Shown here in pieces: positions 1 through 38,634 of a stretch of DNA of 38,634 bases. Source of the DNA: Candidatus Saccharimonadota bacterium (GTDB taxonomy: Bacteria > Patescibacteriota > Saccharimonadia > Saccharimonadales > JAGQNK01); NCBI GenBank assembly GCA_020428105.1, contig JAGQNK010000013.1:1-38634 (forward strand), written 5' to 3'. A program made the translations under genes and the position numbers. The notes under the pieces are model-generated. The model saw only the letters and a program-made list of their open reading frames with translations. It searched no databases and was not told the origin of the DNA. Each line of letters opens with the position of its first letter. Position 1 is the stretch's first letter.

Positions 1-447
1 TGGATTATCTATAAATTTGAGCTGAGGATATTTTGGCAACAGCAAATCATAAACCTCTCCTAAGTATCCACGGATTATCGTAATATCCGTGATGCCGGCA
101 TTAGCTAGAGCGTCAAGCTGAGTTTCTATGAGTCTTTTTTGATGAATTTTAACCATCGGCTTTGGTATGGTATGCGTTTCTGGGCGCATACGTTCACCTT
201 TGCCAGCACCCAGGATGACAGCTCTTTTTACACGATATGGTTCTAAGGCTTCTAGGGCTTGGGGCTTGGCAAATATTTGTTCTGTTGCACGACGCACCAA
301 ACCCTTGCGTATCAGACTAAGAATAGCATTGTTGATTGCCAAAGGGTCAAATGCGGGCATCCGCTCAACTATCTTTGATTTGTCTATGCCGTTACTGTGA
401 ACTATCAGCTGAAGGAGTTCGAACTCTGTCTTTGATAAATCCACCAT
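1..447 (-). CDS. LicC-like sugar/choline-phosphate nucleotidyltransferase with N-terminal winged helix (partial, 3' end outside window)
   Basis: The gene reads on the minus strand from ATG at 447 and runs off the left edge with no stop (149 codons visible). Residues ~1-75 look like a winged-helix DNA-binding region (MVDLSKTEFELLQLI..., NNAILSLIRKGLVRR). From ~80 a nucleotidyltransferase domain begins, with the signature AVILGAGKGERMRP and then IPKPMVKI, as in LicC / CTP:phosphocholine cytidylyltransferases and related NDP-sugar pyrophosphorylases. It starts 4 nt after the stop of a LicD-domain gene, so the pair probably forms an operon that makes CDP-choline (or a similar CDP-alcohol) and transfers the phospho-alcohol to a surface glycan. 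The fused winged helix suggests self-regulation or substrate sensing (inference). The substrate cannot be fixed from sequence. Confidence 0.82.
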   Translation of the reverse strand, partial: MVDLSKTEFELLQLIVHSNGIDKSKIVERMPAFDPLAINNAILSLIRKGLVRRATEQIFAKPQALEALEPYRVKRAVILGAGKGERMRPETHTIPKPMVKIHQKRLIETQLDALANAGITDITIIRGYLGEVYDLLLPKYPQLKFIDNP

Positions 448-451
448 GACC

Positions 452-1882
452 TTACTTGTGTTTAATAGGGTGTATTTTTAGATATTGCTCAACAACCTGC
501 CTATCAGCTGACATGTCTTCAATTGTTCCACGAAGTTTCATGTTGGTTTGATCGTTTGCAAAAGTCCAATTCTTTTTTGGTTTGCGCCAGTCTGGCCCAT
601 AAACTGCCACTATGTGTTTCTCGGCATTTTTTGGAACCCAAAATTTGCGCCCCATAAAGTTGCATCGAACTAGTGGCTTGTAGCTAGGAAGTTCACAGTC
701 AAACTGCTTTGCCCTGTTGGAAGTATTGTATGGCTTAAATAGTGTGTATAAGCATGAATATATTTGATTAGACGTCTTCTTTCTACTCTTTGCCGGATAA
801 TAAAAGAACATGTCTAGATGAATACCTACCCTACCTATTGATACAACCATGCCATCATCGGGCTTGCCTTGAAGCCTGAAGATATTACAGCCGTATCTAT
901 TGATTAGCTCATGGATAACGCGTATGTCAAAGTCTTCTGCCCAAATACCTAGGTCAATATCTTCGTCGTGAGGTATAAAACCGTTTTCTCTGATAGCTCC
1001 TAGCAAAGTGCCATCACTAAGCCAATGGGTACATTTATATTTATCCAAAACATTAGTTACGTCAGTCAGTAGCATTAGGGCAAAGGCTTGATTCATGCCT
1101 TCTTTGTTGTCCTTAACTAGAGGCCAGGAAATGCTGTGTTCTGTGTCGGTCTTTATAGATTCATCTCGCAACTTACGGATTAGATCCCTAGCATTTGGCT
1201 GACGAGTAGATTGCATATATGTCTTAATCCGTGCTTGATTGGCTAAGTAAACTGGATTGTCTGGCTTTTTAGCCGGTGCAAGGACATGCTCTAGGTGCAA
1301 GGATTTACCAGGAATTCTTTGTAATCTTTTACCGCTTAGCACCTCGCAAGCCATAGCAAAAGCTCCGTCTTCATGACCCCAGCCAACGAAGCCACTGTCA
1401 AAGCCACGCACAACATCCCATAAATCTCGACGCACAATAATGCAACCACCTAAAGGTTGAGTATGTGTATATTGAGTCATGTGTTTTTGCCAATCGCTGG
1501 TCTCGTCTTGGAGTAACATCTTGGTGCCGTTAAAGTCTAGCTCCCAACGTTCTACATATGGATAGACAACAGCTCCTGTTTCTAGAGCTAATGCCACACC
1601 GTCTTTGATTTGTTGAGGATTGATGACCGTATCAGCATCGTGAATAACTGCCACATCCCAATCACCGGCTTTTTGACCAGCTTGGTTGCGCGCAAGGCTA
1701 AGATTGTAAGTAATGGGAGTTTCTGGGAAATGCTCGCCGATATACATTGGATAATCCAATGTTTGATTTATCCAACTGCGGACATGTCCCCAGATTTGGT
1801 TTCTGGAAGGATCTTCGGAGCTAAAGGGTACCAGCAGTACAATCTTCGGCTTGGCAGTATTTGCAGTAGTCATCCTTCCCAT
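452..1882 (-). CDS. Fused GT-A glycosyltransferase and LicD phosphotransferase
   Basis: This is a 476-residue protein with two parts. Residues ~12-230 resemble a GT-A glycosyltransferase: a nucleotide-sugar region, the DxD-type motif HDADTV, and the acceptor-side motif GFVGWGHEDGAFAMA seen in GT2/galactosyltransferase-like enzymes. Residues ~285-420 form a LicD domain with the hallmark SDGTLLGAIRENGFIPHDED, followed by IDLGIW. LicD proteins move phosphocholine (or ribitol-/glycerol-phosphate) onto teichoic acids or glycans. The next gene, 4 nt downstream, is LicC-like, which supports a phospho-alcohol decoration route. The first ATG is used because a -10 box ends 8 nt upstream; a second ATG lies three codons in. 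No transmembrane segment is seen, so it should act on the cytoplasmic face of the membrane. Confidence 0.85.
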   Translation of the reverse strand: MGRMTTANTAKPKIVLLVPFSSEDPSRNQIWGHVRSWINQTLDYPMYIGEHFPETPITYNLSLARNQAGQKAGDWDVAVIHDADTVINPQQIKDGVALALETGAVVYPYVERWELDFNGTKMLLQDETSDWQKHMTQYTHTQPLGGCIIVRRDLWDVVRGFDSGFVGWGHEDGAFAMACEVLSGKRLQRIPGKSLHLEHVLAPAKKPDNPVYLANQARIKTYMQSTRQPNARDLIRKLRDESIKTDTEHSISWPLVKDNKEGMNQAFALMLLTDVTNVLDKYKCTHWLSDGTLLGAIRENGFIPHDEDIDLGIWAEDFDIRVIHELINRYGCNIFRLQGKPDDGMVVSIGRVGIHLDMFFYYPAKSRKKTSNQIYSCLYTLFKPYNTSNRAKQFDCELPSYKPLVRCNFMGRKFWVPKNAEKHIVAVYGPDWRKPKKNWTFANDQTNMKLRGTIEDMSADRQVVEQYLKIHPIKHK

Positions 1883-1890
1883 AGACTCAT

Positions 1891-1920
1891 ATTTTACAGC
1901 ATCGCTATATGTACTGCGAA
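1891..1920 (-). promoter_or_regulatory. Putative promoter of the LicD/LicC operon
   Basis: On the minus strand TTCGCA (1920-1915) is separated by 18 nt from TAAAAT (1896-1891), and the start codon follows 8 nt later. The mRNA would therefore be leaderless or nearly so. The -35 is weak. Confidence 0.45.
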
Positions 1921-1948
1921 AACTATTGTTAGGTTTCGATGACCCTTC

Positions 1949-3808
1949 CTACCTGTTCAGGATAGAAAACTTAATCCGCCTCTTTACCAACCTTGGCAAG
2001 GCTAGTATAGCCGTTATTAGTGCTATTGAACCACCAAAGATAGTAATCACACTGTTGTTCTGTCCGGTATTTGCCAGATCTTTGCTTGTTACAGTAGTTG
2101 ATGCGCCGGCTACAACCGTAACGGTGTATGGCCCCAAGGTTTCTGTTGAGCTATCTGGTTTAGTGATCTGTATGGTTACAGTATGGGTACCGGGTTCTAG
2201 GTCACTAGGCAGAGTACAACTCCAGTTACCGGCACTATCTGCCGTGGCAGTACAGACTACTGGGTCTGAGTGCACTGTTACTGAAATTGTAGAGTTAGGA
2301 GTAGTCGTACCAGAGAAGGTTGGACGCTTGGGTATGGTAGGGTTGCCGGTTAGCGACATAGTACCAGAACCATTAGGATTATTGATGACTGCTGAACTAC
2401 CTGATTCAGAACCACCTGATTCAGAACCATTCCCTTCCTCACCAAAGGCTGACTCGTATGCTCCAGCATCAAAGGCTCCGCCTTGAGGGCGATCTTCACC
2501 ACGAGCGTCAGTTGTCATTCCAGCCACATTTGTACCAGCATTAACAGCTGGAGAGCCTTCGGATAACGCTAGAGTTGGTACTTCTCCACCATTGTCTGTG
2601 AGTACTCCGAGGAAGGATGCTAGGCTAGTTTGGCCATGTTTGTCAGAAGACTGAGTTAGATAGCTATTAAAGCTATTGTCACTAGCGACATTACCACCGT
2701 TACTATTAATTGTGAACGTCGGGGCGCCAGACCCTGAACCAACATATCTATAATAGTTTACTGCATTAGCCGTACCATCCCCTACAGCATAGAGATCGTT
2801 TTGGGCAGTATGGGTGATGGCAACATCACCTTCTGCACCATCAAGGATAGCAGTCGCTGGGTATGAACCGGGAATATTATTGGTGATGTTGCTAAAGGTG
2901 TTGTTTATTGTGGTGTAATTGATTTGAGTACCAGTTGTATTATCAGGGGCAGCAATAACGCCACTAGCTGTCGTATAATATTCATTTCCATCACCGTGCA
3001 AATCCGTAAAGGTCGAGTTCTTGATATTGGCATTTAGTGTAAACCCTGAGCCAGCCTGAAGCATCAGGCCATTTTTCGCATCTGCAAAAGTCGTGCGCTC
3101 GATATTGACCGTTTTGTTGCCACTCCCCGACGCGACATAAGCAATCATCAAAGTACTTAGACCGGAGCCACTCATAGAACCATTGTGCAAATAGCTATCC
3201 CGAACATCCATGTTACTGTTTTCGGAGATGATAGCCGCACTGCTCGCGCCGCCTAAATCTATGTCTAAGCTGTCTACGGTCATGGAGCTAGCACTTGTGG
3301 CTCTAATTCCGTAACCACCTGTCATGCTAAAATCACGGGCTTCAAATATTCCTACAGAACTTCCTCCGTAATAACTAAGTCCTGCCCCATCAAGGATAGA
3401 TACTCCTTTGCCCTGCCCTATAACCTTTACTGGATTTTGGAACGACGACAATGTTGACCCTGGTCCTGTAATAGTCCCGGCGGGTAGGTTGACGGTATCA
3501 TCGGTACCGTATGCGCCGGTTTCTACACAGTCCGCCTCAAATCTATACCCTACGTTAATATTTGTTATTGCTTCTTCCAGCTGACAGACGGAATCAGCAT
3601 TTGTTGCACTAGAACCAGTAGCTACGTTAAAGGTAGCTGCATGAGCTTGCTTAGGGCTAAATATTAGTACGGTAGCTAGTAGAAATAAAGCAAAGCCTAG
3701 TTCTTTAGCTAAGGGTATAATGCTTGCTCTGTTGTTTGTGTTGTTGTTGACGTATCTAGTGTGATAACGATTGTTTTTGACCATTTGTTTTATTTTTCCC
3801 TTCTTCAT
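1949..3808 (-). CDS. Secreted beta-helix surface protein with LPXTG-like (LANTG) anchor
   Basis: A protein of ~619 residues. The basic N-terminus and hydrophobic stretch ending in PKQAHA-ATF form a signal peptide. A degenerate CSLREA-type motif follows (SVCQLEEAI). The middle is rich in Asn, Ser, Thr and Gly and looks like a right-handed parallel beta-helix, closing with RGEDRPQGGAFDAGAYE, the choice-of-anchor Q type ending. After a Gly/Ser linker there is one Ig-like repeat (GTTTPNSTISVTVHSD... to TVTVV). The C-terminus has LANTGQ, a hydrophobic helix and a basic tail (LVKRRIKF), a sortase signal. It should be wall-bound and face outward, for example in adhesion. The start is uncertain: ATG at 3808 was chosen, but an in-frame TTG at 3823 is possible. 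No sortase gene is visible in the window. Confidence 0.82.
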   Translation of the reverse strand: MKKGKIKQMVKNNRYHTRYVNNNTNNRASIIPLAKELGFALFLLATVLIFSPKQAHAATFNVATGSSATNADSVCQLEEAITNINVGYRFEADCVETGAYGTDDTVNLPAGTITGPGSTLSSFQNPVKVIGQGKGVSILDGAGLSYYGGSSVGIFEARDFSMTGGYGIRATSASSMTVDSLDIDLGGASSAAIISENSNMDVRDSYLHNGSMSGSGLSTLMIAYVASGSGNKTVNIERTTFADAKNGLMLQAGSGFTLNANIKNSTFTDLHGDGNEYYTTASGVIAAPDNTTGTQINYTTINNTFSNITNNIPGSYPATAILDGAEGDVAITHTAQNDLYAVGDGTANAVNYYRYVGSGSGAPTFTINSNGGNVASDNSFNSYLTQSSDKHGQTSLASFLGVLTDNGGEVPTLALSEGSPAVNAGTNVAGMTTDARGEDRPQGGAFDAGAYESAFGEEGNGSESGGSESGSSAVINNPNGSGTMSLTGNPTIPKRPTFSGTTTPNSTISVTVHSDPVVCTATADSAGNWSCTLPSDLEPGTHTVTIQITKPDSSTETLGPYTVTVVAGASTTVTSKDLANTGQNNSVITIFGGSIALITAILALPRLVKRRIKFSILNR

Positions 3809-4113
3809 AGGCTTTGATGTCAAAGACCTAAAAAGTATTAATAAACCATCAGTTTGTGTAAACCGACAATTTAAATTTTTTCCCTCACCTATTTATTAAG
3901 TTACGTTAATGTTTGCATTATAAGCTTATGTTAATTTGGATTGCAAGTACTTTTTTCAAAAACTTCATAACACCATAGCCACACTATTACATACAATATC
4001 TTATGCTGTTCAGCAAACTGTTCAGCAAATCTAAAAAACTGCACCTGTGTGCTGCTTAGGATTTCTCAACAAACTTGGTGAAGTTTTGCAGCTTCCCCAA
4101 AAATGGACTAAAG
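3809..4113. other. AT-rich intergenic region
   Basis: I see no gene here. It should hold the promoter of the beta-helix gene; TTTACA-17-AATACT on the minus strand, just upstream of 3823, is a weak candidate. It also holds a 12-bp tandem repeat. To its right begins the left inverted-repeat arm. Confidence 0.5.
4006..4029. repeat. 12-bp perfect tandem repeat
   Basis: CTGTTCAGCAAA occurs twice in direct succession (4006-4017 and 4018-4029). Each copy contains GCTG/CAGC-like dyad symmetry. It may be an operator or simple slippage. Confidence 0.6.
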
Positions 4114-4468
4114 GCAGAATTAGCGGCGCGCCAGTACCGTTTTTCTTTGGTTGCGCGGAGTGCAAACCAAAATAAAAGAACGCTGGATGCGCTCAAATTT
4201 CTCAATAAATTCGTTCTTGGTGAGTTTCTACGCCCACACTAGAACCTTTTTCCAAGACAAATACTGGCCTGAAGCTAAGCCCCGCCGCCTGATGGGCAAG
4301 TCTGCCCGCTGCGCCCCGCCAAAAAACCGCCTTTGAATTTTTGAGATTCCCCCGCCGAGATTTTTTTCAATTGAGAAAAGTAAGGTCTGTCGGGTCGGCT
4401 GCGCAGAGCGGCAGAAACGGCAGGGTTTTCCTACATGACTGGTTGTTGTTCTGTGGTTACATTCTTAA
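4114..4468 (+). repeat. Left arm of long inverted repeat around the MFS-ArsR cassette
   Basis: The inner part, 4349-4468 (120 nt), matches the reverse complement of 6027-6146 with only three mismatches by eye. The outer part, 4114-4348, is a decayed copy of the reverse complement of 6147-6387. Anchors include GCAGAAT (4114-4120), TTTTTCTTTGGTT (4140-4152, 13/13), CTAGAACC, AGCCCCG and CCCGCCAAAAA. The arm includes the last 12 codons and stop of the MFS gene. A reading frame at 4151-4336 has no support as a gene. Confidence 0.85.
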
Positions 4469-5663
4469 ATCGTCTTACACAACCACAACGAACAAGAAGC
4501 CAATAACTAATCGCTAACCCAACCGCCATAAATAAACCTTGTGCTAAAAATCCTGGTCGTAGTGAACCGCCAGCAACTATAATTCCTAAGATTATAGTAA
4601 GTGTCATCTTTGCAAACCTGCTGGCTAATGACATACCGGACAACACAGTTGCTCTTACTGAACTCTGTAATTCTTGATTTGCATAGTCGGAGACAATCGG
4701 ACGTTCTATATTGAAAACTCCCATAGTTGCTATAGCAATAATGATGACCAGTGTGTTCTGTGTCGCTAAAGCGAGCAAAAGATATCCAGTGATTGAGCCA
4801 AGTTTTATAAGTGCAAAGGCTTTCTCAAAAGTTAAGTAATCTTCCAGCTTGTAAACATAACGCTGCAATATGAAATTAACAAACAAGCCGAAGCTAATTG
4901 CGCCGCCAGCCCAAAAACTACTTACATTGCCGAGATTTTCAAAATGGATCGCAACTGTGCCATACAAGAAATATTCATTACACACAGTCATAAGTCCAGC
5001 TATTGTTAGGGCAAAAATTGTCTGGTTTTTCCGCATAAGGCTAAGTGTATTTGCCACCATTTCAAAGGCTTTTAGCTCTTGTTTCACAATAGACTTTTGC
5101 TTGGATTGATCTTTTGAACCATCGTGCAGGGTCAAGGAAATAGCTGTAATGACAAGCTGCAAAGCCACAGTTGCCAAGATGAGTGACACAAAGCTTACTG
5201 AACTAAACACTTGGTATACTATTCCGCTTACGATACCGGCAACAAAAAGCCCAGCTATGCCATTAGACAAAACAATGCTGCTTTGCTTTTTATAGTCTAA
5301 GCCTTCGTCTTTTGACGCTTCATATAGCAAGGCTTCGTTTGCCCCGCTGACCATAGACAGACCAATCGCGCGAATAATATTCATTACATACAGCCCGATG
5401 GTTGTCGGTGAAATAACCAAAGCCATAAGACCAATCGCACTGGTAAAGTATCCTAGCGCCATTGATGTTTTGCGACCAAACTTATCCGCAATAACTCCGG
5501 TTGGGATTTCCGATAAAAACACAGTGCCCGTAAACACGCTTTGCGCTATAACGGCGTGATAAAGTGGTACGCCTTCAGATACGGCGAATAGGTTAGTAAT
5601 GATGGTTGAAAAGTACATTCCATCTAAGAACTCAATCAATTTTAGTTTTGCAACGGTTTTCAT
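4431..5663 (-). CDS. MFS-family membrane transporter (probable efflux)
   Basis: A 410-residue protein with about 12 hydrophobic segments, the normal size for the major facilitator superfamily. Motif A between helices 2 and 3 is clear (GVIADKFGRKTSM). Such transporters use the proton gradient to move small molecules; pairing with an ArsR regulator suggests export of a toxic compound, but the substrate is unknown. The start ATG lies 2 nt after the ArsR stop, so the two genes are co-transcribed and probably translationally coupled. The last 12 codons sit inside the left inverted-repeat arm, and a second, inverted copy of the same tail (KNVTAEQQPVL, stop) lies at 6029-6064. This hints that the gene may be able to flip with its regulator. 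The cassette has no recombinase of its own. Confidence 0.88.
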   Translation of the reverse strand: MKTVAKLKLIEFLDGMYFSTIITNLFAVSEGVPLYHAVIAQSVFTGTVFLSEIPTGVIADKFGRKTSMALGYFTSAIGLMALVISPTTIGLYVMNIIRAIGLSMVSGANEALLYEASKDEGLDYKKQSSIVLSNGIAGLFVAGIVSGIVYQVFSSVSFVSLILATVALQLVITAISLTLHDGSKDQSKQKSIVKQELKAFEMVANTLSLMRKNQTIFALTIAGLMTVCNEYFLYGTVAIHFENLGNVSSFWAGGAISFGLFVNFILQRYVYKLEDYLTFEKAFALIKLGSITGYLLLALATQNTLVIIIAIATMGVFNIERPIVSDYANQELQSSVRATVLSGMSLASRFAKMTLTIILGIIVAGGSLRPGFLAQGLFMAVGLAISYWLLVRCGCVRRFKNVTTEQQPVM

Positions 5664-5665
5664 AG

Positions 5666-5980
5666 TTAATATGGACTTTTGCTCGCTTGTTCAAAGATGT
5701 GCTGAGTGTGCCTCAACAAGTATTCCGCAGCGTCTTTTGTAACATATTGATAGCAACGTGTTCCAACGCTGGTTGATTTAACCAAGCCAACTCGCTTTAA
5801 GGCTCTAAGATGATTAGAAGCTGTTGGCTGGGGGATACCTATTGCCTTTGAGATTTCCGAAACACAGCTTTCTTGTTTTGGTTTAGAAAAACTTTCCGAG
5901 TTCTCCGCAATATACATAAAAATCCGCAATCTAACGGGATTAGATAGAACTTTATAATATGTGGCTAGTTTACCATCCAT
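5666..5980 (-). CDS. ArsR-family winged-helix transcriptional regulator
   Basis: A 104-residue protein, typical length for the family. The DNA-recognition helix region reads IGIPQPTASNHLRALKRVGL, followed by the wing (STSVGTRCYQYV). The usual metal motif ELCVxxL is reduced to ESCVSEI with one cysteine kept, so metal sensing is possible but not certain. It likely represses its own promoter and the MFS gene 2 nt downstream. The start is supported by a near-ideal promoter whose predicted start site falls on or next to the ATG, which gives a leaderless mRNA. Confidence 0.9.
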   Translation of the reverse strand: MDGKLATYYKVLSNPVRLRIFMYIAENSESFSKPKQESCVSEISKAIGIPQPTASNHLRALKRVGLVKSTSVGTRCYQYVTKDAAEYLLRHTQHIFEQASKSPY

Positions 5981-5987
5981 TTACAGG

Positions 5988-6016
5988 ATTGTATCAATAT
6001 ATATTCTTAAAGTCAA
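5988..6016 (-). promoter_or_regulatory. Promoter of arsR-MFS with possible operator
   Basis: On the minus strand TTGACT (6016-6011), a 17-nt spacer and TACAAT (5993-5988) precede the start codon by 7 nt; TGA just before the hexamer makes an extended -10. ATTCTTAA (6003-6010) and its inverse TTAAGAAT (6027-6034) bracket the -35 region, and could be ArsR half-sites. The outer half-site is the edge of the right repeat arm. Confidence 0.7.
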
Positions 6017-6307
6017 ATATTTTATATTAAGAATGTAACCGCAGAACAACAACCAGTCCTGTAGGAAAACCCTGCCGTTTCTGCCGCTCTGCGCAGCCGA
6101 CCCGACAGACCTGACTTTTCTCAATTGAAAAAAATCTCGGCGGGGGTAATTCAGAAAATGCAAAGGCTTTTTGGCGTGGGGTGGCAAGCCTTTAGGCTTG
6201 CGTGGGTCGGGGCTGGTGTTCTCGTTTCAGGTTTTCAGCTTTTTGACATAAAATGGGTTCTAGCCTTGTCGTACAGAGGCACCATGGAGAAACTTTTTTC
6301 GGAAATC

Positions 6308-6329
6308 GGGCGCGAATGCGCCCTTTTTT
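6308..6329 (+). terminator. Rho-independent terminator, plus strand
   Basis: GGGCGC-GAAT-GCGCCC (6308-6323) is followed by six T. No gene on the plus strand now leads into it. It would terminate the MFS gene if the cassette were inverted. Confidence 0.75.
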
Positions 6330-6357
6330 CTTTGGTTTTGCGCAGCAAAACCAAAGA
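6329..6357. repeat. Perfect 13-bp hairpin
   Basis: TCTTTGGTTTTGC, a GCA loop, then its exact inverse. A decayed version exists in the left arm at ~4144-4170 (TTTGGTTGC... GCAAACCAAA). Confidence 0.8.
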
Positions 6358-6379
6358 AAAAGCCGCCCGACTGGGCGAC
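6357..6379 (-). terminator. Terminator of tRNA-Leu
   Basis: On the minus strand GTCGCCC-AGTC-GGGCGGC (one G-U pair) is followed by TTTTT, starting about 22 nt after the tRNA CCA end. Confidence 0.75.
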
Positions 6380-6401
6380 TATTCTGCAAAAAGTTGCAAT
6401 A

Positions 6402-6486
6402 TGGTGCGCGAGAGAGGACTTGAACCTCCACGCCTTGCGGCACAGCCACCTCAAGGCTGCGTGTATACCAATTTCACCACTCGCGC
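6402..6486 (-). tRNA. tRNA-Leu (anticodon GAG), CCA encoded
   Basis: The 7-bp acceptor stem pairs GCGCGAG with CTCGCGC, followed by A and an encoded CCA. The anticodon stem CAGCC/GGCTG encloses the loop TTGAGGT, giving anticodon GAG for CUC/CUU. The long variable arm (TGCC-GCAA-GGCG) is typical of tRNA-Leu, and the T-arm contains GGTTCAAGTCC. The gene borders the inverted-repeat cassette; tRNA genes are common sites for gene gain, but I see no duplicated tRNA end at the left side. Confidence 0.95.
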
Positions 6487-6521
6487 GAATCATCACTCAC
6501 AAAAGAGTAATTAACCCAAGT

Positions 6522-6550
6522 ATAATACGATTTTTGATAAATAAACTCAA
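6522..6550 (-). promoter_or_regulatory. Promoter of tRNA-Leu
   Basis: On the minus strand TTGAGT (6550-6545), 17 nt, then TATTAT (6527-6522), with the tRNA 5' end 35 nt after the -10. Confidence 0.6.
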
Positions 6551-6570
6551 GAGGCGTCAAGCTTCCACAA

Positions 6571-8352
6571 CTACTTGAGGGACTTCTCTTGGCGTATCAT
6601 CCAGTTCTCGACATTTACATATCTGTTAGTGATACTGTTCATAGATTTTGGTTCGAAGTTGTAAACCTTACCCCTTGTGACGTACAAAAATGCCGGCTGG
6701 TACAATGCCAGGGCTGGCGTATCGTCTCGCCAAGCCCTTAGAAATGGCTCGTATTTTGCACCCCTGACCTTTGGGTCAAGACGAGTTCTCCCTGCCTCTA
6801 AAGAAGTATCGGCTTCTTTAGACTTGTATTCAGAAAAATTCAGCCGAGACGGAGAGCTTGGACTGGCCTGCGAACTATGCCAATAAGCAAACACGTCTGG
6901 ATCAGTACCAATGGAGATGCCGTGTAGCAATGCATCATAATCATGCCGTGTGACCACTCCCTGCATATCTGCTTCACTTTGCAGAGTAACATTTACTCTA
7001 ACCCCGATGTTTTTCCAGGCATTTTGCAGTGCGGCAGACACAGCACTGTAATCACTAGTGTTCTGAGCAAATAGCGAAAAGGTTAACTCCTTGCCTGACT
7101 TCTTGCGTATACCATTCGAGTCCTTTTTCCATCCAGCTGCATCTAGATATTTCTCTGCCTGTTTTATGCTGTACGGTAGCTGACCTAAGTCTTTTTTGTA
7201 ACCGATGTGTGAATCAAGAAGTGGTCCATGGACATTCTTGGCCGAATATCCTAAATTCTTAAGAATATCTGTAGTATTAGCAGACTGAACGAGAGCACGA
7301 CGAACCTTGACGTCATCTAAAGGCGGTGCGGTGGTTTTGAAAAAGACCATCACTTCGCCGTTTAGCGGTATGTTGTATTCTTGAAAGTCCGAGACCGCAC
7401 GAACGTTATCTGGAATACTGGCAAGCCCGACCATACTAGTCAATGCACCTGCTTCGTATGATTGAACCATCTGTGCTTCATCTCGGAAAGTATGAATGAT
7501 AAATCTATCGACCTTGGGCATGGGTCGATAAAAACTTTCGTTTGGCAACAATCCAACGACTTCTTGACGCGTTGGTTGTGTTGCGCCCTGCACCTCTAGT
7601 TCATCCCACTTGAAAGGGCCGGTACCGACTGGATCAACACTGTTAAAGCGTGCAGTTCTCATCTGCGCAGGCTCAACAGACTTTAGTAGATGTTCAGGAA
7701 CTATCCCATTTGTAATCATCTCACCAAAAGTACTCAGTACATTTGGCAGCTCAAACACGACAGTCTGTGAGTCCTTGGCGTTTACCTTAATATCTCGCCA
7801 GGTACTGAACATAGGTGATCTGGCGTCCGGATTCTTGATCATTCCATACGTAAAAGCCACATCTTTTGCCGTAAAGGGCTGGCCGTCATGCCACCTTACA
7901 TCACTCCTAAGCTTGACAGTATAGACTTTGCCACTACTGTCCACCGTAACAGACTGGGCTAAGTCGGGCACCAAGTTGTTGTTCTGGTCGTATTTCATCA
8001 AACCCGAAAACACCAATCGAGACACTGAACTATCTACCGCACTGGTTGCATAAAGTGGATTGGCGTTAGTAAATACGCCAATAATACCTTCTGTGTAAGT
8101 TCCGCCAGATGCGGGGCGTAAGGTTTGATAATACTCACTCTGCGAACGCGTTTGCATAACGGTACCGACGCCTAGAATAATAAGCAGTAGTACCCAACCT
8201 GCGGCAAAACGCCATACGTTGGCCAACCTGCCTAAGCGACGAAAAAAATGAGCCTCAAGCCCCTGCTCGGCATTGACTCCGATATCTTCTACTTGTTTGC
8301 GACGCTTTTTCCAATTACGACGCCAGCGAAGTTTTGTTGTACGGTTAACCAT
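6571..8352 (-). CDS. Membrane-anchored peptide-binding protein (SBP_bac_5 / OppA-DppA type)
   Basis: About 593 residues. The basic N-terminal ~50 residues precede one transmembrane helix (WVLLLIILGVGTVM). The extracellular part is a family-5 solute-binding protein: GGTYTEGIIGVFTNANPLYA, the typical LRSDVRWHDGQPFTAKDVAFTY signature (split here by eye) and a conserved C-terminal lobe. It should capture oligopeptides outside the cell. There is no lipobox cysteine; the helix replaces the lipid anchor. No permease or ATPase gene for peptides is nearby. ATG at 8352 is chosen over GTG at 8364 because an extended -10 overlaps the latter. Confidence 0.87.
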   Translation of the reverse strand: MVNRTTKLRWRRNWKKRRKQVEDIGVNAEQGLEAHFFRRLGRLANVWRFAAGWVLLLIILGVGTVMQTRSQSEYYQTLRPASGGTYTEGIIGVFTNANPLYATSAVDSSVSRLVFSGLMKYDQNNNLVPDLAQSVTVDSSGKVYTVKLRSDVRWHDGQPFTAKDVAFTYGMIKNPDARSPMFSTWRDIKVNAKDSQTVVFELPNVLSTFGEMITNGIVPEHLLKSVEPAQMRTARFNSVDPVGTGPFKWDELEVQGATQPTRQEVVGLLPNESFYRPMPKVDRFIIHTFRDEAQMVQSYEAGALTSMVGLASIPDNVRAVSDFQEYNIPLNGEVMVFFKTTAPPLDDVKVRRALVQSANTTDILKNLGYSAKNVHGPLLDSHIGYKKDLGQLPYSIKQAEKYLDAAGWKKDSNGIRKKSGKELTFSLFAQNTSDYSAVSAALQNAWKNIGVRVNVTLQSEADMQGVVTRHDYDALLHGISIGTDPDVFAYWHSSQASPSSPSRLNFSEYKSKEADTSLEAGRTRLDPKVRGAKYEPFLRAWRDDTPALALYQPAFLYVTRGKVYNFEPKSMNSITNRYVNVENWMIRQEKSLK

Positions 8353-8364
8353 ATTCGTTACCAC

Positions 8365-8373
8365 ATTCTAACA
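8365..8373 (-). promoter_or_regulatory. Extended -10 promoter of the peptide-binding protein gene
   Basis: TGT-TAGAAT on the minus strand, 12 nt before the ATG at 8352. No good -35 is seen. Confidence 0.5.
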
Positions 8374-8420
8374 CGAAAAATGCCCCTGCAGGGAACGTTT
8401 ACCTATGCGACAAATCAACC

Positions 8421-8630
8421 TTACACAATACCCAAGATGATAGACCCGGCAAAAACAATTGCCGTAATAATAGTCAGTTGGTGCAAAGACTTGTCGGAAC
8501 CTCTGCGTACAGTATTCACTTCTGCGCTACCGCCCATACCTGCACCCAAACTAGCACCACGCGTCTGAATAAGAATTAGTAAAGTCAAAAACAACGCAGT
8601 ACCGATTGTGATGTAATTATAAATACTCAA
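8421..8630 (-). CDS. secG: Preprotein translocase subunit SecG
   Basis: A 69-residue protein with two hydrophobic helices and the SecG core between them (IQTRGASLGAGMGGSAEV). It is the accessory subunit of the SecYEG channel that aids protein export across the membrane. The start is a TTG placed 2 nt after the stop of the upstream holin-like gene, with GAGG 8 nt before it, so translation is probably coupled. The length fits the family. Confidence 0.88.
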   Translation of the reverse strand: MSIYNYITIGTALFLTLLILIQTRGASLGAGMGGSAEVNTVRRGSDKSLHQLTIITAIVFAGSIILGIV

Positions 8631-8632
8631 AA

Positions 8633-9004
8633 CTATGACCTCTCTTCTAAGATGACTGACACTAGATAGTTTACCAAGCCAATGACCAGCCCTGCAAGTA
8701 CCGCCGTGCCAAAGGTTGCAATTTGCATCTGCGGATACAACCAGCCAACTATATAGACCAACAATCCATTAATCACCACCATGAACAATCCCAGGCTGAA
8801 CAAAATTGCCGGCAGGGACAAGATGACGACAATTGGCTTGATAACTGTGTTGACTATTGCCAGGATGAGTCCAGAAACAACCACCACGCCGATACGACTA
8901 TCATAGTTGATCTTATCGCCAAGCAACCCTGCGGCAATCCAAAGACCCAAACCACATACAAACCATCGAATAAGAAACCTGTTTAACGGAGCGCGTTGCG
9001 TCAT
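8633..9004 (-). CDS. Phage holin-like 4-helix membrane protein (Phage_holin_4_2 / YvlD family)
   Basis: About 123 residues with four hydrophobic segments. The pattern NRFLIRWFVCGLGLWIAAGL, then LAIVNTVIKPIVVILSLP and later GLVNYLVSVILEE, is characteristic of the YvlD/phage holin family IV. Despite the name, most members are housekeeping membrane proteins of unknown role. It lies between the aminopeptidase gene (stop 24 nt upstream) and secG (2 nt downstream). ATG at 9004 is preferred; an in-frame TTG exists at 9016. Confidence 0.8.
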   Translation of the reverse strand: MTQRAPLNRFLIRWFVCGLGLWIAAGLLGDKINYDSRIGVVVVSGLILAIVNTVIKPIVVILSLPAILFSLGLFMVVINGLLVYIVGWLYPQMQIATFGTAVLAGLVIGLVNYLVSVILEERS

Positions 9005-9027
9005 AGTTATATACAATTGTAACAGGC

Positions 9028-10248
9028 TTACAATTGAACTGATAGTGCTTTGCTCAAATTCTGGTTTCCCGCTTCGGTGATAAGTATGTCATCTTCAATA
9101 CGAATGCCAATTCCTTCTTCTGGAATATAGATACCTGGCTCGCAGGTAACCACCATGCCTGCCGACAAAGGCCTATCATATTCCCCAACATCATGCGTAT
9201 CAAGACCAAGGAAATGCGATGTTGCGTGCGGATAATACTTGCGCACCGCAGATGTTTCAATAATCGTGATCAGCCCTAATTCGCGTAGTTTCTCGCCCAT
9301 ATAATGCTCTATTTTGTTTTCGTACTCTTTCATTAGAACACCGGGCTTTAATTCTCCAAGTGCATACTTCTGCACGTCAAGTACAGCGCCAAAGATTGCT
9401 TGCTGTCTATTAGTAGGCGCGCCAACCGCAATAGTCCTAGTGATATCAGCGGCATAGTTTGAAATCTCCGCACCGATATCCAACACCAGAAGTCCCTTCG
9501 GGTCGATTGGATTACTGTTGGCGACATGATGGATCGTGCAAGCGCTCGCCCCGCTGGCAACAATAGGCGAAAAGGCATGGTCTGACCCAGCTTTTTTGAA
9601 CACAGATGATATATCTGCCTCAATCTCATATTCATATTTGTATGAGTCGCGTTTTTGCTGAACATATTGTATAGCACCAGACGTCAGATCAATTGCTGTC
9701 TGGATAGCCTGCAACTCTTGAGGTTGCTTAATTGCTCTTTGTTGTGTCAGATGTTGCCGGAGGTCAATGAATTCAATGCCAGCTTTTGTTTCCTTTAGGC
9801 GTTCTTGTAGTCTAGCCCTAGCCGGATTGGTGTATATACTGTGATTTTGTATATACGGTTGTGGAGCAACTAGAGTTGCAATATGCTGAACTTTTCGTAA
9901 CCCTGCAGACAGCTGCTTCCAGCCAGCCTTCTCTGTAACAATGGTAGATATTCCAGATTTTTGCGACAGTTTCGCAATGTCATATTCTCCCTCAAAGCGC
10001 TGCATTACATCATCTCTGTCTGGGATTATCAAATAATCTTTGTCTTTGTCCATTACCAGTAGTATGTCCGGATCATCAATGCCTGTTAAATACCAGAAAT
10101 TACTGTCTTGTCTAAACGGATAGGCAACATCGCTATTGCGCTGCATAATACCGTTAGCCGTCAATACTATCGGGGCAGTACCGGCGAACAACGTCCGCAG
10201 TCGCTGTCTGTTCTGTATAAAAAATTCTGTGTCAAAATCTATCGTCAT
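9028..10248 (-). CDS. pepP: Xaa-Pro aminopeptidase (M24B)
   Basis: A 406-residue protein. The N-terminal domain (1-165) is the AMP_N type with RQDSNFWYLTGIDDPD. The C-terminal pita-bread fold carries the five di-metal ligands D257, D268, H345, E370 and E385 (VLDIGAEISNYAADITRT, HATSHFLGLDTHDVG, TCEPGIYIP, IRIEDD). It removes N-terminal residues before proline from peptides in the cytoplasm, which fits scavenging of the peptides captured by the binding protein nearby. The start has a clear AAAGGA 5 nt upstream, and TGG-TATACT farther upstream forms an extended -10. Confidence 0.93.
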   Translation of the reverse strand: MTIDFDTEFFIQNRQRLRTLFAGTAPIVLTANGIMQRNSDVAYPFRQDSNFWYLTGIDDPDILLVMDKDKDYLIIPDRDDVMQRFEGEYDIAKLSQKSGISTIVTEKAGWKQLSAGLRKVQHIATLVAPQPYIQNHSIYTNPARARLQERLKETKAGIEFIDLRQHLTQQRAIKQPQELQAIQTAIDLTSGAIQYVQQKRDSYKYEYEIEADISSVFKKAGSDHAFSPIVASGASACTIHHVANSNPIDPKGLLVLDIGAEISNYAADITRTIAVGAPTNRQQAIFGAVLDVQKYALGELKPGVLMKEYENKIEHYMGEKLRELGLITIIETSAVRKYYPHATSHFLGLDTHDVGEYDRPLSAGMVVTCEPGIYIPEEGIGIRIEDDILITEAGNQNLSKALSVQL

Positions 10249-10282
10249 CGCAATCCTTTAACAAGTACCTAGTATACCAAAG

Positions 10283-11797
10283 TTATTTCTTTAACCGCTG
10301 ACGTTCAGACTGCAAATACTTCAACAAGACTACCGATTTTCTGTCACCAACCACGCTAGCTATTTCTTGGTCTGTAGCCATTAAGATACCTCGAACACTG
10401 CCGAATGCTTTTAGCAATTTTTTCCGTGTGGCGGGACCAATTGTCGGTATCTCATCCAGCAGACTGGAAGTCTGACGCTTGCCCTTTAGCACCGAGTGAT
10501 AACTCACCGCAAACCTGTGGGATTCGTCACGGATACGCTGGAGTAGCTTGACCAAATTTGCGCTATGGGGAATATTTACGAGCAAGAAGTCATCCGTCTC
10601 CTCGTAGAAGCCGCCCATTTTGTGCAAGTAATCCAGACTTAGACGAACGTTAGATAATGTTTTGTGAATCACAATCTGCTCTTCTCTTTTGGCTAGACCT
10701 ATAAACGGAATCTTGAGACATCCAGCATTGTTGCGTGCCTGAATAGCCGCGTCTAGTTGACCCTTGCCACCGTCGATCAGCACCAGACTCGGCACGCCCC
10801 AACTCTTGCGATTCTTTTCACTCAGACGACGCTTGATAGTTTCGTTCATATTATAAAAGTCATTGTTATGATCTATCTTGGTCTTAAACTTACGGTATTC
10901 ACCCTTATTGCTAACACCGTTAGTAAAGACCACCATACTGGCCACTACATCAGTACCTTGCATATGACTAATGTCATACCCCTCGATACGCTTTGGGAAA
11001 TCGACTAGCTCCAACAGTTCTACTAGCTCATTCAAGGCATGATCTTTGGATATTTCCATAAACTCTTTGTCGCTAAATATGACTTGCTTGCTCAAGCGTT
11101 GTAGCGCAAAGAGTTGGTTACGAATCTTGGCAGCTTCCTCGAACTGCGACAATTTCGCAAGATTTTTCATCTCTTTTTCCATGTCCTTTGCAATAGTCTG
11201 CCGACCACCCTGTATTACGGATATCAGCTTACGCAAATTTGCTCGGTAGTCCTCCAGGCTAGTCCTGCCTTCTTCCAGACCGGGATCCAGCCCCAAATGG
11301 TAATGCAATGTTGCACGTTTTTGTCCTGGCGTCTGTTTGATTGCAAACGGAAATACTCGACGTAGTAGTTTCAACGCCTGGTTGACACCATATGAGCTAA
11401 GGTATGGCCCAAAGTACTTTGCCCCATCGTCAAGTGGCCTGCGTGTTGTCGTAACGGTAGGAAAGTTACTGTCATAATCGATACGAATATAAGTCATCGA
11501 TTTATCGTCGCGTAGCAAAATGTTGTAGCGAGGCATGTAGCGACGGATCATCTCAGCTTCTAGGAATAAAGCATCTAACTCACTGTCTACGACCATCCAA
11601 TCTACGTCGTCAATCTCCGAAACTAAAGCCTCAGTCTTGGCGTCGCGATTACGCGATTGCTGAAAATACTGCCTCACCCGGTTACGCAAAACCGCTGCCT
11701 TGCCCACATAAATAATCTGCCCGGTTTTATCCTTATGAAAGTAAACTCCAGGCCGATCGGGTAATGACTTGAGCTTGTCGGTTAATAGTTGGCTCAC
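10283..11797 (-). CDS. uvrC: Excinuclease ABC subunit C
   Basis: 504 residues, against roughly 600 in model bacteria, but all main parts are present. The N-terminal GIY-YIG nuclease reads GVYFHKDKTGQIIYVGKA. The UVR motif is at LSQFEEAAKIRNQLFALQRL. The RNase H-like second nuclease has IEGYDISH, VLIDGGKGQ and RDESHRFA. A C-terminal helix-hairpin-helix pair ends the protein. It makes both cuts in nucleotide excision repair after UvrAB finds damage. The start is GTG at 11797; a TACAAT box ends 6 nt before it, so the mRNA should be leaderless. Confidence 0.95.
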   Translation of the reverse strand: MSQLLTDKLKSLPDRPGVYFHKDKTGQIIYVGKAAVLRNRVRQYFQQSRNRDAKTEALVSEIDDVDWMVVDSELDALFLEAEMIRRYMPRYNILLRDDKSMTYIRIDYDSNFPTVTTTRRPLDDGAKYFGPYLSSYGVNQALKLLRRVFPFAIKQTPGQKRATLHYHLGLDPGLEEGRTSLEDYRANLRKLISVIQGGRQTIAKDMEKEMKNLAKLSQFEEAAKIRNQLFALQRLSKQVIFSDKEFMEISKDHALNELVELLELVDFPKRIEGYDISHMQGTDVVASMVVFTNGVSNKGEYRKFKTKIDHNNDFYNMNETIKRRLSEKNRKSWGVPSLVLIDGGKGQLDAAIQARNNAGCLKIPFIGLAKREEQIVIHKTLSNVRLSLDYLHKMGGFYEETDDFLLVNIPHSANLVKLLQRIRDESHRFAVSYHSVLKGKRQTSSLLDEIPTIGPATRKKLLKAFGSVRGILMATDQEIASVVGDRKSVVLLKYLQSERQRLKK

Positions 11798-11834
11798 GCT
11801 ATAATTGTACCCTGGTTCGAGCCATTGATGGAAC

Positions 11835-12881
11835 TTAGCGCTTGCGATTGCCTATAGTTATTGTATGCTTGGAACAATCCAGTAGATCAGAGTCATTTAT
11901 CTTTGGCTTTTTATGACTACCGTCCTTTGTTTCGTCAAGATAAGATTGCATCACACCGCCAACATTCCTACGAAAAGCCTGTACTGCACTGCCGTACATA
12001 GCATCCGAAGCATTATCATAGTCATCAATAACTACTTTCATACCTTTGATCTCCTGTTCTGACAAGCCGTCAGTCAAGTCTGTGCTAGCAACAAATGTTC
12101 TGATACCATTCTCGAAAACTTCTTTGCCTGATTCGTCTTGCATTGCACAACTCGCCGCCACATTTCCGGCGCCCTGAACTGCCGTATCGACAATATTGCG
12201 AGCCCAAGTTATCTCATTAGTACCTATACACACGTCCACACCACCGCTCATTCCCTCGACGGCAATGCTATTCCTACGATAATCAACACTAGAATCAGTC
12301 AAGACAATGTCGCCTTCAATCGATGCCACAACCTCGTCCCCTTCGCGCTTAACAGACAGTCTGCCTATCTCTAAGCCTGCATGAGTAGCGGTCGTGATCT
12401 TGTCATCTTCACCATCCTTACCCGTAAGTCTAGTCTGTGTGTCACAGTTAAATGGACCAGGACGATCGAGTGACGTGTCCAAAGAAACGCCAAACGTAGA
12501 TTCAATGGTTGCTAGATTTAGATACACATCTTCGAAAACCTCTGTCTGAGGTGCGTCTACGGTCAATTCGGCTTTATGCTCGGACGGTGCACCAAATGGA
12601 TTTCGCCAATCTTCTACCCATTGTTTAACCTGCAGCCCTGCGATGCCGACAGCACCAACCAAGCCAACTACACCAACCCGTTTAACATTACGCATAAATT
12701 TTCCGCTGCGTTCTGCTGCCACCACAATAGCTCTCTGTAACGAAGGACCTTCTGGTTCTTTGGAGGATACCACGTCGGCTTCTAGATGATGTTGTTCTTC
12801 GTAGGTATATGTACCCATTCCGTATTCATCTACATTCACCGGAACCATTATTTTCTCTCGATTTTGTTCTGGATTAGTCAT
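11835..12881 (-). CDS. Unknown single-pass membrane protein, partner of the wall hydrolase gene
   Basis: About 348 residues; I do not recognise the family. A cytoplasmic part of ~80 residues ends in basic residues, then comes one hydrophobic helix (VGVVGLVGAVGIAGL), then a mostly polar region of ~260 residues that should lie outside. Four cysteines are spread through the outer part (FNCDTQT, VDVCIGT, ASCAMQD, LLDCSKH) and could form disulfides. The start at 12881 overlaps the stop of the upstream hydrolase gene and has AAGGAG 9 nt before it, so the two are translated together. It may be an inhibitor, a scaffold or a helper of the hydrolase (inference). Confidence 0.72.
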   Translation of the reverse strand: MTNPEQNREKIMVPVNVDEYGMGTYTYEEQHHLEADVVSSKEPEGPSLQRAIVVAAERSGKFMRNVKRVGVVGLVGAVGIAGLQVKQWVEDWRNPFGAPSEHKAELTVDAPQTEVFEDVYLNLATIESTFGVSLDTSLDRPGPFNCDTQTRLTGKDGEDDKITTATHAGLEIGRLSVKREGDEVVASIEGDIVLTDSSVDYRRNSIAVEGMSGGVDVCIGTNEITWARNIVDTAVQGAGNVAASCAMQDESGKEVFENGIRTFVASTDLTDGLSEQEIKGMKVVIDDYDNASDAMYGSAVQAFRRNVGGVMQSYLDETKDGSHKKPKINDSDLLDCSKHTITIGNRKR

Positions 12882-15441
12882 TATCACTATCTCCTTCATA
12901 TTCACCTGGGATATATTTCACCCCAAAGCGATATCTTATCTGTCCATCGATCTCGACCTTTGGCAGTTTATCAAGCCACTCGTCAAGCTTTTCTTGATTC
13001 ACCTTTCCATCCTCCATAAAATAACCACTGTAGATGTGTGCTACTTTGTCGCGGGGCAATGAATCTATGTCAAACACTTCACGTTTACCTGAAGTTTCTT
13101 TTGGTTCCGTGTCTTTAGCAGTATCCCCACCCTGAGGCTGACTCGTAGTAGTAGTGTCAGTTACCGTAGTTGCTGTGGTATCAGTTTTCATGGTCTGCTC
13201 GTTTCCGATTATTGCCTGACGCAATGCTTCCAGTAATTCTTGCTGTGTTTTGAGTTGTGCCATGCCACCCCTTGCGTCGTTTCCAGCCGTTCCATCGTAC
13301 CGACCGTTACCATCATTGCAAACCATAGATGCCCATTCGGCACACAAGCCTTCAATAGCTGAATGTAGATTATCGGACTGACCCTTGAGATATTCCGTCA
13401 AAGCTGGCTGTTTGCCACCCAGTAGCAGATAGTCAGTTGCTAACTGTAGTTGTGCTTCACGGTCGTACTTGCGGTCAATATCAATCTTGGTGACTTTAAC
13501 CGCTGAGTTTAGTGTCGACGGAATTAGCTGGAACTTACCAACCGCTTTTATCTTTCCCTCTTCCTGTAGTTGCATAATCTCTCGAATGGTCAAGTCAGTC
13601 AGCATACGTTCCCCAAATATTGCTCGATATGCAGCGCGACCCTCTTCGGTACCCAACATAGTATCGCCCGCAACACCTCGGTTAACAGAATTCCAGTCAC
13701 CTTCTTTAGAAGCAATAAATTCTAACAAAGCATTTAGAGCCTTGTCGTATTCTGCGCCCTTAGGATTACTTGGTTCTTCCGGTGTAGCAGGACTGCTTGG
13801 AATATTTGAACCTTTGACATCCTTGTCTAACTGCTGAAGTCTTTCAAATAACCGATCCATGAGGTAAGCTGGGCCATCTGTCTTGCCTTTGGTTACTTCA
13901 GAATGACCGACAAAGTTTTCGCGTTTGATGTCAATACCTACGGTTGTCATAAAACGATATGCAAGCAACACTACTGCACGTAATTGCTCGGGAGTATAAC
14001 CATCTTCTCCACGTAGCCCCTTGGCTTCAACCTCTACTCCTTGTGTATAACTATTGGCACCAGCTGCATGTGCGGCTTTTTGTTGATAGCCGAAAAACCG
14101 GTACACATTAGGTTTGTCAGCATCATCAATAAAATACATGACATTACAGCAATTACCCTTCCTACCCTTGATAGCAGAAATAAATTGGTCTACGCCATTT
14201 TTGTATCGACCGGCCGTCCAGTGTAACACAAAAGCTTTTGGTTGAATTTTTGCACCAGAGAGCTCATCGTCAAACGCGCCCAAACGTGACTCATCGACCG
14301 TGAAATTCTTGAAATCTTCTGCGGTAACTTTGACCTGCGAAACAAGCCAATCAATATATTCTTCGTCGGTCATTTCCTCGGGTGACTTAGGAGCCTCGGT
14401 AGGTGGCGCTGGAGCTGGCTCCGCCGGAACTTCCGTAGGAGGAGAAGGCGCAGTTGTAGTTGTGGTACCACCAGATCCACCGTCACTTTTGCCTACTTTA
14501 TCTGGCATACTTGCTGCGATTGCTGCGATTGCTGCTTGGTTGGGTGTAATATTTAACGGCAACACAAGGTCTGCACCAGAAACAGACACTTCTGACTCAG
14601 GAACGTTAATAGCAGTTGCTGCATCAATTGCCGACTGCACAGGATCCTGTGTGTCATGTTCCAGAGCAGGTATGGTCACAATAGTAGCGTCACTAGTGCG
14701 CACAAGCTCAATTGCTTCACCAACAGAATCAGACTTATCCGGCTTATCAAAACCGGCACTAATACCCTGAGCACTAGCCAAGAAAGTAGCAGCTAACGCA
14801 AGTTTTGCGACAGTAGCTCGCAATATGTGAGTGTTCGTTGATCTTTCCGTCTTTTGTCCTAAGAGTTCAGTAACTTGAGATACAAGACTATCCATCAATG
14901 CATACGAAACTTCTTTTCCTCTACCCAAATCGGCGCGAATTGTGTTTCTGACAGACTCAGCATACTCTTCAAATGTCTGACCTTCCTCAATAAACAACAT
15001 CTCGCGCTTAAGATACTTGCCCATATTGCGCAACTCTTCACCAGACCTAGAAAATTCTTCCTTTGTATCAGCCTTAGTCTGTTCCCACCAGGCCGAAAAC
15101 TTTCCTGACTGGCTCTCTTCAATATCATAAGCAGCAATGATTGAAGAAGTTGTTGAAGTTTTTTGCGCTTCTTCCGGATATGGGTAAGCATTATTTAAAG
15201 CAGGCGTCGTTACATCATCTCGCCACTTTGGCTCTGTCGTTACATCATCTCGCCACTTTGGCTCTCTGGGCATTCCAAAATCCGCAATAACATCAAGACG
15301 CGCAAAGACTTCATCCAAGAAAGCAATAGCTTCTGGGTCGTGTGTCTCTGGACCATACTCAGTCACAAGATGCTTTTGTTCCATAGCATCCTGGGTCACT
15401 GGCAAATTTTTCAACACGCCATCAAGGACTTCGTAGCTCAT
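12874..15441 (-). CDS. Large membrane-anchored peptidoglycan hydrolase: amidase_2 plus lysozyme-like domain
   Basis: About 855 residues from ATG 15441, with GAAAGG upstream. Residues 1-210 are cytoplasmic and contain a perfect 10-residue repeat (EPKWRDDVTT twice). One transmembrane helix follows (~210-231). After a Pro/Thr linker comes an amidase_2 domain (~400-535) with zinc ligands H407 (VLHWTAG), H458 (AAHAAG) and H513 (GHSEVTKGKTDGPAYL), which cuts between N-acetylmuramate and L-alanine. A second region (~565-740) looks lysozyme-like: FIASKEGDWNSVNRG gives a candidate catalytic Glu, and AVGKFQLIPSTL resembles the muramidase or transglycosylase substrate groove. The C-terminus is Thr-rich and then polar. 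Two wall-cutting activities in one anchored protein suggest attack on wall, own or host. The next gene overlaps it by 8 nt. Confidence 0.82.
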   Translation of the reverse strand: MSYEVLDGVLKNLPVTQDAMEQKHLVTEYGPETHDPEAIAFLDEVFARLDVIADFGMPREPKWRDDVTTEPKWRDDVTTPALNNAYPYPEEAQKTSTTSSIIAAYDIEESQSGKFSAWWEQTKADTKEEFSRSGEELRNMGKYLKREMLFIEEGQTFEEYAESVRNTIRADLGRGKEVSYALMDSLVSQVTELLGQKTERSTNTHILRATVAKLALAATFLASAQGISAGFDKPDKSDSVGEAIELVRTSDATIVTIPALEHDTQDPVQSAIDAATAINVPESEVSVSGADLVLPLNITPNQAAIAAIAASMPDKVGKSDGGSGGTTTTTAPSPPTEVPAEPAPAPPTEAPKSPEEMTDEEYIDWLVSQVKVTAEDFKNFTVDESRLGAFDDELSGAKIQPKAFVLHWTAGRYKNGVDQFISAIKGRKGNCCNVMYFIDDADKPNVYRFFGYQQKAAHAAGANSYTQGVEVEAKGLRGEDGYTPEQLRAVVLLAYRFMTTVGIDIKRENFVGHSEVTKGKTDGPAYLMDRLFERLQQLDKDVKGSNIPSSPATPEEPSNPKGAEYDKALNALLEFIASKEGDWNSVNRGVAGDTMLGTEEGRAAYRAIFGERMLTDLTIREIMQLQEEGKIKAVGKFQLIPSTLNSAVKVTKIDIDRKYDREAQLQLATDYLLLGGKQPALTEYLKGQSDNLHSAIEGLCAEWASMVCNDGNGRYDGTAGNDARGGMAQLKTQQELLEALRQAIIGNEQTMKTDTTATTVTDTTTTSQPQGGDTAKDTEPKETSGKREVFDIDSLPRDKVAHIYSGYFMEDGKVNQEKLDEWLDKLPKVEIDGQIRYRFGVKYIPGEYEGDSDND
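15206..15265. repeat. Two perfect 30-bp tandem copies inside the hydrolase gene
   Basis: 15206-15235 and 15236-15265 are identical, in frame, and encode EPKWRDDVTT twice. The perfect identity suggests recent duplication. Confidence 0.9.
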
Positions 15442-15515
15442 GATAATGCAACACCTTTCTTGCCTATGCGTCTGCAAATATGCAAACACCATAAGCAAAA
15501 TGTATTAAGTGCTAC

Positions 15516-15544
15516 ATTTTACGCTATCTTTGTGATTTTGTCAA
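15516..15544 (-). promoter_or_regulatory. Strong sigma70-type promoter of the wall hydrolase operon
   Basis: TTGACA (15544-15539), 17 nt, TAAAAT (15521-15516) on the minus strand. It gives a ~68-nt leader with a Shine-Dalgarno site before ATG 15441. This is the best consensus match in the window. Confidence 0.8.
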
Positions 15545-15594
15545 TAGTCTTGTATTGAAACTTTGCCTGGCAAGGTAAGTATTCGTACATATCA

Positions 15595-16488
15595 CTAGGA
15601 CGACTGTCTTGACGCTACTTCCGCTAATACACAGGCTTTGCAAAAACTTTGCTGATTACAATCTTGGCACACAAGAACAAGCTTGTTGCACGCAACATTG
15701 TCGCAATTTATATATCGACTGGTCTTACCCTGACAATGGGTGCAACTACCAATATCTATTGCCTTGTCGCTAAACTGCATCTGCATCCGGTCGTCAAAGA
15801 TGTGGAGTTTACCTTCCCATTCGCCATCATCACCATACATTTCACCATATTTCACAATACCACCATCTATCTGATAAACCTCTTTGAAGCCACGATTTTT
15901 CATCATCGCGCTAATCACCTCACAACGGACACCACCGGTGCAATACGTAACAATAGGCTTGTCTTTGATGTCGTTATACTTGGGATCTTCTAATTCTTTT
16001 GCAAAATCATGCGATGTATTTACATCTGGCACAATTGCGCCCTTGAATTTACCGATTTCGGCTTCATAGTTATTGCGACCATCGAAAAAGACTACCTCAT
16101 CACCACGCTCTTCTAGTAGCTTGTGGACGTCTTTGGGTTTGAGGTGCTTACCACCATTCATGACACCCTTTTCAGTAACGATTATCTCATCTGCCGCATT
16201 TAGAGCCACCAGCTCCGACTTTACCTTTACCCTGAGTTTAGGAAAATCATGACCTGTGCCATCACTCCATTTATACATAATGCCCTTGAATACGACCGAC
16301 TTGTTCATCTCACGCTTATATTGCCGCAGATTTTCTATGTCTCCGCCAAGAGTACCGTTAATACCATGTTCAGAAATCAGGACACGCCCCTTCAGGTTCA
16401 GCCGCGTGCACAACTCACGCTGCCAACGCATCGTCATTTCTGGATCCTTCACAGGCACAAATTTGTAATATAAAATAACCTTTTGCAT
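15595..16488 (-). CDS. trhO: tRNA uridine(34) hydroxylase TrhO (rhodanese family, UPF0176/YceA)
   Basis: 297 residues. The N-terminal ferredoxin-like domain (YYKFVPVKDPE..., LISEHGINGTLGG) is typical of UPF0176. The rhodanese domain has the active loop CTGGVRCE with catalytic Cys near 183. The C-terminus has a cysteine cluster (CTHCQGK, NCDNVACNK, CQDCNQQSFCKAC) that may bind zinc. The enzyme makes 5-hydroxyuridine at the wobble base of certain tRNAs. ATG at 16488 is chosen; TATAAT ends 8 nt upstream, predicting a leaderless mRNA. It is transcribed divergently from the ABC transporter. Confidence 0.92.
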   Translation of the reverse strand: MQKVILYYKFVPVKDPEMTMRWQRELCTRLNLKGRVLISEHGINGTLGGDIENLRQYKREMNKSVVFKGIMYKWSDGTGHDFPKLRVKVKSELVALNAADEIIVTEKGVMNGGKHLKPKDVHKLLEERGDEVVFFDGRNNYEAEIGKFKGAIVPDVNTSHDFAKELEDPKYNDIKDKPIVTYCTGGVRCEVISAMMKNRGFKEVYQIDGGIVKYGEMYGDDGEWEGKLHIFDDRMQMQFSDKAIDIGSCTHCQGKTSRYINCDNVACNKLVLVCQDCNQQSFCKACVLAEVASRQSS

Positions 16489-16496
16489 CAATATAC

Positions 16497-16502
16497 ATTA
16501 TA
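16497..16502 (-). promoter_or_regulatory. -10 box of trhO
   Basis: Perfect TATAAT on the minus strand, 8 nt before the ATG at 16488. No convincing -35. Confidence 0.55.
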
Positions 16503-16524
16503 CTCTATAATTTAAATCCATTAT

Positions 16525-16545
16525 GATTAGCATCCTAAGCTAATC
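16525..16545. promoter_or_regulatory. Palindrome in divergent trhO/ABC intergenic region
   Basis: GATTAGC, 7 nt, GCTAATC: perfect 7-bp arms. It may be an operator or part of a leader hairpin. It lies upstream of the trhO -10 box. Confidence 0.5.
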
Positions 16546-16558
16546 CTCTATCGCAAAC

Positions 16559-16575
16559 GATCGGACGCGCCGATC
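16559..16575. promoter_or_regulatory. Second palindrome in the same intergenic region
   Basis: GATCGG-ACGCG-CCGATC, perfect 6-bp arms, 14 nt after the first palindrome and ~80 nt before the ABC start codon. Confidence 0.5.
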
Positions 16576-16653
16576 CTATAGCGCCAAAAACACAACAAAT
16601 CAACCTATCACCCAGTCCGGGCGCAGGAGATTGGAGCTAGGAGGCTCTATATT

Positions 16654-18447
16654 ATGGCTAAATCAACCACCAAAAAAACATTGTCATTATTCTGGCAATT
16701 TACACGCGAAAGGAAGTGGCATTTCTGGATTGGCACAATTGGCGCTAGTCTAGGCACTATTATTCAGGATATAGTACCGCCGGTAATTATTGCGCGTGCC
16801 TTTGACAGGCTGCAATACGTTAGTCAAACTGGCGCAGTATTAAACCTATCCGAATTTCTGCCATATCTGTATATCTATGCCGGATGTATGTTTCTTGGAA
16901 TCATTATTTGGCGGACTCAAGTATGGTTTGTGTGGCAGTACGAAATTCACGCCATCAGAAATCTAGCCGTTCATGTTTTTGATCATCTGCAGAAAATGGG
17001 GCGCAAGTTTCATGCCAACCACTTTGGCGGTGCCTTGGTATCACAAACCAACAAACTGTTAAGTGCATACGAAAAAGTTATGGACGAGTTTACCTGGAGC
17101 GTGACGACAGGTATTACGGCCCTAACTGCATCGTTTATAGTTCTCTTGCTGACTTCACCGATATATGCGGTGGTATTTATAGTGGCTAGTGTCGTCTATT
17201 TCTCAATTATGGCTAAGCGCACTTTGATGACCATGAAATATGACCGAGCTCTAGCTACAAGCGAAAGTCAGCGTACCGCAAAATTAGCCGACATGATTAC
17301 AAACGTAGCGGCCGTAAGCTCCTTTGCTGGGGAAAAGCACGAAAGGAAACTATTCGAAAAACAAGTCGACGACACGAAGGATCATTATTTTACTTTGCTG
17401 CGTAAAGTTATGATAAACGACACTATTAGTCATGGCATGACTTCTGGAATTTCAATATTAGCATTTGTGTCTGGTGTTCTAGCAATAACAGTCTTGCACC
17501 AACCTGCTGGTGTGTTATTCCTTGCCGTGAACTACACCATGCAAATGTCTAGACGATTATGGGAGTCCAATCGTGTGCTACGGAATTTTAACCGATCGTT
17601 TGGTGACGCAACTGACATGACCACGATATTGAGTATGAAGCCAGAAATACAAGATGCGCCAAACGCAATCGAACTAGAGCGAGGACGCGGTGATATAGTC
17701 TTTGACAAAGTCCACTTTGCCTACGAAGACAAGCAAGATCAAACCCTATTCACCGACCTATCATTGCACATCAAGCCTGGCCAGAAAATTGGCCTGGTAG
17801 GGCATTCTGGCGGAGGCAAGTCTACAATTACCGCCCTACTACTCCGCTTCATGAACATCCAACATGGCCAAATCTTGGTCGACGGCAAAAATATTGCCAC
17901 CGTCACCCAAACCAGCCTACGCCGAAACATTTCCTACGTTCCACAAGAACCATTGCTTTTCCATAGAAGCCTTGCCGAAAACATTGCTTACGGCCGACCA
18001 GAAGCAACTCAGCAAGAAATTGAAGCAGTTGCAAAGATGGCTCATGCGCATGAATTCATAGAGCAGTTACCAGAAAAGTACAACACTCTAGTTGGTGAAC
18101 GCGGCGTTAAATTGTCTGGTGGCCAACGACAAAGAGTGGTCATTGCCCGTGCGATGCTCAAAAACGCACCTATCCTCCTCTTGGACGAAGCAACTTCTGC
18201 CCTCGATAGCGAAAGCGAAGTGCTCATTCAGGATGCGCTCTGGAAGCTTATGGAAGGTCGCACGGCAATCGTTATCGCCCATCGTCTTAGCACCATTCAG
18301 AAAATGGACCGCATTCTCGTTATGGACAAAGGTCGAGTCATTGAAGAAGGATCGCACAAAGATCTACTGCGGATTAATGGCACCTACGCCAAGCTATGGC
18401 ACCATCAATCTGGTGGATTTCTAGAAAAAGAAACCAAGCAAGAGTAG
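16654..18447 (+). CDS. ABC transporter, fused permease and ATPase (exporter type)
   Basis: 597 residues, one half-transporter likely acting as a homodimer. The N-terminal ~330 residues form six membrane helices. The ATPase follows with Walker A GHSGGGKST, the Q-loop YVPQEP, signature LSGGQRQRVVIARAM, Walker B ILLLDEATSALD and the H-loop IAHRLST. This layout is that of lipid, peptide or drug exporters (MsbA/BmrA-like); the substrate is unknown. AGGAGG lies 10 nt before the ATG, a strong ribosome site. The last 27 nt overlap the end of the convergent gene on the minus strand. Confidence 0.93.
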   Translation: MAKSTTKKTLSLFWQFTRERKWHFWIGTIGASLGTIIQDIVPPVIIARAFDRLQYVSQTGAVLNLSEFLPYLYIYAGCMFLGIIIWRTQVWFVWQYEIHAIRNLAVHVFDHLQKMGRKFHANHFGGALVSQTNKLLSAYEKVMDEFTWSVTTGITALTASFIVLLLTSPIYAVVFIVASVVYFSIMAKRTLMTMKYDRALATSESQRTAKLADMITNVAAVSSFAGEKHERKLFEKQVDDTKDHYFTLLRKVMINDTISHGMTSGISILAFVSGVLAITVLHQPAGVLFLAVNYTMQMSRRLWESNRVLRNFNRSFGDATDMTTILSMKPEIQDAPNAIELERGRGDIVFDKVHFAYEDKQDQTLFTDLSLHIKPGQKIGLVGHSGGGKSTITALLLRFMNIQHGQILVDGKNIATVTQTSLRRNISYVPQEPLLFHRSLAENIAYGRPEATQQEIEAVAKMAHAHEFIEQLPEKYNTLVGERGVKLSGGQRQRVVIARAMLKNAPILLLDEATSALDSESEVLIQDALWKLMEGRTAIVIAHRLSTIQKMDRILVMDKGRVIEEGSHKDLLRINGTYAKLWHHQSGGFLEKETKQE

Positions 18448-20118
18448 CGTCACAACAAAGACCACTAATATCCAGATGTAGAGCTGAGCGTGTGATATTG
18501 ACTTCGAACTTGAGTCATCGTGGCTTGCTAGTTGACTGACAGAATCGGACAAAGCATCTACGCCTAGCGCCGAAGGCTTGCTCAACGAGCTGTTTTGTAC
18601 CCTAGCTACAACGGTTTGTTGTGACAGGGGTGTTTTAGCTTGCTGGTCTAAGCCTTGATGAGATAAACGTTCGTGGGTCCCCGAATCCATAACAAGTGGT
18701 CGCATGCGCTCGCGTAGCATTCGCTCAGCCCTAGCCGGACTAGTAGTACTAATACTCACTATTTCCTTTAGGTCCGCATGACTGACTCGGCCTTGCTCGT
18801 ATAGCTGTTTTGCTGACTGTCCATCAATGGCAATAACTGAAGCAACTCTCAATACCTCGGCATCGCTTAAGGCAAGGCGTTGCTCCTTGGGTGCTTCTGG
18901 TTGCTGCTCGACACTTGAGATTAGCATTGCCGCAACCTTTTCGGTTCTTTCCAGGACTGGCTGAGGCTGTGGTGGTGGTTCGAATATTTCTGCTTTTGCC
19001 GACGGATCCACTTCTGCCATCTTCCGAGGTGCGATTGACTGAAGCTTCTCTTTTATTTGGGACTTTTGACGAACCTTTGCTCGGGCCTTTTCTAACATTT
19101 CCTGCTTTGCATCATCCTTTTGCGTAGCCATCTTTTCTGACACAAGGGTGCGAATCTTTTGTTCATGAAAAGAAACCTTTTCGCTCAAATCACGCACTTT
19201 GGACTCTAATGACTGCTGGATTGGTATCAAGCGTGCTTCGGTCTTAATTCTGCCACGACGACGTCCGATCAAATATCCGACAATTCCACCAACCAGCAGA
19301 TCGGCACCACGATGATTGCTTTGACTGAAATTCTCGATTCTTGTAGAAGCAATATTGACACCATCCACTACATTGGGTGCGGAAGGTGGACTCACCAGGT
19401 GGGCGACAGATGCCATCGATGGATGGCTGAAACTACTTTGCCGTGAACTGGTAGTTGGTGATGGATTGACTAAAGATGATGCAGGGATATTAGAGTGGAC
19501 AACGTTAGCTTGTTGAACATCATCTTCTACTTGATCAAGATGTGAGGGATACTCTACGTCTGTATTCATACCATTAGCTTCGCCCATACCTTCGGAAGCC
19601 TCTGAAACATCACCATCAAAAATAGCCAAAGTATCATCTGTTACCGTATTCAACCTTTCATCATCTAGATTGTTGCCGTCCGCTAACTCCTCAGCTACGT
19701 CTTCCAGAAAAATCACCGCACCTAATAACTCGGCCTCCTGTAAACTTCCGGACTCCACATTGGCCAACTCAGCTTCAATTTGCTGACTATGATTTTCGAT
19801 AATCTGCTGAGAAATCTCTCGCAACTCATTGTCAGAAATTTCTGTAGGGTCGATTAAGTCGTCAGCGTCTTCGTGCCAAGTTAGTGCATCATGCTGACTC
19901 TGTTCCGAAGAATCATCTTTGCTTTCATTCTTCTGGAATAGCGTTTTACCAATACCATCTCTGACGACTAGAGACTTGTCAGTTTTGTCAGTATCATCAT
20001 CCTCAGTCTTAGCATTAAAGTTTCGTTTCTTTTTGGTAACCAAACTAGTATCATCAGACTCGTCGTCTTCATGATCTTTTTCAGGATCGGCAAAAGAATC
20101 AGAAGGATTAAACTCCAT
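18421..20118 (-). CDS. Unknown tail-anchored, acidic, coiled-coil-containing protein
   Basis: 565 residues, family not recognised. The first ~220 residues are very acidic and probably disordered. Around residues 275-290 is a Gly-rich hydrophobic stretch (LLVGGIVGYLIGRRRGR) that resembles a glycine-zipper membrane segment. A charged helical region follows (SLESKVRDLSEKVSFHEQKI), a likely coiled coil, then a folded-looking part near 410-470 (LSDAEVLRVASVIAIDGQSA). The extreme C-terminus is one hydrophobic helix (LVVFVVTLLLLGFFF). A TAGAAT box ends 9 nt before the ATG. The 3' end overlaps the convergent ABC gene by 27 nt. It might organise the envelope, but that is a guess. Confidence 0.75.
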   Translation of the reverse strand: MEFNPSDSFADPEKDHEDDESDDTSLVTKKKRNFNAKTEDDDTDKTDKSLVVRDGIGKTLFQKNESKDDSSEQSQHDALTWHEDADDLIDPTEISDNELREISQQIIENHSQQIEAELANVESGSLQEAELLGAVIFLEDVAEELADGNNLDDERLNTVTDDTLAIFDGDVSEASEGMGEANGMNTDVEYPSHLDQVEDDVQQANVVHSNIPASSLVNPSPTTSSRQSSFSHPSMASVAHLVSPPSAPNVVDGVNIASTRIENFSQSNHRGADLLVGGIVGYLIGRRRGRIKTEARLIPIQQSLESKVRDLSEKVSFHEQKIRTLVSEKMATQKDDAKQEMLEKARAKVRQKSQIKEKLQSIAPRKMAEVDPSAKAEIFEPPPQPQPVLERTEKVAAMLISSVEQQPEAPKEQRLALSDAEVLRVASVIAIDGQSAKQLYEQGRVSHADLKEIVSISTTSPARAERMLRERMRPLVMDSGTHERLSHQGLDQQAKTPLSQQTVVARVQNSSLSKPSALGVDALSDSVSQLASHDDSSSKSISHAQLYIWILVVFVVTLLLLGFFF

Positions 20119-20127
20119 AATACTGCC

Positions 20128-20133
20128 ATTCTA
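20128..20133 (-). promoter_or_regulatory. -10 box of the 565-residue protein gene
   Basis: TAGAAT on the minus strand, 9 nt before the ATG, directly after the rplY terminator, which supports a separate transcription unit. Confidence 0.45.
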
Positions 20134-20146
20134 CGCCATAACAACA

Positions 20147-20176
20147 TAAAAGCCCACACCTAACAAGGTGGCAGGC
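20147..20176 (-). terminator. Rho-independent terminator of rplY
   Basis: On the minus strand GCCTGCCACCT-TGTT-AGGTGTGGGC folds with one bulged C and two G-U pairs, then TTTT. It lies 20 nt after the rplY stop. Confidence 0.7.
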
Positions 20177-20196
20177 CTTTGATGCATGCGGTTCGA

Positions 20197-20871
20197 CTAT
20201 TTATCTGATGACTCTTCGCTGGAAGCTTCGGTCTTAGACTCATCTACTTCGCTAGGCACTTCTTGACCCTCGGCTAAAGCTGCGGCAGCAGCGTCAGCTT
20301 CGGCAATTTGGTCTTTTGGCATCTCTACTACTGCAACGGATGCTTCTGGATCGCTCAAGATTGTCACGCCGCTTGGTGCTTGAATATCAGAAACGTACAG
20401 ATGGTCACCCACCTCTTCCAGTTTGGTTGCGTCTACAGTCAGCTCATCTGGCAAATCACGAGGCAGCGCCTCCACCTTCACAGAATCGATTTGCGTCAAA
20501 ACCAACAGACTCTTCTTCTCTGCAGGAATTTCTTCACCCACCAGCACAACTGGCACCTCAGCCGTTGTCTTCTCGTTTTGCTTGATTGCCTGAAAAACGA
20601 CGTGCCTAATCTGGTGCTTGCGTGGATCAAAATCAACATCTTTGATAAGTGCAAGGTGTTGCTTACCGTCAAGGCTTAACTCAACAGGATGGTGTTTGCC
20701 AGCCTGCGCATATACTTTGGTAAGTTTCAGAAAATCGCCCGAAACATGCATCGACTCTTTGCCATGATTATGAACCACAGCTGGCACTTGGCCAGTTGTA
20801 CGCAACTTTGTCAGACCCTTTCCGATAGTATCGCGTTTTTTTAGTTCCACCCCTATGGTGTCGTTAGACAT
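20197..20871 (-). CDS. rplY: 50S ribosomal protein L25 (Ctc/TL5 long form)
   Basis: 224 residues. The N-terminal 5S-rRNA-binding domain starts ELKKRDTIGKGLTKLRTTGQ and has VPAVVHNHGK; the C-terminal TL5/Ctc beta domain includes VEALPRDLPDELTVDATKLEEVGDHLYVSD (conserved across the long form, split by eye). The tail is acidic and Ala/Ser rich. It binds 5S rRNA in the large subunit. GGAGGG lies 6 nt before the ATG, and TGT-TAAAAT upstream forms an extended -10. Confidence 0.95.
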   Translation of the reverse strand: MSNDTIGVELKKRDTIGKGLTKLRTTGQVPAVVHNHGKESMHVSGDFLKLTKVYAQAGKHHPVELSLDGKQHLALIKDVDFDPRKHQIRHVVFQAIKQNEKTTAEVPVVLVGEEIPAEKKSLLVLTQIDSVKVEALPRDLPDELTVDATKLEEVGDHLYVSDIQAPSGVTILSDPEASVAVVEMPKDQIAEADAAAAALAEGQEVPSEVDESKTEASSEESSDK

Positions 20872-20952
20872 GTTTTCCCTCCGATTTCATTAGCTTTACC
20901 TATTTTAACATTAATTGGACTGTTATCCTACTGACTGCTAGGCTATATAGAT

Positions 20953-21606
20953 ATGATTGCTATAGATAAATTCATTTTGGGTGGTGGTTTAGTTATGATT
21001 GGTGCTACAGTATTTGCCGAATCTGGGTTGCTAATAGGCTTCTTTTTACCGGGTGACACTTTGTTATTTGGTGCCGGAATATTAGCATCTCAGGGAGTGT
21101 TGCCACTACACTGGTTGATAATAGTTGTCGTGATATCTGCCATCGTCGGCGACAATGTGGGCTACAGTATCGGTAGAAGAACTGGCAAACGACTATTCAA
21201 GAAAAAGGAAAGCATCCTATTCAAGCCCGAACACCTCGAGCGTGCCGAAAAATTCTATGAACAACACGGCGGAAAGACAATCATACTAGCTAGATTTGTG
21301 CCAATTGTCAGGACTTTTGCACCAATGGTAGCAGGTATTGGCAAAATGTCACGCGGTAAGTTCCTGTTTTTCAACATTATTGGTGGAATTCTATGGGGAG
21401 CTGGCGTCATAATGCTCGGCTACTGGCTTGGCTCTAAAATGCCTTGGGTAGAGCATTTCATCACACCGGTTATCCTAGGAATTGTTGCAATCAGCTTTGT
21501 GGCATCGGCGTTCCATATCCTAAAAGAAGCTGATAACCGACAATTAATAATGCAAAAAATCAAACTCCTAATCAGTAATATTGCCCTAAACAAGAGGATA
21601 GACTAA
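20953..21606 (+). CDS. DedA-family (VTT domain) membrane protein
   Basis: 217 residues with several membrane helices. Family motifs are present: ESGLLIGFFLPGDTLLFGAG near the N-terminus and RFVPIVRTFAPMVAGIGKM in the second half, plus a GDNVGYSIGRRTGKRLF segment. DedA proteins are flippase-like membrane proteins, some shown to recycle undecaprenyl phosphate or move phosphatidylethanolamine, and help membrane homeostasis. It is divergent from rplY. TATATA lies 3 nt before the ATG, too close to judge as its -10. Confidence 0.92.
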   Translation: MIAIDKFILGGGLVMIGATVFAESGLLIGFFLPGDTLLFGAGILASQGVLPLHWLIIVVVISAIVGDNVGYSIGRRTGKRLFKKKESILFKPEHLERAEKFYEQHGGKTIILARFVPIVRTFAPMVAGIGKMSRGKFLFFNIIGGILWGAGVIMLGYWLGSKMPWVEHFITPVILGIVAISFVASAFHILKEADNRQLIMQKIKLLISNIALNKRID

Positions 21607-21619
21607 TACTTTTAAGGTA

Positions 21620-22102
21620 TCAGTGTAACTTCCTCATATACCACCCAGTAAAGACATGCCTACCCATACCTTCTGATGCTGCAGGCGTGACGGCATCGGG
21701 GTTTAGAAGGTGTGCCTGGCGTATAAACTCTCCTACTCTTAATTCTCGGCTACGTTTAGTTTCGCGTACCTCAGGAGCGCCAGAAGGAATATGCTGAAGC
21801 GAGAAAATATAGAGCATAGCATTGCGCGTAGAAAACTCCTCGAAAGAATGTCGAGTAGGACACTTACCACCAGCTGCCTCAGTTAATGACCCAATAATAT
21901 GCTCGGGTAAAGAACGGTGCTCCTCTGTGGAGGCGCATGAAGCAATTAATAAATTTCCGATCAGGTGCAGAAAGTTTTCGGGATCAATCTTGTTGTAGCC
22001 TGTTTCCATCCGGAACAAGGCAGTTTCCGCCAGGTTATTACGAGCCATCATTATAGATGAAAGGTCGTGTGCCTCAAACGACCATTCTGGATTCATTGTC
22101 AT
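21620..22102 (-). CDS. Unknown 160-residue protein coupled to uvrA
   Basis: Family not recognised. The protein appears soluble and mostly helical, with no signal peptide or membrane helix. Features are [20 protein letters not shown] and three cysteines scattered. Its ATG overlaps the uvrA stop as ATGA (22102-22099), which is a classic sign of translational coupling, so it is made together with UvrA. A second ATG occurs two codons later. A link with DNA repair is suggested only by this arrangement. Confidence 0.68.
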
Positions 22103-24912
22103 GTCAGTACCTGTGCCAAAAAACGGCCTGTATGTGATTTTTTGCTAGTCGCCACTTGCTCGGGTGTTCCTGTTGCCATTACCTGACCGCCGCCAGAGCC
22201 TCCCTCGGGTCCCATGTCAATTATCCAGTCTGCGTTTTTGATGACGTCTAGATTATGTTCAATTATCACCATGCTATTTCCTGTATCTACCAATGCATGC
22301 AGGACACCTAATAGTTTGCTGACATCTTCCATGTGCAGACCAGTTGTTGGCTCGTCTAATATGTACAATGTTCGCCCCGTTGCCCTACGAGACAGTTCAG
22401 TCGCCAACTTCACACGCTGTGCTTCGCCACCCGACAAAGTTGTTGCTGGTTGTCCCAGCGTAATATACCCAAGACCAACATCTACTAGCGTTTGCAACTT
22501 TTTCGCAATTGCTGGAATGTTTTCAAAGAACTCAGCGGCAACTTCACAGGTCATGTCTAAGACATCGCTGATTGTTTTGCCCTTGTAATGTATTTCTAGC
22601 GCTTCGCGGTTGTAACGTTTGCCCTTACAAACCTCACAAGGTACATATACATCTGGCAAGAAATGCATTTCTATCTTGATTATTCCGTCGCCTGTACAGT
22701 TCTCGCATCGTCCACCTCGCACGTTAAAACTAAACCGGCCCGGCCCATAGCCTCGAAGCTTAGCCTCGGGAGTACTGGCAAAAAGCTCACGGATAGGTGT
22801 AAATAACCCGGTGTATGTTGCAGGGTTTGACCTGGGGGTGCGGCCAATTGGCGACTGATCAATGATTATTACCTTATCTAGTTGCTCAATACCTTGAATC
22901 TCATCATGGCGGCCGGGCACGGTATTTGATCGCATTAAACGAGCCGAAAGTTCTTTGGCCAGAATATCATTAATTAAGCTCGATTTACCAGACCCAGACA
23001 CACCACTTACCACAACCAACTGACCCAACGGCACTTCGACATCAATGTTTCTAAGGTTGTTTTCCCTTGCGCCTTTGATTTGTAACGCCTTACCATTACC
23101 CTTGCGGCGCTTCTTAGGCAAGGCAATAGTTTTCTTGCCTTGCAGATACATACCTGTGACGCTCTTTGGATTTGCTGCAACTTGCTCGGGCGTACCCTCG
23201 GCTACGATTTGTCCACCATGGATACCAGCGCCTGGCCCAATATCCAACAAATAGTCGGCGGTACGGATGGTATCTTCATCGTGCTCAACTACAATGACAG
23301 TATTACCAAGATCACGAAGGTGCTTGAGTGTATTAATCAGCCGCTCATTATCCCGCTGATGTAGTCCGATACTAGGCTCATCCAAAACATACAGTACACC
23401 CTGTAGCCCAGAACCAATCTGGGTTGCCAGCCTAATGCGCTGTGCTTCACCCCCCGACAGCGTTGCTGCACTGCGCAATAAGTTCAGGTAATTAAGGCCG
23501 ACGTCTTGCATAAATTGTAAACGCGCACAAATTTCTTTAGTAACCTGTGACGCTATTTGCGATTCTTTGGCGCTTAAGTTGACCTCGTTAAAGAAATTAA
23601 TCGCTTCATCTATCGACATCTCGCAGATATCCATTATGGAATGTTTAGCTACTGTGACCGCCAAAACTTCTGGTCGCAAACGTCGTCCATTGCAAATATG
23701 ACATGGCCGTTCACGCATAAACCTCTCAATATCACGTCGCATAAAGTCACTGTCGGTTTCTTTGTGTCGACGCTCAAGATTGGGTATTACACCCTCATAC
23801 GTTGTATCAAAATTCCGTCCTGAACCAAGAGAAATTGTGTACTTTTCGTTGCCGGTACCGTACAAAATCTTGTCTAATTGGCTTGACTTCAGCTCCCCTG
23901 TTGGTACATGTAACGAGAAACCATGCCGATCGGCTACCGCTTGCATCTTTTTGGTGTACCAAGCATCTGCGTTGATACGGTTGAAGGGGCGTATTGCACC
24001 CTCGGCTATGGTAAGTCGCCCATTGGGAATCACTAACTCTGGATCTACCTCTAGGCGTGAACCAAGACCCGTACAAACCGGACAAGCACCATGAGGACTA
24101 TTGAAACTAAAGGTCCTAGGCTCTAGCTCGGGAATAACTACGTCAGGATGATTAACACAAGCATACATCAAGCTATACACTCTCTCGGTTTCATCATCAG
24201 CATTGACGACCCTTAGTTTGCCGTCAGCAACCTCAAGCGCCTGCTCAACACTTTGCGTTAACCGACCTCGACTTTCTTCGTCGTTAACCAACCTATCAAC
24301 AACTACCTCAATCGTATGCTTATAATTCTTGTCCAGCTCTGGAAACTCGTCCAAGGCATATACCACGCCGTCAACCCTAGCGCGAGCAAAACCTGCCCGC
24401 TGATATTGCTCTGGAATATGCTCGAAGGCGCCTTTTTTGTCCTCGACAACTGGCGCCAAGACAATCAACCTAGCTCCGTCACCCAGAGCTACCACCTGGT
24501 CAACAATTGCTTGTGAAGTCTGTCGCTCTACGGCTTTGCCACAAGTTGGACAATGAGGCACTCCAATACGTGCAAATAAAAGTCGTAGATAGTCGTAAAT
24601 TTCGGTCACTGTAGCAACCGTACTCCTAGGATTACGGCTGGTAGATTTCTGATCAATAGATATCGCTGGGCTAAGACCGTCTATCTGGTCGACGTCTGGT
24701 TTCTCCATCAGGCCTAGAAACTGACGCGCATAAGAACTCAAAGACTCTACGTATCGGCGCTGCCCTTCGGCATAAATGGTATCGAAAGCCAACGAGGACT
24801 TACCCGAGCCCGACAAGCCCGTAATCACCACCAGTTTATTGCGTGGCAATTCAACGCTAATATTCTTGAGGTTGTGCTCTCTAGCGCCCTTGACAACTAT
24901 CTTCTCGCTCAT
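22099..24912 (-). CDS. uvrA: Excinuclease ABC subunit A
   Basis: 937 residues from ATG 24912 ([18 protein letters not shown]), the normal size; the reading frame is open farther upstream but those residues are not UvrA-like. It contains two ABC ATPase halves: Walker [10 protein letters not shown] and GVSGSGKSS, signatures [14 protein letters not shown] and [14 protein letters not shown], Walker [11 protein letters not shown] and [10 protein letters not shown]. Zinc motifs are present (CPVC, CHIC, CENC...CEVC). It is the damage sensor of nucleotide excision repair. TAGGA lies 5 nt before the ATG and a perfect TATAAT ~28 nt upstream. uvrC is elsewhere in the window (10283-11797), and the downstream gene overlaps the stop. 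Confidence 0.97.
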
Positions 24913-24973
24913 TGTAGTCCTATCTATAAACGGATGACTATTATACTCGAAACGCAACAAACACGCCAGTATC

Positions 24974-25603
24974 TTATCGGGCGGGACGCTCGGCAACTTG
25001 CACTGGGCCAAAGCTAACATCCACGGCCTGATGGATAATAAGGGCTGATTCAAGTGTAGCCTTGAAGTCATGCTCTGCTTCTGGCGAAGGCAGAGGAAGC
25101 GCTAACCGAGCTAGATAAATCATTGGACCTGCAGCCCGCGCCGCTTTTGTGCCTCGCAACCCTTTCATGCCCTCTTCGCCAAGTATCCCCTTCATTGCAA
25201 CGATTTCTTCACGAAGCTCATGACTGGCAATTCGACCGATAACATGCTTGCGATTCTTTATAACAACATCATCCAAAGTCGCTTCTATGATATCTTCATT
25301 TTCCTCGCCTTGGTCGCGAACTTTTCGTATTGCGTTAGCAAAGTTAAACCCCTGCTCGAAGCCATTTTTAAAATGTCGATTGACTGCTCTGGGGTCGAGC
25401 AAAAATACCTGGTGATTTTTGGGTATCTTCTTGTACCGAAGAGCATTTTCATCAAAGTCCAGATCACCAACCGTTGCTGCGATACGCTCAGAATCAAAAG
25501 TGTCCATCGTACGATAGGCTTTGATAATTCGATTGCTTCGAGTTTCTCTATTGGCACGTCCGTAGACATGCGAATTCCCTCGGTTACCATTATGACGCCC
25601 CAT
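24974..25603 (-). CDS. Unknown 209-residue protein upstream of uvrA
   Basis: Family not recognised. The N-terminus is basic and Arg/Asn rich ([20 protein letters not shown]). Residues ~60-125 are charged and helical. The C-terminal half contains [19 protein letters not shown] and [22 protein letters not shown], with no clear membrane span. AGGAG sits 5 nt before the ATG and a good promoter lies upstream, so the gene is probably real. It precedes uvrA by ~60 nt, but uvrA appears to have its own promoter. Confidence 0.68.
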
Positions 25604-25632
25604 AGCACTCCTGTCCTTGTGCGATACTGTTA

Positions 25633-25661
25633 GTTATATTTTAAAGTTGGTCTCGTAGCAA
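25633..25661 (-). promoter_or_regulatory. Promoter of the 209-residue protein gene
   Basis: TTGCTA (25661-25656), 17 nt, TATAAC (25638-25633) on the minus strand; the ATG is 30 nt downstream with a Shine-Dalgarno site. Confidence 0.6.
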
Positions 25662-25707
25662 GCGCAAGTAAGTTGTAAAAACTACCGTGGAATGTTAGGG
25701 TGCAATA

Positions 25708-26523
25708 ATGAAAATCGCTATTCAAGGCATTGCTGGATCATTTCACCACGAAGCCGCCATACAAATCCTTGGCCACGATATTGAGCTATTGTACTGCGAT
25801 ACTTTCCAGCAAGTATTTGATGCAGTTCAAGGCAAAGCAGCTACTAATGGCATCGTTGCCGTCGAAAACAGTCTGTACGGCTCCATAAACGCTGTCTATC
25901 GCCTACTTGCTCGTACTCACCTTTGGGTCCAAGGCGAAACCACTCTACATATCAGCCAGTACCTTATTGCTGCACACAATCAACCACTTGAACAAATTCA
26001 TACTGTTATGTCTCAGGCTCCGGCGCTTGCACAATGCGAACTATGGCTTACGGAAAATATGCCGAAAGCTCACTTAGAAGAAACGCACGATACGGCAGAT
26101 AGTGTGCGTTTTGTGGTTGCACATCCAGAACGAAGACTCGCCGCAATCGCCAGCAAACACGCTGCCGAGATGTACAAAGGTACCATTATCGCCGGGCCGA
26201 TCAATGATGAAACCCATAACTACACACGCTTCTTCCTGCTCGGAAAAGACAAACTACTAAATCCAAAAGCAACAAAAACTAGCATTATTCTTGAAACAAA
26301 CCATCAACCTGCAGCACTATACAACGCACTTGGAGCGTTTGCGAGCGCTGGCATTAACTTGTCCAAGCTCGACAGCCACCCAATAGCTACGGATAAAAAT
26401 CATTATGCTTTCTACGTCGACTTCGATACCGGCCTGGGTGGCGACTTTAATCATCCTGTCCTAGACAAGCTTCGCAGTCAAGGTTGCAAAGTTACTATTC
26501 TTGGTAGCTACTTTCCGACCTAG
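25708..26523 (+). CDS. pheA: Prephenate dehydratase with ACT domain
   Basis: 271 residues. The catalytic domain starts KIAIQGIAGSFHHEAA and has VAVENSLYGSINAVYRLL, QAPALAQC and the catalytic TRF motif at 173-175. The C-terminal ACT domain (~190-271) has ALYNALGAFASAGINLSKLD; the phenylalanine-binding ESRP motif is changed to DSHP. The enzyme turns prephenate into phenylpyruvate in phenylalanine synthesis. There is no chorismate mutase part and no other aromatic pathway gene in the window, which is odd for a cell of this type. TTAGGG lies upstream of the ATG. Confidence 0.92.
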   Translation: MKIAIQGIAGSFHHEAAIQILGHDIELLYCDTFQQVFDAVQGKAATNGIVAVENSLYGSINAVYRLLARTHLWVQGETTLHISQYLIAAHNQPLEQIHTVMSQAPALAQCELWLTENMPKAHLEETHDTADSVRFVVAHPERRLAAIASKHAAEMYKGTIIAGPINDETHNYTRFFLLGKDKLLNPKATKTSIILETNHQPAALYNALGAFASAGINLSKLDSHPIATDKNHYAFYVDFDTGLGGDFNHPVLDKLRSQGCKVTILGSYFPT

Positions 26524-26546
26524 CATTGAGTTATACTGAGTAGACC

Positions 26547-26963
26547 ATGGCGAGAGTCAAACACTATTTTCAACTAATTATCTTTGATACCCTAGCCGCC
26601 ATCTGTATGATTGGTGCCATCGCAACCGGCTGGCTACCAGGACCCGGTGGAATACCTCTGTTCATCATTGGCCTCAGCTTACTTGCCATAAATCACGAAT
26701 GGGCAGAACGCTATATCAATCTACTACGAGAACATGCCAACCGCCTGGGTGATCTCATATTCATCCCTCAATTACGAATAGTCTTCGATATTCTTACACC
26801 TATTATGCTTGCTCTAGGTATCGTAATTGTGTCTCTACGAAACTCGATATGGATGTTAACCCTTGGGGTATTCTGTATTGGCTTCAGTGTGTTGATTTTC
26901 TTTGGCAATCGAGAGCGTTGGTCGCGTCTCAAAAAAAACCGCAAACCAAGTCAAAAACATTAG
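26547..26963 (+). CDS. PGPGW-family small membrane protein
   Basis: 138 residues with two paired hydrophobic regions. The hallmark GWLPGPGGIPLFIIGLSLLA is the PGPGW motif (family of putative transmembrane proteins), followed by an amphipathic helix (INHEWAERYINLLREH) and two more membrane helices. Its role is unknown. It starts 23 nt after pheA, with a possible own -10 (TATACT) in the gap. The C-terminus is basic (RWSRLKKNRKPSQKH). Confidence 0.8.
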   Translation: MARVKHYFQLIIFDTLAAICMIGAIATGWLPGPGGIPLFIIGLSLLAINHEWAERYINLLREHANRLGDLIFIPQLRIVFDILTPIMLALGIVIVSLRNSIWMLTLGVFCIGFSVLIFFGNRERWSRLKKNRKPSQKH

Positions 26964-26978
26964 CGTTATAAAATGTAG

Positions 26979-27041
26979 TTGCATTTTTTGCAATTGGATG
27001 TACAATTCTCTCCAATAAAACTTTCGTCGGAGAGGTGAGGC
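26979..27041 (+). promoter_or_regulatory. Promoter and short leader that may hide the ribosome site
   Basis: TTGCAT (26979-26984), 16 nt, TACAAT (27001-27006). In the leader CTCTCC (27008-27013) can pair with GGAGAG (27029-27034), which is part of the purine-rich ribosome site before ATG 27042. Confidence 0.6.
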
Positions 27042-27233
27042 ATGTTAGAGTTCATAGTTTTAGGGCAAGTCCCTGGCACACAAATCCAATTATCATTTGG
27101 CGCTATTATTGTATTGTGGCTCAGTTGTATCGGCCTAGTTATATTTACTGTCAGTGTTCGTAAATACAGGTTTGCGGTGAAAACAGAAATGAACTTGTTG
27201 CGAATTTATCTAATGATTCGACTGCGCAAATAG
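27042..27233 (+). CDS. Small single-pass membrane protein (63 residues)
   Basis: Family not recognised. One hydrophobic helix (~17-39, LSFGAIIVLWLSCIGLVIF) is followed by a basic tail (RKYRFAVKTEMNLLRIYLMIRLRK). A strong GGAGAGGTGAGG site and a clear promoter make it very likely a real gene although short. Its stop abuts the stop of the convergent exonuclease gene with no gap, so there is no room for a terminator between them. Confidence 0.72.
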   Translation: MLEFIVLGQVPGTQIQLSFGAIIVLWLSCIGLVIFTVSVRKYRFAVKTEMNLLRIYLMIRLRK

Positions 27234-28676
27234 CTAGTCCGGTTTTGCCGGTAGGACACTTTGTCCATACAGTTGTAGTTCTTCCAGAATGTATTGCTGT
27301 TCGCCAGTAAGATCAGGTTTCTTGACCAGTTCTGCCAACCTAGCAAAATACTTCGCAGCTCGACTTGTCTCTCCGCCGCCTAACAGTTTGCGCTCTCGAA
27401 ACTCTTCCCAGAACGCCCTATCTGCATCATTCATGTACTTATAGAAATTCCTGACTTTATATAGTGGCAAAAGCTCACTTAGTCGAGGGTCGTGAAATTC
27501 TACGCTCAGCTTATCGATCTCCTCAAAGCTGACATTACGTACGCGACCCATCTGTGCCTTGTCTGCGCTGTCAAAGAACCCGTCATACAGTTTGCCGTCT
27601 ACATCTTGCGGGCTCTCTAACAGTCGAGTTTGGAAATCTTTGTCTAGAAGCTGAAGTGCACTACCGACTCCTTTGGCAAGTTTTTTTTGTACTTTCTGCA
27701 GTTTTGTATAATTATTCATATAGATAGAGGCGTCTAACGACAGACGTTTGTGGCACTCTTCGTCAAGCACCCCAAGCGGTGCAACTGCTGGACAACGGTT
27801 ATATTTCAGTGACTTTACTGGTAACCGTGGGCCAGGCTCGTCATTACGTCGACTCATAGCTGCCGCAAGTTCCGACGCATCGAAGTCTACGAACCGTTCA
27901 GGGTCATAACGCAAATCAAACACTAAAGCGCCTTGTCCCTGAGGATGATCGCCCAACACCCCCACCACTGTAGTTTTCTCAAATTCACTAGGATATTTGC
28001 CAGATGTATACACAAATGGCTTGCCTGCAGACACCAAATCCATCACAGACTTCTTAGTACGCATACCCAGAAGGAAATCAAAAAGCTTTGGCTGGTGTTT
28101 TCGTATCAACCGAGCTACAGCAATGGTTGCATTCACATCACTTAATGCATCATGCGCATTGGCATGATCAAGTCCATTCAATGAAGTAATGAGCTCCAGG
28201 CGATTAGTCGGGTTACCGTTCGTATCAAATGGCCATTTTATGCCCTTTGGGCGTAGCGCACGAGTCATGCGTACTACATCAAGTATGTCCCATCTAGATC
28301 GCCCGTCTTGCCATTGCCATTCGTAAGGGTCATAAAAATTTCTATAAAGTATGTAGCGAATAAACTCGTCATCAAAACGGACAGTATTGTAGCCAACAAA
28401 AATAGTATCCGGAGTAGCAATATCTGTAGAAAATATCTTCAGAAATTCTGCTTCGGACATGCCATCCGCAATGGTCATCTGTGGTGTAATACCAGTCACT
28501 AACACCGCATCTGGATCGGGCAACACATCATCACCCAGCTTTATCAGATAGTTGTGTGGCTCACCTATTGTGCGTAGCTGCAAATCTGTTCTCTGGCCTG
28601 CAAACTGCATAATCCTTGCTTCCTTAGGATTAAACCCAGATGTTTCTAGATCGTAAAAGAAAAAACTACTACTCAT
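27234..28676 (-). CDS. sbcB: Exodeoxyribonuclease I
   Basis: 480 residues from ATG 28676, close to the E. coli length. The DEDDh exonuclease domain begins SSFFFYDLETSGFNPK, with the second acidic motif near VGYNTVRFDDEFIRY and the third near HDALSDVNATIAVARL. The SH3-like and C-terminal helical regions typical of ExoI follow (PAVAPLGVL..., FPxx-like loop in YDGFFDSADK). It degrades single-stranded DNA 3' to 5' in recombination and mismatch repair. TGG-TACACT ends 7 nt before the ATG, suggesting a leaderless mRNA. The gene starts 25 nt after the obg stop. Confidence 0.92.
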   Translation of the reverse strand: MSSSFFFYDLETSGFNPKEARIMQFAGQRTDLQLRTIGEPHNYLIKLGDDVLPDPDAVLVTGITPQMTIADGMSEAEFLKIFSTDIATPDTIFVGYNTVRFDDEFIRYILYRNFYDPYEWQWQDGRSRWDILDVVRMTRALRPKGIKWPFDTNGNPTNRLELITSLNGLDHANAHDALSDVNATIAVARLIRKHQPKLFDFLLGMRTKKSVMDLVSAGKPFVYTSGKYPSEFEKTTVVGVLGDHPQGQGALVFDLRYDPERFVDFDASELAAAMSRRNDEPGPRLPVKSLKYNRCPAVAPLGVLDEECHKRLSLDASIYMNNYTKLQKVQKKLAKGVGSALQLLDKDFQTRLLESPQDVDGKLYDGFFDSADKAQMGRVRNVSFEEIDKLSVEFHDPRLSELLPLYKVRNFYKYMNDADRAFWEEFRERKLLGGGETSRAAKYFARLAELVKKPDLTGEQQYILEELQLYGQSVLPAKPD

Positions 28677-28701
28677 CAATCCAAGTGTACCACTCAGCAA
28701 G

Positions 28702-29970
28702 CTAGTACTCTATGGTTTGTCCACCAATAACGATCGTATCGCCTGGTTCAATGCCCTGGCGGACTAAGCCGTGCATAATGCCCATTTTTTTCATAATGTC
28801 ACGCAATCTTGCGACAGAATGAGGATTATCAAAATCTGTACGCATAGCAAAGCGTTCGATTTTGCGCCCAGACACTAGGTACCTATCATTTGATTTATCA
28901 ATATGCCACGCATCATCTGTCTTAATTGTTAGTACTGGCAAAGCATCGTCTACTTCTTGTGCCTTTAATTGAGCCTCTTGGCGTGCGACCTCAACCTGGG
29001 CTTTTATCTCTCGTAGTAGTTTCAGTAGTCCTTGGCCGTCTTTAGACGATATAGCTATAAGTTTTGTGCCCTTAGGCAGTTGCACCTTCAATGTCGACAG
29101 TCTATCTCTCACTATATCCGTATCCAAGCCATCGATCTTGCTCAATACGACAATTTGCGGTTTCTTAGAAAGATCAGTTTTATAAGCTGCCAGTTCACCA
29201 ATTATTGTCTTATAGGCTCCGATCAAGTCTTCCTGATAAGCGTCAATCAGATGCACCAAAACACCAGTACGCTCCACGTGGCGCAAAAATTCATCACCAA
29301 GACCCTTGCCATCACTGGCGCCTTCTATCAGACCAGGGATATCCGCAAACAATAAAGCAATATCATCAATATCTGCTACACCCAAATTTGGAATCAATGT
29401 AGTAAACGGATAGTTAGCAATCTCTGGGCGCGCATTGCTGATAACACTAAGCAGGGTTGACTTTCCGGCATTTGGCAAGCCCACCAAACCAACATCAGCA
29501 ATCATCTTGAGTTCCAATACCAAGTCTAGCTCCTCGCCTTTTTCGCCCTTTTCGGCTATTCGTGGCGCTTGCCTGGTACTGCTCTTAAAGTGGGCATTAC
29601 CGAAGCCACCCTTGCCGCCACGAGCAATAATCACTTTCTGTCCATCATTTGCAAGGTCAGCCAAGAGCTTACCTTCTTGGCTGCTGACAACTGTGCCTAC
29701 AGGAACTTGCACTGTCAAATCCTTGCCACTACGACCATGCATCCTACGCTTTGCACCAGGCTGCCCATCCTCTGCCACAATTTGTTTCTGAAAACGAAAC
29801 GTTGCCAGAGTATTCTGACTAGAACTCGCCTGCAATAATATGTTGCCACCGTTACCACCATCGCCACCGTCAGGGCCACCCTTGTCAACATAAATCTCAT
29901 GACGAAAACTCACTACTCCGTTGCCACCGTTACCAGCGCGTACCGAAACTTTTACCTTATCGACAAACAT
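28702..29970 (-). CDS. obg: Obg GTPase with C-terminal OCT domain
   Basis: 422 residues. The Gly-rich Obg fold comes first (NGGNGVVSFRHE, GGPDGGDGGNGGN), then the G domain with G1 GLPNAGKST, G3 DIPGLIEGA, and G4 as LSKID in place of NKxD. The C-terminal OCT domain (~345-422, WHIDKSNDRYLVSGRKIERF) is present, as in B. subtilis-type proteins. It assists assembly of the 50S subunit and links it to stress state. TGG-TATAAT, a perfect extended -10, ends 8 nt before the ATG, so the mRNA should be leaderless. Confidence 0.97.
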   Translation of the reverse strand: MFVDKVKVSVRAGNGGNGVVSFRHEIYVDKGGPDGGDGGNGGNILLQASSSQNTLATFRFQKQIVAEDGQPGAKRRMHGRSGKDLTVQVPVGTVVSSQEGKLLADLANDGQKVIIARGGKGGFGNAHFKSSTRQAPRIAEKGEKGEELDLVLELKMIADVGLVGLPNAGKSTLLSVISNARPEIANYPFTTLIPNLGVADIDDIALLFADIPGLIEGASDGKGLGDEFLRHVERTGVLVHLIDAYQEDLIGAYKTIIGELAAYKTDLSKKPQIVVLSKIDGLDTDIVRDRLSTLKVQLPKGTKLIAISSKDGQGLLKLLREIKAQVEVARQEAQLKAQEVDDALPVLTIKTDDAWHIDKSNDRYLVSGRKIERFAMRTDFDNPHSVARLRDIMKKMGIMHGLVRQGIEPGDTIVIGGQTIEY

Positions 29971-29978
29971 ATAAAGCT

Positions 29979-29987
29979 ATTATACCA
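29979..29987 (-). promoter_or_regulatory. Extended -10 promoter of obg
   Basis: TGG-TATAAT on the minus strand, 8 nt before the start codon, with no good -35. It is the clearest case of the leaderless pattern. Confidence 0.65.
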
Positions 29988-30022
29988 GAAATGGTGTAAT
30001 TTTTACAGAGTCATTTATCAAA

Positions 30023-31159
30023 TTAGCGATAGATGAATTTTTGGAATTTGGCATGCACTGGAACCCAGTCACTGTAGCCGGTTGCTCCCCAGCCAGCCAA
30101 ACCATTCATGTCAGAGTATTTAATCATTGTTCCGTCTGGTGAAACTGCCTCCACTACCCCAACGTGTCCAAGTCCTCCTGCATCAGTTTGCGCAACCGCT
30201 CCAGGACGCGGTACGCCACTAACCGTCCAGCCACTACCGGCGGCATAATTATCCCAAGTGTTCGCATTTCCCCAGTTGGCAGGCACCGCAACTTTGTTTG
30301 CCGCGTACCAAGTACACCAACCATAATCGTAGCCATTGTAGCCATAAATTGGTTTGTTGCCCCAAGCTGCTGCACCATACCCACCGAACGATGAAGATGC
30401 CACGTTATATGTAGTAGTTGCTTTAGTTCCATCTGGAATTACAACTCGTCGACCAACGACCAAACCCAGCACTTCCGCATCATTAAAGGCTTCTATAGCT
30501 GCTTTATCAGCGTTGTAGTCACGGGCTAGCTTATCTACTGTGTCGCCAGCCTTAACCAAATAGACTATACCGTTCACAGGCGGAATGTACAGCTCTCTGC
30601 CTACAGTAAGCTCGGTGCTTTCAATATTATTCGACCAACGAATACTATCTGAGGTTACGCCAAATTTGGCCGCCACTGTGGCAAGCGTATCGCCTGCTTT
30701 CACTACATAAACTTGAATATCCTTGTACGACTTTGCGCTAGTACTAACTATCTGCGGCTTTGCCACAATGCGACTATCAGCTGAACCAATGGCCATCTGG
30801 CCACTAATAGTGTCGGCTTGGTTGACAACGGCAGTAGACTCCGGCAGGCTAGCCATACGCGCAAGGTGAACTGCAATATCAGACGAAGATAATTGATCCA
30901 GAGGGCTTGCAGATACAACATCACTAGACAATGCGCTTTGTTTAATAGCCTGGCTAGTATTTGGACTTTTTAGTACAAATCCCACTACAGCCAACAACAA
31001 AACAGCATTGGCAACTACTAAACCAACACGAATAATACGTTTTCGTGACTTTTTGAGAGACTTACCGACTGTTCGTCGATAAGTCTTGATGATTGGCGAT
31101 GTGCTAGATCTATGGCCTAAGGCCTGTGAAATGATGCGAATAACATTCTCCTGTTTCAC
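30023..31159 (-). CDS. Secreted LysM-LysM-CHAP peptidoglycan hydrolase
   Basis: 378 residues. A basic cytoplasmic start precedes one membrane helix (~43-63, VGLVVANAVLLLAVVGFVL). Two LysM modules follow (149-193, YVVKAGDTLATVAAKFGV; 199-242, YLVKAGDTVDKLARDYNA). The CHAP domain (265-378) keeps its catalytic Cys282 (YGWCTWYAANK) and His332 (GLGHVGVVEA). CHAP enzymes cut peptide or amide bonds in the wall; LysM binds glycan. The start is unclear: GTG at 31159 lies inside a hairpin and its GGAG lies after it; an AUU codon 6 nt beyond that GGAG is in frame. A ~140-nt structured leader and a strong promoter precede it. Confidence 0.9.
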   Translation of the reverse strand: MKQENVIRIISQALGHRSSTSPIIKTYRRTVGKSLKKSRKRIIRVGLVVANAVLLLAVVGFVLKSPNTSQAIKQSALSSDVVSASPLDQLSSSDIAVHLARMASLPESTAVVNQADTISGQMAIGSADSRIVAKPQIVSTSAKSYKDIQVYVVKAGDTLATVAAKFGVTSDSIRWSNNIESTELTVGRELYIPPVNGIVYLVKAGDTVDKLARDYNADKAAIEAFNDAEVLGLVVGRRVVIPDGTKATTTYNVASSSFGGYGAAAWGNKPIYGYNGYDYGWCTWYAANKVAVPANWGNANTWDNYAAGSGWTVSGVPRPGAVAQTDAGGLGHVGVVEAVSPDGTMIKYSDMNGLAGWGATGYSDWVPVHAKFQKFIYR

Positions 31160-31297
31160 CGCTGTGAAACAATCCGACTGACTGGTTCTTATTTGATGTT
31201 TATATCAGAGAGTTCGACCAATCTGATTTTGTGTTAATAAGCAATCAGTAGGGCAACTCCTTGAATACTTTCTTGCAAAGCAAACAATCAAGTTGCA
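31160..31297 (-). promoter_or_regulatory. Structured 5' leader of the LysM-CHAP gene
   Basis: On the minus strand the leader can form: GCAACT/AGTTGC (31296-31291 with 31258-31253) extended by TTGA/TCAA; an inner TTGC-TTT-GCAA hairpin (31283-31273); ATCAGA/TCTGAT (31227-31222 with 31209-31204); and TTTCAC-AGCG-GTGAAA (31169-31154) over the GTG. It matches no riboswitch class I can name. Confidence 0.5.
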
Positions 31298-31303
31298 CCG
31301 CTA

Positions 31304-31331
31304 ATTATATCAAATCTGTAAAGGTAATCAA
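31304..31331 (-). promoter_or_regulatory. Promoter of the LysM-CHAP gene
   Basis: TTGATT (31331-31326), 16 nt, TGA-TATAAT with the hexamer at 31309-31304. A perfect extended -10 plus a fair -35. Confidence 0.7.
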
Positions 31332-31385
31332 TACCCCACCCCTGTTAACTTTGGTTTCCTCAGTGGGCACTACCTAGGACAAAGC

Positions 31386-32450
31386 TTACTGGCAAAGTTC
31401 AGTACAGTGTTTCTTAGTTAATGCTTCGTGCTCTTCTAAGGTTCGAGAAAAGTATGTTTTGCCATCATCCCCAGACACAAAATAAAGATAATCTGTTTTA
31501 GACGGGTTAGATACCGCCTCTAGAGATGAAATACTTACGTTACTGATTGGTGTTGGTGTCAAGCCCACGTGAATATATGTATTATACTTGGAATCATAAG
31601 CCAGTAGCTGCTCCCTGTTCAGGCTACTAGCCTTACCGCTCAGAACTGCTCCATAGCTGGCCGTAGCATCCGACTGCAATAATATTCCTTCTCTAAGTCT
31701 TTTCAGAAAAACCTGCGCGACAGTTTTCTTATCGGCGCCATCACTAACTTCTTGCTCAATAATCGACGCTAGTATGACGCCTTGGTGTACCGTAAGTCCC
31801 TGTTTTACAATCCCGGCGCGTAAATCCGGAGTTAGATACTTTTGCATCTGATCTAACGACGAACGAATGATCGTTTCTGGACTGGTTTCGGCAGTCTTCT
31901 GGAACGATTCTGGATAAAGATACCCTTCTAGCCCTGCATTCTTCGGCTTATCCACGAGTGCAGGATGATTTTTGTAATTGGACGGATCTAATGCTTTATC
32001 GACCGCGGCTGGACTAAAGCCATATTTATCGATTAACGCACTACGTATCTGATCGATGCGTTGGCCTGGCACGATCGTTACCAAATCTGTCGCTATCTTT
32101 CCTTGAGTGATAGTGTCGGCAATCTCCGGAACAGACAAGTTAGGCCGTAAATTGTACGTACCTGCCTTCAGATACTCATGGAGATTATTATTCCGAAAAT
32201 ACCACTCAAAAGCCCAAGCTGCCCGGATCAAATCGGCCTTTTCTAACGCCACACCAACTTCTTTAACTGATGCTCCTTTTTGTACAGTAAAAATAACCGT
32301 CTTTTGGGACGCGCTATTGGGTCTTAGGTTTTGGTTATATTGACGGTGTAGCCAGAACGCAAATGCTACGATACAAGAAAATGCAAGCCCAGTAACAGTT
32401 AATAGTATCTTGGGCCAATTCTTCTGCCTACGACCACGGGTAAACACCAT
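31386..32450 (-). CDS. mltG: Endolytic murein transglycosylase MltG
   Basis: 354 residues. A short basic cytoplasmic end and a membrane helix (~15-34) precede a LysM-like subdomain and the YceG catalytic domain. Key motifs are LEGYLYPESF, the catalytic Glu at ~232 in ASIIEQE, and KYNTYIHVGLTPTPISN near the C-terminus. MltG cuts nascent glycan strands and sets their length. It starts 6 nt after ruvX with GAGG upstream, in the usual ruvX-mltG order. The length fits the family. Confidence 0.94.
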   Translation of the reverse strand: MVFTRGRRQKNWPKILLTVTGLAFSCIVAFAFWLHRQYNQNLRPNSASQKTVIFTVQKGASVKEVGVALEKADLIRAAWAFEWYFRNNNLHEYLKAGTYNLRPNLSVPEIADTITQGKIATDLVTIVPGQRIDQIRSALIDKYGFSPAAVDKALDPSNYKNHPALVDKPKNAGLEGYLYPESFQKTAETSPETIIRSSLDQMQKYLTPDLRAGIVKQGLTVHQGVILASIIEQEVSDGADKKTVAQVFLKRLREGILLQSDATASYGAVLSGKASSLNREQLLAYDSKYNTYIHVGLTPTPISNVSISSLEAVSNPSKTDYLYFVSGDDGKTYFSRTLEEHEALTKKHCTELCQ

Positions 32451-32456
32451 GTATAT

Positions 32457-32891
32457 CTAACCTCTAGCCATTTCGTTCAAATAATCATCTAGTATATAAG
32501 TAGCCGCCAAAGAATCAATATCTGCCTTGCTGAACTGCGTCTTTCTGGAGCTCAACTCTTGTTCAGCCTTTATTGACGTTAAGGCCTCGTCCTGCATAAC
32601 GATCTCGCCAGAAAAGTGTTCTTTTAACTCTGCCACAAACTCTCTGGTAGCTAAGGTCTGAGCCGTATCTTCACCATCCAGATTGCGTGGCAAACCAACA
32701 ACCAAGACCGAAACCATCTCTTCGGAAATCAGGTTATCTAGCTTAGACCAAAACTCCTCGTCACGCACCAACGTAATGTGAGGACTAGACAAGCGTGCAA
32801 GCGTATTGGCCATAGCAATACCCACACGCTTGTTTCCAACATCCAGTCCGAAAATATTATTGATTTGAGTCTGCATTGTGGTTGATGCCAT
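32457..32891 (-). CDS. ruvX: RuvX/YqgF Holliday junction resolvase-like protein
   Basis: 144 residues, normal size. The RNase H-like fold has FGLDVGNKRVGIAMAN, VVGLPRNLDG, MQDEALTS (replacing the usual DERLTT) and KADIDSLAATYILDDYL. Members act in 16S rRNA 5' end processing and possibly in junction resolution. The start may be ATG 32891 or ATG 32876 (five codons later); neither has a well-spaced ribosome site. Both overlap the end of the upstream gene, so translation is probably coupled. Confidence 0.92.
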   Translation of the reverse strand: MASTTMQTQINNIFGLDVGNKRVGIAMANTLARLSSPHITLVRDEEFWSKLDNLISEEMVSVLVVGLPRNLDGEDTAQTLATREFVAELKEHFSGEIVMQDEALTSIKAEQELSSRKTQFSKADIDSLAATYILDDYLNEMARG

Positions 32892-34551
32892 TGCCTTCGA
32901 TCACAATTGTAATTCTGTCTGCCTTTTTCGGAGTTGATTGGACCCAAAACGGACTATAGTTAACCTCAACTTCGTTAATACCTGGACGTGCTTTTAGCAT
33001 CTGCTGTATGTCGCCACGCTTTTTGCCAGTAATTTCCGTCCTAAGTGCTTCTTCGTTAATGTCCGGACCGGCTACAACACTAGTTTGCAACAATAACTTC
33101 ACTTGGCCATTTTGAACCAGCTCATCCACTTTAATCACGGCTTTATCTAAGCCATTATCTATGATGACTTGTGTCTTGGGATCAATTTTGGTGCGCGCTT
33201 CTTCTTCTACCAACACCTTGAGATCATCCTTCTTGATACCGGTCATAGTAGAGATCGTAGTTGACGTAACCGTCACCTCGCTTGCCTCAGCTCCAACCTG
33301 AGGTGAACTTGATAGCACAGGAGTGCCGGCCTTAAAAGTATCGTCCACCGGCTGGTATCCCGCTTCCTGGATATCACTCTTGAGCTGTTGCTGAGCTTTA
33401 TCGCCACCGCGTTTGTTGATCGCGTCTTTCGCTTTGTCAACATCTTCTTGTGTCACTACTTTGACAACCTTGTCTGTTCCTCCGGTCATTGAATCGTCAT
33501 TCGTGCCCGACACGGCAGAGTATCCAGCTATCGTAAACGACTTGCCAGAACCAAAGTTGTACTCATCGCCAGGGTTCTGAGCGGTGACATCTACAGAGCC
33601 AATGAAGCTACATCCGTCACCAAAGTCAGGTGTAGTCAAACTAACAGAAGTTTTTGTAATAAAAGTCAGGTTATTGGTACTTACGCCTGTTCCTGCTGGA
33701 ATCGTGGGTGGCAGGCCGTCAACATCAGAGCAAGTAATCGACATGGTGACGTTACCAGATGCTTTGGTGCCAACGTTCTTCTCGCCAGTTGCAGCAACTT
33801 TTTCGGTATCGGTACTCTTGAATTCTTTGCTTAGAGCCGGAATAGATTTGCTCTCTTTGTCCAGTTTTTGCAAGCCAGGATCTGCGACAAGCGTCAACTG
33901 GATGTCGATATTACTGGTGTCGGTTTGGAGTACTACAGTTGCCTTTGGCAAAACCACAAGTGCCATAACCAGCCCAACAATAACCAGAGCAAGCGCGGCA
34001 AAGCCTACAAATAACTTTGTGCGGAACTTTTCAAAATTTGGAATCTTAAATTTCTTTTGTGCGGTATTTTCTTTTTTGGCTTTTTTTCCACTACCGTCTT
34101 GTGTATCAGTTTTATTATTAGCATCTGGTACTTCACTGTTGTCCAGTTCAATACTTTGCTCATCATCTGGGACTCCTGATAGCTGACCAACTGAAGTCGA
34201 CTTATCAAGCTGCACATCTTCATCTTGATCTGCGGTATTTGCGGCCGCCATAACCGACATTGGGGCTGGCGGAATTTCTGGCTTGCTCTGCAGTGTCTTA
34301 GCTACATGTATGCCGACTGCACCGGCCAGTGGCAACAGTGCCGTCTCTGACGTAATCAGCACCACACTCTTTTTCTCGTTTTCGGCTGTTCGTTTTAATA
34401 GTTTCATGTTTACAATACTCTGGAAAACCGTAGCTCTCTTCGGCAAGACTAAAGCAACAATCTTATTCGACGAGCTTTGCAATTTATCAATCACAGACGT
34501 AATTTCGTCGTCTACATCGATATAAATAGTATCTTTGGAATCATTCGTCAT
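32857..34551 (-). CDS. Single-pass membrane protein with baseplate-J-like outer region
   Basis: 564 residues. The N-terminal ~95 residues (IYIDVDDEITSVIDKLQ, ALVLPKRATVFQSIVNMKLL, VVLITSETALLPLAGAVGI) form a small alpha/beta domain that I recall from CPR proteins. After an acidic/Lys-rich linker comes one membrane helix (~182-205, LFVGFAALALVIVGLVMALVVL, split). The outer part has GTKASGNVTM and TIPAGTGVSTNNLTF, resembling baseplate J/gp47-like proteins. It sits 7 nt after an FtsA/PilM-like gene, suggesting a pilus-like or envelope-spanning machine (inference). The C-terminus overlaps ruvX. Confidence 0.75.
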   Translation of the reverse strand: MTNDSKDTIYIDVDDEITSVIDKLQSSSNKIVALVLPKRATVFQSIVNMKLLKRTAENEKKSVVLITSETALLPLAGAVGIHVAKTLQSKPEIPPAPMSVMAAANTADQDEDVQLDKSTSVGQLSGVPDDEQSIELDNSEVPDANNKTDTQDGSGKKAKKENTAQKKFKIPNFEKFRTKLFVGFAALALVIVGLVMALVVLPKATVVLQTDTSNIDIQLTLVADPGLQKLDKESKSIPALSKEFKSTDTEKVAATGEKNVGTKASGNVTMSITCSDVDGLPPTIPAGTGVSTNNLTFITKTSVSLTTPDFGDGCSFIGSVDVTAQNPGDEYNFGSGKSFTIAGYSAVSGTNDDSMTGGTDKVVKVVTQEDVDKAKDAINKRGGDKAQQQLKSDIQEAGYQPVDDTFKAGTPVLSSSPQVGAEASEVTVTSTTISTMTGIKKDDLKVLVEEEARTKIDPKTQVIIDNGLDKAVIKVDELVQNGQVKLLLQTSVVAGPDINEEALRTEITGKKRGDIQQMLKARPGINEVEVNYSPFWVQSTPKKADRITIVIEGNGINHNADSNQ

Positions 34552-34558
34552 ATTATGC

Positions 34559-35851
34559 CTACACTCTTAACATTCTATCAATTTTTTCCTTTACTGAATT
34601 TGCTGGTTTGGTGTCTTGCTGAATAGTATCAAGGCCGACGCGCAACAATCCCATGGAAGTAATGAAGGTATGATCCGCCACATCACCAGTTTTGTCTACC
34701 ACGCCAACGACCTGCTCGGGCTTGATGTGCTGAACAGTTGGCTTACGTGTAAAAGGAAGTTCCTTGTACCACTGTGTTTTACTCAGAGAGTCCATTAGCA
34801 TACTCAAGCTAGATCCACCGCCACACAACAAGACACGATTTGGCAAATGGTCTAATTTGGTGAACTCGCCTAGAGCAAGTTCTACGCCACTAGTCCATAC
34901 ATCTAGAGTCTTGCTCAGAATCTTTTCAGCTGCTGCTTGTTTGTTCTGGGGTAACCTATCCGTCCCAAGATTCAGCTTTAGCTCTTCTGCAAGTCTAAAA
35001 TCAATACCTAACTCTCGCTCCAATGTACGCGTGTAAGCTCGTCCGCCAATTCCGAACATCTTTGTGCCCTGAACGCCACCTTCATTTATTACCGCGATGT
35101 CCGTTGTTCCACCGCCAACATCCATCAAGATCGCGCTCATGTTCGCATTCGGGTCATTGCCAATCACCGACCTAGCAACAGCAAAGGGCTCTGCGGCTAC
35201 GGCCAGCAGATCCAGATCCAATTCTTGGGCGGTACGCTCTAAAGCCCCAATATGCACAAGTGGCGCAAAGGCAGTATATAACTGCACAATCACGTCCTTT
35301 CCCGGAAAGCCAACCGGATTGGTTACTTTGTAGCCGTCAATGTCGATACCAACAAGCGCGCTGTTAACCAAACGTATCTCGACTTCTTTACCGCCCAACT
35401 CCCAGGCTAACTCTTGCTTGGCTCGCTTCTCAGCACGCTGCTGCACCAAACCTATAATCTTCTCTAGCTCCTCGACATCCAACGGCTTACTGGCATTTTT
35501 GCGGGTACAACGCACTGTGATAGTAGTACCTTTGACCAACTCGCCAGCGATACCAATTACTGCAGTTCTAGCACTGACGCCAGCCTGTTGCTCCGCTTGG
35601 TTCAATGCCTCGTCACAGTTGGCAACCACTGCACCAATATCAGCTATTGCCCCAGCGTGCATATCCGATAATTCTTGGTGCGCACGACCAACACCTATAA
35701 TCTCTAATTGGTCGTCATTTACTTCTGCTACCAGAGCCTTTACAAACTCAGTACCAATATCAAGACCTACGACGTACTGCTTGTCATTCGGCACAGTTGG
35801 CTTAGCTTTCTTCAATACAGAGCTGGAAAGACTGGAGAGTTTATTTAGCAT
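34559..35851 (-). CDS. FtsA/PilM-like actin-fold ATPase
   Basis: About 430 residues. Actin-fold motifs are clear: phosphate 1 VVGLDIGTEFVKALVAEV, an inserted SHS2-like 1C region, phosphate 2 MDVGGGTTDIAVINEGG, and adenosine motif RVLLCGGGSSL. The family includes FtsA (divisome) and PilM (type IV pilus). The C-terminal tail has IDRMLRV, not a clear amphipathic FtsA anchor. The next gene is a membrane protein rather than a typical PilN, so the role is open. ATG 35851 is preferred over 35860 because a TGC-TATAAT box ends 1 nt before the latter and 10 nt before the former. Confidence 0.85.
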   Translation of the reverse strand: MLNKLSSLSSSVLKKAKPTVPNDKQYVVGLDIGTEFVKALVAEVNDDQLEIIGVGRAHQELSDMHAGAIADIGAVVANCDEALNQAEQQAGVSARTAVIGIAGELVKGTTITVRCTRKNASKPLDVEELEKIIGLVQQRAEKRAKQELAWELGGKEVEIRLVNSALVGIDIDGYKVTNPVGFPGKDVIVQLYTAFAPLVHIGALERTAQELDLDLLAVAAEPFAVARSVIGNDPNANMSAILMDVGGGTTDIAVINEGGVQGTKMFGIGGRAYTRTLERELGIDFRLAEELKLNLGTDRLPQNKQAAAEKILSKTLDVWTSGVELALGEFTKLDHLPNRVLLCGGGSSLSMLMDSLSKTQWYKELPFTRKPTVQHIKPEQVVGVVDKTGDVADHTFITSMGLLRVGLDTIQQDTKPANSVKEKIDRMLRV

Positions 35852-35861
35852 AATCGACATA

Positions 35862-35870
35862 ATTATAGCA
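35862..35870 (-). promoter_or_regulatory. Extended -10 promoter of the FtsA/PilM-like operon
   Basis: TGC-TATAAT on the minus strand. It fixes the likely start at ATG 35851 and implies a very short or absent leader. Confidence 0.65.
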
Positions 35871-35888
35871 CGTAGAGCGCATTATACT

Positions 35889-35942
35889 CTATCGCAAAAC
35901 CGCCTTGATGCGCCGTACTCCAGCCGAGGAAGCCTCTTCTTT
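35889..35942 (-). repeat. Downstream copy of the alaS 3' end (54-bp direct repeat)
   Basis: It matches 36042-36095 at 53 of 54 positions, including the stop codon. On the minus strand it would encode KEEASSAGVRRIKAVLR and stop. The period is 153 nt (51 codons). Confidence 0.9.
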
Positions 35943-36041
35943 ACGGCTCCGTCTCATGAGACAAACCTACGGTTTTTCTCATCGCGCGGTGCACCGAAGT
36001 AAATTCGGTCGCCCGGCTGCTCTTTTCCCTCACATTTACGG
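35943..36041 (-). other. Hairpin-rich spacer between the two alaS 3' end copies
   Basis: ATGAGA and AAACC (35956-35967) pair with GGTTT and TCTCAT (35971-35982) with one mismatch. ACCGAA-GTAAA-TTCGGT (35993-36009) is a perfect 6-bp hairpin. GTCTCATGAGAC (35951-35962) is a perfect palindrome. No T-tract follows, so it is not an ordinary terminator. Confidence 0.6.
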
Positions 36042-36095
36042 CTATTGCAAAACCGCCTTGATGCGCCGTACTCCAGCCGAGGAAGCCTCTTCTTT
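36042..36095 (-). repeat. Genic copy of the 54-bp alaS 3' direct repeat
   Basis: It contains the last 17 codons of alaS and its stop. Its twin lies at 35889-35942. Confidence 0.9.
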
Positions 36096-37928
36096 GAGAA
36101 TCTTGAAACGCTTTCCATCTTCAAAAAGCTGCAAGGTATGGTCGACGTGCGGGCCACCACAAATCTCAAAACTAAATGGTTTTTCGGCATCGTCAGCAAT
36201 CATTTTGTAAACTTTGACCGTGTCGCCGTAGCGGTCACCAAACTGACCGAGTGCACCCAATTCACCAGTGGCCTTGTTTGTTGGATACTCCGCCCATGAA
36301 ACTTTCAAATCCTTGGCAATCTGCTCATTCACAATAGCCTCGACTTCGTCGAGCTGTTCACGGGTAACTTTCTCGGTATGAGAGAAGTCAAACCGCAAGC
36401 GCTCCTCGGTAATATTGCTACCCCTCTGTATAACGTGGTCGCCAAGTACATCTCGCAGTGCTTGGTACATCAAGTGCGTAGCCGTGTGATACTTTTTGTG
36501 TTGTAAAGTCTGACCGCCCAAACCACCCTTGAAAGTCCCTTTTGCAGCAGTCTGCGAACGTTCCTGTTGTTCTTTCATCAGGCCATCAAACTCAGCCCGC
36601 CAATTATCCGAAACATAGATGTCTTGTTTGAATGCTTCTTCCACACTCAGTTCTACCGGGAAGCCGTAGGTGTCGTATAGGGTAAATATTTCTTTGCCGG
36701 TCAATCCACCTTCAGTTAGCTTACTGAATTCTCGAATACCTTTGCGCAAGGTCTGGCGAAAAGCCTTCTCCTCGCGCACCAGCACATCAACAACTTCCTG
36801 TCGTTTCTCTGCCACTTCTGGATAGTCATCTTGATATAAGCCCGTGATGACTGGCACAATTTCTTGCAAAAAATTCTGCTCAATACCCAGATCAAAGGCA
36901 AAACGCACCGCCCTGCGTACCAAACGTCGCATCACATACCCCTGCTCTTTGTTGCTAGGCTTGACATCATCAACTGCCAAAAACGTTGCTGCTCGCAAAT
37001 GATCGGCGATCACACGCATGCTTGCGGTATGACTCTCGTATGTCTTACTGCTAATTTCTTGTAGCTTTTCGATAATGGGCCACATTATGCTTATCTTAAA
37101 AACATCTGGACTATCAATAGCGGCGGCTCCGATACGCTCTAGCCCGCCGCCAAAGTCTACATTCGGCTTGGCGAGTGGCTCAAAACCAGCTTCTGTACGA
37201 CGATACTGCATGAATACTTGATTACCTATCTCCATAAACCTGCCCGAATCACTTGCAGGATGAGCCAATCCATATCCTTCGGCATGATTTTGTTCACCAA
37301 AATCATAGAACACTTCACTGTCTGGACCACAAGGGTCGCCAATTGGCGTCTTCGCCAAGCCACCACCACGACTCCACCAGTTTTCTCCGTCGTCGTAGAA
37401 AAAGATGCGCTCGCCCGGCTTAATACCACGTTTATCACCATCCGCCTGACTACCAATTTCGACAATCTGAGCCTCTACACCCTTACTCAGAAAAAGCTCC
37501 TGCCAAATCTTAGCTGCTTCGTCATCCCTTGGAATTCCATCTTTTTCACTTCCAATAAAGCAAGTCACATATATCTTCCAAGGATCCAGACCAACAACGT
37601 CAACCAGAAACTCAAAGAACCAACGAATTTGCTGTTCTTTGAAGTAGTCACCTAAACTCCAGTTGCCAAGCATTTCAAAAAAGGTTGTGTGTCGATTATC
37701 ACCAACATCGTCGATATCTTGAGCACGCAGACAAGTCTGGCTATTAACTAGTCGTGTGCCACTCTGGTGAGGCTCCCCCAGTAGGTATGGTATGAGTGGT
37801 TGCATTCCGCTACCAGTGAAAAGTGTAGTTGGGTCATTGTACGGAACTAATAGCGCCCTAGGAATCTGCGCATGCTCACGATTTTTAAAGAATTCCAAAT
37901 AAGCTTTTCTGATTTGTTGTGCATTCAT
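36042..37928 (-). CDS. alaS: Alanyl-tRNA synthetase, trimmed form
   Basis: 628 residues from ATG 37928 (MNAQQIRKAYLEFF), against ~875 in model bacteria. The class II catalytic core (TTLFTGSGMQPLIPYLLG, GDNRHTTFFEMLGNWSLGDYF region, GGGLERI) and the tRNA-recognition helices are present. The editing domain keeps its zinc motifs HTATH (481-485) and CGGPH (590-594). The beta-barrel segment that normally carries TPFYAESGGQ is missing: the helices end in QQERSQTAAKG and run almost at once into YHTATHLM. The C-terminal C-Ala domain is also absent; the protein stops at GVRRIKAVLQ. The 3' 54 nt are duplicated downstream. TGT-TACAAT ends 7 nt before the ATG, so the mRNA should be leaderless. Confidence 0.95.
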   Translation of the reverse strand: MNAQQIRKAYLEFFKNREHAQIPRALLVPYNDPTTLFTGSGMQPLIPYLLGEPHQSGTRLVNSQTCLRAQDIDDVGDNRHTTFFEMLGNWSLGDYFKEQQIRWFFEFLVDVVGLDPWKIYVTCFIGSEKDGIPRDDEAAKIWQELFLSKGVEAQIVEIGSQADGDKRGIKPGERIFFYDDGENWWSRGGGLAKTPIGDPCGPDSEVFYDFGEQNHAEGYGLAHPASDSGRFMEIGNQVFMQYRRTEAGFEPLAKPNVDFGGGLERIGAAAIDSPDVFKISIMWPIIEKLQEISSKTYESHTASMRVIADHLRAATFLAVDDVKPSNKEQGYVMRRLVRRAVRFAFDLGIEQNFLQEIVPVITGLYQDDYPEVAEKRQEVVDVLVREEKAFRQTLRKGIREFSKLTEGGLTGKEIFTLYDTYGFPVELSVEEAFKQDIYVSDNWRAEFDGLMKEQQERSQTAAKGTFKGGLGGQTLQHKKYHTATHLMYQALRDVLGDHVIQRGSNITEERLRFDFSHTEKVTREQLDEVEAIVNEQIAKDLKVSWAEYPTNKATGELGALGQFGDRYGDTVKVYKMIADDAEKPFSFEICGGPHVDHTLQLFEDGKRFKILKEEASSAGVRRIKAVLQ

Positions 37929-37933
37929 CTCTG

Positions 37934-38080
37934 TTATTGTAACAGAAACCTGTAAATTCCAAGCGCCAGAATCCAAACCGCAATAGTCAAACCTACAAGA
38001 ACACCTCCGCTTGGAGGTTCAACCCTCAGAACAACCCCAGGACTTCCTGGCGGTGTTATAGACCGCTTACTACTTGACAT
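37934..38080 (-). CDS. Small single-pass membrane protein (48 residues) upstream of alaS
   Basis: From ATG 38080 with AGGTG ~6 nt upstream. The N-terminal half is Ser/Pro/Gly rich (MSSSKRSITPPGSPGVVLR), the C-terminal half one hydrophobic helix (VLVGLTIAVWILALGIYRFLL). Family not recognised; an open frame extends to 38131. The alaS -10 box lies in its last codons, so the two genes overlap in regulatory terms. Short length keeps the confidence moderate. Confidence 0.5.
   Translation of the reverse strand: MSSSKRSITPPGSPGVVLRVEPPSGGVLVGLTIAVWILALGIYRFLLQ
37936..37944 (-). promoter_or_regulatory. Extended -10 promoter of alaS
   Basis: TGT-TACAAT on the minus strand, 7 nt before the start codon; it lies within the 3' end of the small upstream gene. 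Confidence 0.55.
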
Positions 38081-38192
38081 TCGAATCACCTGGCTGATAT
38101 GATTCCGGTAATACTTCAAGTAATTGAACATTAATCAAAACCAAAACAACGAGGAAAAGGAGAGGGAAATTGTATTCCTCATATTTAAAAAT

Positions 38193-38634
38193 ATGAAATT
38201 ATTACTCCATAATAAATATCTAAATGCTACAAATTCCATACTCATGTTACGTTCGCTAAGAACAGGTATTAATATACAAATACTCTACATGCTTATAGTA
38301 CTCTCGACGCTAGTAGTAGCGTTATCTCTGCCATTATCCGTATTCGCCGCACCCGCCCCGAATGATACTCCGACCTACCTAAGAACCCTTGGAGGTGCCC
38401 AGGCCCCACAAGCCGTTACCACAGACTCTGCAAATAATGTATACATTACCGATACCATAAACAACAGGGTACAGAAATTTGATAGTACCGGCACCCTGGT
38501 TCTTCAGTGGGGCACGAGCGGCACCGGCAACGGCCAGTTTATTATGCCCTTGGGCATAATTGTCGATTCCCTCGGCAATGTATATGTATCTGATACTTTT
38601 AACCATCGTGTGCAGAAGTTTGATAGCACTGGAG
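38193..38634 (+). CDS. Secreted NHL-repeat protein (partial, 3' end outside window)
   Basis: The frame is open from ATG 38193 to the window end (147 codons). A signal peptide is visible (LYMLIVLSTLVVALSLPLSVFA-APAP). Two NHL repeats follow: NVYITDTINNRVQKFDSTG and NVYVSDTFNHRVQKFDSTG, the blades of a beta-propeller. Such proteins are usually extracellular and bind protein or glycan partners. The true start could be ATG 38244 or 38289, both in frame and before the signal helix. GAGGAA (38151-38156) can pair with TTCCTC (38175-38180) in the leader. It is oriented away from the alaS group. Confidence 0.82.
   Translation, partial: MKLLLHNKYLNATNSILMLRSLRTGINIQILYMLIVLSTLVVALSLPLSVFAAPAPNDTPTYLRTLGGAQAPQAVTTDSANNVYITDTINNRVQKFDSTGTLVLQWGTSGTGNGQFIMPLGIIVDSLGNVYVSDTFNHRVQKFDSTG

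Follow-up and report, generated by a model that had tools for sequence, protein, structure and literature searches.

The window analysed here, a stretch of 38,634 nucleotides from a member of the Saccharimonadales, carries next to a tRNA-Leu gene two adjacent genes, for an MFS transporter and an ArsR-type repressor, that are framed by long inverted repeats. The locus raises the question whether this cassette is an operon switched in direction by recombination between its arms, as a sequence-only reading had proposed, or a part of some larger element. The best overall explanation, and a probable one, is that it represents a decayed unit within a family of cassettes integrated at tRNA genes and associated with a large serine recombinase (LSR). 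Its membership in this group of small integrative cassettes from CPR bacteria is highly probable.

Chance similarity of the two arms is excluded (self-BLAST E = 2e-58 for 4140-4468 against 6027-6361, 75% gapped identity over about 330 bp). The segments 4314-4468 and 6027-6181 are inverted repeats with 88% identity over 155 bp without gaps, and the inner 120 bp (4349-4468 and 6027-6146) align end to end with exactly three mismatches, while the outer parts are related but decayed, with 50-70% identity per 30-column bin. In all these points the sequence-only reading was accurate, as it was in naming the two genes, in finding no recombinase between the arms and in treating the cassette as a discrete unit framed by them. 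The final codons of the transporter gene lie inside the left arm, and relatives of this transporter were detected, at the threshold used, in 3 of 392 other genomes of the order with 32-35% identity. An assembly artefact is an unlikely source of the arms because a cassette of the same kind is located on another contig of the same genome and more than 30 are present in other genomes, some of them single-contig assemblies.

The second cassette of this genome (910 kb in 63 contigs) was found by searching with the left arm, as an inverted pair on contig C4 beside tRNA-Arg, with a GNAT acetyltransferase, a 111-aa ORF without Pfam match and a SET-domain protein as cargo. A third, isolated arm-like stretch is located near the end of contig C8 (L038:3632-3719), without a detectable mimic of the kind described below. 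In genome G034, four consecutive modules follow tRNA-Leu(cag) in the order LSR, cargo, LSR and cargo, with inverted arms of 91, 100, 92 and 100% identity, respectively. The recombinases of this array are large serine recombinases of 529-532 aa with the Pfam domains Resolvase, Recombinase and Zn_ribbon_recom, and each window arm can be aligned, through its mimic, with the LSR-flanking repeat of this array.

A base-by-base comparison of nine LSR modules gave the plan of an intact unit, which reads tRNA CACCA, ir-LSR-ir', mimic'-arm'-cargo-arm-mimic, displaced tRNA terminator. One repeat of the LSR module starts at the CACCA ending the tRNA and the other at the CACCA of a convergent mimic, AAAAT-R-GGTTC-N19-CACCA, which exceeds the tRNA 3' end that it resembles by 4 nt (29 nt from GGTTC to the end of CACCA in mimics and 25 in tRNAs; other mimic spacings returned by the regular expression look, on reading the sequences, like mis-hits to inner GGTAC or CTCCA). 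The order past the convergent mimic is arm, cargo, inverted arm and then a further mimic, oriented as the tRNA. Near-identical inverted repeats enclose the LSR segment as well as the cargo segment. At the 89 loci with a facing tRNA, the LSR is directed toward it in 86 cases and away from it in 3; L256 and L203 belong to this rare second type, the cargo of L256 being on the LSR 3' side. In four loci (L028, L095, L101 and L102) the LSR frame crosses the terminal repeat into the antisense strand of the tRNA or into the next mimic, and the last residues of the LSR therefore vary with the location of the element. A promoter within the mimic (TAAAAT) was considered, but no consistent -35 element supported it. 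The features of the window copy are listed in Table 1 according to this plan.

Table 1. Features of the window copy, in window coordinates, and examples of the LSR leader RNA at a related locus
Feature	Position	Strand	Basis and remarks
Second putative LSR-module remnant, past the distal mimic	4095..4222	.	CCCCA ... TTGGTG; resembles LSR-flanking repeats
61-aa ORF apparently keeping the LSR C-terminal frame	4151..4336	+	..RSNFSINSFLVSFYAHTRTFF.. compared with LSR ..RSNFPKSSFLVRFYAHARTHF..; read by eye
Left (distal) cargo-cassette arm	4218..4468	.	Repeat alignment
Distal tRNA-3'-end mimic (att)	4218..4246	-	GGTTC-N19-CACCA, oriented as tRNA-Leu; 52.2 bits, E 7e-15
MFS transporter (efflux-like), cargo gene	4431..5663	-	MFS_1 2.7e-16; weak TetA(P) similarity
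ArsR/SmtB-family repressor, cargo gene	5666..5980	-	HTH_5 7e-13; NF033788 above cutoff
Right (tRNA-proximal) cargo-cassette arm	6027..6284	.	Repeat alignment
Inner tRNA-3'-end mimic (att')	6256..6284	+	GGTTC-N19-CACCA, 29 nt, points at the tRNA; 56.9 bits, E 2e-16
tRNA-proximal putative LSR-module remnant	6280..6406	.	Palindrome from CACCA (6280) to TGGTG (6402-6406); self-inverse match
tRNA-Leu(gag)	6402..6486	-	3' CACCA (TGGTG at 6402-6406 on +) is the proposed integration site, attB-type half; junction pattern
Leader RNA examples	L028:5990-6114, L028:9310-9439		Covariation; 12 further loci aligned

The distribution of the family was examined in two ways. A model of the arm end plus mimic, built from sequence only, was searched in the 393 genomes of the order, and the motif was detected in 75 genomes and in 44 of 156 genera, in most cases as two divergent copies separated by 1-8 kb; around forty loci were mapped. 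The second was a GTDB-wide scan with 16 LSRs as queries. Among the best 80 loci, which were examined, all records with a phylum-level name were CPR/Patescibacteria, the phylum of the seed, except for one MAG labelled Syntrophaceae. Enough flank was available for 61 of these 80, of which 54 showed inverted repeats flanking the LSR, 53 an adjacent tRNA and 48 both. An LSR facing a tRNA 3' end was found at 89 of 104 distinct loci, which come almost exclusively from CPR bacteria; the facing tRNAs cover 31 isoacceptor types, and no LSR was located beside a non-facing tRNA. The cargo is diverse, with 107 Pfam families across 105 proteins and no family in more than four of them, and includes restriction-modification systems, tRNA synthetases, SDRs, peptidases, methylases and exporters. 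Class I tRNA synthetases account for two of the cargo proteins and may represent spare or resistance-type copies near tRNA-targeted insertions. Viral contigs, phages and plasmids gave only remote relatives of the LSR, with best identities of about 25-39%, and no published description of the element was found in the open-licence full texts of PMC.

The CACCA of the tRNA and that of the distal mimic have the same orientation and flank the unit as direct repeats. The distal CACCA is followed by a hairpin like those found after the tRNAs of the same group. Within 60 nt, 13 of 29 distal flanks contain a perfect stem of 7 bp or more, compared with 7% of random segments, and the folding energies of the distal flanks match those after tRNAs. 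Empty and occupied sites could be compared in two cases, neither of them base-exact. The genes flanking the G127 element are 487 bp apart in G085, with the tRNA present in opposite orientation and no att, and the region past the G012 element is located about 200 bp from the same tRNA-Leu in G043. The corresponding comparison of G034 with G054 and G065 gave no empty site, its flank being absent from both. In several genomes of one genus (L175, L177 and L178, compared with L102), tRNA-Leu(cag) is opposite relative to the same flanking genes, as if flipped. LSR-driven integration at the tRNA 3' end is very probable, and the tRNA would be the integration site of the cassette and not a chance neighbour. 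In the proposed reaction, the LSR would recombine the attP at its own 3' end with the tRNA 3' end (attB, GGTTC-N15-CACCA); integration would regenerate the tRNA and shift its native terminator to the far side, and the mimic left there would become a docking point for another, stacked unit. Two comparisons show apparent transfer of the element between families of Saccharibacteria. L107 and L123, located at the same tRNA-Lys in different families of the order, are 86% identical in element DNA and 58% in the downstream flank, and the LSR modules of L028 and L112, also from different families, are 87.5% identical in DNA at tRNA-Leu and tRNA-Arg, respectively.

The possibility that ir-LSR-ir' and arm-cargo-arm are two independent modules, moving separately in an integron-like manner and meeting only at tRNA ends, is unlikely but deserves the most weight among the alternatives. 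About 15 loci carry cargo cassettes without an LSR, some arrays contain two cargo cassettes and one LSR (L112), and one S51 peptidase gene is common to differently composed cassettes. The LSR module is, however, always beside a mimic wherever the flank is readable, and the loci without an LSR carry palindromic stubs resembling deleted modules; in addition, the direct repeats formed by the distal mimic and the tRNA are those that a single integration of LSR plus cargo would leave.

On the reading as one integrated element, the excised form would be circular, with a pair of identical attP sites in inverted orientation, each arranged as arm - GGTTC-N19-CACCA - ir, that separate an LSR half from a cargo half, and recombination between the inverted repeats would keep the arms alike and flip the cargo relative to the LSR. 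No excised circle was seen, the viral contigs giving one remote match. The arms are indeed kept alike within a unit, as had been proposed for the window: among 32 units, the median arm identity is 0.985 within and 0.59 between units, and the arms are closest to their own partner in 28. Inversion of the cargo within the family is likely, judged from its arrangement, because the cargo is oriented toward the tRNA in 20 cases and away from it in 20, and because the SDR gene shared by L107 and L123, whose LSR modules and tRNA-Lys are collinear, is in opposite orientation, having moved from the LSR-side arm to the distal arm. The 86:3 bias in LSR orientation is evidence against the two-attP circle, since two identical attP sites alone would not give it and selection or an effect in cis is needed. 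We infer from this bias that integration or survival favours the attP at the LSR 3' end, one possible cause being that read-through from the tRNA into the LSR is selected against. On balance, the circle with two attP sites and cargo inversion is slightly favoured.

The same observations bear on the proposal of a phase-variable operon, in which MFS-ArsR would flip by homologous recombination between the arms and so switch the expression of the exporter. Long and similar arms, the even cargo orientation and one shared cargo gene inverted between different genomes (L107 and L123) make inversion plausible in the family. The logic of a switch is not evident, as the identical arms and the operon's own upstream region move together with the cargo; no outside promoter was identified, the arms frame cargo of any kind, and the outer arms of the window copy are decayed. 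We regard the phase-variable operon as improbable. The window MFS-ArsR pair is not an evident switch, and no sign of present flipping was seen in this copy, which has lost its recombinase and whose outer arms have decayed. Rather than a stand-alone invertible operon, the cassette would be the cargo half of a tRNA-integrated serine-recombinase element.

Two further alternatives fare worse. If the arms were passive intergenic repeats, providing shared homology by which naturally competent CPR cells take up cassettes and exchange them by homologous recombination, the shuffling of cargo between units would be explained, but the arm identity between units is too low for efficient exchange and the LSR and the precision at tRNA ends would be left unexplained, which makes this reading very improbable. 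A DDE-type transposon or MITE, suggested by the long inverted repeats, has hardly any probability, as the enzyme found with these elements belongs to the serine recombinases, insertions occur at a single fixed position of the tRNA, the sampled units contain no DDE transposase, and in place of a target-site duplication the ends share only the tRNA-like CACCA, inverted and not duplicated at neighbouring ends.

Within the tRNA-integrated family, the window copy appears to be a stranded and decaying unit, whose LSR modules have shrunk to two palindromic stubs. These palindromes, each about 120 bp long with ends of the CACCA/TGGTG type, match the ends of LSR modules in relatives; an end of the tRNA-proximal one resembles the inverted repeats that flank the recombinase there, and window 6115-6352 aligns with the arm-att-ir junction at L028:5680-5910. 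The sequence-only reading had placed the terminator of tRNA-Leu against the unit and had measured the arms at about 360 bp. The tRNA gene and the repeats are in place, but the supposed terminator (about 6280-6406) and the outermost left arm (about 4095-4222) are better read as the two stubs, the left of which appears to retain a reading frame for the C-terminus of the LSR. The outer arms show the lowest likeness among the 32 units (0.61), and the segment for the LSR leader RNA is missing. This genome carries no close intact LSR, the best relative being 37% identical and not framed by repeats. In the sister genome G001, this tRNA-Leu is present with 100% identity and the sequence after it is unrelated, the contig stopping 135 bp past the tRNA. 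Reduction of both LSR modules to stubs would have left MFS-ArsR stranded behind tRNA-Leu, and gene conversion or an earlier inversion best accounts for the alikeness remaining in the inner arms.

Two helices, arranged as a-b-a'-b', are common to 14 leaders located directly ahead of the LSR start codon in intact units, and this pseudoknot-like arrangement may represent a pseudoknot or alternative folds. In the alignment, 97% of cells are paired and 13 of 26 pairs show double changes. The covariation is 0.44, compared with 0.19 after shuffling and 0.12 or less after sliding, a comparison in which the helices were chosen from the same alignment and are somewhat favoured by the slid control. No Rfam match was found for this leader.

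Taken further, the family may represent minimal integrative elements across the CPR that dock at dozens of different tRNA genes, form a 2-micron-like circle in which two inverted attP sites let the recombinase and cargo halves flip, stack on mimics into arrays and have their LSR controlled by a pseudoknotted leader RNA not described before; we propose this full picture tentatively, at slightly less than even chance. CPR bacteria have very small genomes and poorly known routes of gene gain, for which the element is a concrete vehicle. Divergent GGTTC-N19-CACCA pairs behind tRNAs are a searchable signature, and the recombinases, which target natural tRNA ends, are candidate integration tools for the CPR.

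The closest known systems are the cassette chromosomes of staphylococci (SCC, for example SCCmec) and Enterococcus (ECC), which likewise combine LSRs, of the Ccr type, with variable cargo, integrate at the 3' end of a conserved gene and stack. The best NCBIfam matches of the LSR are CcrB, CcrC and CcrA, at 7e-34 and weaker, with 117 bits against a cut-off of 900. ECC carries ccrAB recombinases and is integrated at the rlmH 3' end, with 50-bp att direct repeats and a circular form (PMC6222049). In contrast to the rlmH target of SCC/ECC, the CPR element is inserted at many tRNA genes (89 of 104 LSR loci), is 3-10 kb and not tens of kb long, encodes one LSR, is found in CPR hosts, and possesses a second, inverted att and inverted arms of 100-370 bp around both LSR and cargo. 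As in other LSR elements, the intact units encode the LSR and carry the att core at both ends, the LSR itself being absent from the window copy. Serine-integrase phages (A118/LI integrase) share the domain order Resolvase, Recombinase and Zn ribbon with the CPR enzyme, whose best solved relative is the A118 integrase 4kis. In A118/LI-type integrases, the ZD motif of attP is displaced outward by 5 bp relative to that of attB (PMC3783163), comparable to the shift of GGTTC by 4 nt between mimic and tRNA. The CPR element differs from these phages in its lack of phage genes, its long inverted repeats and its tRNA target. The inferred circle has the layout of the yeast 2-micron plasmid, which is divided into halves by an identical pair of inverted repeats that each contain a recombination site; the plasmid employs a tyrosine recombinase (Flp) and replicates extrachromosomally, whereas the CPR element integrates at tRNAs. 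Integrons and shufflons are also arrays of exchangeable cassettes bounded by recombination sites, which are inverted in shufflons. Both use tyrosine recombinases, and the attC sites of integrons are directly repeated around cassettes that usually carry a single gene. The CPR recombinase is of the serine type and not an IntI integrase with attC sites, but its arrays resemble both systems in their exchangeable, site-bounded cassettes and resemble shufflons in the inversion of the sites.
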